Shown piece by piece: positions 1 through 64,000 of a stretch of 64,000 nt of DNA. Location: contig CP108521.1 in the NCBI GenBank assembly GCA_035999765.1, positions 5,456,001-5,520,000 of the forward strand, written 5' to 3'. This DNA is from Streptomyces sp. NBC_01231 (GTDB taxonomy: Bacteria; Actinomycetota; Actinomycetes; Streptomycetales; Streptomycetaceae). The notes beneath the pieces are model-generated. The model saw nothing but the letters and a program-made list of their open reading frames with translations. It did no database searches and was not told the origin of the DNA. Position 1 is the stretch's first letter, and each line of letters opens with the position of its first letter. The translations under genes were made by a program, and so were the position numbers.

Positions 1-8
1 GTGCCGAG

Positions 9-2372
9 ATGGAGACGACACGCAACTGGCTGCTCCCCGCGCTGCTCGCGACCGGACAGATCGCCTGGCTGTGGCCCGGAGCCGGCTTGGCCGGCGCGGA
101 CGTGCCCGGGGCGACGGCACTCGTCGCCGTGCTGGGCGCGGTGGTCGCGGAGACGGCCGCGCTGGGCCGTCGACGGCAGGCGCCGGTCCGGGCCCTGGTC
201 TGGTCCCTATGCGCTCTCCTGCTGGGCCAGGTGGCCTGGCAGGACGGCCACTTCGGGGTGGGTACGCCGGTCGCGCTGTATTCGGTCGCGGTCCGCTGCC
301 CCGTGTCCGTGACCGTACGCGCGGTCGCCGCGGCCGTGGCTGTCGAGTGGCTCCTGTCCCTCATCCACGTCGGGGTCCGACCCTCGCTCGCCTCGGAGTG
401 GGCGCTCGGCGCGCTCCTGTACGTCGTCTGCGCGGGGCTCGGTGAGGCCCGACGGCAGTGGCTCAAGGGGCGCTCGCTCGCGGCCCGTCGGCTGGTCGGC
501 GCGGAGCAGGCCCGGCGGCGGGCGGGCGACACCGAACGGCAGCGTCTGGCCCGCGAACTCCACGACGTGAGCGCCCATCACCTGACGTCTGTCGTCATCA
601 CGGCCGACGCCGCACGACGACTCGCCGCCCGCAGGCCCGAGTTGACGGCCGAGGCGCTGTCGTTCGCCGAACGCACCGGCACCAAGACCCTGACGGCGTT
701 GCAACGGCTCGTCGGACTGCTGCGCGACGTCGACCATCCGGATCCACGTCCGATGACCGCGCGCATCGAGGAACTCATTGCCGGATTCGGCCGGTTGGGG
801 CGTCCGATCGATGCCGTGCTCCCCGGCGACCTGGCCGGTCCGGCGGCCGAGGCGGTCCACGGGATCGTCCGTGAGGCCCTGACGAACGCCCTGCGGCACG
901 CCCCGGGTTCCGCCGCGCACGTCAGCGTCCTGCGCGGGGAGGGTGTCCTGGAACTGACCGTCGACAACGCTCCCCCGCGCGGCTCGGCACCGGACGGCGT
1001 CGACGGACTGGGGTCGGGACGTGGCGTCGCGGGGATGAAGGAGCGGGCCGCGGCCGTCGGTGGGGAACTGACGGCCGGGCCCGCCCCCGACGGTGGCTGG
1101 CGGGTCCGGGCCACGCTGCCGGACGTCACAGGACCGTGGGGTCCGCCCGAGGGCGCGGGCCGGCGCGGCGTCCTGCGGGAACAGCGGCTGGTCGACCCCG
1201 CGCTGGTGTTCGCGGCCACGCTCCTTCCCCTGGTGTTCGCCCTGGTCACCGTCGAGGAGTGGACAGGCGCGAGCCTGCGCGCCGCGGTGCCCGGCCTGCT
1301 CGTCGTGGCCGCGCTGCTGACCGCTCACGCGGTGCCGCTGCTGTGGCGGCGGCGTGCCCCGTGGGCGGCGTTCCTCGGCGTGCTGGCCACGTCGTGGTTG
1401 TGGCCGGCGGCGGTCGCCGGGGCCGAGCTGCCGTCGCGGGTGTCCGAGTTCTTCGCCGGCGGAGCGCTCGTTGAGCTGCTGGCGGTCTACGCGGTGGCGG
1501 TCTACGGCCGGGGAGCCGCCCGTACCTGGCCCGCGTGGTGTGCTGCGGCGGTCTCGCTCTCCGGGACCCTTGTCGCGACGGCGGGCGCGGACGGCGAGTT
1601 GTCGGGCGAGGGCTCGATGGGGCCCACCGCCGTGGTGATGTCCGTGGCGTTGGCCGTGGTGCTGGCGGTCGTGTTCGCCGGCCTGTGGGGTGCCGGGCTC
1701 GCCGTGCGGCGCCGCCGGCTGCGGATCCTGGCCTGGGACGACTTCGCGCTGGCCGGCGCGCTGTGGCACGCGGAACGGGCCGCGGACGCCGAACGGGGCC
1801 GGTTGGCGACGAAGGTGCGCGATGCCGTCCTGAACCCCACGGCGGCACTGGTCGAACAGGCCCGGCAGGGGCGGTTGGACGAGGTGGCCGCCGGGGCCCG
1901 GTCGGCCCTCGCAGCCATGCGCGAAGTCCTGCACAGCCTGGGCGAGTCGGAGGATGACGGGCAGGGGCTCGCTCCGGCGCCCACCCTCGCGGACCTCGAC
2001 ACGCTGTGCCGGACCGTGCACGCGGCCGGGCGCGACGTGAAGCTGCGGGGCCTGCCGGAGGCCGCGCGGGAACTGCCGCCCGCCGTGGCCCTGTCGACGT
2101 ACCGCATCGTCGAGGCGGCGCTCGGCGCGGGTGATCAAGGGCCGGTGCGGGTCACGCTGAGGCGACGGCGGGACGCCCTGCGCGTCACGGTGTCGGGCGT
2201 ACCGCTGGCCGTGACCGGACCGGTGGCCGAACGCCTGAAGGTGCAGGTGGGGACCAGGACGACAGGGATCGGCCGTATCACTCTCGAACAGGCCGGTATC
2301 GTACGGGCGTTGCTGTCGATCCGGCCGAGTCCGGCGCCCGTCCAGGAGGTGTCCCCGTCGTCACACGCGTGA
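9..2372 (+). CDS. Sensor histidine kinase with a degenerate second kinase half
   Basis: Membrane histidine kinase of the HisKA_3/NarL type, about 787 aa, expected to phosphorylate the response regulator that follows. The first half has several membrane segments (about residues 10-145), then a dimerization helix with the phospho-acceptor motif RELHDVSAHH (His185) and an HATPase domain with N-box REALTNALRH near residue 280. A second half repeats the plan: hydrophobic segments at about 395-560, then a helix ATKVRDAVLNP where the acceptor His is lost, and a poorly conserved ATPase-like tail. Family kinases usually have one such unit, so this is a tandem fusion with a probably regulatory second half. 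The frame is open to the window edge, so the true start could lie upstream. It overlaps the next gene by 4 bp. Confidence 0.88.
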   Translation: METTRNWLLPALLATGQIAWLWPGAGLAGADVPGATALVAVLGAVVAETAALGRRRQAPVRALVWSLCALLLGQVAWQDGHFGVGTPVALYSVAVRCPVSVTVRAVAAAVAVEWLLSLIHVGVRPSLASEWALGALLYVVCAGLGEARRQWLKGRSLAARRLVGAEQARRRAGDTERQRLARELHDVSAHHLTSVVITADAARRLAARRPELTAEALSFAERTGTKTLTALQRLVGLLRDVDHPDPRPMTARIEELIAGFGRLGRPIDAVLPGDLAGPAAEAVHGIVREALTNALRHAPGSAAHVSVLRGEGVLELTVDNAPPRGSAPDGVDGLGSGRGVAGMKERAAAVGGELTAGPAPDGGWRVRATLPDVTGPWGPPEGAGRRGVLREQRLVDPALVFAATLLPLVFALVTVEEWTGASLRAAVPGLLVVAALLTAHAVPLLWRRRAPWAAFLGVLATSWLWPAAVAGAELPSRVSEFFAGGALVELLAVYAVAVYGRGAARTWPAWCAAAVSLSGTLVATAGADGELSGEGSMGPTAVVMSVALAVVLAVVFAGLWGAGLAVRRRRLRILAWDDFALAGALWHAERAADAERGRLATKVRDAVLNPTAALVEQARQGRLDEVAAGARSALAAMREVLHSLGESEDDGQGLAPAPTLADLDTLCRTVHAAGRDVKLRGLPEAARELPPAVALSTYRIVEAALGAGDQGPVRVTLRRRRDALRVTVSGVPLAVTGPVAERLKVQVGTRTTGIGRITLEQAGIVRALLSIRPSPAPVQEVSPSSHA

Positions 2373-3022
2373 TGGTCGTCGACGATCAGGCGGTGGTTCG
2401 CGCCGGATTCGTGGCCATCGTGGACGCCGAACCCGATCTGACGGTGGTCGCCGAGGCTGGTGACGGGGGTTCGGCGGTGTCGCTCGCCGCCACCGAGGCG
2501 CCCGACCTCGTCCTGATGGACATCCGCATGCCCGGCATGGACGGGCTCACCGCGACCCGTCTCATCACCGCGCAGGAGCGCCGGCCGCGAGTCCTCGTCC
2601 TGACCACGTTCGACCTCGACGCCTACGTGTACGAGGCGTTGTGCGCCGGGGCCTCGGGGTTCCTGCTCAAGGACGCCCTGCCCGAGGACCTGCTGTCCGC
2701 GATCCGCGTGGTCGCCACCGGAGAGGCCATCCTGGCCCCTACCGTGACCCGCCGGCTCATCGACACCTTCGCGCAGGGCGCCCCGCGGCCGCCGTCCGTG
2801 ACGGGTGCGCTGTCCTCCCTCACACCGCGCGAGAGGGAGGTGCTGCTGCACATCGCCTCGGGTCTGACGAACGCCGAGATCGGGTCCGCGCTCGGAGTGA
2901 CCACGGGCACCGTGAAGACCCACGTGAACGCCCTGCTGTCCAAGCTGGGCCTGCGGGACCGGGTGCAGGCCACGATCCTGGCGTACGAGAGCGGGCTGGT
3001 CAGGCCGAGCGGAACGGCCTGA
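2369..3022 (+). CDS. LuxR/NarL-family response regulator
   Basis: Two-component DNA-binding response regulator, 217 aa. The receiver domain has an acidic pair near the N-terminus, phospho-acceptor Asp51 in MDIRMPGMDG, Thr80 and Lys101 (FLLKDA). A LuxR-type helix-turn-helix follows at about residues 145-205 (LTPREREVLLHIASGLTNAEI). The GTG start at 2369 overlaps the kinase stop; an ATG one codon later is equally possible. A purine-rich AGGAGG lies near 2345, somewhat far from the start, so translational coupling is likely. Target genes cannot be read from the sequence. Confidence 0.93.
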   Translation: MMVVDDQAVVRAGFVAIVDAEPDLTVVAEAGDGGSAVSLAATEAPDLVLMDIRMPGMDGLTATRLITAQERRPRVLVLTTFDLDAYVYEALCAGASGFLLKDALPEDLLSAIRVVATGEAILAPTVTRRLIDTFAQGAPRPPSVTGALSSLTPREREVLLHIASGLTNAEIGSALGVTTGTVKTHVNALLSKLGLRDRVQATILAYESGLVRPSGTA

Positions 3023-3322
3023 GCGCGGGAGCGGGAGCCACGGGCCGTCGCACGGCGGGGGCGGCGCCAAATGTCTCCTTCAGGACGTCGACTTCGCACT
3101 CCTCGTGCTGAGGGCCGACGAGCTCGGAGAGCGCGGCAGGCGCACGCCGAGCGAACTTGGCACGGCGGGGTGGGCCCGGGAACGGTGACCTCGGCACTCG
3201 GTGTCGGCCCTGACAGCGGCCTCCTCGCCCCCGACCCACCCGCACCGTACGGTGCCGCATCGCCGCATCGCCGCATCGCCGCATCGCCGCATCGCGCCGA
3301 CGCGTTCCGGACCGCCCGCGGC
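3023..3322. other. Convergent intergenic region with an 8-bp tandem repeat
   Basis: This gap lies between the convergent response regulator and lipoprotein genes. No convincing coding sequence is seen. The only clear structure is five perfect tandem copies of GCCGCATC at 3254-3293. Confidence 0.6.
3254..3293. repeat. Five tandem copies of an 8-bp unit
   Basis: Five uninterrupted copies of GCCGCATC, then a partial unit. A simple-sequence tract in a convergent intergenic region, probably of replication-slippage origin and a potential length polymorphism between strains. Confidence 0.95.
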
Positions 3323-4132
3323 TCAGTGGTCGTCGGTGATGGTGGTCGCGATGCCGTTGCTGATCTCGACCTCGGCGGAGAAGCCCTTCTTGGCGGCCGC
3401 CTCCAGTTGGGCCTCGGTGCACTCGACGCCGCCCTCGCCGCCCGGCCCGGTGTTCACGGCATCGCAGATGTCGTCGTAGCCCATGATCTTGGTGTCATCG
3501 GCAACGAGGAACTGCTGCTCGGTGCCCTTCATGTCGGAGACGGTGTACTTGCCCGGCGCCAGGTAGGAGACGTTGCCGAACCAGGTTCCGTCGACGCCCT
3601 TGCCCTTGTTGATGCCCTCGACGACGGTCTCGCGGGAGTCGGAACCACTGCCGGAACCGGAGCCGGTGCCCTGCTGGGTGGCACGTCGCTCGGTCACCAG
3701 GGTCGCGACGCCGTTCTTCATCTCCACGTCGGCGTTGACGGCACCCTTCTTGACGGCCGACTCCAGCTGGTCCACCGTGCACGGCGCGTCCACCTTGGAC
3801 CCCGCCTCACCGCATATCGTGCCGACGCCGTAGACCTCGGTGTCGTCGGCGACCCAGAACTGCTGGTCCTCCTTGCCCGGTACGGACACGATGTACTTGC
3901 CCGGGGCGAGGTAGGTGACCTTGCCGTTCTTGAACGAGCCGCTGACGCCCTTGGAGCTCTTGGAGTCCTTGGAGCTGGACGCCTTCTCCGCGGCCGCCAC
4001 CGGGCTCGCCTTGTCCGCCGGGCTCTTGCCGGACGAGCTGTCGGCGGTGCCGTTCTGGCAGGCCGTCAGCAGCAGTCCGGCGGTGATCGCGGCGGTGGCG
4101 AGGACGGCCTTGCGCAGGTGGCGGTTCTTCAC
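3323..4132 (-). CDS. Secreted lipoprotein with an internally duplicated domain
   Basis: Predicted lipoprotein of 269 aa with no recognised function. The GTG start at 4132 was chosen because GGAAGGA lies about 7 nt upstream and it places a basic N-terminus directly before the hydrophobic signal and lipobox LLLTAC. After a Ser/Lys/Ala-rich linker, the mature protein holds two copies of one domain of about 70-80 residues. Each has a [F/W]xxGxVxYLAPGKYxVS segment, a VADDT segment, a pair of cysteines, and a C-terminal [A/V]xVExxNGxAT strand. The copies are joined by a Gly/Ser linker. The paired cysteines probably form one disulfide per domain outside the cell. Surface binding or sensing is possible but not shown. 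Confidence 0.85.
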   Translation of the reverse strand: MKNRHLRKAVLATAAITAGLLLTACQNGTADSSSGKSPADKASPVAAAEKASSSKDSKSSKGVSGSFKNGKVTYLAPGKYIVSVPGKEDQQFWVADDTEVYGVGTICGEAGSKVDAPCTVDQLESAVKKGAVNADVEMKNGVATLVTERRATQQGTGSGSGSGSDSRETVVEGINKGKGVDGTWFGNVSYLAPGKYTVSDMKGTEQQFLVADDTKIMGYDDICDAVNTGPGGEGGVECTEAQLEAAAKKGFSAEVEISNGIATTITDDH

Positions 4133-4768
4133 GGGAGGTTCCTTCCGAGGTGGGGAGTAGCAAGGAGCCGGCGGCATCTCCGCCGCTCCCCGCTCTGTGA
4201 TCACTATGAGGTCTCCCCGTGCCCGGAGGTCACGCCCGTCTTCCCTTCAGAACACCGCCGTGGCACAGCCGTGACACAGCAACACATCGGCTGCGGAAGC
4301 CAGTTGATCGAACTCACCGTGCGGTGCGCCCGGGTATCGGAAGGGGACGCGCTCGGGTCGTGGCCCGGATGCCACCTCGACGCAAGCGCGCACGGACGAG
4401 CTCGCGTGCGCCATCGGCAACCGCTCCCACTGCACCATCACCAGCACCGAAGCGCGCGCTCCTTGTAGGGCTGAGGAGTCGGCGCGCAGCGCGTCCTCGG
4501 CAGCGTTGTATTCGCCGTTCTCGCATCTTCCCCGCCCCGGTCGGCTGGCGAGACCGCCACCATCAAGGCCTAGGATTTCCGCATTCCGTGGGCGGAATCG
4601 TTGATTCGGCTGCGTTCCCCTTTCCCTTCCGTCCCTGGCGGAACTATGGTCCCCGTAAGGGAAAGTCGAGCAAGCCGGAAAACCGTCAAGCAGCGTGACC
4701 GGTTATTTTAGGACTTTACTGTCCGGAGAAACCGCGTAATCGTTTCTCCGTATCTACGATCGCAAGCT
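4133..4768. other. Long leader/intergenic region before the flavoprotein gene
   Basis: About 640 bp separating two divergently oriented genes. No frame has convincing codon bias; short open frames on both strands look accidental. The last 150 bp are distinctly less GC-rich than their surroundings, which suits a promoter region, and end in the 9-bp inverted repeat listed separately. Confidence 0.55.
4724..4750 (+). promoter_or_regulatory. Perfect 9-bp inverted repeat upstream of the oxidase gene
   Basis: CGGAGAAAC at 4724-4732 is repeated in inverse at 4742-4750 (GTTTCTCCG) with a 9-nt spacer, ending 18 nt before the ATG at 4769. It could be a dimeric repressor operator or an mRNA hairpin. 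No Shine-Dalgarno sequence lies between it and the start codon, so it may control translation. Confidence 0.6.
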
Positions 4769-6823
4769 ATGACCGACATTTCACGGGACAACTCCGCCAC
4801 CCGTGCACGCTGGCAGACGTGTCTCAGGCTCGCCCGCGAACTCCTCCTCGTCGGGCGGGACAACAAAGACCTCAAGCTCGGCTATCTCCACACTCTGATA
4901 GACACGGGCCGCCTCGGCCCCACTCACCATCCGCGCAAAAAGATCCTCATCATCGGCGCCGGCATCACCGGCCTCGTCACCGGCCGATTACTCAAGGACG
5001 CCGGCCACGACGTCACCGTCCTGGAGGCCAACGCCAGCCGCGTCGGAGGACGAATCAAAACCTTCCGCGCCACCAAGCATCACCAGCCCTTCGACGACCC
5101 CGCGCAGTACGCCGAGGCCGGCGCCATGCGGCTGCCCGACTTCCACCCGCTCGTCCTCGCCCTCGTGGACAAACTCGGGCTCGGCCGACGCCAGTTCTAC
5201 AACGTGGACGTCGACCCCTCCACCGGCAGCGGCCCCGACGTCCCCGTCCCCCCGGTGACGTACACCTCCTTCACCGGCCGGACATGGACGTTCGGCGACG
5301 ACAGCCCCGACTTCCGCGAACCCGACAAGCGCGGCAACGCCTGGGTCCGCGCCAACCGCGTCCAGGTGCGGCGTGCCGACTACAACGCCGGTCCCGAACG
5401 AGTCAACGAGGGCTTTCACCTCACCGACGACGAGGTCCGTGCCCCCGTCGTGAAGATGGTCGACGACGCGCTGGAGGCCGTACGCGACTACTACTCCGAC
5501 ATCGTCGACGGGAAGCGCGTCAACAAGCCGGTCGACGAGTGGGTCGAGGGCTGGGCCCGGGTGATCCGCGACTTCGACGGCTACTCGATGGGGGGCTTCC
5601 TGCGTGACCACGCAGGGCTCAGCGACGAGGCGATCGAGGCCGTCGGGACCCTCGAGAACATGTCCTCACGGCTGCACCTCTCCTTCTTCCACAGCTTCCT
5701 GAGCCGCAGCGACATCAACCCCACCGTCCGCTACTGGGAGATACCCGGCGGCAGCTGGCGCCTGCCGCACGCCCTCCACCAGGGCCTGCGCGAGGAGGTG
5801 CGGCTCGGCCACCGCATGATCCGCCTCGAGTACCACGACCCCAGCCGCGACGCCGACCCCGAGGGCACCGGCGCCGTCGGGCCCGACGGCTGGGGCGTGG
5901 CCGTGCAGACCGTCGCCGAGAACGATCCACAGGCCCCGCCGCGCCTGTGGACGGCGGACCTGGCGATCGTCACCATCCCGTTCTCCGCCCTGCGCTTCGT
6001 GGAGATCGTCCCGTCGATGTCGTACAAGAAGCGCCGCGCCATCATCGAGACCCACTACGACCAGGCCACCAAGGTGCTGCTGGAGTTCAGCCACCGGTGG
6101 TGGGAGTTCACCGAGGACGACTGGCGCGAGGAGCTGGACCGCATCTCGCCGGGGCTGTACGAGCACTACCGGCAGGGCGCCGACGCCGACACCGGTCTGA
6201 CGATCGTCACATCGGACACCGGGCCCGCCCTCACGTTCGCCGGCCTGCTCGGGGCCGCCGTCAAGGACAGCGGCGTCACCGAGGAGATGCGGCAGCTCAA
6301 CGGCACCCTGCTGCTGCGCGGCCCCGCCGTCCGCCCCGCCACCCACTGCTTCGGAGGGGGCTCGGCCACTGACAACCCCAACCGGTTCATGTACTACCCC
6401 TCGCACCGGGTCGAGGGCAGCGCCGGTGGCGTCGTCCTCGCCTCGTACAGCTGGTCCGACGACGCCGCGCGCTGGGACTCCATGCGCAGCGCGGAGCGCT
6501 ACGTCTACGCCCTGCGCAACCTCCAGGCCCTGCACGGCCGCCGTATCGAGGTGTTCTTCACCGGCCGGGGCGCCACCAAGAGCTGGGCCCGCGACCCGTA
6601 CGCCTTCGGCGAGGCCGCCATCTACACAGCGCACCAGATGACCAGCTTCCACCTGGACGTCTCCCGGCCCGAGGGTCCCGTGCACTTCGCCGGAGAGCAC
6701 ACCTCCCTCAAGCACGCCTGGATCGAGGGCGCCCTGGAGAGCGCCGTCCGCGCCGCGCTCGCCGTCCACCAGGCCCCGCCGGTCACCGTCCCGGGCCCGG
6801 ACCGGGAGGAGGAGAGCTCGTGA
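4769..6823 (+). CDS. FAD-dependent L-amino-acid/monoamine oxidase-like protein
   Basis: Flavoprotein amine oxidase, 684 aa. After an N-terminal helical stretch there is a Rossmann FAD motif IIGAGITG (about 61-68) ending in VLEA (Glu86), then the L-amino-acid-oxidase hallmark AEAGAMRLP. The C-terminal FAD-contact segment reads HFAGEHTS. These features and the length resemble bacterial L-amino-acid oxidases such as Streptomyces L-glutamate oxidase, though no secretion signal is visible. The expected reaction is oxidative deamination of an amino acid to a 2-keto acid with release of hydrogen peroxide and ammonia; the substrate cannot be read. The stop overlaps the next start (GTGA at 6820-6823), so the keto acid probably feeds the downstream decarboxylase. 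Confidence 0.85.
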
Positions 6824-8676
6824 CCGCGATCACCCGCGAGTGCACGGTCGCCCGCTATCTCGCCCTGCGGCTGGCCGAGTTGGGCATCACGCACCTGTTC
6901 GGCGTCCCCGGCAACCACCTCGGCCCGTTCCTGACCACCCTGCGGGCCGAGGGTGACATCGAGTGGGTCGGGACCCCCACCGAGGGCGGCGCCGGCCAGG
7001 CCGCCGACGCCTACGCCCGCATCCACGGCATCGGCGCGGCCGCCGTCACGTACAGCGTCGGCGCGTTCAACCTGCTGGGCGCCTGCGGCGGCGCCAACGT
7101 CGAGCAGGTCCCGCTGGTCGCCGTCAACGCCTCCCCGCCCTACGAGCAGTGGCAGAACTACCGCGCCCTCGGCCTGCTCACCTCCCACATGAGCCTTCGC
7201 CCGGAGAGCAACCTGGACGCCTACCGGCAGGTCACCGTGGACGCCCAGGTCATCTCCAACCCGGGCCTGGCCCCCGGCCAGATCGACGCCGCGCTCACCG
7301 CGTGCCTGACCGAGCGCAGGCCGGTCTATCTGGAGGTCATGGAGGACCTGTGGGACGAGCCCTGTCCCGAGCCCGAGGAGCCGATCCGCCGCCGTGAGCG
7401 GCCGTTCAGCGCGCGCAACCAGGCCATGCTGGACGACGCCGTGAACGCTCTCCTCACCCTGATCGAGGAGCACCCCGGCCCGGACGGCAGGCCCCGCCCG
7501 ATCGTGTGGGCCGGTGAGGAGATCGACCGGTTCGGCCTCGGCGGGCAGCTCACCGACCTGGTGGAGGGCACCGGAGTGCCGTTCTGCACCACCGTCGGCG
7601 CCAAGGCCGTCGTGGACGAGGATCTGCCGCAGTTCCACGGCGTCTACAACGGCCACGCCAGCCACCCGGACGTGCACTGGATCTTCAAGGACTGGGCCAC
7701 CTGCCGGATCGGGCTCGGCGCCTGGTCCACGTCGAAGAACCTCGGCGGCGAGCAGTGCGTCGGCAGCGACTGGGTGATGGCCGCGAAGGGCGGCGTCAGC
7801 GTCGGCACCTCCTACTTCCCCGACGTCCAGCTCGAACAGCTGCTGCCCGCCCTCCAGGACGCGCTGGTGAAGGCCTACGGCTCCGGGGGCCTGGCCGCCG
7901 ACTACTACGCCGAGGCCCACGCCCACCACGGGGCGCCCGACCACCGCCCCGCGGGCCTCCAGGACCACCGCGCCTCCCTCCGCACCGGAGGCGCGCGGTC
8001 CCGGGCCGCCGAACGGCTCACCTACGACGGCGTGTTCGATCGGATCAACCACTTCCTGGGCCACGAGACCCGGCAGAACTGGACGGTCGTCTCCGACGCC
8101 GCGTTCTCCCTCATCGGCTCGATGAACCTGTCCCTGCCCGCGGGTGGGTTCCTGTCGCAGGTCAGCTGGCTGTCCATCGGCTGGTCGGTCGGCGCGGCCA
8201 CCGGCGCCGCGCTCGCCCCCGAGCGCGGGCACGCCCGCCCGATGGTGTTCGTCGGCGACGGCGCCTTCCAGGAGACCTGTCAGGAGATCTCCACCCACAC
8301 CAGGCTCGGACTGCGGTCGGTGGTGTTCGTCATGGACAACGGACACTTCTACGGCGTCGAGCAGATGCTGGTGCACCCGTCCTACTACGCCGAACGGGGT
8401 GCCGCCGGTGCCGCCGACTCGGACGGCGCGGACTTCTACAACGTCCTCCACCCGTGGCACTACGACCGCCTCGCGGCGGTCTTCGCCGGCAGGAAGACCC
8501 CGGCGAACGGGCTCGGCATCGCCGACACCTCCGACCTGGACGCCCTGCTGGCCCGCCTCACCGACCCGACCGACCCGGTCAACGCCGGACCGCTGCTGGT
8601 CCGCGTCCACCTGCACCGGCACGACTACCCGCGAGCGATGGCGTACAAGGTGCCGAAGTCCTCCGCGACGGCCTGA
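6820..8676 (+). CDS. Thiamine-diphosphate-dependent 2-keto-acid decarboxylase-like enzyme
   Basis: ThDP enzyme of the pyruvate/indolepyruvate decarboxylase-acetolactate synthase superfamily, 618 aa, somewhat longer than usual. The N-terminal domain holds the cofactor-activating glutamate in GTPTEGGAG (Glu55), followed by AADAYAR. The C-terminal domain has the ThDP/Mg motif VGDG (479-481) ending about 26 residues later in [10 protein letters not shown] (Asn507). A His/Gly/Ala-rich linker at about 365-400 appears to be an insertion. Coupled by overlap to the amino-acid oxidase, it probably converts the 2-keto acid to an aldehyde or carboligation product. The substrate is unknown. Confidence 0.82.
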
Positions 8677-8690
8677 CGGGCCGGAGCGTT

Positions 8691-8765
8691 CCGAACAATC
8701 CGAACAATCCGAGATCCGAGAGGCCCGAGGGAAACCGAGGGAAACCGAGGGAAACCCGAGGGAAA
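8691..8765 (+). repeat. Short tandem repeats between the decarboxylase and PixA genes
   Basis: Two tandem copies of CCGAACAAT (8691-8708) are followed by four copies of CCGAGGGAAA (8725-8765, one extra C between copies 3 and 4). They fill most of the gap before the AidA/PixA gene and could set spacing, RNA structure or protein binding. Confidence 0.85.
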
Positions 8766-8821
8766 AGGCGCGCTCCAAGGCGGCGCGTCTCAGGAATTCC
8801 CGTATTCGAAGGAGGCAGGAA

Positions 8822-9331
8822 ATGGCTGATCTCAATGTACTGATCGCGTTCGACGCGGCCACGATCGTCGAGCAGAATCCCAACGCGTCGAGGAACCCCG
8901 ACGCGCCGACGTACGTCGACCACCGCCTGATCTACATGACGACGCGCCAGGATCACATCGTCGGCACGTCGGGGGCGGAGTTGAACGTCCGTGCCGAACC
9001 CGGGGACAGCATCAGGTGGCGGGAGACGACGCTGTCGCTCAGCAGCGACTACAAGGCACTGCTGTACAAGTACGTGAGCAGCGACAGCCAGCACGTGCTC
9101 ATCAGGACGCCGGAGATCGAGGTGATCGACGGCATCTATCCGATGCCGAAGGAGGGGAGCGAGGGCAGGCCGGAATTCGTGACGCAGAACTACCAGGATC
9201 ATTACTGGCGGACGACCGTCAGGAGGGTCGGTAAGGTCACGTACCACTTCTCCTTCCAGATCCTGGACCGCCATCGGCAACTGAAGGGGTACTTCCAATG
9301 GGACCCCTTCATCACCATCGAAAATCCCTGA
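8822..9331 (+). CDS. AidA/PixA family inclusion-body protein
   Basis: 169-aa protein of the AidA/PixA family, recognised from the start MADLNVLIAFDAATI, the YVDHRLIYMTTRQD block, GDSIRWRETTLSL, and the C-terminal FSFQILDRHRQLKGYFQWDPFITI. Known members are PixA, the cytoplasmic inclusion-body protein of Xenorhabdus, and quorum-regulated AidA of Ralstonia and Burkholderia, linked to host interaction; their molecular role is unclear. No signal peptide or cysteine is visible. A strong ribosome binding site (AAGGAGG near 8810) precedes the ATG, so it can be translated more strongly than the two enzymes upstream. The 145-bp repeat-filled gap leaves open a separate promoter. A hairpin terminator follows. 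Confidence 0.85.
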   Translation: MADLNVLIAFDAATIVEQNPNASRNPDAPTYVDHRLIYMTTRQDHIVGTSGAELNVRAEPGDSIRWRETTLSLSSDYKALLYKYVSSDSQHVLIRTPEIEVIDGIYPMPKEGSEGRPEFVTQNYQDHYWRTTVRRVGKVTYHFSFQILDRHRQLKGYFQWDPFITIENP

Positions 9332-9342
9332 CGGCCCAGTGA

Positions 9343-9369
9343 GGGCGGCGGCCGGCAGGGCCGCCGCCC
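9343..9369 (+). terminator. Terminator hairpin after the PixA gene
   Basis: GGGCGGCGGCC (9343-9353) pairs perfectly with GGCCGCCGCCC (9359-9369) across a 5-nt loop, 12 nt after the stop codon. There is no T-tract, as is common in Streptomyces. It marks the 3' end of the cluster. Confidence 0.75.
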
Positions 9370-9486
9370 CCACCCGCACAAGCGCGGGAGTGGTGCAGAC
9401 AGGAATCCCGATCGAGGTGCGCACATCGGAAGTGGGCGGATACATCAATCCGGTACGGCTCGGGTACCGGATCCGCCCCGTGATCA

Positions 9487-9780
9487 TTGTCGCCCCAACC
9501 GCTGGCTCAAGACGTCGGCTTGGAGCGCCTGGCCGACGCCGAACTGGAGCGTGGGTACGCCTTCGAGGCCGTTCTCCTCATGGGAGACGCCGAGACCATC
9601 TCCGCAGCAAGGACACTGCAACGCCACGCGTGGGTCCTGGAGCAGTTCGTTCGTGACATGCGCTCCGGTACGACGGAAGACTGGACGCGGGCGTTCAGAC
9701 AGTTTCAGGAGAAGCGCGACGAGTACTACGTCGCTGCGCGCGAGAGCCTGGGCGTGTCCGCAGCATTTCGGCTGCGCGCC
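9487..9780 (+). pseudogene. Fragment of an unidentified coding sequence
   Basis: An open frame beginning near 9487 keeps protein-like composition up to about 9780 (segments LERLADAELERGYAFEAVLLMG, QRHAWVLEQFVRDM, FQEKRDEYYVAARESLG). It then runs into arginine/proline-rich, non-coding-like sequence before the stop at 9996. Both the missing start context and the loss of coding character suggest the middle of a decayed gene. No family recognised. Confidence 0.4.
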
Positions 9781-10233
9781 GAAGACCCGGTCACCCTTGG
9801 TCAAGACCCCCGCCGGCTACAGCCCACCCGGGGCGCAGCGCGGATGGCTCCGGCTGCACGGGCACTCCAGCCAACGACAGACATGATCGCCCACACGCTT
9901 TCCAACTGTGTTGGTGGGGTCGTGAGCTGCGTGCGGGGGCGTTCACCTGCGTTCATGGGCGGCTCCCGTGAGGCGAACTCGGCGTGCGGTCTTTGATGAA
10001 CGGCCGTGAACGGCGCTGAACGAAACGGAAACTGAGACGGGGTCCGGGCCGCGCTGAGCTGCGTCGAAGGCTGGGTTCCTCTCGCAGGGGCACGCCCTGG
10101 AGTGGTGCTCAGGGGTGCTGCTGAGCAGTTGGCGGTCGCGTCGCAGTGCTGATCTCCGTTCGGGGGCGAGACGTCCAGCGGCCCCCGCTTCCCGGAGCTC
10201 TCGGAGTCCGGTTCCGGGGCTGCCGGGTCCTCC

Positions 10234-10591
10234 GGCGGTGGCGCGGGCGAGGCGGTTGACCACAGGCCGGCCCGAAGCCTCCGTGCCGCCGTTCAGGTCA
10301 GGGGTGCGCATGCGTGGCGCCTTCGGGCTGCCCCCGTGCACGGCCACCTCGATGCTGTCCGGGTGCGCGGTCAGGTCCAGAGCGCAGGTGCGCCGCCACC
10401 GTGATGCAGGGCGTTGGCGACGAGCTCCGAACGACCAGGACCCCACGGTGGCGGCAGCCTCGACTGCAATCGCCGGTACGACATCTTGGAGGAAGTGCCG
10501 GGAGCTGTCGCGCGCCCGCGACGGATGTGGCGGAGCGGGCGGTTGCGACGTTGCCGCTCACCGTGTCCATCAGGTCACCCTGGTCTCTCAT
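10234..10591 (-). pseudogene. Broken RsbW-type ATP-binding (anti-sigma-like) protein gene
   Basis: Reading the minus strand in changing frames recovers pieces of one HATPase regulator of the type common in Streptomyces. GDLMDTVSGNVATARSA and HFLQDVVPAIAVEAAATV come first, then the N-box SELVANALHHGGG in a second frame. LDLTAHPDSIEVAVHGG and RMRTPDLNGG..GRPVVNRLARATA follow in the first frame again. At least two frameshifts separate them, so no functional product is expected. Confidence 0.7.
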
Positions 10592-10753
10592 CGTCTGCGC
10601 CCAGTCTTCCGCCGCCGTTCGAGGCGGGTTGTCTCACCGTCGAACGCGCGAAAATCTATGGTGACTGGAGTAGACATTGGGTGGCGTCATGGTTATGGTT
10701 TCTCTCGTAGCCCAGAGAGACGGCAGGGCCTGGCAGACACGAACTGCCGGGCA

Positions 10754-11111
10754 GCAGTACCGCAGTTGAAGTTCGCAGGACGGTGCGGTGGTGGAGTTCC
10801 GAAGCCAGGGTTGTTGCAGGACGGCGACGGGACTGACGACCGGACCGGGTGGCCCGCAGTGATCAGGGGCCGCCGTGAGCAGTACCGCAGTGGCAGTACC
10901 CGTAAGTGAAGTTCGCATTTCCCAGCAGTGATGTCAGTGAGCAGTACCTCGGTGAAGGCGTCGGCTGCGGGCGCGCGCACCGGGAGGTTCGGCAGTGGGG
11001 TTCCAAGCCAGAGCAGACGCAGGACGGGCGACGGGGCTGGCTGCCGAAGAGTGGCGCTTCGCGAGGCCACCAGTAGTTCGCAGTATGAGCAGTGCGAGCA
11101 GTACGCAGTAC
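10754..11111 (+). repeat. Dispersed direct repeats (GCAGTAC x6) in duplicated blocks
   Basis: GCAGTAC starts at 10754, 10879, 10893, 10941, 11098 and 11105. The wider blocks also share a GAAGTTCGCA element (10768 and 10908) and a GTTCC-AAGCCAG...GCAGGACGG element (about 10795 and 11000). This implies an old tandem duplication with divergence. Confidence 0.8.
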
Positions 11112-11335
11112 CCGTTTGGCAAGTAATGGGTTCAGAGGGAAGAACGGAGGAGCCGAGCGCCATCAGGATCGCCCGGGCGGAAATCTTGAGCCCGGGTACC
11201 GCAGGACATCGATAGTGAGGTGGTCTCCGGTCGAGCAACCGCGATCCCCGCGCCCCCGACAGCGTCTCGATCGGGTCGGCGGACACAGAAGGCCGGCGCA
11301 GCACTAGGGCCGGCAGATGGTGTAGCAGTTCCTTC

Positions 11336-11367
11336 GGGGCCCTGGTGCCGTACGGCACCAGGGCCCC
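11336..11367. promoter_or_regulatory. Perfect 32-bp palindrome upstream of the MerR-like gene
   Basis: The 16-bp half GGGGCCCTGGTGCCGT (11336-11351) is followed directly by its exact inverse (11352-11367), 25 bp before the ATG at 11393. In RNA it would form a very stable hairpin, either an upstream terminator or a leader structure; in DNA it could bind a dimeric regulator. Confidence 0.7.
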
Positions 11368-11392
11368 TCCACGTGTTCCACAGAGAGGTGAG

Positions 11393-11725
11393 ATGACAGC
11401 AGGCGATTCCTTCGGCCGTCTCGACGACGACGATTACCCCGCCTACACCATGGGTCGAGCTGCCGAGATGCTCGGCACCACCCCCAACTTCCTCCGCGCC
11501 CTCGGCGAAGCCCGCCTCATCACCCCGCTCCGCTCCGAGGGCGGACACCGCCGCTACTCCCGCTACCAGCTGCGGATCGCCGCCCGCGCCCGGCAACTCG
11601 TCGACCAGGGGACTCCCATCGAGGCCGCCTGCCGCATCGTCATCCTCGAAGACCAGCTCGAAGAAGCCCAGCGCATCAACGCCGAGTACCGCCGCGCCGC
11701 ATCCCGGCACACGGCCGGTATCTGA
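11393..11725 (+). CDS. MerR-like winged-helix regulator, small
   Basis: 110-aa DNA-binding protein. A MerR-type winged helix spans about residues 14-50 (YTMGRAAEMLG, then FLRALGEARLITP and the wing GGHRRYS), followed by a helical tail (QLVDQGTPIEAACRIVILEDQLEEAQRINA) without the usual effector domain. The ATG at 11393 was chosen for its ribosome binding site (AGAGGTGAG). It belongs to the short MerR-like regulators widespread in Streptomyces; target unknown. The palindrome at 11336-11367 is a candidate site for its own or another regulator. Confidence 0.85.
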   Translation: MTAGDSFGRLDDDDYPAYTMGRAAEMLGTTPNFLRALGEARLITPLRSEGGHRRYSRYQLRIAARARQLVDQGTPIEAACRIVILEDQLEEAQRINAEYRRAASRHTAGI

Positions 11726-11785
11726 CCCGCGGTCCGCAGCGCCGGGCCAGGCCGCACTGTTCCGCCGATTTCAGAATACGAGCGC

Positions 11786-12580
11786 ATGACCGCCGAAGAC
11801 ACTCAGCCGCCGGCACACGGGCGCGATCCCCAGCCCTGCCCCGGCACCACTCCCGACGCCATGCGCACTCCCGCGGTCGATGCGCCTGCCGGCCCAACCG
11901 GCCGGCAGGCTGCAGCCGCCGGCCTGGAAGGCGGGGTGGAGCGCGCGGCGGCTGCGCTGAAGCCGAGGATGCGCGGCTGGCTGCATGCCGGCGTGTTCCC
12001 CCTCGCGCTGGTCGGCGGCATCGTCCTGATCACCGTTTCACGCTCGGCTGCGGCCGTGGCGGCCTGCTCGGTGTACGCGCTGTCTGCCTGCCTGCTGTTC
12101 GGTACCAGCGCGGTCTACCACCGCGGAACGTGGGGTCCGCGTGGGGAGGCGGTCCTGCGGCGGCTGGACCACGCGAACATCTTCCTGATCATCGCCGGCA
12201 CCTACACCCCGCTGGCGGTACTGCTGCTGCCCACGGACCGGCAACGGGTGCTGCTGGCCGTGGTGTGGGCGGGTGCCCTGGCCGGCATCGCCTTCCGCAT
12301 CCTGTGGATCGGGGCTCCCCGGTGGCTGTACACCCCGTGCTACATCGCGCTGGGCTGGGTGGCCGTCTTCAACCTGCCCGACTTCGCGCGCACCGGCGGC
12401 ACCGCGGTCGTCGTACTCGTCATCGCCGGCGGTCTGCTCTACACCGCGGGCGCCGTCGTCTACGGACTCAAGCGCCCCGACCCTTCACCGGCCTGGTTCG
12501 GCTTCCACGAGATCTTCCACGCCCTGACCATCGCCGCCTTCACCGCGCACTACACGGCCATCCTCCTGGCAGCCACGTGA
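11786..12580 (+). CDS. Hemolysin III / PAQR-family membrane protein
   Basis: 264-aa integral membrane protein of the hemolysin III (TrhA, PAQR superfamily) type. After a non-conserved, proline-rich N-terminus of about 60 residues come seven likely membrane helices. Family motifs include SAVYHRGTW, LDHANIFLIIAGTYTPLAV, and the final HEIFHALTIAAFTAHY, whose histidines with the early His/Asp form the predicted zinc-hydrolase-like site. Bacterial relatives affect membrane energetics or lipid homeostasis; haemolytic activity is not implied. The gene follows the MerR-like regulator by 60 bp in the same direction. Confidence 0.88.
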   Translation: MTAEDTQPPAHGRDPQPCPGTTPDAMRTPAVDAPAGPTGRQAAAAGLEGGVERAAAALKPRMRGWLHAGVFPLALVGGIVLITVSRSAAAVAACSVYALSACLLFGTSAVYHRGTWGPRGEAVLRRLDHANIFLIIAGTYTPLAVLLLPTDRQRVLLAVVWAGALAGIAFRILWIGAPRWLYTPCYIALGWVAVFNLPDFARTGGTAVVVLVIAGGLLYTAGAVVYGLKRPDPSPAWFGFHEIFHALTIAAFTAHYTAILLAAT

Positions 12581-12868
12581 CCGCGTTCAAAGGCAGGCCC
12601 AAGCGCATGACTCCCGGTGCCCCGCCCGCACATGGTCAGAGAGACTGGTGGGCGAGGGGGGAGCCGGCGGAGTCCTGAGCGTCATCGAGCAGTGAGGAGC
12701 CGATGTGACCGCAAGAGGGCCGGACGGCGGCACAGGCCTCTCGCCCTCCCGGGAGCGGGAGTCGCCGGGGTGGGGCGATGACTCTGGCGGGGACGTTGGA
12801 GGAAGGGCGCTCCCTTCCGGCGCAGCACCTTCGGGCGGTAGTGGCGGAAGGCTCGTGAGCGTGTCGGC
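12581..12868. other. Intergenic region, no gene seen
   Basis: Between the hemolysin III stop and the integrase remnant. Neither strand shows a convincing coding frame, and no clear hairpin terminator was found. Confidence 0.5.
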
Positions 12869-13149
12869 ATGCCTGAAGGTTTCCGGTTCTACGATCTCCG
12901 GTACACCGGACACACGCTGTCGACGCGCTCAGGTGCCACCCTCAAGGACACGATGGTCCGCGCAGGGCATCCTCGGAGAAAGCCGCGCTGATCTATCAGC
13001 ACTCTGACGACGAGGGACAGCAGGAAGTTGCCGCCGGGCTCGACGCGACCGTACGCAAGGCACGCCAGGAAGCTGCTGCCGTGCCAGAAAAAGATGCCGA
13101 TGATCCAGACGATCAACGTTCTGGCACGAATCTGGCACGCGGCGAGTGA
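12869..13149 (+). pseudogene. C-terminal remnant of a tyrosine integrase
   Basis: The sequence encodes PEGFRFYDLRYTGHTLSTRSGATLKDTMVRAGH, then a one-base deletion near 12972, then SEKAALIYQHSDDEGQQEVAAGLDATVRKARQ to a stop at 13149. This is the catalytic C-terminus of a pSAM2/SLP1-type integrase, normally HxxR...Y; the first His is Tyr here. Only the 3' quarter is present and it is frameshifted. The 3' end lies 51 bp from the partial tRNA-Gly sequence at 13201, the usual int-att arrangement. Confidence 0.8.
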
Positions 13150-13168
13150 TCGCAGAGCGCAGCAAAAA

Positions 13169-13191
13169 GGCCCGGGTCGATGACCTGGGCC
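13169..13191. terminator. Hairpin terminator between integrase remnant and att site
   Basis: GGCCCGGGTC (13169-13178) pairs with GACCTGGGCC (13182-13191), with one G-T wobble. It is flanked by AAAAA on the left, so it reads as an intrinsic terminator on the minus strand and a weaker one on the plus strand. Confidence 0.6.
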
Positions 13192-13200
13192 TTCTTCGTG

Positions 13201-13245
13201 GAGCGGGTGACGAGAATCGAACTCGCACTCTCAGCTTGGGAAGCT
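13201..13245 (-). mobile_element. Attachment-site copy: 3' half of tRNA-Gly(CCC)
   Basis: 45 bp identical to 24594-24638, covering the 3' end through the anticodon loop of the intact tRNA-Gly(CCC). Identity stops abruptly at 13246. It lies in the same orientation as the intact gene, so the two form a direct repeat as expected for attL/attR of a tRNA-targeting element. Not a functional tRNA. Confidence 0.85.
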
Positions 13246-13612
13246 ACGGCGCTTGGGCGGGCTCTGCAGCTCTGACCAGCATGGATAACTGAACCTTGTG
13301 GTGGTCGTGTGGGTCGGATCGCACCGCTGTTGACCGTGGGTTTCCGCCCCTACGGGCATGCGGAGGGCACGGAATCTCGCACAAGGTGAGGCTGGCGCTG
13401 TGGACCAACGACCGGATGGACCGGGTGGAGAAGGCGCGGGAGGACTACGACGCGGCGAAGCGCCGTACCTGAACGCACGTGCCGAGAGCGCGAGTTCGCG
13501 AGTTCGTGAAACTTTCTTGGATCCGTGACAACCTCCCGGGCCGCCCGGTCCGTAAGTACGGCATGAAGCACTTCTCACCGCGCACCGCTGCGGTGCCGGG
13601 CGGAGGGGGCCT
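13246..13612. other. Decayed sequence between att copy and sigma-factor gene
   Basis: No intact gene. A short plus-strand frame at 13386-13472 (VRLALWTNDRMDRVEKAREDYDAA...) looks like the C-terminus of a lost protein. The ribosome binding site of the sigma factor (GGAGGGGG) closes the region. Confidence 0.45.
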
Positions 13613-14242
13613 GTGATCCGGACACCGGACGAACAGGACGTCTCCGACACCGGCGGCGCGGTCGAAGTCGGGCTCGACTTCGACGAGTTCGCGCGCAGTC
13701 GCCAGGCGCAACTGCGCCGTACGGCCTATCTGCTGTGCGGTGACTGGCACTTGGCCGAGGACCTGACGCAGACGGCGCTCGCGAAGCTCTACGCGGCGTG
13801 GCGCCGGGTGCGGCTGGACAGCCCCGACGGCTACGCCCGCAAGGTGCTGTTCCGGACCTTCGTGGACGAGACCCGGCGGCGGCGCTGGTGGGAGCGGCCG
13901 AGAGCGTACGAGTTCGACGTCGCGGCACCGGCGCAGGACCCGGAGCTTCGGCTGACGCTGCTGGCCGCGCTGCGGCAGGTGCCCGCGCGCAGCCGGGCGG
14001 TGCTGGTGCTGCGGTTCTGGGAGGACCAGAGCGTGGAGGCGACCGCGACGGCGCTGGGGTGCAGTGTCGGCACGGTGAAGAGCCAGACCTCCCGGGGGCT
14101 GGCCGCACTGCGCCGGATCCTGGGCGACACACCGCTGGCACCGTCGCCACCCGGAAGCGGTGGCGGCAGCGGTGGTGGCAGCAATGGCGGTGGCGGTGCG
14201 GGTATGGACTCGGGCAGCGGATATCTGAGGGCGGGGTGGTGA
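13613..14242 (+). CDS. SigE-family (ECF) RNA polymerase sigma factor
   Basis: 209-aa ECF-type sigma factor of the actinobacterial SigE family. Region 2 lies at about residues 25-95 (FARSRQAQLRRTAYLLCGDWHLAEDLTQTALAKLYAAW) and region 4 at about 118-172 (VPARSRAVLVLRFWEDQSVEATATALGCSVGTVKSQTSRGLAALR). The GTG start has GGAGGGGG about 6 nt upstream. After region 4 comes an unusual 35-residue Gly/Ser-rich tail, probably an unstructured extension. The stop overlaps the start of the membrane protein, which may act as its anti-sigma partner. The five downstream genes form one run with only a short gap before the lipoprotein, so it may control its own operon. Confidence 0.9.
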   Translation: MIRTPDEQDVSDTGGAVEVGLDFDEFARSRQAQLRRTAYLLCGDWHLAEDLTQTALAKLYAAWRRVRLDSPDGYARKVLFRTFVDETRRRRWWERPRAYEFDVAAPAQDPELRLTLLAALRQVPARSRAVLVLRFWEDQSVEATATALGCSVGTVKSQTSRGLAALRRILGDTPLAPSPPGSGGGSGGGSNGGGGAGMDSGSGYLRAGW

Positions 14243-15075
14243 GCATGGCTGGGGAGTCCGGCGCCGGCGGGCGCGGGAACAGGAGCGGGAACGGCAACAG
14301 GAGCGAGGACGCGTACGAGTTCGCCCTCGTCGACGCGTTGGGCAGGCTGAGTCCTGGCGCGGAGCCGCCGATGCCGGATCTGGTGCCGGGTGCGACCGCG
14401 CACGGCAGGCGGATCCGCCGTCGGCGCCGGATCGGGGTGGCGCTGAGCGCCGTGGCGGCGGCCGCGGCCGTGTTCGTCGGGGGGGCCGCCGTGATCCCGT
14501 CGCCGGTGGAACGCGCGCCCGCACCGCCGGCCGCGGAACCGTCGGTCTGGTACCCCTCGCTGGGGCTGCTCCGTTCGGTCGTCACGGCGAAGGCCGGCAC
14601 GGTCGAGCCGGCGGGTCCGAAGCGTCCGGACGGGGCGCGGCGCTACTTCCGCTGGGTCGACGCGTCCGGTCGTCCGAGCTATCTGTATGTGTCGGTCGAG
14701 CGGTCCACAACCGGTCAGTCCCTGCTCCCGTCGGGCGACGTGGAGTGCCGGGACGGTGCCGGCCGCACACTCACGACCCCATGGGGCGGCCGGCTGACGA
14801 AGTGCCACGTCGTCCCGAGGAAAGAGGGAGACAACCTGCTGGAGTACTACGTGAGCCAGCAGGAGCTGCCCGAACCGAAGAGCGACGCGAGCGACGACTA
14901 CGCGATGGGCGTCGCCTACGTGACCTCGGGCGGCTGGACCGTGCAGGCGATCGCGAGCGAGACCGGCGAGAACCGCAGGCGCGGCCAGGAGTACACGGAC
15001 TCGGTCCGCCAGACGCTGTACCGGCTGGCCACCGACCCCCGGCTCTTCGACGCCGTCAAGGAGACCGGCGGCTGA
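14239..15075 (+). CDS. Single-pass membrane protein, possible anti-sigma factor
   Basis: 278-aa protein with a cytoplasmic N-terminus of about 65 residues, one membrane helix (about 73-95, VALSAVAAAAAVFVGGAAVI) and a roughly 180-residue extracytoplasmic domain with two cysteines. The start is the GTG at 14239 overlapping the sigma-factor stop; GTG at 14236 and ATG at 14245 are alternatives. The arrangement (ECF sigma factor, then bitopic membrane protein) is typical of sigma/anti-sigma pairs. No zinc-binding anti-sigma motif (HxxxCxxC) is visible, so this role is inferred from position and topology. Confidence 0.75.
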   Translation: MSMAGESGAGGRGNRSGNGNRSEDAYEFALVDALGRLSPGAEPPMPDLVPGATAHGRRIRRRRRIGVALSAVAAAAAVFVGGAAVIPSPVERAPAPPAAEPSVWYPSLGLLRSVVTAKAGTVEPAGPKRPDGARRYFRWVDASGRPSYLYVSVERSTTGQSLLPSGDVECRDGAGRTLTTPWGGRLTKCHVVPRKEGDNLLEYYVSQQELPEPKSDASDDYAMGVAYVTSGGWTVQAIASETGENRRRGQEYTDSVRQTLYRLATDPRLFDAVKETGG

Positions 15076-15149
15076 CAGGTCCGTAACCGACGGGCAAGAA
15101 CAGAACCAGACCCGGCAAGAACAGAACCTGACCTGAATGGAGAGGTGTC

Positions 15150-17724
<2,575 letters not shown>

Positions 17725-17728
<4 letters not shown>

Positions 17729-18513
17729 CTCCCGGTCCCTCCTACGCCACTGGCCCCTCCCATGCCCGGGACTCGGTCGATACCTGGGACTCGTCCGATG
17801 CGGCCGACTCGTCCGATGCCTCCGCCGTCATCGAACTCACCGACGTGCGGCGGACCTTCGACTCCGAGCCGCCCGTGCACGCGCTGCGCGAAGTGAATCT
17901 GACCGTGCGGCGCGGGGAGCACCTGGCCATCGTCGGGCCGTCCGGCTCCGGCAAGTCGACGCTGCTCAACACCCTCGGCCTGCTGGACCGGCCCACGTCG
18001 GGCTCGTACCGGCTGGACGGGGTGGAGACCACCGGGCTCGGCGACCTCGAACGGACCGCGCTGCGCGGCAGCCGGATCGGGTTCGTGTTCCAGGCCTTCC
18101 ATCTGCTGCCGTACCGGACGGTGGACGAGAACGTGATGCTGGCGGAGGCCTATCGCAGGCCGCGCCCCGGTCGTGGGCGCGGCACCCGGCTCGCCCGGGC
18201 CCGCGAGGCGCTGGAGCGGGTGGGGCTGGGTCACCGTTCGGGTTTCCGGCCCGACCGGTTGTCCGGCGGTGAGCGCCAACGGGTCGCCATCGCACGGGCG
18301 TTGCTCGGTGACCCGGCGCTGCTGCTCTGCGACGAACCGACCGGCAACCTGGACAGCGAGAACACGGTCTCCGTGCTGGAACTCTTCGAGGAGTTGTGCG
18401 CCCAGGGCGTGACCCTGGTCGTCATCACCCACGACGAGGCGGTCAGCCGCCGGGCCGGCCGCCGCGTTCGGATCACCGACGGACGCCTCACCACGGAGGC
18501 GGAGGCCGGATGA
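17725..18513 (+). CDS. ABC transporter ATPase, MacB/LolD type
   Basis: 262-aa ATP-binding subunit. Walker A GPSGSGKST (71-79), Q-loop in GFVFQAFHLLP, signature LSGGE (179-183), Walker B LLLCDE (Asp203-Glu204) and switch histidine in VVITHDE are all present. The EPTGNLDSE sequence is typical of the MacB/LolD/FtsE group that drives mechanotransmission rather than small-molecule flux. The N-terminal 33 residues are an extra Ser/Asp-rich stretch with a DSSDA repeat. GTG start overlapping the fusion-protein stop; forms an exporter with the next gene. Confidence 0.95.
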
Positions 18514-19859
18514 CACGTACGGAGACAAGGGAGACAGACAAGACAAGGAAGACGCGGAAGACGAGGAAGTCAAGAAGGCGCGGGTCGGCCGGGGCCACCC
18601 GGTCCACCCTGCTGGCGCGGGTCGAGCGGCCGACGCGGGTCGAGCGGCCCTGGCTGGACCCCCGGGACCTGTGGACGGAAGCCCTGGCCGGCGTTCTCGC
18701 CCGGCCGGTGCGGTCCGCGCTGACCACGCTCGGCACCGTGCTCGGGATCACCACGCTCGTCATCACGATCGGCGTGGCCTCCACCGCGGGCAACCAGATC
18801 GTCGGCCGGTTCGACGCGCTCACCGCGACCTCGGTGACCGTGACGGTGCCGCAGGCTCTTCCCGGCCAGGACGACACCGGCCCCCTGGTGGACTGGTCGG
18901 GAACCGGCGCGGTCCGGCGGCTGGCCGGTGTGGAGTCGGTCGCGGCCGTGGCCGACTCCACCACGACCAACAGTGTCCAGGTGCGGTCCAACGACGTGAC
19001 CGCACCCGGCGACACCTCCAGCCAGACCCTCGGTGTGGTCGCCGCCTCGGCCGGTCTGCCGGACGCCGTACGGGGTGCGATGACCGCCGGGCGGTTCTTC
19101 GACACGGGTGACAACGCCCGGCACGACCAGGTGGCGGTGCTCGGCGACCAGGCGGCGGAACTTCTCGGCATCCGGCGAGTGGAGGACGCCCCGGCGATCT
19201 TCTTCCGGGGCCAGTCGTACACGGTCATCGGCATCCTCGGCGGCATCCGGCGCGAGCGGCAGCTCTCCACGGCCGTACTGCTCCCGCCCACGACCGCCGC
19301 GGACCGGCTCGGTCTGCGCGACGTCACGCGCGTCCTGGTCAACACCTCGCTCGGTGCCGCCCGGCAGGTGGCGCGCCAGGCGCCGATCGCCCTGGCGCCC
19401 GGGCACGAGGACGCGCTCACCGTCGTGGCGCCGCCCGATCTGTCCAAGTCCCGCGACGGCGTCCAGAACGACGTCAACGGTCTCTTCCTCGTCCTCGGCC
19501 TGGTCTCGCTCGTGGTGGGCGCGATCGGCATCGCCAACGTGACCCTGGTGACGGTGATGGAACGGGTCGGGGAGATCGGGCTGCGGCGGGCGCTGGGCGC
19601 GTCACGACGGCAGGTCGCGGGCCAGTTCCTCCTGGAGTCGACGACCATCGGCCTGCTGGGCGGTGTCATCGGGGCGTCCCTGGGCATCGCCGTCGTGGTG
19701 TGCGTCGCCGTAGTCAAGGACTGGACCCCGGTCCTCGACCTGCGGCTCGCCCTCGGCGCCCCGCTCGCCGGAGCCCTCGTCGGCCTGCTCGCCGGCCTCT
19801 ACCCGTCCCTCCGCGCCGCCCGCATGGAACCGGCCGAAGCCCTCCGCGCACCGTCGTAG
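18510..19859 (+). CDS. MacB/FtsX-type ABC transporter permease
   Basis: 449-aa permease. The basic N-terminus contains the repeat TRKTRKTRKSRRR. TM1 lies at about 70-95, then a large extracytoplasmic MacB_PCD domain (about 95-325), then three membrane helices in the FtsX domain with the typical MERVGEIGLRRALGASRRQV loop and a PSLRAARMEPAEALR end. The ATG at 18510 overlaps the ATPase stop and was preferred over upstream in-frame codons inside the ATPase gene. Together with the preceding two genes it forms a MacAB-like exporter, possibly for a peptide, lipid or cell-envelope compound. Confidence 0.93.
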   Translation: MTRTETRETDKTRKTRKTRKSRRRGSAGATRSTLLARVERPTRVERPWLDPRDLWTEALAGVLARPVRSALTTLGTVLGITTLVITIGVASTAGNQIVGRFDALTATSVTVTVPQALPGQDDTGPLVDWSGTGAVRRLAGVESVAAVADSTTTNSVQVRSNDVTAPGDTSSQTLGVVAASAGLPDAVRGAMTAGRFFDTGDNARHDQVAVLGDQAAELLGIRRVEDAPAIFFRGQSYTVIGILGGIRRERQLSTAVLLPPTTAADRLGLRDVTRVLVNTSLGAARQVARQAPIALAPGHEDALTVVAPPDLSKSRDGVQNDVNGLFLVLGLVSLVVGAIGIANVTLVTVMERVGEIGLRRALGASRRQVAGQFLLESTTIGLLGGVIGASLGIAVVVCVAVVKDWTPVLDLRLALGAPLAGALVGLLAGLYPSLRAARMEPAEALRAPS

Positions 19860-20452
19860 CCCCGCACCGGCCGAAGTCACAGTGGAGGCGGCTTCACGGC
19901 CCGTTGAGGCTGGGGTCGCGACGCGTGAGGCCGCCGGAAGCCTGGCCCAGCCTGCGGCCCACCTCGCTCCAGAGGCCCCACCAGGTCCGGTACAACTTCT
20001 CCGCCTCCGGGCAACCAGGGGTTTCTGCTGTGCGGTCCGGGGCCGGTCGGCAGTCGCCCCGCACACGTGCCGGAGGTGGCGCGTCTTCCTCACACCGATC
20101 AGACGCGCGCAGCTATGCCGGGGCAAGCGGTGTCAAGCTTCAAGTGAGGCCACTGCGTCAAGCATCAACCGAGACAAGACAAAAACGCCACCAGTCGTTG
20201 AGTTACAACTTCTCTACGGGGTCAAAGCGGCTCGCTCCGCACCCCGCGCTCGGCCCGACCCCCGGCCGGGCCTGCGCTCCTGTCTCCGCCCCGCTCCAGC
20301 CCGGCCCAGCCATCAGCCACCTGATGTTGGTTGGTCTCACTGGGGCCTGAGGCGACGGAATAGGGGTACGCCAGTCGCCGTACGTCTCACACACAGCTTC
20401 GCCCGGAGTGGTGTCACCACCCCGGGCGAGGCCGAGTGCAAGAACCAGCGGG
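19860..20452. other. Intergenic region between ABC operon and subtilisin gene
   Basis: About 590 bp between convergent genes. Open frames here are rich in Arg/Pro and lack a family signature. The element TACAACTTCTC occurs twice in the same orientation (around 19993 and 20205). The region ends with the terminator hairpin at 20399-20429. Confidence 0.5.
20399..20429 (-). terminator. Terminator hairpin of the subtilisin gene
   Basis: TCGCCCGG (20399-20406) pairs with CCGGGCGA (20422-20429), with an inner GTGG/CCAC stem after one mismatch. It lies 24 bp beyond the stop codon of the minus-strand protease gene. Confidence 0.7.
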
Positions 20453-23400
20453 TTACAGGGTCGTGTTGTAGGCGCGCTCGATCGTCTGGGCCAGGGTGTT
20501 TCCGGCGCGGTCGGTCAGCTTGGCGCGCAGGGAGACGGAGCCCGCCTTCGCCGGGTGCTTCAGTGACAGGTGCGTACCGCCGACGGCCTTGGTGGGCTGC
20601 CAGGTGGTGCCTTCGTCGTACGAGACCTCGAAGGCGAGCTTGGCGGGCCGCTGGCCGGCCGCCGCGCCCTGGACGGTGAAGGGCACCGAGAACCGCTTGC
20701 CCGCCTTCGCCGTGCTGGACAGGCTGAGGTCGGGCGAGAAGCGGATCACCGACAGCGGGAGGGCGGTGTTCCCGTTCTCGGGGGTGGTGGCGGAGCGGAA
20801 GGTCCACTCGGTACGCACGCGCGTGCTGACCGGGTACACCGCGGGATCACGGGACGCGTCCACGGTCAGTTTGTACGCGCTGTCCTGGGCGGGGACGGTG
20901 TACTCGGTGAGGTCGATCGGCGGGCCGTAGCCGTCGGGGATCTCCTTGCCGTCCGCCTGGAGCGAGCTGGTCACCGAGGTGTAGTCGCTGAGGCCCCAGT
21001 GTCCGGCGCCGTCGCCGAACTGCGGGAGGAAGGCCCTGATGACGTTTCCGTACCGCATGATGCCGGGGTTTCCCCGCTCCGGTCCGAGGTCACCGGCGGC
21101 GGGCAGGGTCGGGCCGAAGACCCCGACGTTGAACCGCTCGGTGTAGCTGCGACCGGCCTGCCAGGTCCTCGGCATCCGCATCAGGAAGTTCTCGGAGCGC
21201 GTCTCGCGGTCCTCGCCGAACATCTGCCAGGCGCGGAAGGACCACTTGACGTCGTTGTCGAGGACGTAGTCCGTGGTGCGCAGCGGCAGGTCGCCCCGCA
21301 GGTCGTGGTCGCCGATGATCAGGTCCCCGTCGGCGGTGTGCGGAGACACCTCGGCCTGGACACGCCTCCCCGCGACGGGCACGCCGACCTGGAGATCGAC
21401 CTTGGCGAGCTGGTTCTGCCGCACCTCGGCGGCGAAGCCGTCCAGGCCATCGGAGCGGTTCCAGCCCAGGTGGTAGGTGACCGGCCGGCCCTCGGCGTCC
21501 TTGCGGGTCCAGTCACCGGCGAACACGGCGGACGCCTGGTCGGCGGACACATCGGGCCCGAGCTGTCCGAAGGTCGTGCCCTTGAACGTGGGCAGGATGA
21601 ACTCCATGGTGCCCGGGCGCAGGCCCTCGCCCCTGGCGTAGCTGAAGTAGGCCATGGCTTCGGTGTTCTCGGCCGCCGGGTCGGGCACGGTGATGTCCAC
21701 CGGCCGCGTCTGCCGGGCGTCGACCGTGAAGGTGCTGTCCCGGTCCAGGGTCAGCTTCGGCTGCACCAGGATGGCGTGGGTGGCGGATTCGTAGGACGGG
21801 TGGATCACTCCGCCGAGGGAGTAGTCGCCCTTCGGCAGCCGCACCGTGAGCTCACCGTCCTGCTCGTCGGCGTAGTCGGCGTAGAACTCACTGTTGAGGT
21901 TGGAGACGGAGGTGGCGGCGTCGCCGGTCGGCGCGCCGTTCTCGTCGAGGTGCTTCAGCGTCAGGCTGTACGACTCGACCTCGCGCTCCACGCCGACGGC
22001 GGTGCGCACCTGGACCTTGCCGTCGGCGGAAGTGGCCTGCACCGAGCCGCCGAAGGAGCCGTCGGCGCTGCCGGCGCGGGTGTCGGCGGTGACGTCGGCG
22101 GTCGCCGTACCACCCGCCGGGACGGTGACCTGCTGCGGCGACACGGCGAACATGCCCTGGTCGGCGGGCTTGCCGTCCACCGAGAGTGCGTCGACGGACA
22201 GGTCGAGGGTGACCGGCTCCGTACCGAGGTTGCGGTACGTCACCTGCTTGGTCGTCGGGGTGTCGTCGCCGTGCGGCCACTGCTGGAGACCGAAGTCGAG
22301 CGGCTGCTGCTCAGTGATGACGCTCTGGCCGATCGCCCGGACCAGGTCGGTGCGGCCGGTGCCCTGCTGGAAGGAGCTGTACGCGCCTGGCTTGGCCGAG
22401 CCCGTCAGGACCGCCTTGAGGCGCTCACCGGTCCAGTCGGGATGCTGCTGGGCGAGCATGGCGGCGGCGCCCGCGACATGCGGGGCCGCCATGGAGGTGC
22501 CGCTGATGGTGAGGTAGCCGGGTATGTCGGAGGGGTACTCCTCCTCCAGGGCGCTGCCGGCGGCCGAGGCGGCCGTGATGTCGACACCGGGCGCGGTCAG
22601 GTCGGGCTTGACCCCGCCGTCCCCGACACGCGGGCCCCGGCTGGAGAAGTCGGCGAGAGCGTCGGACTTGTCGACCGCGCCGACGGTGAGCGCGGCGTCC
22701 GCGCTGCCGGGCGAGCCGACCGTGCTCTCACCAGCCCTGCCCGAGTTTCCGGCCGAGATGACGAACAGGGCGTCCGACTCGGCGGAGAGCCGGTTGACCG
22801 TCTCCTCCACCGGGTCGACACCGGGCATGTCGTCGCCGCCGAGGCTGAGGTTGACGACCGCGGCCCCCTGGGCCACCGCCCACTCCATGCCCGCGATGAT
22901 CTCGGAGTCCATGCCGAAACCGCTGTCGTTGAGAACCTTGCCGTTCAGAATCTTCGCGCCGGGGGCGACACCCTTGTACTTGCCCCCGGCTTTGGCGCCG
23001 GTACCGGCCACGGTGGACGCCACGTGCGTGCCGTGGCCGACCTTGTCGCCGGTGCCCGACGATCCGGTGAAGTCCTGCGCGGCGGTCACCTGGCCTGCGA
23101 GGTCCGCGTGCGTGGTGTCGATCCCGGTGTCGAGGACGGCGACCTTGACGCCCGTGCCGTCGTAACCGGCGGCCCAGGCGGTCGGCGCGCCGATCTGCGA
23201 CACGCTCTTGTCGAGGCTCGCCTTGCGCTTGCCGTCCAGCCACACTTTCTCGACGGCCGTCGAGGCGGTGAACTCCGCTGCCTCGTCGGCCTTTCCACCA
23301 CTACCGGTGACGGTGTTCCAGAAGTCGGCGCCGCGCTTCTTCACGGGGCGCATCGCCTTGCCGTTGACCACCGGCAACGCCCGGCCGACCTTCGCCCCGG

Positions 23401-23881
23401 CCCCGGTGAACGGGCTCATCGAGGGCGCCTTCTTGCCCCGGAACGTGACGATCAGCGGCAGGTCGGACCGGCCGCCGTCGTCGTAGCCGTCCAACAGCAA
23501 CTGGGTCACGTCGAACAGCCGGGTGTCCAGCTTGCCCTGCGCGAGCAGCAACTGGGCGTCGCCCGGCACCACTCGGGTGTGCCCGTCGACCACCCGGACC
23601 GAGAAGGGAACCCGCTCCCGGCCCTTCGCCCGCTCCACGCCGATGACCTTTCCGGCACCGTCCACCCGGACCCGGTCGCCGGTGACGAGCGTCACCGTTC
23701 TCACCTTCTGGGACTTGCCGAGGCCGCTCGCGCCCTCGGCCACCGTCCCGGGACGCCCGTCGGCCGGGTCACCGGCGGGCGCGGCCTGGGCCGCCCCGAC
23801 CGGGACACCGGCGAGCAGCAGGGCCGTTGAAACCGCCCCTGCCGCCATGACGGAACGTAGGGGTCTCGCACGTAACTCCAC
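20453..23881 (-). CDS. Secreted subtilisin-like S8 serine peptidase, large
   Basis: Exported serine protease, about 1142 aa from the chosen GTG at 23881. That start has GGAG 5 nt upstream and directly precedes a signal peptide ending AAQA-AP; an ATG at 23905 would add 8 residues. The catalytic triad is complete: Asp251 (VAVLDTGID), His283 (GHGTHV) and Ser463 (SGTSMAAPHVAG), with oxyanion Asn in SAGNSG. A pro-region occupies about residues 40-215. After the catalytic domain come about 600 residues of beta-rich and FN3-like modules, common in large Streptomyces S8 proteases. It probably degrades extracellular protein. It is monocistronic between a terminator and the decayed tRNA-adjacent region. 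Confidence 0.93.
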   Translation of the reverse strand: MELRARPLRSVMAAGAVSTALLLAGVPVGAAQAAPAGDPADGRPGTVAEGASGLGKSQKVRTVTLVTGDRVRVDGAGKVIGVERAKGRERVPFSVRVVDGHTRVVPGDAQLLLAQGKLDTRLFDVTQLLLDGYDDGGRSDLPLIVTFRGKKAPSMSPFTGAGAKVGRALPVVNGKAMRPVKKRGADFWNTVTGSGGKADEAAEFTASTAVEKVWLDGKRKASLDKSVSQIGAPTAWAAGYDGTGVKVAVLDTGIDTTHADLAGQVTAAQDFTGSSGTGDKVGHGTHVASTVAGTGAKAGGKYKGVAPGAKILNGKVLNDSGFGMDSEIIAGMEWAVAQGAAVVNLSLGGDDMPGVDPVEETVNRLSAESDALFVISAGNSGRAGESTVGSPGSADAALTVGAVDKSDALADFSSRGPRVGDGGVKPDLTAPGVDITAASAAGSALEEEYPSDIPGYLTISGTSMAAPHVAGAAAMLAQQHPDWTGERLKAVLTGSAKPGAYSSFQQGTGRTDLVRAIGQSVITEQQPLDFGLQQWPHGDDTPTTKQVTYRNLGTEPVTLDLSVDALSVDGKPADQGMFAVSPQQVTVPAGGTATADVTADTRAGSADGSFGGSVQATSADGKVQVRTAVGVEREVESYSLTLKHLDENGAPTGDAATSVSNLNSEFYADYADEQDGELTVRLPKGDYSLGGVIHPSYESATHAILVQPKLTLDRDSTFTVDARQTRPVDITVPDPAAENTEAMAYFSYARGEGLRPGTMEFILPTFKGTTFGQLGPDVSADQASAVFAGDWTRKDAEGRPVTYHLGWNRSDGLDGFAAEVRQNQLAKVDLQVGVPVAGRRVQAEVSPHTADGDLIIGDHDLRGDLPLRTTDYVLDNDVKWSFRAWQMFGEDRETRSENFLMRMPRTWQAGRSYTERFNVGVFGPTLPAAGDLGPERGNPGIMRYGNVIRAFLPQFGDGAGHWGLSDYTSVTSSLQADGKEIPDGYGPPIDLTEYTVPAQDSAYKLTVDASRDPAVYPVSTRVRTEWTFRSATTPENGNTALPLSVIRFSPDLSLSSTAKAGKRFSVPFTVQGAAAGQRPAKLAFEVSYDEGTTWQPTKAVGGTHLSLKHPAKAGSVSLRAKLTDRAGNTLAQTIERAYNTTL

Positions 23882-24553
23882 CTGAACTCCAGACACTTGG
23901 ACCATCGGACAGGAGTCGTCCCGCGACACCGGAAACCCCGGCGCCTCACCCGTACGCCCAACGACTCGCCATAGAGACGGGGCGGGTTGTCGCCAGGTTG
24001 TCAAGACATCCGTTTTCTTTCTGGCGAGGCGTCAGGAGGTCGCTGGGGTTGCGCGCCCGAGGGGTGTGTCGGCGTACACGTGAACGTACAGAGCCGCGTA
24101 CGGATGAACGTACAGAGTTCTTGATGTGCTGAGGGCTGGCGCCCGGCACTCTGCTCCTGCCCTGTTCGGGGGTGCAGAGGGGGTGGGTCGTGGTCCTGGA
24201 CCCGGAACGCTGGCTGGAACTCAGGCGGGTTCGCGGTCTGGTCGAGTCCGGTGCAAATACACGTAAAAGGCGGTCGCGAGGGAGTCCAGCTCTGTCTTCA
24301 CCTATCACCTCGGCCACGAGAGGGCGGCGGCGTTCGCGGCGTCTCTGCCGACCCTCCCCGGCCTGGCGGAGAAGCTGGAGGCTCTGCCGGCGAAGGGCTT
24401 CAACGGCCGGCCGTCCGTCTCCCTGGCCGCTCTCACTCCGAGCCCACCGCTGTGGAGGGGATTCTGTCCGCGATTCAGCAGCTCGTCGGCGGTCAGGAGT
24501 CTTCCGTCTGACCCTGATCGCGTGTGCCACGCGACGCCGTGAAATCGGTTTGG
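23882..24553. other. Protease promoter region and decayed gene fragments
   Basis: Next to the protease gene the element GAACGTACAGAG occurs twice (around 24081-24120). From about 24190 the plus strand encodes VVLDPERWLELRRVRGLVESGA, like the first residues of an IS21-type transposase. It is followed in other frames by ERAAAFAASLPTLPGLAEKLEALPAKG and EPTAVEGILSAIQQLVGGQESS to a stop at 24511. These look like frameshifted scraps of mobile-element genes. Confidence 0.5.
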
Positions 24554-24586
24554 ACAAAAAACAAACCCCAGGCCGCTGACCTGGGG
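24554..24586 (-). terminator. Intrinsic terminator of tRNA-Gly
   Basis: On the minus strand CCCCAGG-TCAGCGG-CCTGGGG (24586-24566) is followed by TTTGTTTTTTG, a classical stem-loop plus U-tract just past the tRNA 3' end. Confidence 0.88.
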
Positions 24587-24594
24587 CTTTAAAG

Positions 24595-24665
24595 AGCGGG
24601 TGACGAGAATCGAACTCGCACTCTCAGCTTGGGAAGCTGATGTTCTACCACTAAACTACACCCGC
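24595..24665 (-). tRNA. tRNA-Gly (anticodon CCC)
   Basis: The 71-nt minus-strand sequence folds as a complete tRNA. The acceptor stem GCGGGTG/CACCCGC has discriminator T; the D arm has GTTTAGTGGTAGAAC; the anticodon stem TCAGC/GCTGA encloses loop TTCCCAA, giving anticodon CCC for GGG; the T arm has GTTCGATTC. CCA is not encoded. Its 3' 44 nt are duplicated at 13201, showing use as an integration site. Confidence 0.96.
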
Positions 24666-24939
24666 GAAAGACGCCGGTCAGGGCCGGTGTCGGAACGCGC
24701 TGTCACTTTACCTCATGTCCGGCCCCCGGTGCTGAAGCAGTGGGGGCCCGCTGCGTTTTCAGGGGTGGGACCGGGCTGCGGGGGACGGGAGTTGGGGCGT
24801 ACGGTGGGGGCGGGGGAGAGGGTCCGGGCGAGGCCGGAGTGCCGCCTGTAGAGTCGCCCTTTTCATCCCGTAACGTGGCATTTGTCGTCGGGCGAGCAGT
24901 AGCCCGACGAGGCTCTTGGGGAAGGGACTCTAGGACTTG
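24666..24939. other. Divergent promoter region of tRNA-Gly and zinc-ribbon gene
   Basis: No gene seen. A 9-bp perfect hairpin (TCGTCGGGC at 24885-24893 with GCCCGACGA at 24902-24910) lies about 30 nt before the next ATG, in its likely mRNA leader. Confidence 0.5.
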
Positions 24940-25143
24940 ATGGAGCGCACCGTCGTCCGATGTGCCGATGGGCACGTCTTCAGTACCGCTTCGTTCCCGA
25001 TGCAGCAGGCCGAGCGGCTCGGCCCCGGTCGGCTCCTCCGGTGTCCACGGTGTGCCCGGCTCCGCAGTGTGGTGCCGGTGGCCTTGGACAACCAGCGGCA
25101 GCGGTCGCAGGCAGCATCCGGAAGCAGTGGCCGCAGGCACTGA
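24940..25143 (+). CDS. Small zinc-ribbon-like protein
   Basis: 67-aa protein, start ATG at 24940 (an in-frame TTG lies one codon before). The N-terminal part MERTVVRCADGHVFSTASFP and the LLRCPRCARLRSVVPV segment provide Cys8 and His12 followed by a CxxC pair, a likely treble-clef or ribbon zinc site. The C-terminal 15 residues are polar and probably disordered. Such short CxxxH...CPRC proteins occur in Streptomyces near core genes; function unknown. Confidence 0.72.
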   Translation: MERTVVRCADGHVFSTASFPMQQAERLGPGRLLRCPRCARLRSVVPVALDNQRQRSQAASGSSGRRH

Positions 25144-25200
25144 GGAGAAGCGCCGAGAGAAGCGCCGAAGGGAAGCGCTGACGAGAAGCGGTAGTCCATC

Positions 25201-25242
25201 GCAGTAGACATGTAGCAGTAGACATGTAGCAGTAGACATGTA
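25201..25242. repeat. Three perfect tandem copies of a 14-bp unit
   Basis: GCAGTAGACATGTA is repeated at 25201, 25215 and 25229 without a mismatch. Each unit contains the palindrome ACATGT. The array ends 68 bp before the dcd start, where it could be a multi-site operator or a slippage tract. Confidence 0.9.
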
Positions 25243-25309
25243 CAGGGAGTAGCGCAGGCGCGCGGCGTCCGATTGTGGTCGGTCCGCGCGCCTTGCGTAT
25301 CCTCGGGGC

Positions 25310-25885
25310 GTGCTTCTCTCAGACAAGGACATCCGGGCCGAGATCGACGCCGGACGGGTACGGATCGATCCCTACGACGAATCCATGGTGCAGCCGTCCA
25401 GCATCGATGTACGGCTTGATCGGTATTTTCGGGTGTTTGAGAATCACCGGTACCCCCACATCGACCCGTCCGTCGAACAGGTGGATCTGACGCGGCTCGT
25501 GGAGCCGGAGGGGGACGAGCCGTTCATCCTCCACCCTGGCGAGTTCGTTCTCGCCTCGACGTACGAGGTCATCTCTCTGCCCGACGATCTCGCCTCGCGG
25601 CTGGAGGGAAAGAGTTCCCTCGGGCGGCTCGGGCTCGTCACCCACTCCACCGCCGGGTTCATCGACCCCGGTTTCTCCGGACACGTCACGCTCGAGCTGT
25701 CCAACCTCGCCACGCTTCCCATCAAGCTCTGGCCCGGGATGAAGATCGGCCAGCTGTGCATGTTCCGGCTCAGCTCGCCCGCCGAGTTCCCCTACGGGAG
25801 CGACCGGTACGGATCGCGGTACCAGGGGCAGCGGGGGCCCACCGCCTCCCGGTCCTTCCTCAACTTCCATCGGACCCAGGTGTGA
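25310..25885 (+). CDS. dcd: dCTP deaminase
   Basis: 191-aa deaminase converting dCTP to dUTP (or directly to dUMP in bifunctional actinobacterial forms) for thymidylate synthesis. Recognised from [21 protein letters not shown], the SSLGRLGL loop that contacts triphosphate, and [19 protein letters not shown], whose Glu is the catalytic residue. The length is typical. Start is the GTG at 25310. The gene is followed 32 bp later by the phosphoribosyltransferase, a nucleotide-metabolism neighbour. Confidence 0.95.
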
Positions 25886-25916
25886 CGACAGGTGTGACGA
25901 ACGGGGCGGCAGTGGC

Positions 25917-26492
25917 ATGAGTGACGGCATGAGCGGTGACGTGAGTGGTGGCATAGGCAGCGGCAACGGTATGAGCGGCGGCGTGAGTGACGTGCGCGAG
26001 AATCTGACCTACGAGCGCTTCGGTGTCGCCGTGCGCGAGCTCGCGCAGGCCATCGCGGACGACGGGTACGAGCCCGACGTCGTGCTCAGCATCGCCCGCG
26101 GAGGCGTCTTCGTCGCCGGCGGGCTCGCCTACGCCCTCGACTGCAAGAACATCTCACTTGTGAACGTCGAGTTCTACACGGGCGTGGGGACCACCCTCGA
26201 GATGCCCGTCATGCTCGCTCCGGTGCCCGACGTCATCGACTTCTCCGACAAGAAGGTCCTGATCACCGACGACGTCGCCGACACCGGCAGGACGCTCAAG
26301 CTGGTGCGTGACTTCTGCCTCGACGCCGTCGCGGAGGTCCGCAGCGCCGTGATCTACGAGAAGTCGCAGTCGCTCGTGAAGTGCGAGTACGTGTGGAAGC
26401 GGACCGATGAGTGGATCAACTTCCCGTGGAGTGTGTTGCCTCCAGTACATAGGTCGGGAGAAGCAGCCAAGGAGAACAAGGAAGCGGTCTGA
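25917..26492 (+). CDS. Phosphoribosyltransferase family protein
   Basis: 191-aa type I phosphoribosyltransferase, related to hypoxanthine/xanthine-guanine PRTases. Core segments are DVVLSIARGGVFVAGGLAYAL and the PRPP loop VLITDDVADTGRTL. The first 22 residues are a Met/Ser/Gly-rich stretch of near-repeats, so the true start may be the GTG at 25983 (VSDVRENLTYERF). The last 18 residues also look unlike a conserved end. The product presumably salvages a purine base; substrate not determinable. Confidence 0.9.
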   Translation: MSDGMSGDVSGGIGSGNGMSGGVSDVRENLTYERFGVAVRELAQAIADDGYEPDVVLSIARGGVFVAGGLAYALDCKNISLVNVEFYTGVGTTLEMPVMLAPVPDVIDFSDKKVLITDDVADTGRTLKLVRDFCLDAVAEVRSAVIYEKSQSLVKCEYVWKRTDEWINFPWSVLPPVHRSGEAAKENKEAV

Positions 26493-26671
26493 CCTGCGCG
26501 TTTTCCGGAGATCGCGGAGAGTCCCTCGATAGCTCGGTGAGGGGCTCTCATGCTGCCTGGAGATCGGTCGTTGAAGGTCATACAGGCTCCGGGAGTGGCA
26601 CGACGACCGATGGTGGGCGCCGACGGCGCCTGGAGTTGCTGTGTAGCAGCATCCTCGCCGGGAGTGAGGGT
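26493..26671. other. Intergenic region, no gene seen
   Basis: Contains no convincing coding sequence. The ribosome binding site GGAGTGAGGG just before 26672 belongs to the broken gene that follows. Confidence 0.5.
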
Positions 26672-26950
26672 ATGGAACGCGAACAGCTCGAACGGCTGCT
26701 GAGCGGTGGCGACGAGACGTCGGCGGCCGCCGTGTCTGCTCTCCGTGCCGGCGCTTCTCACGTTGTCCGGGACGGAACGACATCAGCCGAGTCTCTCGCG
26801 ATGGTTTACGAGCGCCGACTCCGTCACACCCTTCGGAGGGGCATCGAGACCTCTGGCCTGGCGCGGGCCGTGCCACGCCTGGACCTCTACGGCCGCCCGG
26901 TTCGACTTGGCAGATCAGAACCGCAGACGGATCGTGGGTCTTCATGCTGT
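26672..26950 (+). pseudogene. Frameshifted small protein gene
   Basis: Starts well (GGAGTGAGGG, then ATG; MEREQLERLLSGGDETSAAAVSALRAGASHVVRDGTTSAESLAMVYERRLRHTL). The expected ending appears in another frame (WQIRTADGSWVFML at about 26908-26950), so a frameshift has occurred near 26900. The open frame would otherwise run on antisense through the next gene. No function recognised. Confidence 0.5.
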
Positions 26951-26954
26951 CCCC

Positions 26955-27506
26955 TCATCCCCACCCGGCCGACGGGTCCATCTCCTCGTCGTCCTCGTCG
27001 TCTTCGTCGTCTTCCCCGAAGGGGTCGGCGAAGATCGAGGGGAGGCTGTCATCGACCTTGTTGCCGACTTCATCCTCCGTGAGGAGGATCCTCCGGATTG
27101 CGTTCAGCGGGTACACGTAGCTGTCCGGGTCGCCGGGGGCGCCGACGCAGGGGTGATCGAGGGCGGAGGTCTCCGCGCCCGCGTTGAAGAACGGCTCAAG
27201 CTGTCCGCTGACGAGGTCCGGGATGTACTTCCACACCATGCCCTTGTGGCGGCAGAACACTTCGCCGACGTACCAGATCGCGCCCTGAACGAAGGGTGTC
27301 ATGCGCCGGTCGGTGATCTCCTCCATGCTGTTCGCGGTTTCCCGGATCAGGTCGTCCAGGATCGCCAGGGAGGCCGGTGAGAAGTCGAGGACGCCGGCGA
27401 AGGAGGTCTGTGCGGCCCACGCGGCGTGAGTGCCCTCGCGTTCGGCGAGCCACGCGAGCAGGTCGGGGTGCCGGGTCGGGTCGTACGTCTCGTCAGCTTC
27501 GGTCAT
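26955..27506 (-). CDS. Conserved-looking hypothetical protein with acidic tail
   Basis: 183-aa cytoplasmic protein, start ATG at 27506 (MTEADETYDPTRHPDLL). The central part (LAILDDLIRETANSMEEITDR, FVQGAIWYVGEVFCRHKGMVWKY) is globular and has Trp/Cys/His, but no family motif is recognised. The C-terminus is strongly acidic (GEDDEDDEDDEEMD), encoded by a GTC/CTC-rich repeat. Codon usage is typical of the genome, so it is probably a real gene; role unknown. Confidence 0.75.
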   Translation of the reverse strand: MTEADETYDPTRHPDLLAWLAEREGTHAAWAAQTSFAGVLDFSPASLAILDDLIRETANSMEEITDRRMTPFVQGAIWYVGEVFCRHKGMVWKYIPDLVSGQLEPFFNAGAETSALDHPCVGAPGDPDSYVYPLNAIRRILLTEDEVGNKVDDSLPSIFADPFGEDDEDDEDDEEMDPSAGWG

Positions 27507-27693
27507 GCAGGCGACGGTAACAGCCACAACAGGCCCTCGCCTTTACACAGTTCACACACAGCGAGCCAACAGACTTCTGTATCTGATGGGGCGTCAGTGG
27601 CTAGGCTTGCCGGCGGACGGGCGGCGCAAAACGGGGGCCCTGCCTCGCCCGCGTCCCTTTCATGTCCCATGGCCCCCACCAAGGGACACAGCT

Positions 27694-30093
27694 TTGAGTA
27701 CACCGATACGAATCCGCCTGCGGCGGCGTCTGGGCTCGTGCTTGGCGGTCGTCGCCTCGGCGGGGATGATGCTCGTCGGGCTTCCCGCGAGCCCGGCCGT
27801 GGCGGCGCCGGGCGACTACGCGAAGGTGACCAGCGGCGGCCGGTGCGACAAGATGCACCTCGGCAGAACGTTCCCCCGCACCCCGGCGAACTCCGGAGCG
27901 CCGACCGGACAGCACCACTGGACGAGGTCCGGCCCGGATGAAGAGTATTACTTCAACCTGGAGTTCAAGGGCTTCGAGAACGTTCCCGCCCCCACCCGCG
28001 CTGACCTGAACGGTGTCGGCAACACCGACGCGGACATCCGCAAGTGGGACAACGCTTACCGGGCGTCGAAGAGCCCCGAGGACATGAAGCGGGCCATCTG
28101 GGCTCGCTACGCCCGTTACATCCAGGGCAAGCCGTCCCCGAAGCCTTTCGCCAAGTGGGTGCCGCAGAACCTGATCGGCGCCCAGCACTCCCGGGCGAAG
28201 GGAGGCGTCTTCGAGCGGAAGACCGTCCAGGACTACCGTCTCATCGGCCCGGACTGGCTGTGTGAGGTGACCGTCGAGATCTTCGACAAGGACGGCAACA
28301 AGATCGCCTCCCGCCGGTATGACTCCTACAACCAGCGCACCGGTGACCTCGGTGAGTTCAAGGCCGACGGCAAGCGTAAGCCGGGCCAGTTCAAGAACGA
28401 CAAGATCATCCTGCGGCACAAGGACGCGAAGTACGACTTCACGAAGTCGCGGTTCACCATGTTCGCCGGGGAGAAGCCCAATGGGGCCACCACCCGCGAG
28501 TACACATCGGAGAACGCCAAGCTCCGGGGCGAGCGCGGCACCGGCAACAACCCGATCCGGATCGCTGAGCGTCGCGCCACGGCGAAGGGGGTGTGGCCGC
28601 AGACCAAGTACACGAAGTCCTACCCGGTGTTCAACCCCAGGCCGAACACCGGCACGCAGGGGCCGATCAACTCCATCGCCTACGAGTCGGGGAAGAACCC
28701 GGCGCAGGCGAAGCAGATCCAGCAGCAGCACAACCAGGCCAATACCCGCGGCGTCCTCGGCCGCGGCCCGGGTGGCGTCGACTTCTCCACCCTTGAGCTT
28801 CAGTACGTCGGCAACCCCGTCAAGGGCAAGGGACTCGACTACAGCATGAAGGCCGACTTCATGCCCGACGAGGACACCGAACCCGGCTGGGGCGGTCAGG
28901 CGAAGCTGGAACTCGCCTCCGACGCCCTGTTCACGTGGCTGGCGCTCACCCCGGACCGCATGTGGGTGAACCTGAACCCGGACCAGCCCGACACGATCAT
29001 GGACAAGAACTTCGGGGAGACCGACACCGGCCGCGTCCTCCTCGAAGCCGACATGGAGATGAAGCGGGACTTCTCCCGTGCCATGAACCCCGAAGTCTCG
29101 CCCGGCAAGGAGTTCATGAACGCCGCGCCGAAGGTCGACGGGGTTCCCTGCTGGGGATCCGGCCGCAACTGGATCGTGCCCGACCGGGCGAAGGTCCGCG
29201 AGCAGAACGGCGGCATCTACATCCTGGACGCGCCGCTGAAGGTCAACCATGCGGCGATGGACTTCGACACCCCCGTCCAGGGTGAGGACTGCTCCAAGAA
29301 GCTGACCAAGGAGGAGAAGGAGTACAGCCACCAGCTGATCGACCGCTACCTCGTCCCCCACGTCCAGAAGCAGATCAACACCGAGAAGAAGTACGCCGAC
29401 CTGCGCCGCGTCTACAAGTCCCGCGTCGCGGCCGAGTGGATCCGTATCCAGGACGCGAAGAAGGCAACCGACTTCCGGCCCGTCATCAACAGCAACAACC
29501 TGAAGCGGTGGCCGCTGCGCGGCGAGAACGCCGACTGGGACAAGCTGACCGTGTGGAAGGAGATGCGGAAGTCGTTCACCGAGGGCGACTTCACGTATGA
29601 GTGGCCTCTCACCGACGGCCGCATCTACACCCTCTTTGTCGGTGGGGTCGACTTCGCGAAGGCGCCGAAGCGGAACGTCTCCGGTGTGGAGTTCCAGCTC
29701 CAGCACCGCGAGCTGCCTCGTACGACGAAGGACTCCGTGCGCGCGGAGACCTCGGCCCGCGACAGCGATACCGCGTTCCTCGGCGGAAACGGGGCCGCCA
29801 ACACCAGCGACGGCAAGCCGGACCCCACGCCCACGCCGACGCCGACACCGACCGGTTCCGGGAAGCCGGACCCCACCCCGACACCGACGCCGACCGGCCC
29901 GGACCCGGATCCGACGCCGACCGGGACCGTTCCGGGTAAGCCCGACGGCAACACCCCGGACCCTGACGGCGACCTCGCCGACACCGGATCAGACACCCCC
30001 GTGGGTCTGATCTCCGCCCTCGCCGCGGCTGCGGTGGCGGCAGGTGCCGCACTCGTCTGGTGGCGCCGGCGCAGCGCTCGCGCCGGGAGCTGA
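27694..30093 (+). CDS. Large wall-anchored protein with LAxTG sorting signal, unknown function
   Basis: 799 aa from a TTG start at 27694, chosen because AAGGGA lies 7 nt upstream and the next residues form a signal peptide (IRIRLRRRLGSCLAVVASAGMMLVG...AVAAPGDYA). The mature region of about 650 residues is Lys/Asp-rich with few cysteines and no recognised domain. It is followed by a Pro/Thr repeat stalk (PDPTPTPTPT). The end is a sortase signal: LADTG, a hydrophobic helix, then WWRRRSARAGS. LAxTG matches Streptomyces class E sortases (chaplin type) rather than LPxTG. It should be covalently attached to the wall. It is followed by a strong terminator. Confidence 0.88.
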   Translation: MSTPIRIRLRRRLGSCLAVVASAGMMLVGLPASPAVAAPGDYAKVTSGGRCDKMHLGRTFPRTPANSGAPTGQHHWTRSGPDEEYYFNLEFKGFENVPAPTRADLNGVGNTDADIRKWDNAYRASKSPEDMKRAIWARYARYIQGKPSPKPFAKWVPQNLIGAQHSRAKGGVFERKTVQDYRLIGPDWLCEVTVEIFDKDGNKIASRRYDSYNQRTGDLGEFKADGKRKPGQFKNDKIILRHKDAKYDFTKSRFTMFAGEKPNGATTREYTSENAKLRGERGTGNNPIRIAERRATAKGVWPQTKYTKSYPVFNPRPNTGTQGPINSIAYESGKNPAQAKQIQQQHNQANTRGVLGRGPGGVDFSTLELQYVGNPVKGKGLDYSMKADFMPDEDTEPGWGGQAKLELASDALFTWLALTPDRMWVNLNPDQPDTIMDKNFGETDTGRVLLEADMEMKRDFSRAMNPEVSPGKEFMNAAPKVDGVPCWGSGRNWIVPDRAKVREQNGGIYILDAPLKVNHAAMDFDTPVQGEDCSKKLTKEEKEYSHQLIDRYLVPHVQKQINTEKKYADLRRVYKSRVAAEWIRIQDAKKATDFRPVINSNNLKRWPLRGENADWDKLTVWKEMRKSFTEGDFTYEWPLTDGRIYTLFVGGVDFAKAPKRNVSGVEFQLQHRELPRTTKDSVRAETSARDSDTAFLGGNGAANTSDGKPDPTPTPTPTPTGSGKPDPTPTPTPTGPDPDPTPTGTVPGKPDGNTPDPDGDLADTGSDTPVGLISALAAAAVAAGAALVWWRRRSARAGS

Positions 30094-30096
30094 CGC

Positions 30097-30146
30097 ACAC
30101 GACGGCGCCCCACCCCCAAGCGTGCGGGGGTGGGGCGCCGTCGTGT
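30097..30146. terminator. Bidirectional terminator, 21-bp perfect stem
   Basis: 30097-30117 pairs perfectly with 30126-30146 across an 8-nt loop, directly after the stop of the wall protein and before the end of the convergent Yip1-type gene. Confidence 0.92.
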
Positions 30147-30177
30147 TTGAGTCGCTCGGTGGGCGGCGGCGGAACGT

Positions 30178-31116
30178 CTAGAACGTCCCCAGCTTCACGA
30201 TCGACAGCAGGGCGATCAGCTGGATCGCCGACGCGCCCAGCGCCTTGGGCCACGGCAGGTCGTGGGAGCGGCGGACCATCAGGGTGAGCAGGGCGCCGGC
30301 CGCGATCCAGGTGGCCCAGCCCAGGATCTGCACGAAGGGCGCGTCGCCGCCGAGGAACATCGCGAAGACCAGGCGGGGGGCGTCCGTGAGGGACATGATC
30401 AGCATCGAAAGGCCGACCGTCGGCTGCCAGGCGCCGTCGCCGCCGAGCTGGCGGGCCAGGGTGTGGGTGACCACGCCCAGGACGAAGGCCGAGAGGACCA
30501 TCGCCACGGAGGTGACCAGGACGATGGGAACGGCGTTCGCGAGTGTCGCGCTTATCGCGTCCTTGCGGGCGCCGTCGAAGCCGAAGACCGCGAGCAGGCC
30601 GTAGAGGAAGGTCACGATGAGGGCGGGGCCCCACATCGTGTAGTCGCGCATCTGGAGGAAGGTCTGGTCGGGGGACAGGAAAATCCCCCTCAGCAGTTCC
30701 TTCCAGTGCAGACGCGGCCCGATCGGTCCGGCCGGAGCCGAGCCCGCGCGGTAGGTCCCGCCCTGGTTGTAGGGGTCGTCGTTCACCGAGAACGCCTGAG
30801 TGTTCCCAGGGTTGTTGGCGGCGTACGGGTCCGGTCCGGGCTGCGGCGGGTAGGTGCCGCCGTCGCCGAAGTACTCCGGTTCGTCATAGCCACCGGCCTG
30901 GGTGCCGCCGCCCCCGTACTGCTGCTGCCCGGGGTGGGGCTGCGGCGCCGGAGGGTAGCCGTACGACGGACGCCCCTGGGGCGAGCCGTACGTCTGACCC
31001 TGGGGCGCCTGCTGCCCCTGCCCGCGGGGCGACTGCTGCTGCCCGTACGGAGGTTGTTGCGGTCGCGCTTGAGGAGCGCCGTTGTTCCGGCCGCGTCCGA
31101 TCCTGAATCCAGCCAC
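30178..31116 (-). CDS. Yip1-domain membrane protein with Gln/Pro/Gly-rich N-terminus
   Basis: 312 aa from GTG at 31116 (VAGFRIGRGRNN). The first 130 residues are low-complexity Pro/Gln/Gly/Tyr sequence, probably disordered and cytoplasmic. The remainder is a Yip1-type domain with about five membrane helices, beginning LHWKELLRGIFLSPDQTFLQMRDYTMWGPALI. In-frame codons extend the reading frame to 31197, but the chosen start gives the more family-like N-terminus. Function in actinobacteria unknown. Convergent with the wall-anchored protein. Confidence 0.8.
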   Translation of the reverse strand: MAGFRIGRGRNNGAPQARPQQPPYGQQQSPRGQGQQAPQGQTYGSPQGRPSYGYPPAPQPHPGQQQYGGGGTQAGGYDEPEYFGDGGTYPPQPGPDPYAANNPGNTQAFSVNDDPYNQGGTYRAGSAPAGPIGPRLHWKELLRGIFLSPDQTFLQMRDYTMWGPALIVTFLYGLLAVFGFDGARKDAISATLANAVPIVLVTSVAMVLSAFVLGVVTHTLARQLGGDGAWQPTVGLSMLIMSLTDAPRLVFAMFLGGDAPFVQILGWATWIAAGALLTLMVRRSHDLPWPKALGASAIQLIALLSIVKLGTF

Positions 31117-31300
31117 GTCTTCGAACGTACCTGTTCTCGGAGAGTGAGGTGCCGGGCCCGGCGTTTCGGGCCCGGCTTTGCGGCCGAGCTGTGACATCCC
31201 CTAGGGGGAGATTCACGTGTCGCTCAGGGATCGCTCAGGGGTTCGTCAGGGGGGTTCGTCAGGTGCGGACCGGCGTTCCTCAGGTGCGGCCCGGCGTCCG

Positions 31301-32761
31301 TCAGGAGTGGCCCAGCGCCGATCCGTAGCCGGGGCTGCCCGCCGTGGACACGCCCGTCATCGAGGGGCCGAAGCTGGTCGCGCCGCTGGTGGTGGGGCCG
31401 GTCGGCGTGGAGCGCAGGGCCCAGACCGCGCCGTCACCGACGTTCTCGCCCGGTGCGGCGACGGAGAGGTCGGCTCGGCGGTCGCCGGTGTGGTCCAGCA
31501 GGCTGGTCCGGCCGCCGAAGCGGTCGGACTCCTCGGCGGCGCCGGGGACACCCGCCGTGCTCTGGGTGTACGACGTGGCGCCCTCGGTGGTCAGGCCGGA
31601 GGCCGAGCCGTACAGGACGGTGACCGAGCCGGAGGTGGCCACCGTGCCGATGGACTCGCCGGAGGCACCGATCGCCAGGTCGGCGTACCTGTCGCCGTTG
31701 ATGTCGCCGAGGGAGACAGCGGAGCCGAAGGCGTCGCCGGTCTCCGCGGCGCCGGGCACGCCCGGCGTGTCCTGGGTGATGACGAGCGGGGCGCGGTGGG
31801 AGTCGTGGCCGCCCGGGCCGCCGTACCAGATGGTGACGCTGCCGCCTGTCGCACCCGCCGGGTCGGCGGACGTCTCGCGGTGGTTGCCGACGGCGACGTC
31901 CGTGTAGCCGTCGTGGTCGATGTCGCCGACGGCGGAGACGTAACCGGCGGGCAGGTCCACCAGCCAGTCGTTGAAGTTGCCGATGCTGCCGTCCACCAGG
32001 GCCGTGACGGCCTCGTCGGTGCCGTCGAGGCGGCCGTGCACGATCAGCTGCGGGAACCCCCTCCTCATGACGTCTCCGGAGGAGAGGTACTCGATGCCGT
32101 ACGACGTCGAGAACGGACGGGAGCCGCCGGACAGGGACCCACCGTTGCCGCCGCCGAAGGAGCCGGTCTTGCGGAACGGGCCGGACACGAAGTTGAGCTC
32201 GAACATGCCGGTCGAGCCGGTCGCGACCTCGGGCAGTCCGTCGCCGGTGAAGTCGCCCGCGGCCACGGCCTTGCCGTAGCCGTCGTTCTCGCGGCGGTTG
32301 TCGTTGCGCAGCTCACGGCCGCCGGACAGACCGGCCTTCGAGCCCCAGACGATGGCCACCATGCCGTCGTTGGTGTCGGCGCCGACGTCCTCGCCGGGGG
32401 TGCCGACCAGCAGGTCGGCATAGCCGTCGCGGTTCAGGTCGGCGGAGGCGAGCGCGGAGCCGAAGGCGTCGTCGGTCTCGGCGGTGCCGGGGATGCCCGC
32501 CGTGTTCTGGTTGATCAGCTGGTACGTGGAGCTCTTGAGGCCGGTCGAGCTGCCGTAGACGACGGAGACGGCGCCGGCCTTCGCCTTGCCGCCGACGGTG
32601 GCGCCGGGGGCACCGACCGCGAGGTCGGCCCGGCCGTCGCCGTTGAAGTCGAACGGGGCGGCGGGCGCCGCCGCCTGTGCGGCGGGGACGGACAGCGCGA
32701 GCGGGGTGAGGGAGGCCGCGAGCAGGACGGCGAGTCGGCGATACGTCACGCGGTACGTCAC
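31301..32761 (-). CDS. Secreted FG-GAP/VCBS repeat protein (copy B)
   Basis: 486-aa exported protein with signal peptide (LAVLLAASLTPLALSVPAAQA) and about six or seven FG-GAP repeats predicted to form a beta-propeller. Repeats carry calcium-binding loops such as DFNGDGRADLAVG, DLNRDGYADLLVG, DINGDRYADLAIG and are interrupted by GSVTVLYGSASGL-type strands. The GTG start overlaps the stop of the upstream paralogue by 4 bp; a GTG four codons later is an alternative. Probably an extracellular binding or adhesion protein; ligand unknown. Confidence 0.88.
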   Translation of the reverse strand: MTYRVTYRRLAVLLAASLTPLALSVPAAQAAAPAAPFDFNGDGRADLAVGAPGATVGGKAKAGAVSVVYGSSTGLKSSTYQLINQNTAGIPGTAETDDAFGSALASADLNRDGYADLLVGTPGEDVGADTNDGMVAIVWGSKAGLSGGRELRNDNRRENDGYGKAVAAGDFTGDGLPEVATGSTGMFELNFVSGPFRKTGSFGGGNGGSLSGGSRPFSTSYGIEYLSSGDVMRRGFPQLIVHGRLDGTDEAVTALVDGSIGNFNDWLVDLPAGYVSAVGDIDHDGYTDVAVGNHRETSADPAGATGGSVTIWYGGPGGHDSHRAPLVITQDTPGVPGAAETGDAFGSAVSLGDINGDRYADLAIGASGESIGTVATSGSVTVLYGSASGLTTEGATSYTQSTAGVPGAAEESDRFGGRTSLLDHTGDRRADLSVAAPGENVGDGAVWALRSTPTGPTTSGATSFGPSMTGVSTAGSPGYGSALGHS

Positions 32762-34194
32762 TGGGAGATCACCCAGCCGAAGTCCGCGCCGCCCTTGAGG
32801 GAGACGCCACGGGCGGTGAAGGACGTGGCGCCGGTGGTGGTGAGGCCGGAGGCGGCGCCGCGCAGGACGGTGATCGCGCCGTAGCCGTTCTCGCCGGAGC
32901 CGGTGACCAGGTCGGCCTTGCCGTTCCTGTCGAGGTCGACCAGGCGGACCGACATGCCGAAGGCGTCGCCGGTCTCGCTGCCGCCGGGCACGCCCGCGGT
33001 GTTCTGCGTGTACGACTTCGCGCCCGAGCCCTTCAGCCCGGTGGCCGAGCCGAACAGGATCGTGACGGAACCCGAGTCCTTGGCCGTGCCGTTGTCCTCG
33101 CCCGAGGCGCCTACCGCGACGTCGGCGAACTTGTCGCCGTTGACGTCGCCGACGCTCACCGCCGAGCCGAAGCGGTCCTCCACCTCTCCCGCGCCGGGCA
33201 CACCGGCCGTGTCCTGGTGGATGACGGTCGGCTTCTGCGCCGGGTCGGGGCCGTTCGGGCCGCCGTACCAGACGCTGATCTGGCCGCCCTTGTGGCCGCC
33301 GGGCTTGTCGCCGCGCGGGTCCTCGTAGTCACCGAGGACGAGGTCGCCGTAGCCGTCGCCGTTGATGTCGCCGACCGAGCCCAGGGAGCCGTCGGCCTTC
33401 GGCAGCATGGTCTGGGCGTAGTCCGACTCGGGGTGGGTCTCCCAGCCCGCGGGGTCGTAGCCGAGGTAGCCGATGACGCCGCCGTGGTCGCTGCTGACGC
33501 TGTACGGGTAGATGCGCTCTGCCGCCTTGTCGCCGTTGAGGTCGCCGGCGATCACGTCGTACGTCGAGCCGACCTCGTAGACGGAGGTCTGGCTCGTGGG
33601 GGCGCCCGTGCGGGCGAAGGGGCCCCGGTACAGGCCGGTGTAGCTCTGGCCGGTGACGGTGACGTCCGTCTTGCCGTCGCCGTCGAAGTCACCGGTCGCG
33701 AGGCCGGAGCCGTAGCCGCCCCACTCGGCGAGCTGGGACGACGGCGCGGGCAGGGAGGAGCCGCCGGAGAGGCCGGACTTGCCGCCCCAGATGACGGTGG
33801 CCGAGCCGACGCCGTCCCGGTCGCCGATGCTCTCGTACTGGGAGCCGACGACCAGGTCGGCGTAGCCGTCGGCGTTCAGGTCGCCGGCGGCGATGCTGCT
33901 GCCGAAACGGTCGCCGTACTCGGCCGTGCCCGGGACGCCGGTGGAGTTCTGGGTGATCACGGTCTTCCTGGCGGCGGAGACCCCGGACGACGAGCCGTAC
34001 AGCACGACGACGGCACCCGCGCCCTGAACCGAGCCGACGTCGGCGCTCATGGCGCCGATGGCGACGTCCCGGTAGCCGTCACCGTTGAAGTCCCCGGCGA
34101 GACCGGAGGGTGCGGCGGTGGCCGTGGTGACGGGGAGGGCGGTGAGCAGGCCGGTGGCGAGTGTGGTGGCGAGGAGGAGCGTGCGCTTGCGCAA
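32758..34194 (-). CDS. Secreted FG-GAP/VCBS repeat protein (copy A)
   Basis: 478-aa paralogue of the next gene, likewise with a signal peptide (RTLLLATTLATGLLTALPVTTATA) and seven-bladed-propeller-type FG-GAP repeats with Asp-rich calcium loops (DFNGDGYRDVAIG, DLNADGYADLVVG, DVNGDKFADVAVG). The start is TTG at 34194 with GGAG about 8 nt upstream. The two genes share repeat order and form a two-gene operon derived from tandem duplication. Confidence 0.88.
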   Translation of the reverse strand: MRKRTLLLATTLATGLLTALPVTTATAAPSGLAGDFNGDGYRDVAIGAMSADVGSVQGAGAVVVLYGSSSGVSAARKTVITQNSTGVPGTAEYGDRFGSSIAAGDLNADGYADLVVGSQYESIGDRDGVGSATVIWGGKSGLSGGSSLPAPSSQLAEWGGYGSGLATGDFDGDGKTDVTVTGQSYTGLYRGPFARTGAPTSQTSVYEVGSTYDVIAGDLNGDKAAERIYPYSVSSDHGGVIGYLGYDPAGWETHPESDYAQTMLPKADGSLGSVGDINGDGYGDLVLGDYEDPRGDKPGGHKGGQISVWYGGPNGPDPAQKPTVIHQDTAGVPGAGEVEDRFGSAVSVGDVNGDKFADVAVGASGEDNGTAKDSGSVTILFGSATGLKGSGAKSYTQNTAGVPGGSETGDAFGMSVRLVDLDRNGKADLVTGSGENGYGAITVLRGAASGLTTTGATSFTARGVSLKGGADFGWVISQ

Positions 34195-34630
34195 GGCGGG
34201 GTCTCCGGAAGGGGGGTGAAGGCGGGCCCGTGACGGCGGGCCCGGCCGGTGCTGAATGCTGCATGGGTGTACGGGTCGGTCGGCGAGACCGGTCGACCGG
34301 GACAGGTTCTAGGTCAGTGGGCGAAGTGCGTGGAGAGCGGACCGCACGTCAACGCGGCGGCGGTGGCCGTCGCGAAGGTCAGCCTGGAATGCGTGTGCAT
34401 GCGGGGTCTCCTGCGGCATGCGGGGGATGCCTGGTGGGCATCCGCAGTCGATGGTGAGCGTCCGCCGGCCGTGTTCGGTTGCGGGAGTCGGCCAGAATGT
34501 CACGGGGCGGTCGGCGATCAGGAGACCTTCGCTGGTGCGTAAGGGTTGTATGTGAGTTCGGTACATCATTGAGGTGCCATCAGCGCAGCTCGGTCAGCTC
34601 ACGACGAAGACGCCCCGCGCCACAACGAGA
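34195..34630. other. Upstream region of the FG-GAP operon
   Basis: About 430 bp with no convincing gene on either strand. It contains the promoter of the minus-strand FG-GAP pair and ends in a duplicated terminator arm (20-bp direct repeat, 34606-34625 and 34629-34648). Confidence 0.5.
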
Positions 34631-34663
34631 AGACGCCCCGCGCCACAAAGGCACGGGGCGTCT
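34631..34663 (-). terminator. Terminator of the Fe-S reductase gene
   Basis: AGACGCCCCG (34631-34640) pairs with CGGGGCGTCT (34654-34663), 15 bp past the stop codon at 34678. The left arm and neighbouring sequence also occur 23 bp further out (34606-34625), giving two alternative partners for the single right arm. Confidence 0.8.
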
Positions 34664-34677
34664 GACGACCGCAGGGG

Positions 34678-36975
34678 TTACTTCACCGGCTGCGGTTCCG
34701 GCTCGTTCTCCGACTCGGAGGTGCCCGCCGGGGGCTCGTCCGAGTCGGAGACAGGGGTCTTGACGGACTGCAGGAGCAGCTGGGCGACGTCGACGACCTG
34801 GATGGACTCCTTGGCCTTGCCGTCGTTCTTCTTGCCGTTCACGGAGTCCGTGAGCATGACGAGGCAGAACGGGCAGGCGGTGGAGACGATGTCTGGGTTC
34901 AGCGACAGCGCCTCGTCAACACGCTCGTTGTTGATGCGCTTGCCGATCCGCTCCTCCATCCACATCCGCGCGCCACCGGCGCCACAGCAGAAGCCGCGCT
35001 CCTTGTGGCGGTGCATCTCCTCGTTGCGCAGGCCCGGGACGCCCGCGATGATCTCGCGCGGCGGCGTGTAGATCTTGTTGTGGCGGCCCAGGTAGCAGGG
35101 GTCGTGGTACGTGATGATGCCCTCGACCGGGGTGACCGGGATCAGCTTGCCCTCGTCCACCAGGTGCTGGAGCAGCTGAGTGTGGTGGATGACCTCGTAG
35201 TCGCCGCCGAGCTGCGGGTACTCGTTGCCGATCGTGTTGAGGCAGTGCGGGCAGGTGGCGACGATCTTCTTCGCGGACTTCGGCTTCCTCGACTCCGCGG
35301 TGACGTTGCCCTCGTCGTCCATCTCCTCGCCGAACGCCATGTTCAGCGCGGCGACGTTCTCCATGCCGAGCTCCTGGAAGAGGGGCTCGTTGCCCAGCCT
35401 CCGCGCCGAGTCACCCGTGCACTTCTCGTCGCCGCCCATGATCGCGAACTTGACGCCCGCCATGTGGAGGAGCTCCGCGAAGGCCTTGGTGGTCTTCTTG
35501 GCGCGGTCCTCCAGGGCACCGGCACAGCCGACCCAGTACAGGTACTCGACCTCGGACAGGTCCTCGATGTCCTTGCCGACGACCGGCACCTCGAAGTCGA
35601 CTTCCTTGAGCCACTCCAGGCGCTGCTTCTTGGCGAGGCCCCAGGGGTTGCCCTTCTTCTCCAGGTTCTTGAGCATGGTGCCCGCCTCGGACGGGAACGC
35701 ACTCTCGATCATCACCTGGTAGCGGCGCATGTCGACGATGTGGTCGACGTGCTCGATGTCGACCGGGCACTGCTCGACGCAGGCGCCGCAGGTGGTGCAG
35801 GACCACAGGACGTCGGGGTCGATGACGCCGTTCTCCTCGGCGGTGCCGATGAGGGGCCGCTCGGCCTCCGCGAGCGCGGCGGCGGGCACGTCCTTGAGCT
35901 GCTCCTCGGACGCCTTCTCCTCGCCCTCCATGGTCTTGCCGCCACCCGCGAGCAGGTAGGGCGCCTTGGCGTGCGCGTGGTCCCGCAGGGACATGATCAG
36001 CAGCTTGGGGGAGAGCGGCTTGCCGGTGTTCCAGGCGGGGCACTGCGACTGGCAGCGCCCGCACTCGGTGCAGGTGGAGAAGTCGAGCAGGCCCTTCCAG
36101 GAGTACTGCTCGACCTGGGAGACGCCGAAGACGTCGTCGTCGCCCGGGTCGGTGAAGTCGATCGGCTCGCCGCCGGAGGTCATCGGCTGGAGCGCGCCGA
36201 GGGCGGTCCCGCCCTTCGCCTCGCGCTTGAACCAGATGTTCGGGAAGGCGAGGAAGCGGTGCCAGGCCACGCCCATGTTGGTGTTGAGCGAGACCGTGAT
36301 CATCCAGATCATGGTCGTGCCCAGCTTGATCATCGCGGCGAGATAGACCAGGTTCTGCAGGGCGGCCACGCTCAGGCCCTTGAAGGCCAGGATCAGCGGG
36401 TACGAGGCGAAGTACGCGGCCTCGTAGTGGTCCACGTGGTGCAGCGCGCCCTCGAGGCCGCGGAGCACGTAGATGGCGAGGCCGATGGTGAGGATGACGT
36501 ACTCGACGAAGTACGCCTGGCCCATCTTCGAACCGGCGAACCGCGACTTGCGGCCGGGCCGCGAGGGCAGGTTCAGCAGGCGGATGACCATCAGCGTGGC
36601 GATGCCGAGCGTCGTCATCGCGGCGATGAACTCGATGTAGAGCTCGTACGGCAGGAAGCCGCCGATCACCGGGAGCGTCCAGTCGGCCTCGAAGAGCTGG
36701 CCGTAGGCGGTGATGATGGTCGGCGGCAGTGTCAGGAAGCCGATGGCCACGAACCAGTGGGCGAAGCCCACGATGCCCCAGCGGTTCATCCGCGTGTGGC
36801 CGAGGAACTCCCGCACCAGCGTCACACTGCGCGAGTAGGGGTCGTCGGTCCGGCTGCCGGCGGGCACGGGCTGGCCCAGTTTGAAGTACCGGACGAACTG
36901 GCCGATGGCGCGTGCGAGCAGCGCAACGCCGACCACGGTCAGCACCAGCGACACGATGATCGCGGCGAGTTGCAT
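34678..36975 (-). CDS. Membrane-bound heterodisulfide-reductase-like Fe-S oxidoreductase
   Basis: 765 aa; ATG at 36975 with GAGGAG upstream. The N-terminal half has about six membrane helices resembling the cytochrome-b-like NarI/DsrM subunit (conserved His in GFAHWFVAIGF and HHVDHYE). A ferredoxin-like domain with two CxxCxxCxxxCP clusters follows (CTECGRCQSQCP, CTTCGACVEQCP). Two CCG domains (VGCAGALEDR...CPHCLNTIG and CYLGRHN...CCGAGG...CPFC) close the protein, as in HdrD/DsrK. It matches the mycobacterial iron-sulfur reductase Rv0338c in plan. It probably passes electrons between quinone and a thiol/disulfide or unknown acceptor. It is monocistronic. Confidence 0.9.
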   Translation of the reverse strand: MQLAAIIVSLVLTVVGVALLARAIGQFVRYFKLGQPVPAGSRTDDPYSRSVTLVREFLGHTRMNRWGIVGFAHWFVAIGFLTLPPTIITAYGQLFEADWTLPVIGGFLPYELYIEFIAAMTTLGIATLMVIRLLNLPSRPGRKSRFAGSKMGQAYFVEYVILTIGLAIYVLRGLEGALHHVDHYEAAYFASYPLILAFKGLSVAALQNLVYLAAMIKLGTTMIWMITVSLNTNMGVAWHRFLAFPNIWFKREAKGGTALGALQPMTSGGEPIDFTDPGDDDVFGVSQVEQYSWKGLLDFSTCTECGRCQSQCPAWNTGKPLSPKLLIMSLRDHAHAKAPYLLAGGGKTMEGEEKASEEQLKDVPAAALAEAERPLIGTAEENGVIDPDVLWSCTTCGACVEQCPVDIEHVDHIVDMRRYQVMIESAFPSEAGTMLKNLEKKGNPWGLAKKQRLEWLKEVDFEVPVVGKDIEDLSEVEYLYWVGCAGALEDRAKKTTKAFAELLHMAGVKFAIMGGDEKCTGDSARRLGNEPLFQELGMENVAALNMAFGEEMDDEGNVTAESRKPKSAKKIVATCPHCLNTIGNEYPQLGGDYEVIHHTQLLQHLVDEGKLIPVTPVEGIITYHDPCYLGRHNKIYTPPREIIAGVPGLRNEEMHRHKERGFCCGAGGARMWMEERIGKRINNERVDEALSLNPDIVSTACPFCLVMLTDSVNGKKNDGKAKESIQVVDVAQLLLQSVKTPVSDSDEPPAGTSESENEPEPQPVK

Positions 36976-37217
36976 TTGGGGGCTCCTCGGGCCTGCGAGG
37001 GGATTTTTCGAGGGATCTTCACGACGGGTGGTCCGAGGGAGTCCCTCGACATTACTAAGCGGTAACTTACCCAGTCGGTTTGAGACTACCCCTATCTTCC
37101 GTCGCACTGTAGTCAGCCACTCGGTGATCTGCGTCGCTGAGGGTTGCCTTAAAGAACCAGGGCGATCCGATCGTGTTATTCATACCAAATTGGTACATTC
37201 ACCCCTAACTTAGATCC
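36976..37217. promoter_or_regulatory. Divergent promoter region with two candidate operators
   Basis: AT-richer region between the Fe-S reductase and the MraY-like gene. TTAC-N6-GTAA lies at 37052-37065 in the reductase leader, and TACCAA-A-TTGGTA lies about 30 bp before the GTG at 37218. Both are short inverted repeats of the kind bound by dimeric repressors; the regulators are unknown. Confidence 0.45.
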
Positions 37218-38237
37218 GTGCTCTATGGGATCGCCGCCGCCACCGCCGCCCTGCTCCTCGCCGCCCTGCTCACCGCGCTGCTCCGGGCCCCGGCCCAGCG
37301 GCTCGGGATCGTCGACCGGCGGCGGCAGCGGGCCGTTCCGTTGTGCGGCGGGATCGCCGTCGCGCTCGCCACCTGTCTGGTCGCGGCGGCAGGCGGGTGG
37401 ACCGGGTTCGCGCCGCTGGACGGCGGGACGCGCGCGCTGCTCGTGGCCGGGGCCGCGGTCGCCGTGCTCGGTCTGGTCGCCGACGTGCGGCGGGTCAAGG
37501 CCCGGCTCCTCGTGGGCGGTACGGCCCTGGCGGCGGTCTGGGTGGTGCCGTACGCCGAACTCGGGCTCGGCGGCGGGGTGTTGGCGGTCGGCTGGATCGT
37601 GTTCGTCGCCGTCGGCTTCAAGGCGCTCGATCACGCGGACGCGCTGGCCGGGACCGTGGCCGTGGTGACCGCCTTCGGGGTGGGGGCCATGGCGGCGGCC
37701 GAGATGATGGACGGACCGGCCGCGCTGCTGAGCGTGCTGGCCGCCGCGCTGACCGGGTTCCTGATGCACAACCGTCCTCCCGCGCGCGCGGGACTCGGTT
37801 CCTGCGGGGCGCTGTTCGCGGGGTTCGTGCTCGCGTCGGCGGCCGTGATCACCCGCGCCGGGCACGAACCGGCGTCCAGCGCGGGGGTGTTGTTCGCGCT
37901 GACGGCGGTCGCGTGCGCCGATGTGGCCCTCGTGCTGCTCTCACGCCGACTGGCCGGGCGGCCCCTGCTGCGCAGCGGTCCGGACCATCTCGCGCACCGG
38001 CTGCGACGGCTCGGGCTCACCTCCGGCGGGGCCGCGGTGGTGCTCGGTGTGGGGTCGTGTTCCGGGGTACTCGTCGCGGTTCTCGCGCATCTGGGGTGGA
38101 TCGCCGGGTCGGGGGTGTACTGGGTGGCTGGCGGCGCCCTGGTCGTCGTGCTGGGACTCCTTCGAGTACGTCCTTACGGGCCGCGCCGCACGGAGAATAC
38201 GCAGGTCAGAGCCCAGTTGCGTGTAAGGAACGGATAA
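37218..38237 (+). CDS. MraY/WecA-like membrane protein lacking catalytic aspartates
   Basis: 339-aa protein with about ten membrane helices, in the plan of polyprenyl-phosphate sugar-1-phosphate transferases (glycosyltransferase family 4). The expected acidic motifs are altered. LGLVADVRR replaces LGLxDD; FKALDHADALAG replaces the NxxDGxDGLA motif; HNRPPARAGLGSCG replaces HNxxPAxxFMGDxG, with no Asp at the key position. It may therefore be catalytically inactive or use a different chemistry. GTG start at 37218 without an obvious ribosome binding site. It lies 95 bp upstream of dnaK, but dnaK has its own HspR-controlled promoter. Confidence 0.78.
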   Translation: MLYGIAAATAALLLAALLTALLRAPAQRLGIVDRRRQRAVPLCGGIAVALATCLVAAAGGWTGFAPLDGGTRALLVAGAAVAVLGLVADVRRVKARLLVGGTALAAVWVVPYAELGLGGGVLAVGWIVFVAVGFKALDHADALAGTVAVVTAFGVGAMAAAEMMDGPAALLSVLAAALTGFLMHNRPPARAGLGSCGALFAGFVLASAAVITRAGHEPASSAGVLFALTAVACADVALVLLSRRLAGRPLLRSGPDHLAHRLRRLGLTSGGAAVVLGVGSCSGVLVAVLAHLGWIAGSGVYWVAGGALVVVLGLLRVRPYGPRRTENTQVRAQLRVRNG

Positions 38238-38240
38238 GAG

Positions 38241-38261
38241 TTGAGTCTGCCCGACTCAGGT
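38241..38261 (+). promoter_or_regulatory. Variant HAIR element (HspR site) upstream of dnaK
   Basis: GTTGAGT-N7-ACTCAGG matches the HAIR consensus CTTGAGT-N7-ACTCAAG at 12 of 14 positions. It lies 51 bp upstream of the closer element, consistent with multiple HspR sites known at Streptomyces dnaK promoters. Confidence 0.75.
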
Positions 38262-38291
38262 CTGTTGACCGCAGGCTGGACGTCGTGCACA

Positions 38292-40854
<2,563 letters not shown>

Positions 40855-40896
40855 GCTTGAACCGAGAAGGACAAGAAGGAAGGAGGGACGTCGAGG

Positions 40897-42075
40897 ATGA
40901 GCACCAAGGACTTCATCGAGAAGGACTACTACAAGGTTCTCGGCGTCCCCAAGGACGCCACCGAGGCCGAGATCAAGAAGGCCTACCGGAAGCTCGCCCG
41001 CGAGTACCACCCGGACGCCAACAAGGGGAACGTCAAGGCCGAGGAGCGCTTCAAGGAGATCTCCGAGGCGAACGACATCCTCGGCGACCCGAAGAAGCGC
41101 AAGGAGTACGACGAGGCGCGGGCCCTGTTCGGAAGCGGCGGCTTCCGGCCGGGTCCGGCCGGCGGCGGCTCGTTCAACTTCGACCTGGGTGACCTCTTCG
41201 GAGGCGGACCCCAGGGCGGGGGAAACGCCGGCGGTTTCGGCGGCGGGATCGGTGACGTCTTCGGGGGCCTGTTCAACCGGGGCGGCGCGGGCACGGGGAC
41301 GCGTACGCAGCCCCGGCGCGGCCAGGACATCGACACCGAGGTCAGCCTCAGCTTCACCGAGGCGATCGAGGGTGCGACCGTCCCGCTGCGGATGTCCTCG
41401 CAGCAGCCCTGCAAGGCGTGCTCCGGCACCGGCGACAAGAACGGCAACCCGCGGGTGTGCCCGACCTGCGTCGGGACCGGGCAGGTCGCGAGGGGTTCGG
41501 GCGGCGGTTTCTCACTGACGGACCCCTGCCCGGACTGCAAGGGTCGCGGTCTGATCTCCGAGGACCCCTGCGAGATCTGCCACGGCAGCGGACGGGCCAA
41601 GTCGTCGCGGACCATGCAGGTCCGCATCCCCGCCGGGGTCTCCGACGGCCAGCGCATCCGCCTGCGCGCCAAGGGAGCACCCGGCGAACGGGGCGGCCCG
41701 TCGGGCGACCTGTACGTCACCGTGCATGTCGACGTCCACCCGGTCTTCGGCCGCAAGGGCGACAACCTCACGGTGACCGTCCCGGTCACGTTCGCGGAGG
41801 CGGCCCTCGGCGGCGAGGTCAGGGTGCCCACCCTGGGCGGCCCGCCGGTGACGCTGAAGCTGCCGCCGGGTACGCCCAACGGCCGCACCATGCGCGCCCG
41901 CGGCAAGGGCGCGGTCCGCAAGGACGGCACCCGCGGCGATCTGTTGGTCACCGTCGAGGTGAGTGTCCCGAGGGACGTGACGGGGAAGGCTCGTGACGCG
42001 CTGGAGGCGTATCGCGAGGCGACCGCGGGTGAGGACCCGCGGGCGGAGCTGTTCCAGGCCGCGAAGGGAGCATGA
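40897..42075 (+). CDS. dnaJ: Chaperone DnaJ
   Basis: 392-aa type A Hsp40. The J domain has the HPD tripeptide at 38-40, and a Gly/Phe-rich linker follows at about 85-135. Four zinc-finger repeats are present (CKACSGTG, CPTCVGTG, CPDCKGRG, CEICHGSG), then two beta-sandwich substrate domains. It stimulates DnaK ATP hydrolysis and delivers clients. Start ATG at 40897 with GGAGGGA upstream. It overlaps hspR by 4 bp. Confidence 0.98.
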   Translation: MSTKDFIEKDYYKVLGVPKDATEAEIKKAYRKLAREYHPDANKGNVKAEERFKEISEANDILGDPKKRKEYDEARALFGSGGFRPGPAGGGSFNFDLGDLFGGGPQGGGNAGGFGGGIGDVFGGLFNRGGAGTGTRTQPRRGQDIDTEVSLSFTEAIEGATVPLRMSSQQPCKACSGTGDKNGNPRVCPTCVGTGQVARGSGGGFSLTDPCPDCKGRGLISEDPCEICHGSGRAKSSRTMQVRIPAGVSDGQRIRLRAKGAPGERGGPSGDLYVTVHVDVHPVFGRKGDNLTVTVPVTFAEAALGGEVRVPTLGGPPVTLKLPPGTPNGRTMRARGKGAVRKDGTRGDLLVTVEVSVPRDVTGKARDALEAYREATAGEDPRAELFQAAKGA

Positions 42076-42533
42076 GTGGGATGGACGGTCGTCGACGCAA
42101 CCCGTATGAACTGACCGAGGAAACCCCGGTCTACGTCATCTCGGTGGCGGCCCAGCTCTCCGGCCTGCACCCGCAGACCCTGCGCCAGTACGACCGTCTC
42201 GGCCTGGTCTCCCCGGACCGCACCCCCGGCCGGGGCCGGCGCTACTCGGCCCGCGACATCGAACTGCTGCGTACCGTCCAGCAGTTGTCGCAGGACGAGG
42301 GCATCAACCTGGCCGGCATCAAGCGCATCATCGAGCTGGAGAACCAGGTCGTCGCCCTCCAGTCCCGCCTCGCGGAAATGCAGGCGGCCCTGGACGGCGC
42401 GGCGGCCGCGATGCAGCAGCGCGAGGCGGCGGTGCACGCGTCGTACCGCCGCGACCTGGTCCCGTACCAGGAGGTGCAGCAGACCAGCGCGCTGGTGGTG
42501 TGGCGGCCGAAGCGACAGCAGACGTCCGACTGA
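42072..42533 (+). CDS. hspR: Heat-shock repressor HspR (MerR family)
   Basis: 153-aa MerR-type repressor. The winged helix at about 20-70 contains YVISVAAQLSGLHPQTLRQYDRLGLVSP and GRRYSARDIELLR, followed by the coiled-coil helix INLAGIKRIIELENQVVALQSRLAEMQAAL. It binds HAIR operators (CTTGAGT-N7-ACTCAAG) together with DnaK. Its targets in this window should be the dnaK and clpB promoters, both carrying such sites. ATG start overlaps the dnaJ stop; last gene of the operon, followed by a terminator. Confidence 0.97.
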   Translation: MSGMDGRRRNPYELTEETPVYVISVAAQLSGLHPQTLRQYDRLGLVSPDRTPGRGRRYSARDIELLRTVQQLSQDEGINLAGIKRIIELENQVVALQSRLAEMQAALDGAAAAMQQREAAVHASYRRDLVPYQEVQQTSALVVWRPKRQQTSD

Positions 42534-42553
42534 CGTCGCGTCAACTGACCTGA

Positions 42554-42587
42554 GGGGTCCGGAGGTTCACCTGAACCTCCGGACCCC
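42554..42587. terminator. Terminator of the dnaK operon
   Basis: GGGGTCCGGAGGTTCA (42554-42569) pairs perfectly with 42572-42587, giving a 14- to 16-bp stem, 20 bp after hspR and 23 bp before the end of the convergent oxidoreductase gene. Likely works in both directions. Confidence 0.92.
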
Positions 42588-42610
42588 GAGTCATTGCCAG
42601 GACGTGTGGG

Positions 42611-43537
42611 TCATCCTGGGAGTATGACCAACTTGCCGCGGACGTGGCCGCCCTCGCTCTCACGGTGTGCCTCGCCGGCCTCGGCCAGCGAGTACGTTCT
42701 GCCCACCGGCACCGTCAACTCGCCGCTCGCCGCCAGCGCCGCGGCTCTGGCCAGCCGCTCGGGAAGCTCATGAGTGTCGGCGGACACGAACCGCACACCG
42801 AGTTCAGCCGCGTTGAAGGCGGCAATGGTCGCCACCCGCGCGGGGCCGCCGACCACGTCGATCAACGCCGGCAGCGAGCCCTTTCCCATCATGTCGAGTG
42901 CCGCGTCCACGCCCTGGGGCGTGACCGCGCGGATCCGCTCGGCCAGCCCGTCGCCGTAGGTCACCGGTTCGGTCTTGAGCGAGCGGAGGTACTCGTGGTT
43001 GTGCTCGCCGGCGGTGCCGATCACGGTGGCGCCGAGATGCGTGGCGAGCTGCACGGCCACTGTGCCGACCCCGCCCGCCGCCCCATCGACAACAACGGTC
43101 TCCCCGGGCTTCAAACCGATGTCGGCAAGTGCCTGGTAGGCCGTGTTGGCGGCCACCGGCAGCGCGGCGGCGACCTCCCAGGACACCGCCTCCGGCTTGC
43201 GCGCGAGCTGTCCCGCCGGTGCCAACGCCACCTCGGCGTAACCGCCGGAGCCGATGGAGCCGAACACCTCGTCGCCGACCGTCAGGCCGCTCACGCCGGT
43301 GCCGATCTCCTCCACCACGCCGGCCACGTCGCCGCCGGGCACCAGGGGTAACTCCACCGGCATCATCGCCGCCAAGGCGCCGGTGCGCAGTTTCCAGTCG
43401 ATCGGATTCACACCTGAGGCCCGGACTCTGATCAGTACCTCCCCCGGCCCAGGGCGAGGAGCCTCGAGTTCGACGACACCCAACACCTCGGGGCCGCCGT
43501 ACTGCGTGTACTGAACCGCACGATACGTCTCGGTCAT
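42611..43537 (-). CDS. NADP-dependent quinone oxidoreductase-like protein
   Basis: 308-aa medium-chain dehydrogenase/reductase of the zinc-independent quinone oxidoreductase group. The GroES-like domain has YGGPEVLGVVELEAP and VRASGVNPIDWKLRTG. The nucleotide-binding domain carries VVDGAAGGVGTVAVQLATHLGATVIGTAG. No structural or catalytic zinc ligands are visible. ATG at 43537 with AAGGACAG upstream. It likely reduces quinones or enones with NADPH. Monocistronic and convergent with the chaperone operon. Confidence 0.9.
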   Translation of the reverse strand: MTETYRAVQYTQYGGPEVLGVVELEAPRPGPGEVLIRVRASGVNPIDWKLRTGALAAMMPVELPLVPGGDVAGVVEEIGTGVSGLTVGDEVFGSIGSGGYAEVALAPAGQLARKPEAVSWEVAAALPVAANTAYQALADIGLKPGETVVVDGAAGGVGTVAVQLATHLGATVIGTAGEHNHEYLRSLKTEPVTYGDGLAERIRAVTPQGVDAALDMMGKGSLPALIDVVGGPARVATIAAFNAAELGVRFVSADTHELPERLARAAALAASGELTVPVGRTYSLAEAGEAHRESEGGHVRGKLVILPG

Positions 43538-43672
43538 GTCTGTCCTTCTTGTCCTGTCGGGTCCTGCGTCCGGCTGTCAGACGCTCTGGTCGAGCAGACG
43601 GCGATGGCCGACGGGCAGCCGCCGTCGTCGTTGACTGCGCTGTTTACGGGCGTGCCTTCCCGACCCGCGCGG

Positions 43673-43855
43673 TCAGCCGTCGGCCTTGAGGCTCCGCAGG
43701 AGAGCGGCGAGGCCGTCGGGGGCGGCGGTCAGGATGACGTGGGGGGTGTCGCTCTCGCGGAGGCGGATCGATCCGTCGGGGGTGGGGGCGACGTAGAGGC
43801 AGTTTTGTTCGGGTCCTCCGCTGAACGAGGACTTCTGCCAATCCAGTTCGGGCAT
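43673..43855 (-). CDS. DUF397 small protein (copy 1)
   Basis: 60-aa DUF397 protein, recognised from MPELDWQKSSFSGGPEQNCLYVA and DGSIRLRESDTPHVIL. The ATG at 43855 has GGGAGG about 6 nt upstream. Proteins of this type accompany DUF5753-type XRE regulators in Streptomyces (for example in whiJ loci), but here the neighbour is a methyltransferase and the regulator is one gene further away. About 85 bp of it are nearly identical to copy 2. Confidence 0.88.
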   Translation of the reverse strand: MPELDWQKSSFSGGPEQNCLYVAPTPDGSIRLRESDTPHVILTAAPDGLAALLRSLKADG

Positions 43856-43940
43856 CCGAGCCTCCCTATTGCTGTGACCGGCAACGTTCACCAGTTTGTG
43901 GATAAACGGGGAGCCGGGCAGGACGGAACCGATGTCTGGA

Positions 43941-44723
43941 CTACTGCGCTGAGGGAGCTGGCTGTGCGGTGAGCACGGGCTGGTAGTAGCCGCTGGAGGC
44001 CGGACTGTGCCAGGTGATGTTGGTGAAGCCGGCTTCAGTCACAAACTCTGTCAGCTGCGGGGACGTCAGCGCCCAGTAGGTGCTCCGGCGGACTCGGACA
44101 TGCCAGGTGTCCTCCAGGGGAGTGAGCTGGAAGTGCTCGAGGTCGTAGCGCTCGCCGTCTTCATGCCAGTGCCACAGCTGGAAGGTGATCACTTGGCCGT
44201 CGCGTGTTTCCGAGACCTGGGGAGGTGTCGCCGTGGGTCTGGCCTGTCGCGCCTCGTCATAGGCCCGGACAGTGATCACCAACAGTCCGTCGTCTCGGAG
44301 CACCCGTCTCATGCCGAGGAGTGCCGCCCGGAGATCCTGCCCGGAGAGCAAGTGCGGGAGCGAGTTGTCCGCGCAGAGGACGACGTCGAATGACGCATGT
44401 CTGAACGGCAGTTGGCGCATGTCAGCCGCAGCAGCCGGAAGCCGACTGCCCCGGGCCGCCGCTTCCGCGGCGGCGCGCGCGGCGGCGACCGGGCTCAGGT
44501 CGCTGCCGACGACCTGGTGCCCGGCCCGGGCCAGCCCGATGGCCTGGGTGCCGATCCCGCACGAGCAGTCCAGGACGGTGTGCGGTCCCGCACCGAGAGA
44601 TTGGAGGACGAGCCCGCCCAATACCTCGGCCTGGTAGGCCATGCTCGCGTCCCAGTCCCGGAACATCAGGTGGTAGTCGTCGGCCAGCTCGTCGTAGAAA
44701 TCCCGCACGGAGAGCTCGGACAT
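43941..44723 (-). CDS. Class I SAM-dependent methyltransferase
   Basis: 260-aa methyltransferase from ATG at 44723 (GGTGGG 5 nt upstream); a GTG at 44732 would add three residues. SAM motif I is VLDCSCGIGTQAIGLA, the acidic post-motif is VVGSDLS, motif II-like is FDVVLCADNSLPHLL, and motif III-like is LRDDGLLVITVR. The N-terminal YDELADDYHLMFRDWDASM resembles glycine/sarcosine-type N-methyltransferases. The substrate is not predictable. It sits between two DUF397 genes, apparently inserted in a whiJ-like cluster. Confidence 0.88.
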   Translation of the reverse strand: MSELSVRDFYDELADDYHLMFRDWDASMAYQAEVLGGLVLQSLGAGPHTVLDCSCGIGTQAIGLARAGHQVVGSDLSPVAAARAAAEAAARGSRLPAAAADMRQLPFRHASFDVVLCADNSLPHLLSGQDLRAALLGMRRVLRDDGLLVITVRAYDEARQARPTATPPQVSETRDGQVITFQLWHWHEDGERYDLEHFQLTPLEDTWHVRVRRSTYWALTSPQLTEFVTEAGFTNITWHSPASSGYYQPVLTAQPAPSAQ

Positions 44724-44780
44724 GTATCCCACCGTAGTGCGTGGCCGCCAGGGAGGACAGGCAGTTCAGGCCGCTGCTGC

Positions 44781-44813
44781 CTACAGGGCATGCTGGATGA
44801 GGGCCAGCGAGTC
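44781..44813 (-). pseudogene. Vestigial 3' end of a DUF5753 regulator gene
   Basis: Directly after the DUF397 copy-2 stop codon, the minus strand encodes DSLALIQHAL then a stop, matching DSLALIQHVLYTL at the end of the intact regulator. 27 bp (44789-44815) are identical to 45027-45053. This is a scar of a duplicated regulator-DUF397 cassette. Confidence 0.75.
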
Positions 44814-44999
44814 CTAGTGCAGGCCGATCCTGAGATTTTGGATGAGGGCGGCGAGACCGGCGGGAGCGGCGGTCAGGATGACGTGGGGGGTGTCGCTCTC
44901 GCGGAGGCGGATCGTTCCGTCGGGGGCGGAGGCGACGTAGAGGCACTCGCCCTGCGGGCCGCCGCTGAACGATGACTTCTGCCAGGTGAGTTCGGGCAT
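44814..44999 (-). CDS. DUF397 small protein (copy 2)
   Basis: 61-aa DUF397 protein (MPELTWQKSSFSGGPQGECLYVA, DGTIRLRESDTPHVILTAAP), ATG at 44999 with GAGGAGG upstream. It follows the XRE regulator by 10 bp, the standard regulator-DUF397 pairing. It is a paralogue of the protein at 43673. Confidence 0.9.
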   Translation of the reverse strand: MPELTWQKSSFSGGPQGECLYVASAPDGTIRLRESDTPHVILTAAPAGLAALIQNLRIGLH

Positions 45000-45009
45000 C
45001 CGGACCTCC

Positions 45010-45888
45010 TCAAAGGGTGTAGAGCACATGCTGGATGAGGGCCAGCGAGTCCTTCACGGAATGTGTTTCCGGGGCCAACGATACGTCGACGGGGGCGAGA
45101 CCGTACTCGGTGAGGCTCTCGAAGAGCGCCGTGTACTTGGCCAGGTTGTCGCGATCACCCAAGTACTGGAAGCCGGAGGGGCGTTCGAGCACCACAGTGC
45201 CCAACTGGGGCACCTTGGGGACGGCGTGCACAAAGTTGCCGGTGAGAGCCGCGTGCGCTTGAGAGGTGAACGGATAGATCTGGATGGTCACATTGGGCAG
45301 GCGGGCCAGTTCGATGAGCCGTAGCAGCTGTCCGCGCAGCACCTGAGTGCCCCCGAACCGCATGTGCAGGGCCGACTCGTGGATTACGGCATGTACGGAC
45401 GCGTCCTGCTGACTCAGGATCTGCTGCCGTTCCATACGGAACTTCAGTGTTTCCTCAATGTTCTCGAAGCCCAGCTTCGGGCTCCTGAACAGGGCTCGGG
45501 CGTAATCGGCTGTCTGGAACAGGCCCGGGATGAGCAGTGATTGGTGAATCCGCAGCCCGACGGCGCCCGCCTCCAGTTCCGCCATGTCAAGTGGCCCCTG
45601 TTCCATGTGCCTCCTGTACGCCGTCCACCATCCTTTGCCGGTCGCCTCGGACAGAGCGACAAGCGATTCGACGTATGTCTCATCTTTGCACCCGTAGAGG
45701 CGGCACAATTCGCGGAGTCGCTCTGTCAGGATCGTCGTTTTCGCCGTCTCGATCTGGCTCAGCTGGGCCCGGCCCATACCGATCCGCTCGGCGGCCTCTC
45801 CTGCGCTGAAACCCGCTAGTTCGCGCAGTTGTTTGAGTTCGTGGCCGAGTCGACGCTGGCGTTCGGTGATGGTGGTTCGCAGTCCCAC
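45010..45888 (-). CDS. XRE-family regulator with DUF5753 domain (whiJ-like)
   Basis: 292-aa regulator. The N-terminal helix-turn-helix is at about 10-65 (LGHELKQLRELAGFSAGEAAERIGMGRAQLSQIETAK). The DUF5753 domain is at about 105-285 (IHQSLLIPGLFQTADYARAL, LSQQDASVHAVIHESALHMRFGG, NVTIQIYPF, FVHAVPKVPQLGTVVLE). In Streptomyces such proteins work with DUF397 partners, with or without anti-sigma-like ATPases, to control development or antibiotic production. Both partners are adjacent here: DUF397 downstream and the ATPase divergently upstream. Confidence 0.93.
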   Translation of the reverse strand: MGLRTTITERQRRLGHELKQLRELAGFSAGEAAERIGMGRAQLSQIETAKTTILTERLRELCRLYGCKDETYVESLVALSEATGKGWWTAYRRHMEQGPLDMAELEAGAVGLRIHQSLLIPGLFQTADYARALFRSPKLGFENIEETLKFRMERQQILSQQDASVHAVIHESALHMRFGGTQVLRGQLLRLIELARLPNVTIQIYPFTSQAHAALTGNFVHAVPKVPQLGTVVLERPSGFQYLGDRDNLAKYTALFESLTEYGLAPVDVSLAPETHSVKDSLALIQHVLYTL

Positions 45889-46117
45889 GGCGTACTCCTT
45901 GTCCGGTCGCCCAAAGTCTCCCCAGATCGGGGGAGTTCGTCCACCGAACTGAGCGATCAGCTTGAAAATTGTAAACCTACGCCTCTACCGTGAGTGTGGA
46001 TTCAGTCACGCAACGAATCCATTCAGCTTCCCCTGCCCATAAGCCGACAGTGCACCTGCACGCGGGCGATGCCATCGCCGGGCAACGGGACCCCCACTCA
46101 CCAGGAGCCCACCCCTC
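45889..46117. promoter_or_regulatory. Divergent promoter region of the whiJ-like cluster
   Basis: 229 bp between the DUF5753 regulator and the ATPase. A locally AT-rich patch (around 45958-45976, CAGCTTGAAAATTGTAAACC) is the likely promoter area. No clear operator repeat was found. Confidence 0.45.
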
Positions 46118-46576
46118 ATGGACCCGTCCCGCCGCGCAGCCCACCGGCCCGCCCAACTCACCCACGAATACAGCCTGTTCGCACCCGGCGACGCCACCTC
46201 GCCGCGTGTCTGCCGGGACTTCGTGCGCGCCGTCCTCTTCACCCACGACCGGGAGCACCTCGTCATGCCCGCCGCCCTGTGCACGTCGGAACTCGTCACC
46301 AACGTGCACCTGCACACCAAGGGCGCGGCCATGCTCCGCCTCCGGCTCACTCCGGTCGGCCTCCGGGTCAGCGTCTTCGACGAGAGTCCGGACCCGCCCG
46401 TCATCACGTATCCCGCGGCCGGGGCCGTCGCCTGCTGGGGGAGGGGACTCGCGCTGGTCGAGGAGATGGCGGACGGGTGGGGCGTCGCGGACGAGAGGGC
46501 GGGTCGGTACGCGAAAGGCGTGTGGTTCGAGTTGGGCGGGAGGGGCGGAGCGTTCCGGCTTCCCTCGAACGGATGA
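46118..46576 (+). CDS. RsbW/SpoIIAB-like ATP-binding protein (anti-sigma-like)
   Basis: 152-aa GHKL ATPase of the Streptomyces anti-sigma/regulator group. The N-terminus (HEYSLFAPGDATSPRVCRDFVRAVL) leads to N-box CTSELVTNVHLHTKG. A G1-like segment RVSVFDESPDPPV follows, then GRGLALVEEMADGWGV (G2 box). It probably binds a sigma or anti-sigma-antagonist partner. Divergent from the DUF5753 regulator and overlapping the Uma2 gene by 4 bp (ATGA). Confidence 0.85.
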   Translation: MDPSRRAAHRPAQLTHEYSLFAPGDATSPRVCRDFVRAVLFTHDREHLVMPAALCTSELVTNVHLHTKGAAMLRLRLTPVGLRVSVFDESPDPPVITYPAAGAVACWGRGLALVEEMADGWGVADERAGRYAKGVWFELGGRGGAFRLPSNG

Positions 46577-47196
46577 ACCAAGGACTTGAGGAGGTGCCCC
46601 TTGACCGCTCTGAACGCTCCGACCCGAAAGAGGGCCTGTGGCAGGTATGGAAGGCCATGGAACTCCCCGAGGGTTACCGCGCTGAGATCATTGAGGGAGC
46701 AATCGAGGTGCCGCCTATCGCTCGCCGTTCACACGGCCTGATCTGCAATCGCGTGCGGAGGGCTATGGACACGTTCCTGGATGGAGGCGAGTACGCCTGC
46801 CATCAGGTCGTGAACGTGATCCACAACCGCAAGGCGTGGATCCCGGATGCCTTCGTAGCCCCGGAGTACACAGAACCCTACGGTGACGAGGAAGACTTGG
46901 GGGTCAGCGCCGACTCCGTGCACCTCGTCGTCGAAGTCGTCTCTCCTGGCAAGCGCAGCCAGGACCGTGACCGCGTCCGCAAGCGCCGGGAATACGCCCG
47001 CGCCGGCATCCCCGTGTACGTCATCGACGACTACGACGGCCAGGGCGCCGTCACCCTCTTCACCGGTCCCCGCCCCGACAAGGCCGATTGGGCGGACATC
47101 CACCGCGTCCCCTACGGCACCGACCTCACCATTCCCGAAGGCCCCGCCAAGGGCTTCGTGATCGGCGAGGCGATCACGGGCCCGAAGCGGGGCTGA
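46573..47196 (+). CDS. Uma2/DUF820 family PD-(D/E)XK nuclease-fold protein
   Basis: 207-aa protein of the Uma2 family. The predicted catalytic residues of the PD-(D/E)XK fold are in place: Glu in YRAEIIEGAIEV, Asp in WIPDAFVAPEY, Glu in LVVEVVSPGKRSQDRD with a following Lys/Arg. The end (PYGTDLTIPEGPAKGFVIG) is family-typical. Uma2 proteins are widespread and often multi-copy in Streptomyces and cyanobacteria; nuclease activity is predicted from fold only. The ATG at 46573 overlaps the stop of the anti-sigma-like ATPase, so the two are co-translated. Confidence 0.88.
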   Translation: MNQGLEEVPLDRSERSDPKEGLWQVWKAMELPEGYRAEIIEGAIEVPPIARRSHGLICNRVRRAMDTFLDGGEYACHQVVNVIHNRKAWIPDAFVAPEYTEPYGDEEDLGVSADSVHLVVEVVSPGKRSQDRDRVRKRREYARAGIPVYVIDDYDGQGAVTLFTGPRPDKADWADIHRVPYGTDLTIPEGPAKGFVIGEAITGPKRG

Positions 47197-47200
47197 CGCC

Positions 47201-47228
47201 AGTGCCGTTTCAGGCAACGTTCGCCCTG
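47201..47228 (+). repeat. 28-bp terminal-repeat-like sequence R1
   Basis: Starts AGTGCCG, ends CAACGTTCGCCCTG. It matches R2 (49218-49245) at 26 of 28 positions in the same orientation. Likely an insertion-sequence end. Confidence 0.75.
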
Positions 47229-47365
47229 GCGAGACGCGAGCGATGCCAGCGGGCACGGCGACGCCCAGATTGGGGGCTTCCTCCTCCACCACCCACACCT
47301 GTCCTGCCCAGCCCGCCACGGCGCCCGCGTGGCGCCCGAGCCGCTGGCTACCCCTGGGCCGGCGC

Positions 47366-48094
47366 CTACATCTGCTCGAAGTGGAAGGACCGGATGAAGC
47401 AGTCGCGCGGCTGGCCGATCGCGAACAGGACGCAGGCGAGCACAGATTGGGCGGTCAGTGGGTCGCCTGCGGTCCGGGAAGCGTGATCCCAGGTGGAGTG
47501 GAGCGGGTCACCGTCCGTGAAGTCCGGCGGATAGAGCGAGATGACACGGATACCCTCGGGTCGGAGCCGGTGGGAGAGGATGTCGGCGAAGCCGGCCTGG
47601 GCGGCCTTGGCCGCGTAGAACGCGGGGTGTGCCTGGGAGCGGTGGTTTCGGGCTTCCGCGGCGGAGGAGACCACGTTGACCACGTCCGCACGAGCAGAGG
47701 CGCGCAGCAGCGGCAGAAAGTGTTTGACCGTCAGCAGTGTGCCGGTGGCTCCGGAGGCGATGGTGTCGGTGATCGCGTCGTCGTCGGCGTCCCACAGATC
47801 GGGACCTTCCAGGTAGCGGGCGCCATTGTTGATCAGCACATCCACGTGGTCGGCGTGGGCGGCGATCCCCTCCGTGAAGGCCCGGATGGAGGCCGGGTCG
47901 GCCAGATCGCAGGCGAACGCGTCGACTCTCGCGCCGCTGTCGGGCGCCACCTCATCGGCCACCCTCTGTGCCGCAGCCAGAGCACGTGCGGACACGAAAA
48001 CTCGCGCACCCAGCCGGCCTGCCAGCAGGGCCAACGCTCGCCCGAACCCACGCCCGGCCCCGGTAATTACCACTGTGCGCCCAGTCAGATCCAC
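47366..48094 (-). CDS. Short-chain dehydrogenase/reductase
   Basis: 242-aa classical SDR. Cofactor motif TGAGRGFG (about 11-18), acidic-sheet DLADPAS, NNGA (about 90), catalytic Ser in VVSSAAEA and Tyr/Lys in YAAKAA are all present. It probably uses NAD(P)H on an unknown alcohol or ketone. GTG start at 48094 with AAGGAGGT upstream. It lies in the 2-kb segment bracketed by the 28-bp repeats R1 and R2. Confidence 0.93.
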   Translation of the reverse strand: MDLTGRTVVITGAGRGFGRALALLAGRLGARVFVSARALAAAQRVADEVAPDSGARVDAFACDLADPASIRAFTEGIAAHADHVDVLINNGARYLEGPDLWDADDDAITDTIASGATGTLLTVKHFLPLLRASARADVVNVVSSAAEARNHRSQAHPAFYAAKAAQAGFADILSHRLRPEGIRVISLYPPDFTDGDPLHSTWDHASRTAGDPLTAQSVLACVLFAIGQPRDCFIRSFHFEQM

Positions 48095-48181
48095 AAGCGC
48101 ACACCTCCTTCTACCTAGGGTCTGCTCTTCGATCCAATCGGAGCCAGATGAGGAGTGCTTTGGATGTCACGGTGCAGGCTC

Positions 48182-48511
48182 CTACTCAAGTCCACCGAGG
48201 TGGAGGAGTTCCTGAAGATCACCAAGCTTCGCGGACGACAGGACTCCCGCCTGCTCGACCAGGTCCTTCCGGGTCAAGGTGACCAGCCACGTGCAGGGGA
48301 TGAGGCCGGGGCGGGGGAATGCGACTCGCAGCACGCCTTCAACAGGTAGTCCCTCGGAGGCACCTACTGCCAGCTCAGCGGCCACCCCGCTGAGCTCGGT
48401 GCCGGCGGGAGGGACGACCTGCATCGCCCGGAACTCGGACGCTTCCTCCGACAGCAGTACGACCGGCCGCCGCTCGTCGATATCCGCCCACCAGACTTCG
48501 CCACGTTGCAC
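48182..48511 (-). CDS. MazF/PemK-like toxin, no antitoxin found
   Basis: 109 aa from GTG at 48511, selected because GGAGG lies just upstream and the protein then begins with the family-typical VQRGEVWWADIDERRPVVLLS. Further matches are FRAMQVVPPAG and VLRVAFPRPGLIPCTWLVTLTRKDLVEQAG. Family members are endoribonucleases of type II toxin-antitoxin systems. The upstream position where an antitoxin gene is expected holds only an IS5-type transposase scar. The toxin may be inactive, neutralised from elsewhere, or not a toxin. Confidence 0.75.
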   Translation of the reverse strand: MQRGEVWWADIDERRPVVLLSEEASEFRAMQVVPPAGTELSGVAAELAVGASEGLPVEGVLRVAFPRPGLIPCTWLVTLTRKDLVEQAGVLSSAKLGDLQELLHLGGLE

Positions 48512-48604
48512 AGGTCCTCCTGTCATAGAGCGGCGGGCGAACTCTGCGGTGCGCCCCGGGTCGAACATCTCATCGTCGGCCCCATCCGTGTGGGCTCCGG
48601 CCGA

Positions 48605-48787
48605 TCATGAGCAGAGCCAGACAACGACTGCGGCGGCGGTGACAGTGCCGAGGTAGACGTATCCGCGCTTGTCACAGCGGGTGGCCACGGCTCTGAACTG
48701 CTTCAGTTTTCCGATGGCCCGCTCCACTGAGCATGTCTGGGCAGGATGCGAGCATCTGCGGCCTAGCAGGCATAGCAGGCCGAGCAC
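48605..48787 (-). pseudogene. C-terminal remnant of an IS5-type transposase
   Basis: Encodes CSVERAIGKLKQFRAV and ATRCDKRGYVYLGTVTAAAVVVW to a stop, the end of IS5-family DDE transposases (VER..xxLK..RxVATRYDK). The catalytic part is missing. It lies immediately upstream of the MazF-like gene. Confidence 0.7.
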
Positions 48788-48793
48788 ACGCAG

Positions 48794-49162
48794 TCAGCGT
48801 CTGACCAGGCAGAAGGGATGCCCAGCCGGGTCAGTGAAGACTCGCGCCCTGGCCTCGTCATGGGGCTGGTGATCAGGCTTGCCCGCGCCCAGCTCCAGCA
48901 GTTGGGTCTCGGCCTCGTCCAGGTCGTCCTCGACCTCGATGTTGAAGCAGATGTGGAGCTGCTGGGGAACGGTTTGGTCGGGCCAGCTCGGAGCTTGGTA
49001 GTTGTCGACCCGCTGAAAGCCGATGAAGAGTCCGTCCTCACGGTTGAGACCGGCGAAGTCGGCGTTCGACTTCGGGTGAGGTTCGAGGCCAGTGGCCTGC
49101 CGATAGAACGACGCCAGAGCCAGAGGATCAGGACAATCGAGTGTTATCGCACCCAACTTCAT
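48794..49162 (-). CDS. VOC-superfamily (glyoxalase/dioxygenase-like) protein
   Basis: 122 aa from ATG at 49162 (MKLGAITLDCPDPLALASFY). Two betaalphabetabetabeta modules are visible, with family phrases such as FAGLNREDGLFIGFQRV, QLHICFNIEVEDDLDEAETQLLELGA and RVFTDPAGHPFCLV. A Glu/His metal site is uncertain. These small VOC proteins may be glyoxalase-like enzymes or binding/resistance proteins. No strong ribosome binding site is seen, and the frame stays open further upstream. Part of the segment between repeats R1 and R2. Confidence 0.85.
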   Translation of the reverse strand: MKLGAITLDCPDPLALASFYRQATGLEPHPKSNADFAGLNREDGLFIGFQRVDNYQAPSWPDQTVPQQLHICFNIEVEDDLDEAETQLLELGAGKPDHQPHDEARARVFTDPAGHPFCLVRR

Positions 49163-49217
49163 CTGCAGGGGCAAGGCATCTCCGGACCGATCGGCGGATC
49201 TTCTCGATGTAGAACAT

Positions 49218-49245
49218 AGTGCCGCGTCAGGCAACGTTCGCCCTG
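49218..49245 (+). repeat. 28-bp terminal-repeat-like sequence R2
   Basis: Starts AGTGCCGCG, ends CAACGTTCGCCCTG. It is a direct repeat of R1 (26 of 28) and an inverted repeat of R3 at 49942-49969 (24 of 28). R2 and R3 bracket the blasticidin-S-deaminase-like gene. Confidence 0.8.
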
Positions 49246-49261
49246 TTCATGTCTGGCGGTG

Positions 49262-49699
49262 TCAGCTCGTGCTGAGTCGTTCGGTTTGCTCAGTGTCGAG
49301 CTGGTGGTCGGCCCAGATGTAGCTTTCCGGAAGCAGGTCGGTGATGGGGACGGTGCGGAGGCGGTCGTCTGCCCCGACGATGACCTTCAGGGCCGGGAAG
49401 TAGTCGACGAGGACCTGGCGACACCGTCCGCACGGGGGAACGACACCCCGGTCGCGGTCGCCGACAGCGACGATCGTGTCCAGCTCGTAGGCGCCCTGGG
49501 CGGCTGCCGTGCCGAGGAGGACCAGCTCGGCGCAGGGGCCGCCGGTGAAGTGGTAGGCGTTCACCGCGGTGACGATCCGGCCGTCGTGGGCACGGGCTGC
49601 GGCCGCCATGGTGTGGTTGTCGCCCCGGCAGCGAGTGCGCGCGACGTGGGCTGCGGCCTGAATGAGTTCGTGGTCGATGTGGTGGGTCTGCGTGGTCAT
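49262..49699 (-). CDS. Blasticidin-S-deaminase-like cytidine deaminase
   Basis: 145-aa zinc deaminase. The zinc/catalytic motif is GGPCAELVLLG (Cys plus catalytic Glu) and the second zinc motif is PPCGRCRQVL. The surrounding sequence NAYHFTGGPCAELV and LLPESYIWADHQ is much closer to blasticidin-S deaminase (fungal BSD has VYHFTGGPCAELVVLG and LLPSGYVWEG) than to housekeeping cytidine deaminase. It could detoxify a cytosine-nucleoside antibiotic or deaminate a related nucleoside. It lies between inverted 28-bp repeats R2 and R3, suggesting acquisition on a mobile element. Confidence 0.88.
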   Translation of the reverse strand: MTTQTHHIDHELIQAAAHVARTRCRGDNHTMAAAARAHDGRIVTAVNAYHFTGGPCAELVLLGTAAAQGAYELDTIVAVGDRDRGVVPPCGRCRQVLVDYFPALKVIVGADDRLRTVPITDLLPESYIWADHQLDTEQTERLSTS

Positions 49700-49800
49700 C
49701 TTCTCTGCCTTCGTAAGGTCTCAGGCGACATGGGCTTGATGTGGCCGTAGAGCTTGTCTTTGGCCAGGTCGAGTGCGGGGAACAGGTGCCGTACCCCGTC
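49696..49800 (-). pseudogene. Fragment of an IS630-type transposase
   Basis: The minus strand encodes DGVRHLFPALDLAKDKLYGHIKP, resembling the central DDE region of IS630-family transposases from Streptomyces, then diverges to a stop. No other transposase part remains nearby. Confidence 0.45.
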
Positions 49801-49941
49801 TGTCGGTTGGAGGTCGCCCGCCGCCGTCGTCGCGGTCGGGGTCCTTGTGTCTGCCGCCGCGCTCGGCCCGCCTGTCACCCGCACAGCCTGACGGCCGTGG
49901 GCCGCCCAGGACCAGGACCCGGGCGGCGCGTCACACCGCAA

Positions 49942-49969
49942 CAGGGCGAGTGTTGCCTGATGCGGCACC
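49942..49969 (-). repeat. 28-bp terminal-repeat-like sequence R3 (inverted)
   Basis: On the minus strand it reads GGTGCCGCATCAGGCAAC followed by ACTCGCCCTG, matching R2 at 24 of 28 positions. Candidate end of the element carrying the deaminase. Confidence 0.75.
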
Positions 49970-50080
49970 AGTCAGTCCGTCGGCGCGACCGCCCGGCGCA
50001 CACCGGATCCCCCTCTGTCTTCACAGGAACCCCACGAATTAACGTTGCCATCTCGATAAGTGGTTAGTTCTTGACGGTTC

Positions 50081-50108
50081 GGTGAAGGCCGCGTTGGCTT
50101 CCTTCACC
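50081..50108 (+). promoter_or_regulatory. Inverted repeat upstream of sugar-binding lipoprotein
   Basis: GGTGAAGG (50081-50088) and CCTTCACC (50101-50108) are perfect inverse copies 12 nt apart, about 40 bp before the start codon. Possible operator of a sugar-responsive repressor or a leader hairpin. Confidence 0.5.
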
Positions 50109-50147
50109 TGGGTCGGCGACAGCACCCTCGTTCGGAAGGCAAGCGCA

Positions 50148-51266
50148 GTGAACACCCGTACCCGTCGTAGCGGCATAGCAGTGGCCGCAGGTTCTCTCGC
50201 CCTTTCCCTGTCCGCCTGTGGGGCGCTGGGAGTGGCCGGGAGCAGCACCGAGGCCAGCCCTACCAAGGGGAACGACATCACCGTGGGTCTGCTGCTGCCG
50301 GAGAAGGCGAACACCCGTTACGACAAGTTCGACCAGCCGATCATCGAGGCCAAGGTCGCCGAGCTCACCAAGAAGCAGGGCAAGGTCGACTACGCCAACG
50401 CCGACGCGAGCGCGAGCCGGCAGGCCGAGCAGTTGCAGCAGATGATCGATGACCAGGTCGACGTGATCCTGCTGGACGCCGTCGACGCGCACGCCATCGC
50501 CGACGGTGTGAAGAAGGCCAAGGACGCGGGCATTCCCGTCATCGCCTACGACCGGCTCGCCGAGGGCCCGATCGACGCGTACGTCTCCTTCGACAACGAG
50601 CTCGTCGGCGAGGTCCAGGGCCGCTCCGTGGTGGAGGCCCTGGGTTCGGGCATCGACACGTCCGACAAGATCGTCATGATGAACGGCTCGTCCACCGACC
50701 CGAACGCCAAGCAGTTCAAGGCGGGCGCGCTCTCCCAGTTGCAGGGCAAGGTGACCATCGCCGAGACGTACGACACCGTCGACTGGAAGCCGGAGAACGC
50801 CGAGGCCAACATGAAGAAGGCGATCGGGGCGATCGGCGCGGGCAACATCGCCGCCGTCTACTCCGCCAACGACGGTATGGCCGGCGGGGTCATCGACGCT
50901 CTGAAGGAGGCGGGTGTGACCAACCTGCCGCCGGTCACCGGTCAGGACGCCGAACTGGCCGCCGTGCAGCGGATCCTGACCGGCGACCAGTACATGAGCG
51001 TGTACAAGTCGTACCCGCGGGAGGCCGAGGCCGCCGCCGAGATGGCGGTGGCGAAGATCCAGGGCAAGGACATCCAGTTCGACGCCCTCGCCTCGGACCG
51101 GGTCGACAGCCCCACGGACAAGAACATCCCCGCGCAGCTGGTCCCCGTGGTCGCCCTGACGAAGAGCAACATCGAGGCCACGGTGATCCAGGACAGCATC
51201 TACAAGGTGTCCGACATCTGCACCGGCAAGTTCAAGAGCGCCTGCGCGGCCGCCAAGCTGCGGTAG
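50148..51266 (+). CDS. Sugar ABC transporter substrate-binding lipoprotein (XylF-like)
   Basis: 372-aa periplasmic-binding-protein-1 lipoprotein. GTG at 50148 with GGAAGG 8 nt upstream; lipobox LSLSACG. The fold is that of ribose/xylose binding proteins: VGLLLPEKANTRYDKFDQPII, QMIDDQVDVILLDAVDAHAI, DAGIPVIAYDRLAEGPIDAYVSFDNELVG, YSANDGMAGGVIDALKEAG, VTGQDAELAAVQRIL. Closest in feel to D-xylose-binding XylF. No ATPase or permease gene lies beside it, so it would have to dock on a transporter encoded elsewhere, or the locus has lost its partners. Confidence 0.93.
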   Translation: MNTRTRRSGIAVAAGSLALSLSACGALGVAGSSTEASPTKGNDITVGLLLPEKANTRYDKFDQPIIEAKVAELTKKQGKVDYANADASASRQAEQLQQMIDDQVDVILLDAVDAHAIADGVKKAKDAGIPVIAYDRLAEGPIDAYVSFDNELVGEVQGRSVVEALGSGIDTSDKIVMMNGSSTDPNAKQFKAGALSQLQGKVTIAETYDTVDWKPENAEANMKKAIGAIGAGNIAAVYSANDGMAGGVIDALKEAGVTNLPPVTGQDAELAAVQRILTGDQYMSVYKSYPREAEAAAEMAVAKIQGKDIQFDALASDRVDSPTDKNIPAQLVPVVALTKSNIEATVIQDSIYKVSDICTGKFKSACAAAKLR

Positions 51267-52451
51267 CTACGAGGGCACGCCCGTGTGGCGGGCGGCGGCG
51301 AAGGGGCCCTTGGCGAAGGCCAGTTCGGCGAAGCGTTCACCGATGCGGCGGTGGGTGGCGGCGTCCGGGTGGAGGTCGTCGGGCAGGGGCAGCTCGGCGT
51401 GGTCGCGCTCGCCGTAGAGGTCGCGGCCGTCGAGGTAGTGCAGGTTCGGGTCGTCGGCGGCCCGCTGGGCGACGATCCGGGCCAGTTCATCCCGGATGAC
51501 ACCGAGGGTGAGCTTTCCGCTCGCGCGTTCCGCGGGGTCGCCCATGGCCCGGAACCGCAACTGCCCCTTGGCGAGGGAACTGAGGTCGGGGGCGCTGGGG
51601 CCGGGGGTGTCCTCGTGGATGGGGCACAGGATCGGCGAGACGACCAGCAGCGGGGCGGTGGGGTGCCCGTCGCGGATGGTGTCGAGGAAACCGTGGACGG
51701 CGGGGCCGAAGGCGCGCAGGCGCAGCAGGTCCGCGTTGACCACGTTGATGCCGATCTTGACGCTGATCAGGTCGGCCGGGGTGTCCCGCAGGGCGCGGGC
51801 GGTGAACGGGTCGAGCAGGGCGCTGCCGGCCAGGCCCAGGTTGATCAGCTCCGCCCCGCCGAGGGAGGCGGCGAGCGCGGGCCAGATGGTGGTGGGCCCG
51901 GCGGCGTCCGAGCCGTGGCTGATGGAGCTGCCGTGGTGCAGCCAGACCCGGCGGTCGGGGCGTGGGGCGGGTTCGACGGGGGCGTCGGTGCGCAGGGCGA
52001 CCAGCTCGGTGGTCTCGTTGTGCGGCAGCCAGATCTCGACGTTCTTGTCGGTGCCGGGCAGGCCTGTGAAGCGGACGGTGCCGTGCGGGCCGGACCGGTG
52101 CTCGGTGGTCCCGGTGGTCATGTCGATGGTGAGGGTGGCACCGCCGCTCACGCTGCCCCGGGCGGCCACGCGACCGTCGACGAGTAGTTCGTACACACCG
52201 TCCGGGCGGGGCGGTGCTCCCACGTAGACCCGTTTGGTGGGGCGGGTGTCCAGCTCGACCGTGGTGGCCCGGGTGCGGAAGGCCAGTCGTACGCCGGAGG
52301 GTTGGGACTCGGCCATGGCCAGTTGCGGGTCGGCGCACTGGGCGCGGGCCCGGGCGGGCAGCCGGTGGGGGAGCAGGCCGTGCTCGGTGCGTTCGACATC
52401 GAGGGCGCCGCGCAGCAGGTCCTCGGTGAGGGGCGTGGTGAATAACGTCAT
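51267..52451 (-). CDS. SGNH/GDSL hydrolase
   Basis: 394-aa hydrolase. The N-terminal 175 residues form a beta-rich domain (GVRLAFRTRATTVELDTRPTKRVYVG...). The SGNH domain follows, with block I HHGSSISHG (nucleophile Ser), block II-like LINLGLAGSALLD, block III KIGINVVN and block V DDLHPD giving the catalytic Asp/His. This two-domain plan resembles acetyl-esterase-like SGNH proteins. No signal peptide is evident. It overlaps the upstream TetR gene (ATGA, 52448-52451), so it is probably controlled by that regulator. Confidence 0.9.
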   Translation of the reverse strand: MTLFTTPLTEDLLRGALDVERTEHGLLPHRLPARARAQCADPQLAMAESQPSGVRLAFRTRATTVELDTRPTKRVYVGAPPRPDGVYELLVDGRVAARGSVSGGATLTIDMTTGTTEHRSGPHGTVRFTGLPGTDKNVEIWLPHNETTELVALRTDAPVEPAPRPDRRVWLHHGSSISHGSDAAGPTTIWPALAASLGGAELINLGLAGSALLDPFTARALRDTPADLISVKIGINVVNADLLRLRAFGPAVHGFLDTIRDGHPTAPLLVVSPILCPIHEDTPGPSAPDLSSLAKGQLRFRAMGDPAERASGKLTLGVIRDELARIVAQRAADDPNLHYLDGRDLYGERDHAELPLPDDLHPDAATHRRIGERFAELAFAKGPFAAARHTGVPS

Positions 52452-53017
52452 GGTGTGGGCCAGTTCCGTAGCAGGGAATCGAGGGCGTCCAGGATCCGCG
52501 TCCAGCTCTCCTGACTGTCCGGGGCGCTGTGGCTGAAACCACCCGACAGCTCAAGGCTGACGTAGCCGTGGAAGACGCTGCCGAGCAGCCGGACCGCGTG
52601 GGTCTGGTCGGGCTCGGTCAGGTCGTAGCCGCGCAGGATGGCTCGCGTCATCGCGCTGTGCCGTCCGCCGGCGCTTGCGGCGGCCGCCTCCGGACCGAGC
52701 CGGTACCGGGCCGCCGCGTAGCGGCCGGGGTGCTCGCGGGCGTAGTCGCGGTAGACGTCGGCCAGCGCGGTCAGCGCGTCCTTGCCGGCCCGGCCGGCCA
52801 GTGCGGTGGCGCCCCGGTCGGCGAGCTCCTCCAGGGCGAGCAGGGCGATCCGGGTCTTCAGGTCCTCGGAGTTGCGGAGATGCGAGTACAGGCTCGCGAC
52901 CTTGACGTCGAACCGCCGCGCGAGCTCCGAGACGGTCACCTGCTCGAACCCGACCTCGTCGGCCAGCTCGGCCCCCGCCCGCGTCAGCCGCTCGGGGGTC
53001 AGCCCCACACGCACCAT
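52448..53017 (-). CDS. TetR/AcrR-family regulator
   Basis: 189-aa repressor. The N-terminal helix-turn-helix is at about 8-55 (LTRAGAELADEVGFEQVTVSELARRFDVKVASLYSHLRNSEDLKTRI) and the C-terminal domain is of the TetR_C_33/WHG type (LYR-like AREHPGRYAAARY, LLGSVFHGYVSLELSGGFSHS). ATG at 53017 with AGGAGGAAG upstream. First gene of a two-gene unit with the SGNH hydrolase. Confidence 0.93.
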   Translation of the reverse strand: MVRVGLTPERLTRAGAELADEVGFEQVTVSELARRFDVKVASLYSHLRNSEDLKTRIALLALEELADRGATALAGRAGKDALTALADVYRDYAREHPGRYAAARYRLGPEAAAASAGGRHSAMTRAILRGYDLTEPDQTHAVRLLGSVFHGYVSLELSGGFSHSAPDSQESWTRILDALDSLLRNWPTP

Positions 53018-53158
53018 AAGCTTCCTCCTGTTTGCCGGAAGCGATTATGCAGTTTCCTAAGACATTTAGGCAATAGCAGAGCTTTGGGCAACAGGAGGAA
53101 CAGATCGCGGACGGCGAAGGGCACACCGCACAGTGCGAACGGAGAACGGCGAACGTGG

Positions 53159-54001
53159 TCAGGCCACCCGCGTGAACTCCACCGTCACCTGCGGAAGTCC
53201 GCCGGCCACGCCTCGGTAGATGCCCTTGTGCGGGGTGACGTCGTCGTAGTCGCGGCCCCGGCCCACGACCACGTGGGACTCGTCGGGGCGGGTGCGGTTG
53301 GTCGGGTCGTAGCCGCACCAGTCGCCCGCCCAGTACTCCACCCAGGCGTGACTCTGCCCGGCGACCGGCCGGTGCAGTTCCGCCTCCCGCTCGGGGTGGA
53401 GGTAACCGGAGACGTAGCGCGTCGGCAGGCCCAGGCCCCGCAGCAGGGCGAGGGTGACATGGGCGATGTCCTGGCAGACGCCCGCGCCCTGCTCCCACGC
53501 CTCGGCGGCGGAGGTGGTCACGCCGGTGGAGCCGGGAAGATACGAGACCCGGTCGGCGACCAGGGACGACACGACGGCGACGGTCTCGTGCGGGTCGAGG
53601 CCGGCCGCCGCGCTCCTCGCCTGCTCCACCAACTCGGCGGAGAGCTTCGTACGGGGAGTGTCGCCCGCGAACTCCAGCAGGCGGGAACGGGAGGTGTGTT
53701 CGGCGATTTCCGGCCAGTCCGGTGCCTGCGGGAGCGGGTCCGGCGCGCTGGTCTCCACCAGGCTGGAGGCGGTGATCGTGAGGTCGGCGTGCGGGTCCAT
53801 CAGGTCGAAGCCGGTGACCTGGGTGCCCCAGTAGTCCCAGTACGACCAGGTGGTGGCCGTCGGGCTGATGGCGACCCGGGAGTCCAGCGTGGTCTGCCCC
53901 GGCAGGGTCAGCGGGGTCATGCGGACCTCGTTGTGGGAGGAGACCGCGGCCTGGGCGTAGGAGACCCGGGTGACATGCCGGATGCGGAGACGACGAGCCA
54001 T
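53159..54001 (-). CDS. Transglutaminase-like cysteine peptidase-fold protein
   Basis: 280 aa. The N-terminal beta domain (RHVTRVSYAQAAVSSHNEVRMTP) is typical of bacterial transglutaminase-like proteins. The core has the triad Cys in GAGVCQDIAHV, His in SHAWVEYW and Asp in GYDPTN. Third gene of the widely conserved ATP-grasp / alpha-E / transglutaminase operon proposed to act in peptide or amide-bond chemistry. ATG with AAGGAGCC upstream; starts 1 bp after the preceding stop. Confidence 0.93.
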   Translation of the reverse strand: MARRLRIRHVTRVSYAQAAVSSHNEVRMTPLTLPGQTTLDSRVAISPTATTWSYWDYWGTQVTGFDLMDPHADLTITASSLVETSAPDPLPQAPDWPEIAEHTSRSRLLEFAGDTPRTKLSAELVEQARSAAAGLDPHETVAVVSSLVADRVSYLPGSTGVTTSAAEAWEQGAGVCQDIAHVTLALLRGLGLPTRYVSGYLHPEREAELHRPVAGQSHAWVEYWAGDWCGYDPTNRTRPDESHVVVGRGRDYDDVTPHKGIYRGVAGGLPQVTVEFTRVA

Positions 54002-54002
54002 C

Positions 54003-54935
54003 TCAGGCTCCTTCCTGGGCCCACTCGACGGGCCCCCGGTAGGGGAAGAACCGCTCGGCCACTCCGTCGGCGGAGGCCATGCAGGACTGCTGCAGATCCC
54101 GCAGGAGGCTCGGCAGCTGGTCCTCCAGGGCCTGCGAGTCGAGATACTCCAGGCGGGTGCGCATCCGGCCGATCGGGCGGCGCGCCGGGTCCTGGCGGGG
54201 GCGGCCGAGGGCGGACAGGCACTCCTCGGCGGTGGTCAGCGCGTGCAGGGCCGAGCGCGGGAAGTCGCGGTCCAGCAGCAGGAATTCGGCCACCCGCGGG
54301 GTGTCGCCGAAACCGCTGTACACGCGCGCGTACGCCTCGTCGGCGCCGGACGCGCTGAGCAGCGTCGGCCAGTCGGGGGCGTGGGCGGCGTCCAGCACCC
54401 GTACCGACAGCAGCCGTACGGTCATGTCCACCCGCTCCAGGCTGCGGCCCAGGACGACGAAACGCCAGCTGTCGTCCCGGCTCATGGTGGAGTCCGCGAG
54501 CCCGAAGAAGAGGGCGGCCCGGCGGCGTACGAGTTCGAGATAGCCGTAGGGGCCGGTACGGCGGGCCGCGAGGCGCTGGTCGGCGAGGGCGTGCCAGGTG
54601 GAGTTGAGGCACTCCCACATCTCCGAGGAGACCGCCTCGCGGGCGCTGCGGGCGTTGAGCCGGGCGGCGCCCAGCGCGCCCTCGATGGAGCAGGTGGACA
54701 GGGCGTCGAAGGCCAGCTGGTCCAGGACCTGCTGCATGTCGACGCGTTCGTCGCCGGCGTCGACACCGAGGATCGCGTACAACGACCGGCAGGCCACGTC
54801 CTCGTCGCGCCAGGGGTCCTCCAGCATGCGGTGCAGATACGCGTCGAGGATGCGGCCGGTGTTGTCCGCCCGCTCGACATACCGGCCGGTCCAGGTCAGT
54901 GCCTCGGCTATCCGGGAGAGGATCACGTCGCTCAC
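54003..54935 (-). CDS. Alpha-E domain protein
   Basis: 310-aa all-helical alpha-E protein. Hallmarks are LSRIAEALTWTGRYVERADNTGRILDAYL and MSRDDSWRFVVLGRSLERVDMTVRLL. Fused or adjacent to circularly permuted ATP-grasp proteins in many bacteria, where it is thought to be a structural or substrate-handling partner. GTG start overlaps the ATP-grasp stop by 4 bp. Confidence 0.94.
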   Translation of the reverse strand: MSDVILSRIAEALTWTGRYVERADNTGRILDAYLHRMLEDPWRDEDVACRSLYAILGVDAGDERVDMQQVLDQLAFDALSTCSIEGALGAARLNARSAREAVSSEMWECLNSTWHALADQRLAARRTGPYGYLELVRRRAALFFGLADSTMSRDDSWRFVVLGRSLERVDMTVRLLSVRVLDAAHAPDWPTLLSASGADEAYARVYSGFGDTPRVAEFLLLDRDFPRSALHALTTAEECLSALGRPRQDPARRPIGRMRTRLEYLDSQALEDQLPSLLRDLQQSCMASADGVAERFFPYRGPVEWAQEGA

Positions 54936-56476
54936 TGCTGCTGCGCCCCTTCCTGAACGACGGCGGGGGTGCCGTCGGGTCCTAGCTGGCGGGGGGCCAC
55001 GGCGGGCAGCGAGCCGGCGCTGACCGGCACAGGCTGTGCGGCGGGCCCCTCGGCGAGCACCCAGGTGTCCTTGGAGCCGCCGCCCTGGCTGGAGTTGACG
55101 ATCAGGTTGCCTTCCTGGAGGGCGACCCGGGTGAGGCCGCCGGGCAGGACCCAGACGTCGTTGCCGTCGTTGATGGCGAAGGGCCGCAGGTCTATGTGGC
55201 GCGGCGCCATGTGTTCACCCGCGAGGGTGGGCGAGGTGGACAGGGCGACCGGGCGCTGGGCGATGAAGCCGCGCGGGTCGGCGATGACGGCCTCGCGGGT
55301 GCGCTCCAGTGTCTCGCGGTCGGCCTTCGGACCGATGACGATGCCCTGGCCGCCGGCCCCGTCGACGGGCTTGATGACCAGCTGGTCGATCTGGTCGAGG
55401 ACCGCTTCCAACTGGCCCGGTTCGTCCGGCCGGAAGGACTCGACGTTGGGGAGAATGGGTTCCTCGGAGAGGTAGTAGCGGATCAGGTCCGGGACGTACG
55501 TGTACAGCAGCTTGTCGTCGGCGATGCCGTTGCCGACCGCGTTGGCGAGGGTGACGTTGCCCGCCAGGGCCGCGCCCATGATGCCGGGGCATCCGATCAC
55601 CGAGTCCGGGCGGCAGTGCAGCGGGTCGAGGAAGTCGTCGTCGAGACGCCGGTATACGACATGGACGGGAACCTCGCCCCGGGTGGTCCGCATCCACACG
55701 CGGTTGCCGCGGCAGACCAGGTCGTGCCCCTCGACCAGCTGCACGCCCATCAGCCGGGCGAGCAGGGCGTGTTCGAAGTAGGCGGCGTTGTTCGGGCCCG
55801 GGGTCAGGACCACCACGCGCGGATCCTGGATGCCGTCGGGCGCGGCGGCGCGCAGGGCGGCGAGCAGCCGGTGGCAGTAGCCGTCGACCGGCAGGACGTG
55901 CTGCTCGGCGAAGAGGGAGGGGAAGATCCGGGTCATCGCCCGGCGGTTCTCGATGACGTACGAGACCCCGCTGGGCACCCGCACGTTGTCCTCCAGCACC
56001 CGGAAGTCCCCGGCCTCGTCCCGGACGAGATCGATGCCGGCGACATGGATGCGTACGCCGCCCGGCGGCTCGACGCCATGGGCCGCACGGTGGAAGTGGG
56101 GGGAGTTGAGGAGCAGCCGCCAGGGCACCACACCGTCCTCGAAGGCGCGGGCGGGACCGTAGGCGTCGGCGAGGTAGGCCTCCAGGGCCCTGACTCTCTG
56201 ACTCACCCCGCGTTGTATGAGGTCCCACTCCAGGGCGTCGAGGATCCTGGGCACCAGGTCCAGCGGCCAGGGGCGCTCCTCGCCCGCGAAGGCGTAGGTC
56301 ACGCCCCGGTCGGTGAACGCCCGGGCCATCTGGTCCGCCCGAAAACGGAGTTCACTCGGTTCGATCGGTTGCAGCGCCGCCAGCACCGGCTCATAGGCGG
56401 CCCTGACCTCACCCGGCCGCTCGAACATCTCGTCCCACGCGTCGGCCAACGCGTATGCGTCAAATATGTCCGCCAT
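54932..56476 (-). CDS. Circularly permuted ATP-grasp protein
   Basis: 514-aa ATP-grasp (DUF404/407-type, circularly permuted class 2). Conserved parts are AYALADAWDEMFERPGEVRAAYEPV, GVTYAFAGEERPWPLDLVPRIL, RDEAGDFRVLEDNVRVPSGVSYVIENR and the nucleotide-binding DQLVIKPVDGAGGQGIVIGPKA. Predicted to ligate a carboxylate to an amine, perhaps adding amino acids to a peptide. The C-terminal 50 residues are poorly conserved and Gln/Pro/Ala-rich. First gene of the three-gene operon. Confidence 0.94.
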   Translation of the reverse strand: MADIFDAYALADAWDEMFERPGEVRAAYEPVLAALQPIEPSELRFRADQMARAFTDRGVTYAFAGEERPWPLDLVPRILDALEWDLIQRGVSQRVRALEAYLADAYGPARAFEDGVVPWRLLLNSPHFHRAAHGVEPPGGVRIHVAGIDLVRDEAGDFRVLEDNVRVPSGVSYVIENRRAMTRIFPSLFAEQHVLPVDGYCHRLLAALRAAAPDGIQDPRVVVLTPGPNNAAYFEHALLARLMGVQLVEGHDLVCRGNRVWMRTTRGEVPVHVVYRRLDDDFLDPLHCRPDSVIGCPGIMGAALAGNVTLANAVGNGIADDKLLYTYVPDLIRYYLSEEPILPNVESFRPDEPGQLEAVLDQIDQLVIKPVDGAGGQGIVIGPKADRETLERTREAVIADPRGFIAQRPVALSTSPTLAGEHMAPRHIDLRPFAINDGNDVWVLPGGLTRVALQEGNLIVNSSQGGGSKDTWVLAEGPAAQPVPVSAGSLPAVAPRQLGPDGTPAVVQEGAQQQ

Positions 56477-56766
56477 GACCTGACGCTAAGTGCGGTGGGT
56501 AACACGCTGATCACTGCTTCGTTTCCGGCAGTTCACGTGCGGAACGAATGGGTCCGCGGGTGCCCGTTCGGACGGGTTCTCGGCTTTTGCGCGGGTTCGC
56601 GGTGGCGTCGTCAGCTTGTTGCGACGAGCCGGTCGGGGGCCCGGGAATAACAGGTCGAATGGCCGCTTTTCGGCGGTCGTGGCGCGGAGAGCCGTGTTGC
56701 GGTGCCGGTCCGGTCCGCGCATAGTTGCGCTGCGGAAGACGCTGGAACCGGGGGGTGAACGGGGTG
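56477..56766. promoter_or_regulatory. Divergent promoter region
   Basis: About 290 bp between the ATP-grasp operon and the first LuxR-type regulator. No gene or strong inverted repeat seen. A GGGGGTG ribosome-binding-like stretch near 56750 precedes the possible starts of the regulator. Confidence 0.45.
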
Positions 56767-57804
56767 ATGGCCGGGCACGCGGCGGAGCAGCATCCACACG
56801 GTGCCGACCGTCTGTGCGAGGCCGGGGATCGCGTGTATTCCCGGGCCGTACGGCGAGGTCGGGTGCCGCGCTGCGACGCGGAAGCGGTGCCCTGTCTGCT
56901 GGAGCTGGCCCTGCTGCACCCGGACCCCGACGACATGGACTGGCTGGTGCCGACCGCCCCGCAGGAGGTCATGACACGGCTGCTGCGCGGGTTGTACGAC
57001 GAGGTCAGCACCAGCCAGCGGCGGGTGGGTTCGGCGGTCGCGGCCTTCGAGTGGTACGCCGGTCTCGGCGGCCGGCCACCGCAGGCGACCGCCGCTGAGG
57101 GCAGCGCGATCCGGGTCCTGGACGGACTGTCCCGCATCCAGGCCGCGATGGACGAGGCGACCGAGGCGTGCACGAGCGAGGTCCTCAGCGTGCAGCCCGG
57201 CGGCATCCGTCCCGAGCACGAGCTGACGGAGGGGCTGCACCGGGCGCTGGCCCTGCGCGGCCGGGGCGTGCGCATGCGCGACCTGTACACCCACGTGGCC
57301 CGGCACGGTCAGGGCCTGCTCACCTACCTGGAGCTGATGGGCGGCGCGGTCCAGGCGCGCACGCTGGACGAGGTGATCGAACGCCTCATCCTCTTCGACC
57401 GCACGGTCGCCTTCATCCCGGCGAACGCGGACCGCACGCTGGCCCTGGAACTGCGACACCCGGCCCTCGTCGGCTACCTGGTCACGGTCTTCGAACGCCT
57501 CTGGCGGCTGGCGATCCCGCTCACCGCCCCGCTGCCCGACACCGGCATCGAGGGGATCTCCCACCGCGAACAGTCCATCGCTGCCCTGCTGGCGGAGGGC
57601 CACCAGGACGCGGTGATCGCGGAACGGCTGGGGATAAGCGTCCGCACCTGCCGGGCCCACATCGCGCGACTGTCGGACACTCTGGGCGCGGCCAGCCGCA
57701 CCCAACTCGGCGTCCGGATCGCCCAGGTGGGCCTGGACGGGCCGGCGCGGCCGGAGGCCACCCGGCTCACTCTGCCCGATCAAGGATCCCGGACTGGGCG
57801 ATGA
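56767..57804 (+). CDS. LuxR-type regulator with TrmB/PLD-like sensor domain (copy 1)
   Basis: 345-aa one-component regulator from ATG at 56767 (a GTG at 56755 is also possible). The N-terminal 100 residues (GADRLCEAGDRVYSRAVRRGRVPRCDAEAVPCLLELALLHPDPDD) precede a central TrmB/PLD-like domain (SEVLSVQPGG, RGRGVRMRDLYTHVARHG, VAFIPAN, ELRHPALVGYLVTVFERLW). A C-terminal LuxR helix-turn-helix follows (QSIAALLAEGHQDAVIAERLGISVRTCRAHIARL). No receiver domain is present. Its 3' end overlaps that of the convergent paralogue by 38 bp. Confidence 0.87.
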   Translation: MAGHAAEQHPHGADRLCEAGDRVYSRAVRRGRVPRCDAEAVPCLLELALLHPDPDDMDWLVPTAPQEVMTRLLRGLYDEVSTSQRRVGSAVAAFEWYAGLGGRPPQATAAEGSAIRVLDGLSRIQAAMDEATEACTSEVLSVQPGGIRPEHELTEGLHRALALRGRGVRMRDLYTHVARHGQGLLTYLELMGGAVQARTLDEVIERLILFDRTVAFIPANADRTLALELRHPALVGYLVTVFERLWRLAIPLTAPLPDTGIEGISHREQSIAALLAEGHQDAVIAERLGISVRTCRAHIARLSDTLGAASRTQLGVRIAQVGLDGPARPEATRLTLPDQGSRTGR

Positions 57805-58750
57805 GGTAGCCGAGCTGGGCGCGGCTTCCGCTGCCGAGGGCGGAGGCGAGTTTGGCGATGTGGGCGCGGCAGGTGCGCACGTTCATGCCCAGCCGACGGG
57901 CGATCGCCTCGTCGACGTGGCCTTCGACGAGAAGCTTGGCGATGGAGTGCTGGATCTCCGTGATGCCGTCGGGAGCGGCCTCGTAGGGCGCGCCGGTGCT
58001 CAGCGGGACGGCACGGTCCCACAGGTACTCGAAGACCTTGATCAGATAACGCACGAGGCCGGGGTGGCGAAGCTCCAGGGCGACCTGCTGGTCGTCCCGG
58101 GTGGGGATGAAGGCGACGGTCTCGTCGCAGATGATCACCCGTTCCACCAACTCGTCGATGGTGCGGTACTCCGCCTTGCCGGCCGCGAGGTGGGAGGCGT
58201 AGGCCAGCTTCTCCTGGCTGTAGCGGGCCGTGTGCTGGTAGAGCGTGCGGATCCGTACGCCTCGTTCGATCAGCGGCCGGTCGCGTTCCATTCCTTGCAG
58301 CAGGCTGGCCTCGGACATGCGGTCGCTCGGCTGGACCGTGAGCATCTCCGACCGGCACTGGTCCGTGGCCATGTTGAGCGCCGTGTTGATCCGGTCGCCG
58401 CCCTCCAGCACCGTGAGGGAGTCGCTGGTCGTCGTCACCTGTGTGCTGAGGGCCATGAACGGCTCGAAGGCGTCCGAGAGTTGGACGGACCGGCGGCGGC
58501 GCTCGCTGATCTCGCGTTCCAGCGGGTTGAGCCGATGGGCCAGTGCCACCGCCGGGGGCACCGGGCGCAGCAGTTCGGGGTCGTCCGGATCGGGGTGCAG
58601 GAGGGCGAACTCCATGAGGCACGGAGCGGTTTCCGCGTCGGTACGGGCGACCCGCCCGACCCGCAGAGCGGTGGCGTAAAGGCGACTGCCTTCCTCGCAC
58701 AACTCCGTCATCGCATGGGGATGTGTGCCTTTAGTGCGATTCGTTGCCAA
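57767..58750 (-). CDS. LuxR-type regulator with TrmB/PLD-like sensor domain (copy 2)
   Basis: 327-aa paralogue of the preceding gene with the same three-part plan. It has ELCEEGSRLYATALRVGRVARTDAETAPCLMEFALLHPDPDD, then SEMLTVQPSDR, ERGVRIRTLYQHTARYS, VAFIPTRDDQQVALELRHPGLVRYL, and the helix-turn-helix HSIAKLLVEGHVDEAIARRLGMNVRTCRAHIAKL. It is convergent with copy 1 and divergent from the secreted-peptide gene, which it may control. The ATG at 58750 is the first possible start. Confidence 0.87.
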   Translation of the reverse strand: MATNRTKGTHPHAMTELCEEGSRLYATALRVGRVARTDAETAPCLMEFALLHPDPDDPELLRPVPPAVALAHRLNPLEREISERRRRSVQLSDAFEPFMALSTQVTTTSDSLTVLEGGDRINTALNMATDQCRSEMLTVQPSDRMSEASLLQGMERDRPLIERGVRIRTLYQHTARYSQEKLAYASHLAAGKAEYRTIDELVERVIICDETVAFIPTRDDQQVALELRHPGLVRYLIKVFEYLWDRAVPLSTGAPYEAAPDGITEIQHSIAKLLVEGHVDEAIARRLGMNVRTCRAHIAKLASALGSGSRAQLGYLIAQSGILDRAE

Positions 58751-58863
58751 ATCTCCACCCCCCAGGGTCCTGAACGTGCAGGAACATGATGCATCGATTG
58801 TGTGGCCATGACGTGCCCGAATGAGCCATCGTCGTATTCGACGGGGGATAAGGGGACTTTCAA

Positions 58864-59076
58864 GTGAGGACGAAGCCGACTATGCGTAATAAAATGCTTC
58901 GCTCGGTACTTGTCGCCGCCTTCTCCGCCGTCGTGGCCCTGGGAGCGCTGGGTAGCGCGAACGGTGGGAAGGAAGACGTTCGGGCGAACAGCAGCTGGCC
59001 GTCGGTGGCCGTGAACGCCGACGTCACGGGCACCTCCGGTGAGGCGGGTGCTGTGGCAGAAGAAGCCGGGAGCTGA
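58864..59076 (+). CDS. Small secreted peptide, unknown function
   Basis: 70 aa from GTG at 58864 (AAGGGGA 8 nt upstream), or 64 aa from the internal ATG at 58882. The N-terminus is a signal peptide (MRNKMLRSVLVAAFSAVVALGALGSANG); the remaining 35-40 residues (DVRANSSWPSVAVNADVTG..) lack cysteine and end in Ala/Glu/Gly. Possibly an exported signal or small envelope peptide. The next gene starts 1 bp after its stop, so the two are co-transcribed. Confidence 0.72.
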   Translation: MRTKPTMRNKMLRSVLVAAFSAVVALGALGSANGGKEDVRANSSWPSVAVNADVTGTSGEAGAVAEEAGS

Positions 59077-59077
59077 C

Positions 59078-59416
59078 GTGACCACTCCACCGGACGACCG
59101 CTCCTTCCGTCGCGAAATGGCGACCGCCTACCGCTCGGGCTGGCATTTCATCGACCTGGCCACCGCGATCCCCCACGCCGGTGACTCGTTGATGGTGACC
59201 GTGTTCGGTGAGCCGGTCGTCGTGACCCGGGACGAGGACGACGAGGACGTACGGGCGTACCGGTGTCTGCGCAAGCCCCGCGGAGCGCCGCAGCCCGTGC
59301 GGTGTGCCATCCGGTACGGAATGATCTTCGTGAACCTGGATCAGCGGGATCACCGTCTGGTGGAGCCGGACGTCCCCGACATTCAAACCATCTCAGCCAC
59401 CCCCCGCAGTGCCTGA
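59078..59416 (+). CDS. Rieske-fold-like protein without canonical cluster ligands
   Basis: 112 aa from GTG at 59078 (GGGAGC upstream). The order of segments resembles the N-terminal Rieske domain of ring-hydroxylating oxygenases: FRREMATAYRSGWHFIDLATAIPHAGDSLMVTVFGEPVVVTRDED, VRAYRCLRKPRGAP, CAIRYGMIFVNLDQ. Where CxH and CxxH ligands are expected, the sequence has CLR and CAIR, so a normal [2Fe-2S] cluster cannot be bound. The assignment is by eye and could be wrong. It follows the secreted-peptide gene directly and is closed by a strong terminator. Confidence 0.6.
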   Translation: MTTPPDDRSFRREMATAYRSGWHFIDLATAIPHAGDSLMVTVFGEPVVVTRDEDDEDVRAYRCLRKPRGAPQPVRCAIRYGMIFVNLDQRDHRLVEPDVPDIQTISATPRSA

Positions 59417-59459
59417 CGCGATTCCCCCGTCGTAACAGATCGCTCAGGTGCTTCCCCCC

Positions 59460-59506
59460 GCAGCGGCGTCACCGTGACCTGAACACGGTGACGCCGCTGC
59501 AGTTTT
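59460..59506 (+). terminator. Intrinsic terminator after the Rieske-like gene
   Basis: GCAGCGGCGTCACCGTG (59460-59476) pairs perfectly with 59484-59500 across a 7-nt loop (17-bp stem), followed by AGTTTTC. It separates the peptide/Rieske-like pair from clpB. Confidence 0.9.
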
Positions 59507-59651
59507 CGCGGGATATTTCGGGATCTCGACCCAATCCTGTAGTGGCTGGAACTGGTCGATCATCGGCGGGTTCTCACGCGTCTTTACCGACCGCTCGTGC
59601 GCTTTCCATCCGGGGTACCCGTCTCCCGGGCGGGTCCCGTCCGCCCCACAC

Positions 59652-59672
59652 CTTGAGTGGAATAGACTCAAG
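59652..59672 (+). promoter_or_regulatory. HAIR element (HspR operator) of clpB
   Basis: CTTGAGT-N7-ACTCAAG matches the HspR consensus perfectly, 80 bp before the clpB start. Known arrangement for Streptomyces clpB, placing it in the same regulon as the dnaK operon. Confidence 0.95.
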
Positions 59673-59752
59673 TTTGTGTACGCTGCCTGAGTCAGCAAGC
59701 TGAGCCGGCGCGCTGAGTCGGCACGGGATGACGCCAGGAGGAGAACGCGAAC

Positions 59753-62350
<2,598 letters not shown>

Positions 62351-62476
62351 TACGTCCGCGGTACGTCCGCACCGACCGGATCCCGTCAGCCGAGGGCTGA
62401 CAGGCCCCGTCGGGGCTTGCCACCCCCCTCCCCGCATGGGGGAGGATGGCGGGATCCGTACGAAGGGAAAATCACG

Positions 62477-63007
62477 GTGACCATCGACCCGTCCTCGATT
62501 CCGAACTTCGGGGGCCAGCCCGAGCCGCAGCCGCAAGGACCGGCGGGCCCCGTCGTCCCGGATCAGGATCTTGTGAAGCAGCTCCTCGACCAGATGGAGC
62601 TCAAGTACGTCGTCGACGACGAGGGTGACCTCGCGGCGCCGTGGGAGCAGTTCCGTACGTACTTCATGTTCCGCGGCGAAGGGGACCAGCAGGTCTTCTC
62701 CGTGCGGACGTTCTACGACCGGCCCCACAAGATCGACGAGAAGCCACTGCTGCTGGAGTCCATCGACGACTGGAACCGGCGCACCCTGTGGCCCAAGGTC
62801 TACAGCCACACCCACGACGACGGCACCGTCCGCCTCATCGGCGAGGCGCAGATGCTGATCGGCACCGGTGTGAGCCTGGAGCACTTCGTCTCCTCCACGG
62901 TCAGCTGGGTACGCGCAGCCATCGAGTTCGACAAGTGGCTCGTGGAGCAGCTGGGCCTGGAGGAGGAGGTCAACGACGCTGAGAAGCCGGAGGACGACGA
63001 GGAGTAG
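62477..63007 (+). CDS. YbjN-domain protein
   Basis: 176 aa from GTG at 62477 (AAGGGA 8 nt upstream). After a Pro/Gln-rich start comes a YbjN (type III secretion chaperone-like) fold: LVKQLLDQMELKYVVDDEGDL, FRTYFMFRGEGDQQVFSVRTFY, DDWNRRTLWPKVYSHTHDDGTVRLIGEAQ, VSLEHFVSSTVSWVRAAIEFDKWL. The acidic tail ends EDDEE. Function unknown; a small cytoplasmic protein often retained near core genes in actinobacteria. Confidence 0.88.
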   Translation: MTIDPSSIPNFGGQPEPQPQGPAGPVVPDQDLVKQLLDQMELKYVVDDEGDLAAPWEQFRTYFMFRGEGDQQVFSVRTFYDRPHKIDEKPLLLESIDDWNRRTLWPKVYSHTHDDGTVRLIGEAQMLIGTGVSLEHFVSSTVSWVRAAIEFDKWLVEQLGLEEEVNDAEKPEDDEE

Positions 63008-63069
63008 TCCTCGGACCGTCGCCGCAACGGTGTCCGGCGAGTGCCACCAGGCACGCGCCGAACCCGAGG

Positions 63070-63123
63070 GAGAGCCCGGCCAGGGCGCCGACCACCAAGG
63101 TCGCGTGCCAGGGCCGGGCTCTC
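63070..63123. terminator. Terminator between convergent YbjN and KAS III-like genes
   Basis: GAGAGCCCGGCC (63070-63081) pairs with GGCCGGGCTCTC (63112-63123), a 12-bp stem with a 30-nt loop. Confidence 0.6.
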
Positions 63124-63192
63124 GCCGTTCGTGACGCCGTGCGTTCGCTCAGAGCCCGGCCGAGAAATCCGCCCGGGCTCCACCGCGATCAG

Positions 63193-64000
63193 TCACTTCG
63201 TGTGAGGCCGGTACTCCACTGCCGTGACGCCCCAGTTGAATCCCACTCCACTCGTGCAGAGAAGGATCAGGTCGCCTTCGTTCAGCCGCCCCTCGGCCTT
63301 CAGGTCGGCGAGGGCGATGAGGGTGTCCGCCGGGCCCTGGTGCGCGTAGCGGTGATAGTTGAAGACGCTACGTTCCCGTGGGATGTCGAGGCTGACGAGC
63401 AGTTCCTCGTGCATCGTCTTGTCGGTCTGGTTGACGAGTAGCTGAGCGACATCGTCCCGGCGCCGGCCGAGGGATTCGAGTGTGAGGTCCACCAGCTCGG
63501 CGAGGTTCTTCAGGTACGCCTGACGCAGGCCCGGACGGCGGCCCCGTCGGCGCACCACGGTGGCGAAGTCCTCGCGGTCGGCGGAGTAGTAGTCGACCCA
63601 GGAGGCGTCGGTGCGCAGCGCCGAGTGAAGGATCTCGAACTCGTTCCCCTGCCGCCCCACGAGCACCGCAGCAGCCGAGTCGGCGAAGTTGAACAGCGCC
63701 TTGGACTCGGGGTCCTCGTGGTCGACCAGCTGACTGAGCCGGTCGCCCAGCAGGACCAGCACATACTCGCTGCGGCCGGCCGCCGTCTCGTCAGTGGCCA
63801 GTTGCAGCGCCGGCGCGGCGGAGTTGCAGAAGTTGATCACCTCGAGGCAGTGCGCCTCGCGGATGTCCAGCACATCGGCGGCCTTGGCCGCGGGCGACCA
63901 GAACGCGGGCTCCCACTCACCCGACCCGGCGTAGACGACCTTGCCGATCGTGGCCGGGTCGATCCCGGTCCGGTCCAGCACCGTCCGAGCAGCCCGGATG
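63193..64000 (-). CDS. Ketoacyl-synthase III-like protein, cut by window end
   Basis: C-terminal 269 codons of a thiolase-fold enzyme; the reading frame continues past the window edge (IRAARTVLDRTGIDP...). The active-site cysteine lies in VINFCNSAAPALQLA. The usual KAS III His and Asn motifs are changed: VNQTDKTM in place of PHQAN and RYAHQGPADTL in place of RYGNTSAA, although a His is offered there. It resembles KAS III/HMG-CoA-synthase-like proteins from secondary metabolism rather than FabH. No partner genes are in view. Confidence 0.78.
   Translation of the reverse strand, partial: IRAARTVLDRTGIDPATIGKVVYAGSGEWEPAFWSPAAKAADVLDIREAHCLEVINFCNSAAPALQLATDETAAGRSEYVLVLLGDRLSQLVDHEDPESKALFNFADSAAAVLVGRQGNEFEILHSALRTDASWVDYYSADREDFATVVRRRGRRPGLRQAYLKNLAELVDLTLESLGRRRDDVAQLLVNQTDKTMHEELLVSLDIPRERSVFNYHRYAHQGPADTLIALADLKAEGRLNEGDLILLCTSGVGFNWGVTAVEYRPHTK

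Follow-up and report, generated by a model that had tools for sequence, protein, structure and literature searches.

Gene content and signals of the locus

Three genes lie in a row on the forward strand of the 64,000-nucleotide stretch of Streptomyces sp. NBC_01231 DNA analyzed here (the window). The first (positions 4769 to 6823; 684 amino acids) is predicted to encode an L-glutamate-oxidase-type flavoprotein, on the basis of a phmmer search against the PDB and of its active-site residues. The second (6820 to 8676; 618 amino acids; GTG start) was assigned to the ThDP enzymes of the pyruvate-decarboxylase superfamily by Pfam, a PDB profile, and residue mapping, and the third (8822 to 9331; 169 amino acids) encodes a PixA/AidA-family beta-sandwich protein (Pfam PF12306). 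Coordinates and Pfam matches agree with the original prediction, which had the oxidase gene overlapping the ThDP gene and placed PixA in the same row as the two enzymes. No obvious signal peptide was seen by eye at the N termini of the oxidase, the ThDP enzyme, or PixA.

The start codon of the ThDP gene overlaps the oxidase stop codon by 4 bp, as it does in 48 of the 51 named loci having the oxidase. A gap of 145 bp separates the ThDP gene from PixA in the window, and the PixA ATG at position 8822 is preceded by AAGGAGG, the separate ribosome binding site that had been proposed for this gene. In 19 of 37 relatives, PixA starts at -8 or +4 bp relative to the ThDP stop codon. Within the gap, the 10-bp unit CCGAGGGAAA occurs in four tandem copies (8725 to 8765, forward strand; Tandem Repeats Finder). 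The gap could contain a separate PixA promoter; a sequence scan detected none there.

Comparison of the sequences upstream of the operon in 46 clade-A rows, 42 of them distinct, revealed the shared motif TTTTAGGACTTT (4706 to 4717, forward strand), a possible operator, the core of which, GGACTTT, is exact in all rows except L073, L076, L087, and L090; its spacing to the start codon is shifted by ~11 nt in the himastatinicus/iranensis group. The sequence TTTNNGGACTTT has two exact matches in the 11.3-Mb genome versus three for the reversed control, so that conservation, and not rarity, defines the motif. A regulon was rejected, as the second match falls in an unrelated region and the control count is higher. 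Eight nucleotides before the oxidase ATG there is a conserved putative -10 element, TACGAT (4755 to 4760, forward strand), exact in all 46 rows except L048, its duplicate L068, L069, and L087, the last of which was cut in another register. TACGAT may represent a promoter element; a sigma-70 scan found no promoter. No Shine-Dalgarno sequence was seen, and the short distance from TACGAT to the ATG suggests that the oxidase mRNA is leaderless.

Downstream of PixA, a GC-rich hairpin of ~27 nt (9343 to 9369, forward strand) was found by folding the region from 9332 to 9380 (-34.7 kcal/mol; z of -3.3 versus shuffles) and is the probable end of the operon. The terminator originally proposed here is present as a hairpin but lacks a T run, and a consensus terminator scan over positions 4000 to 10500 listed no terminator.

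The 4-bp overlap, the nearby PixA starts, the conserved upstream block, and flanks that mostly differ between lineages make it nearly certain that the three genes form a single operon, from which we infer a single transcript. The adjacency is kept in dozens of other genomes, which upholds the predicted conserved cluster and rules out chance neighbors; a larger biosynthetic cluster is ruled out by flanking genes that mostly vary between lineages.

The oxidase resembles L-glutamate oxidase

The oxidase matches Amino_oxidase (PF01593; 160 bits), and its phmmer matches include the L-glutamate oxidase (LGOX) structures 7e0c, 8jpw, and 2e1m, with 926 bits to 7e0c over residues 17 to 671. By sequence, it is placed in the LGOX clade. 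The assayed LGOX of Streptomyces sp. X-119-6 shows ~65% identity with the window oxidase and its clade; the window oxidase belongs to the same clade as this LGOX and has the same active-site residues, retaining Arg305, Arg124, His312, Tyr562, Trp564, and Trp653. The solved X-119-6 enzyme nests inside the module clade in our tree and is 98.3% identical to the oxidase of locus L053, which shows no obvious signal peptide by eye and is directly followed by the ThDP gene. Arg305, the residue that recognizes the glutamate side chain, is invariant across the 61 rows (57 of 57 distinct). Because of this near identity, the nesting, and the invariance of Arg305, glutamate is very probably the substrate.

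In the literature examined, the X-119-6 enzyme is handled as a stand-alone protein, and the available part of a 2015 review (PMC4699246) gives the physiological function of LGOX as unknown. The same part calls LGOX extracellular, with which a cytoplasmic pathway fits badly. A PADLOC scan gave a single match, a desaturase-like flavoprotein model over part of the oxidase that we read as generic, and nothing for the ThDP enzyme or PixA; anti-phage defense was rejected on this result.

The ThDP enzyme departs from known decarboxylases

The second protein matches TPP_enzyme_N, TPP_enzyme_M, and TPP_enzyme_C (84, 37, and 49 bits), the three domains of the pyruvate-decarboxylase type. Across the 70 family rows, Glu55 is present in 70 and both Asp480 and Asn507 are present in 69, so that the Glu51 equivalent and the GDG...N motif are in place; the Glu477 equivalent (Glu514) is retained in 64 of 65 distinct members. 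The enzyme is, as judged from these features, pyruvate-decarboxylase-like. With the pyruvate, indolepyruvate, and branched-chain keto acid decarboxylases (PDB 5tma, 1ovm, and 2vbf) it shares the three domains, the Glu51 and Glu477 equivalents, and the second histidine of the HH motif (114/115 in standard numbering), a motif of decarboxylases named in the accessible part of PMC3534367. It differs from them at the first of these histidines: of the 65 distinct members, 64 have Ser-His at the motif and one has Thr-His. Asp28 is likewise replaced in the window (Asn32), the equivalent residue being Asn in 46, Asp in 18, and His in one of the 65. The family further differs by an insertion with an invariant Trp111 (EQWxN) near the HH position, by an invariant TSKN loop, and by scores far below the NCBIfam indolepyruvate decarboxylase cut-offs (158.8 versus 554.5 bits and 157.1 versus 946 bits); none of the NCBIfam models shown reached its cut-off, the first of these two being the best. 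An AlphaFold2 model built from 11 sequences was too poor for use (pLDDT of 66.8, with active-site stretches below 50), and residue mapping therefore relied on sequence alone.

The ThDP enzyme probably acts on 2-oxoglutarate. The TSKN loop is no proof of 2-oxoglutarate binding, as it also occurs in L118, the partner oxidase of which is of another, ancestral-LAAO-like type. The proposed reaction, ThDP-dependent conversion of 2-oxoglutarate to succinic semialdehyde, is the one described for the cyanobacterial decarboxylase MaKGD, with docking-based contacts at Gln254, Lys386, and Lys471, in the available part of PMC10418658; the likeness drawn is one of reaction. That an aldehyde is the main product is a possibility we rate as somewhat short of even, and its release may be slow because the enzyme lacks the HH motif and, in the window, Asp28.

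Distribution of the module

Fifty-five named loci were collected with the ThDP enzyme as the query, so loci that have lost this enzyme cannot show among them. Duplicate genomes (L045/L065, L048/L068, L049/L071, L052/L064, and L058/L099) are excluded from the distinct counts, and frame breaks in L086 (ThDP), L087 (oxidase and PixA), and L114 (ThDP and DyP), which may be assembly errors, are left out of the loss counts. Few genomes carry the module, with close ThDP relatives in 16 of 199 genus genomes and 3 of 296 phylum genomes. All 14 oxidases of at least 63% identity in the 199 genus genomes are immediately followed by the ThDP gene. A Bacteroidota Saprospiraceae MAG (L113) has an adjacent oxidase/ThDP pair (50% and 47% identity), and in its order close ThDP relatives were found in 2 of 198 genomes, one of them a partial 41% match. 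The placement of L113 in the tree is unsure, as the tree program warned that its long branch meets that of paralogues.

For two distant ThDP relatives (36% and 33%), too, the gene immediately upstream encodes an amine oxidase, a different one in each case from that of the module. Relatives in Rhizobium and Sinorhizobium (~34%; two records) and in G095 (37%), all in sugar-catabolism-type surroundings, and a Synechocystis relative beside nuclease and toxin-antitoxin genes have no oxidase, and we therefore regard them as probably other subfamilies. A Pseudoalteromonas record carried no annotation at the corresponding place.

The oxidase has been lost repeatedly. It is gutted by in-frame internal deletions in 4 of the 55 named loci, 3 of which have an intact PixA, and is absent from the locus in 4 others, which retain the ThDP gene; the ThDP enzyme thus does not need this oxidase everywhere.

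A second Streptomycetaceae lineage (clade B; Kitasatospora and Streptomyces, also Streptomyces plasmids) has the same oxidase/ThDP pair with the same 4-bp overlap but, instead of PixA downstream, a DyP peroxidase upstream, either intact or as remnants. Asp28, replaced by Asn in the PixA lineage, is kept at every locus with the DyP. The representative DyP (L097) matches DyP_N (50.8 bits; cut-off, 27.5) and Dyp_perox_C (42.9 bits; cut-off, 20), and a GxxDG motif, which we take to be that of DyP peroxidases, was spotted by eye in the clade-B protein. Ten Streptomyces plasmid records carry the ThDP gene, and both of the two examined are annotated by others with a Dyp-type peroxidase, an FAD oxidoreductase, and a TPP enzyme.

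Proposed pathway and alternatives

The explanation that we consider best, and modestly favor overall, is one operon in which glutamate is converted to 2-oxoglutarate for a ThDP step with PixA as an accessory. One conserved upstream promoter would drive a translationally coupled three-gene operon. A cytoplasmic L-glutamate oxidase would convert L-glutamate, O2, and H2O to 2-oxoglutarate, NH3, and H2O2, a reaction deduced from close homology to the assayed and solved LGOX. The ThDP enzyme, translated from the overlapping start codon, would in the simplest case convert 2-oxoglutarate to succinic semialdehyde and CO2, and its altered proton-relay residues would leave room for joining the bound intermediate to another molecule. 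The predicted route, by which an amino acid could yield an aldehyde while peroxide is released, is supported in this form, the amino acid very probably being L-glutamate. PixA could be a cytoplasmic accessory of the ThDP step, perhaps forming an assembly or inclusion that gathers or stores the enzyme; we propose the role of assembly partner tentatively and think it rather unlikely. In the sister lineage, the DyP peroxidase may fill the accessory place and could consume the H2O2.

The window PixA scores 163 bits against the PF12306 cut-off of 21, exceeding the gathering score and matching the fold, and is ~18 to 22% identical to the PixA/AidA/PixB inclusion proteins (PDB 4lzk and 4pib). The PixA/AidA proteins described in the literature examined come from host-associated Gram-negative bacteria. 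PixA might be functionally independent and just co-transcribed, as a stationary-phase protein using the operon promoter. Selection constrains it strongly at loci with a dead oxidase (in L065/L095, dN of 0.003 and dS of 0.136, against a dN/dS of ~1.1 for the oxidase remnant), and no PixA match was found in clade-A loci G009 and L067; in L062, L087, L092, and L093, PixA is short, split, or mostly unmatched. Independence is nevertheless unlikely, since all eight PixA genes in the 199 genus genomes lie directly downstream of the ThDP gene and none elsewhere, a PixA match follows the ThDP gene in 37 of the 38 clade-A loci that are named, a conserved neighborhood of the kind that the co-occurrence check suggested with the original prediction looked for, and starts are close or overlapping in 19 of 37. 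In a class-wide sample, PF12306 was found in 1 of 296 genomes, namely, that of the window.

The ThDP enzyme could instead be a carboligase that joins a 2-oxoglutarate-derived acyl anion to another carbonyl compound, giving a hydroxy-keto metabolite. The loss of the first HH histidine (His113/114), the frequent Asn at position 28, and the insertion with Trp111 would fit, and changes at Asp28 and Glu477 shifted yeast pyruvate decarboxylase to carboligation according to the accessible part of a 2016 paper (PMC4701669). However, the Glu477 equivalent is kept almost throughout, Asp28 is kept in 18 of 65 members, and no acceptor is known; we consider a carboligase quite unlikely.

The original prediction further had the peroxide, or the product of the pathway, directed at a competitor or an animal host, with PixA as a scaffold or storage partner; a role of PixA/AidA as an effector would belong to this reading too. 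Burkholderia AidA is required for virulence in Caenorhabditis elegans, according to the available part of a paper that terms PixA/AidA proteins poorly understood (PMC9060813), and amino acid oxidases figure in the title of the 2015 review as antimicrobial proteins of marine bacteria (PMC4699246). The Burkholderia proteins are linked with quorum sensing and with hosts, whereas the window PixA is linked with an enzyme operon. The suggestion found no support and is very improbable, given the lack of signal peptides by eye, the replacement of PixA by DyP in the sister lineage, the repeated oxidase loss with PixA mostly retained, and the single generic PADLOC match. An oxidase drifted to another amino acid, with the ThDP enzyme using the matching keto acid, would suit the ~65% identity to the assayed enzyme but is hardly likely with the checked active-site positions, Arg305 included, invariant.

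Implications

LGOX is in standard use in biosensors and in production, and the operon supplies likely partners for its natural role, which is directly testable now that its genomic partner, the ThDP enzyme, is known. The oxidase has been lost several times while PixA was mostly retained, which amounts to a genetic separation of the parts, and the strict tie of PixA to one enzyme operon is a new handle on PixA/AidA proteins. A literature search that covered few subscription papers found no description of the combination of oxidase, ThDP enzyme, and PixA. The locus might encode an undescribed glutamate-fed pathway, in which the ThDP enzyme, its proton relay lost through Asp28 to Asn and His114 to Ser, ligates a 2-oxoglutarate fragment with PixA as assembly partner, while the lineage keeping Asp28 pairs with a DyP that uses the peroxide. 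We hold this to be a long shot; if true, it would be the first physiological pathway for the industrial glutamate oxidase and would give PixA proteins a metabolic role.

Organization and conservation of the operon

The oxidase gene (window positions 4769 to 6823, plus strand), the ThDP enzyme gene (6820 to 8676, plus strand; 4-bp overlap with the oxidase gene), and the PixA gene (8822 to 9331, plus strand; ribosome-binding site AAGGAGG) lie in a row on a chromosome of 11.3 Mb, and 3' of PixA lies a strong hairpin that lacks a T run. The three genes form a real and conserved operon around a known enzyme, and no description of it was found in the literature, as far as searched. A survey of 199 genus genomes found the ThDP gene in 16 (85% to 100% identity in nine, 61% to 62% in six, and 40% in one), an oxidase with 63% identity or more in 14, and PixA in 8. 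The oxidase was directly upstream of the ThDP gene in all 14 and PixA directly downstream of it in all 8, confirming the cluster proposed in the original prediction. In 53 further genus genomes, the oxidase was matched through paralogues only (43% to 52% identity); one of these, G142, also has a gutted module oxidase.

The 55 named loci comprise 38 of clade A, the lineage of the window operon (82% to 93% identity), 16 of clade B, the second lineage (55% to 57%), and one from a Saprospiraceae MAG (47%). PixA was matched in 37 of the 38 clade A loci (34 of the 37 with an open frame of 160 aa or more) versus none of the 17 others. The 4-bp oxidase/ThDP overlap was retained in 48 of 51 oxidase-bearing loci, and of the 37 ThDP-to-PixA distances, 11 were -8 bp, 8 were +4 bp, and 18 ranged from 16 to 135 bp. 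The genes flanking the operon are mostly unlike between lineages, and the conserved unit is therefore the operon genes alone.

The region 5' of the oxidase gene is conserved in 46 clade A rows (42 distinct), with few rows deviating, in the order TTTTnGGACTTT, CGTTTC..TACGAT, 8 nt, and ATG; in one clade A group, the spacing differs by one helical turn (about 11 nt). This region probably comprises an activator site and a leaderless promoter.

Elsewhere in the window, a 787-aa protein (9 to 2372, plus strand) carries histidine-kinase domains (HisKA_3 and HATPase) and, C-terminal to them, a second sensor region (DUF7134). It looks like two fused sensor kinases, and Pfam detected no second ATPase domain. 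Its gene is overlapped by that of a LuxR-type response regulator (2369 to 3022). A 293-aa lipoprotein-like protein (3323 to 4204, minus strand), without a Pfam match, has two repeat copies around YLAPGKY and F.VADDT, as seen by eye.

Identity and decay of the oxidase

The window oxidase is very probably a glutamate oxidase, its top PDB matches being L-glutamate oxidases (926 bits). The solved and assayed enzyme of Streptomyces sp. X-119-6 (sequence as in that PDB alignment) shares 98.3% identity with the oxidase at locus L053 and about 65% with those of the window clade, and a tree of 21 oxidases places it next to L053, within the module clade. A separate group in this tree comprises five paralogues of about 50% identity; the position of L113 is unsure because the program issued a warning about long branches that meet. 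Twin-arginine-like signals were seen by eye at the N terminus of all five, unlike in the module oxidases inspected. Arg305 is kept in 61 of 61 module oxidase rows (57 distinct), and Arg124, His312, Tyr562, Trp564, and Trp653 are likewise invariant; position 305 is Glu in the 7e0c chain, an engineered variant, versus Arg in 2e1m and 8jpw. The enzymatic part of the original prediction, by which an amino acid could be turned into an aldehyde with release of peroxide, is upheld, with glutamate now the probable amino acid; an action on a competitor or animal host found no support.

Four clade A loci (L065, L076, L093, and L095) have large internal deletions in the oxidase, and in all four the frame remains intact from native start to native stop, including the ThDP overlap; PixA is intact in three and broken in L093. 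L065 and L095 have flanking genes in common, and their losses may be non-independent. Between these two, dN/dS was about 1.1 over 111 codons of the oxidase remnant (neutral evolution), 0.41 for the ThDP gene (mild constraint, similar to 0.27 to 0.48 in three pairs with an intact oxidase), and 0.02 for PixA (strong constraint). These patterns are most simply explained by selection for translation as far as the ThDP start, and by a benefit from the ThDP enzyme and PixA that persists when the oxidase is lost.

The ThDP enzyme and the DyP peroxidase of clade B

Residues of 65 distinct ThDP enzyme family members were mapped on Zymomonas pyruvate decarboxylase. The equivalents of Glu50 and Glu473 are kept, with a single exception (Gln at the Glu473 position of the broken L114), and His114 is common to the Zymomonas enzyme and all 65 members. 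His113 is replaced by Ser in 64 members and Thr in one, and the Asp27 position holds mostly Asn (46, with Asp in 18 and His in one). Invariant Trp111 and Thr-Ser-Lys-Asn 304 to 307 mark the family. Judged by these mapped residues, the ThDP enzyme departs from standard decarboxylases. In standard numbering, residues 114/115 form the HH motif, and catalysis is affected by positions 28 and 477 (PMC3534367); according to PMC4701669, yeast pyruvate decarboxylase shifted to carboligation when Asp28 and Glu477 were changed.

In clade B, a DyP-type peroxidase is encoded directly 5' of the oxidase (Pfam, one representative). Of the 16 named loci, 10 carry the DyP gene whole, split, or truncated at a contig end; among them are L107 and L108, in which the oxidase is missing and DyP directly precedes the ThDP gene. 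A search revealed remnants in L099, L104, and L109, and visual inspection revealed them in L098 and L103, mirroring the gutted clade A oxidases; L101 has neither DyP nor a remnant. The Asp28 position is Asp in L101 and in every locus with the clade B DyP or its remnant, and Asn in clade A, L053, L054, L113, and L056, whose sole DyP is one of 28% identity; clade A locus L086 has His beside a frame break. This association tracks the clades, but the close relatives L053/L054 versus L055/L057 differ in both the residue and DyP.

The ThDP gene also occurs on ten Streptomyces plasmid records, and the two examined, L132 and L133, have the same DyP-oxidase-ThDP order under independent annotation. Both are large linear plasmids, and IS3-type transposase genes adjoin the cluster in L132. 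The module may be mobile.

Distant oxidase/ThDP pairs

Two distant ThDP relatives, L118 (36%; pair at 5790 to 9610) and L119 (33%; pair at 5046 to 8463), are each immediately preceded by an amine oxidase of another kind, of the 7c4k/7og2 type for L118 and with a Pfam Amino_oxidase match (77 bits) for L119. The pairing of an oxidase with a ThDP enzyme thus recurs, and such pairs appear to form a broader theme that is still unexplored.
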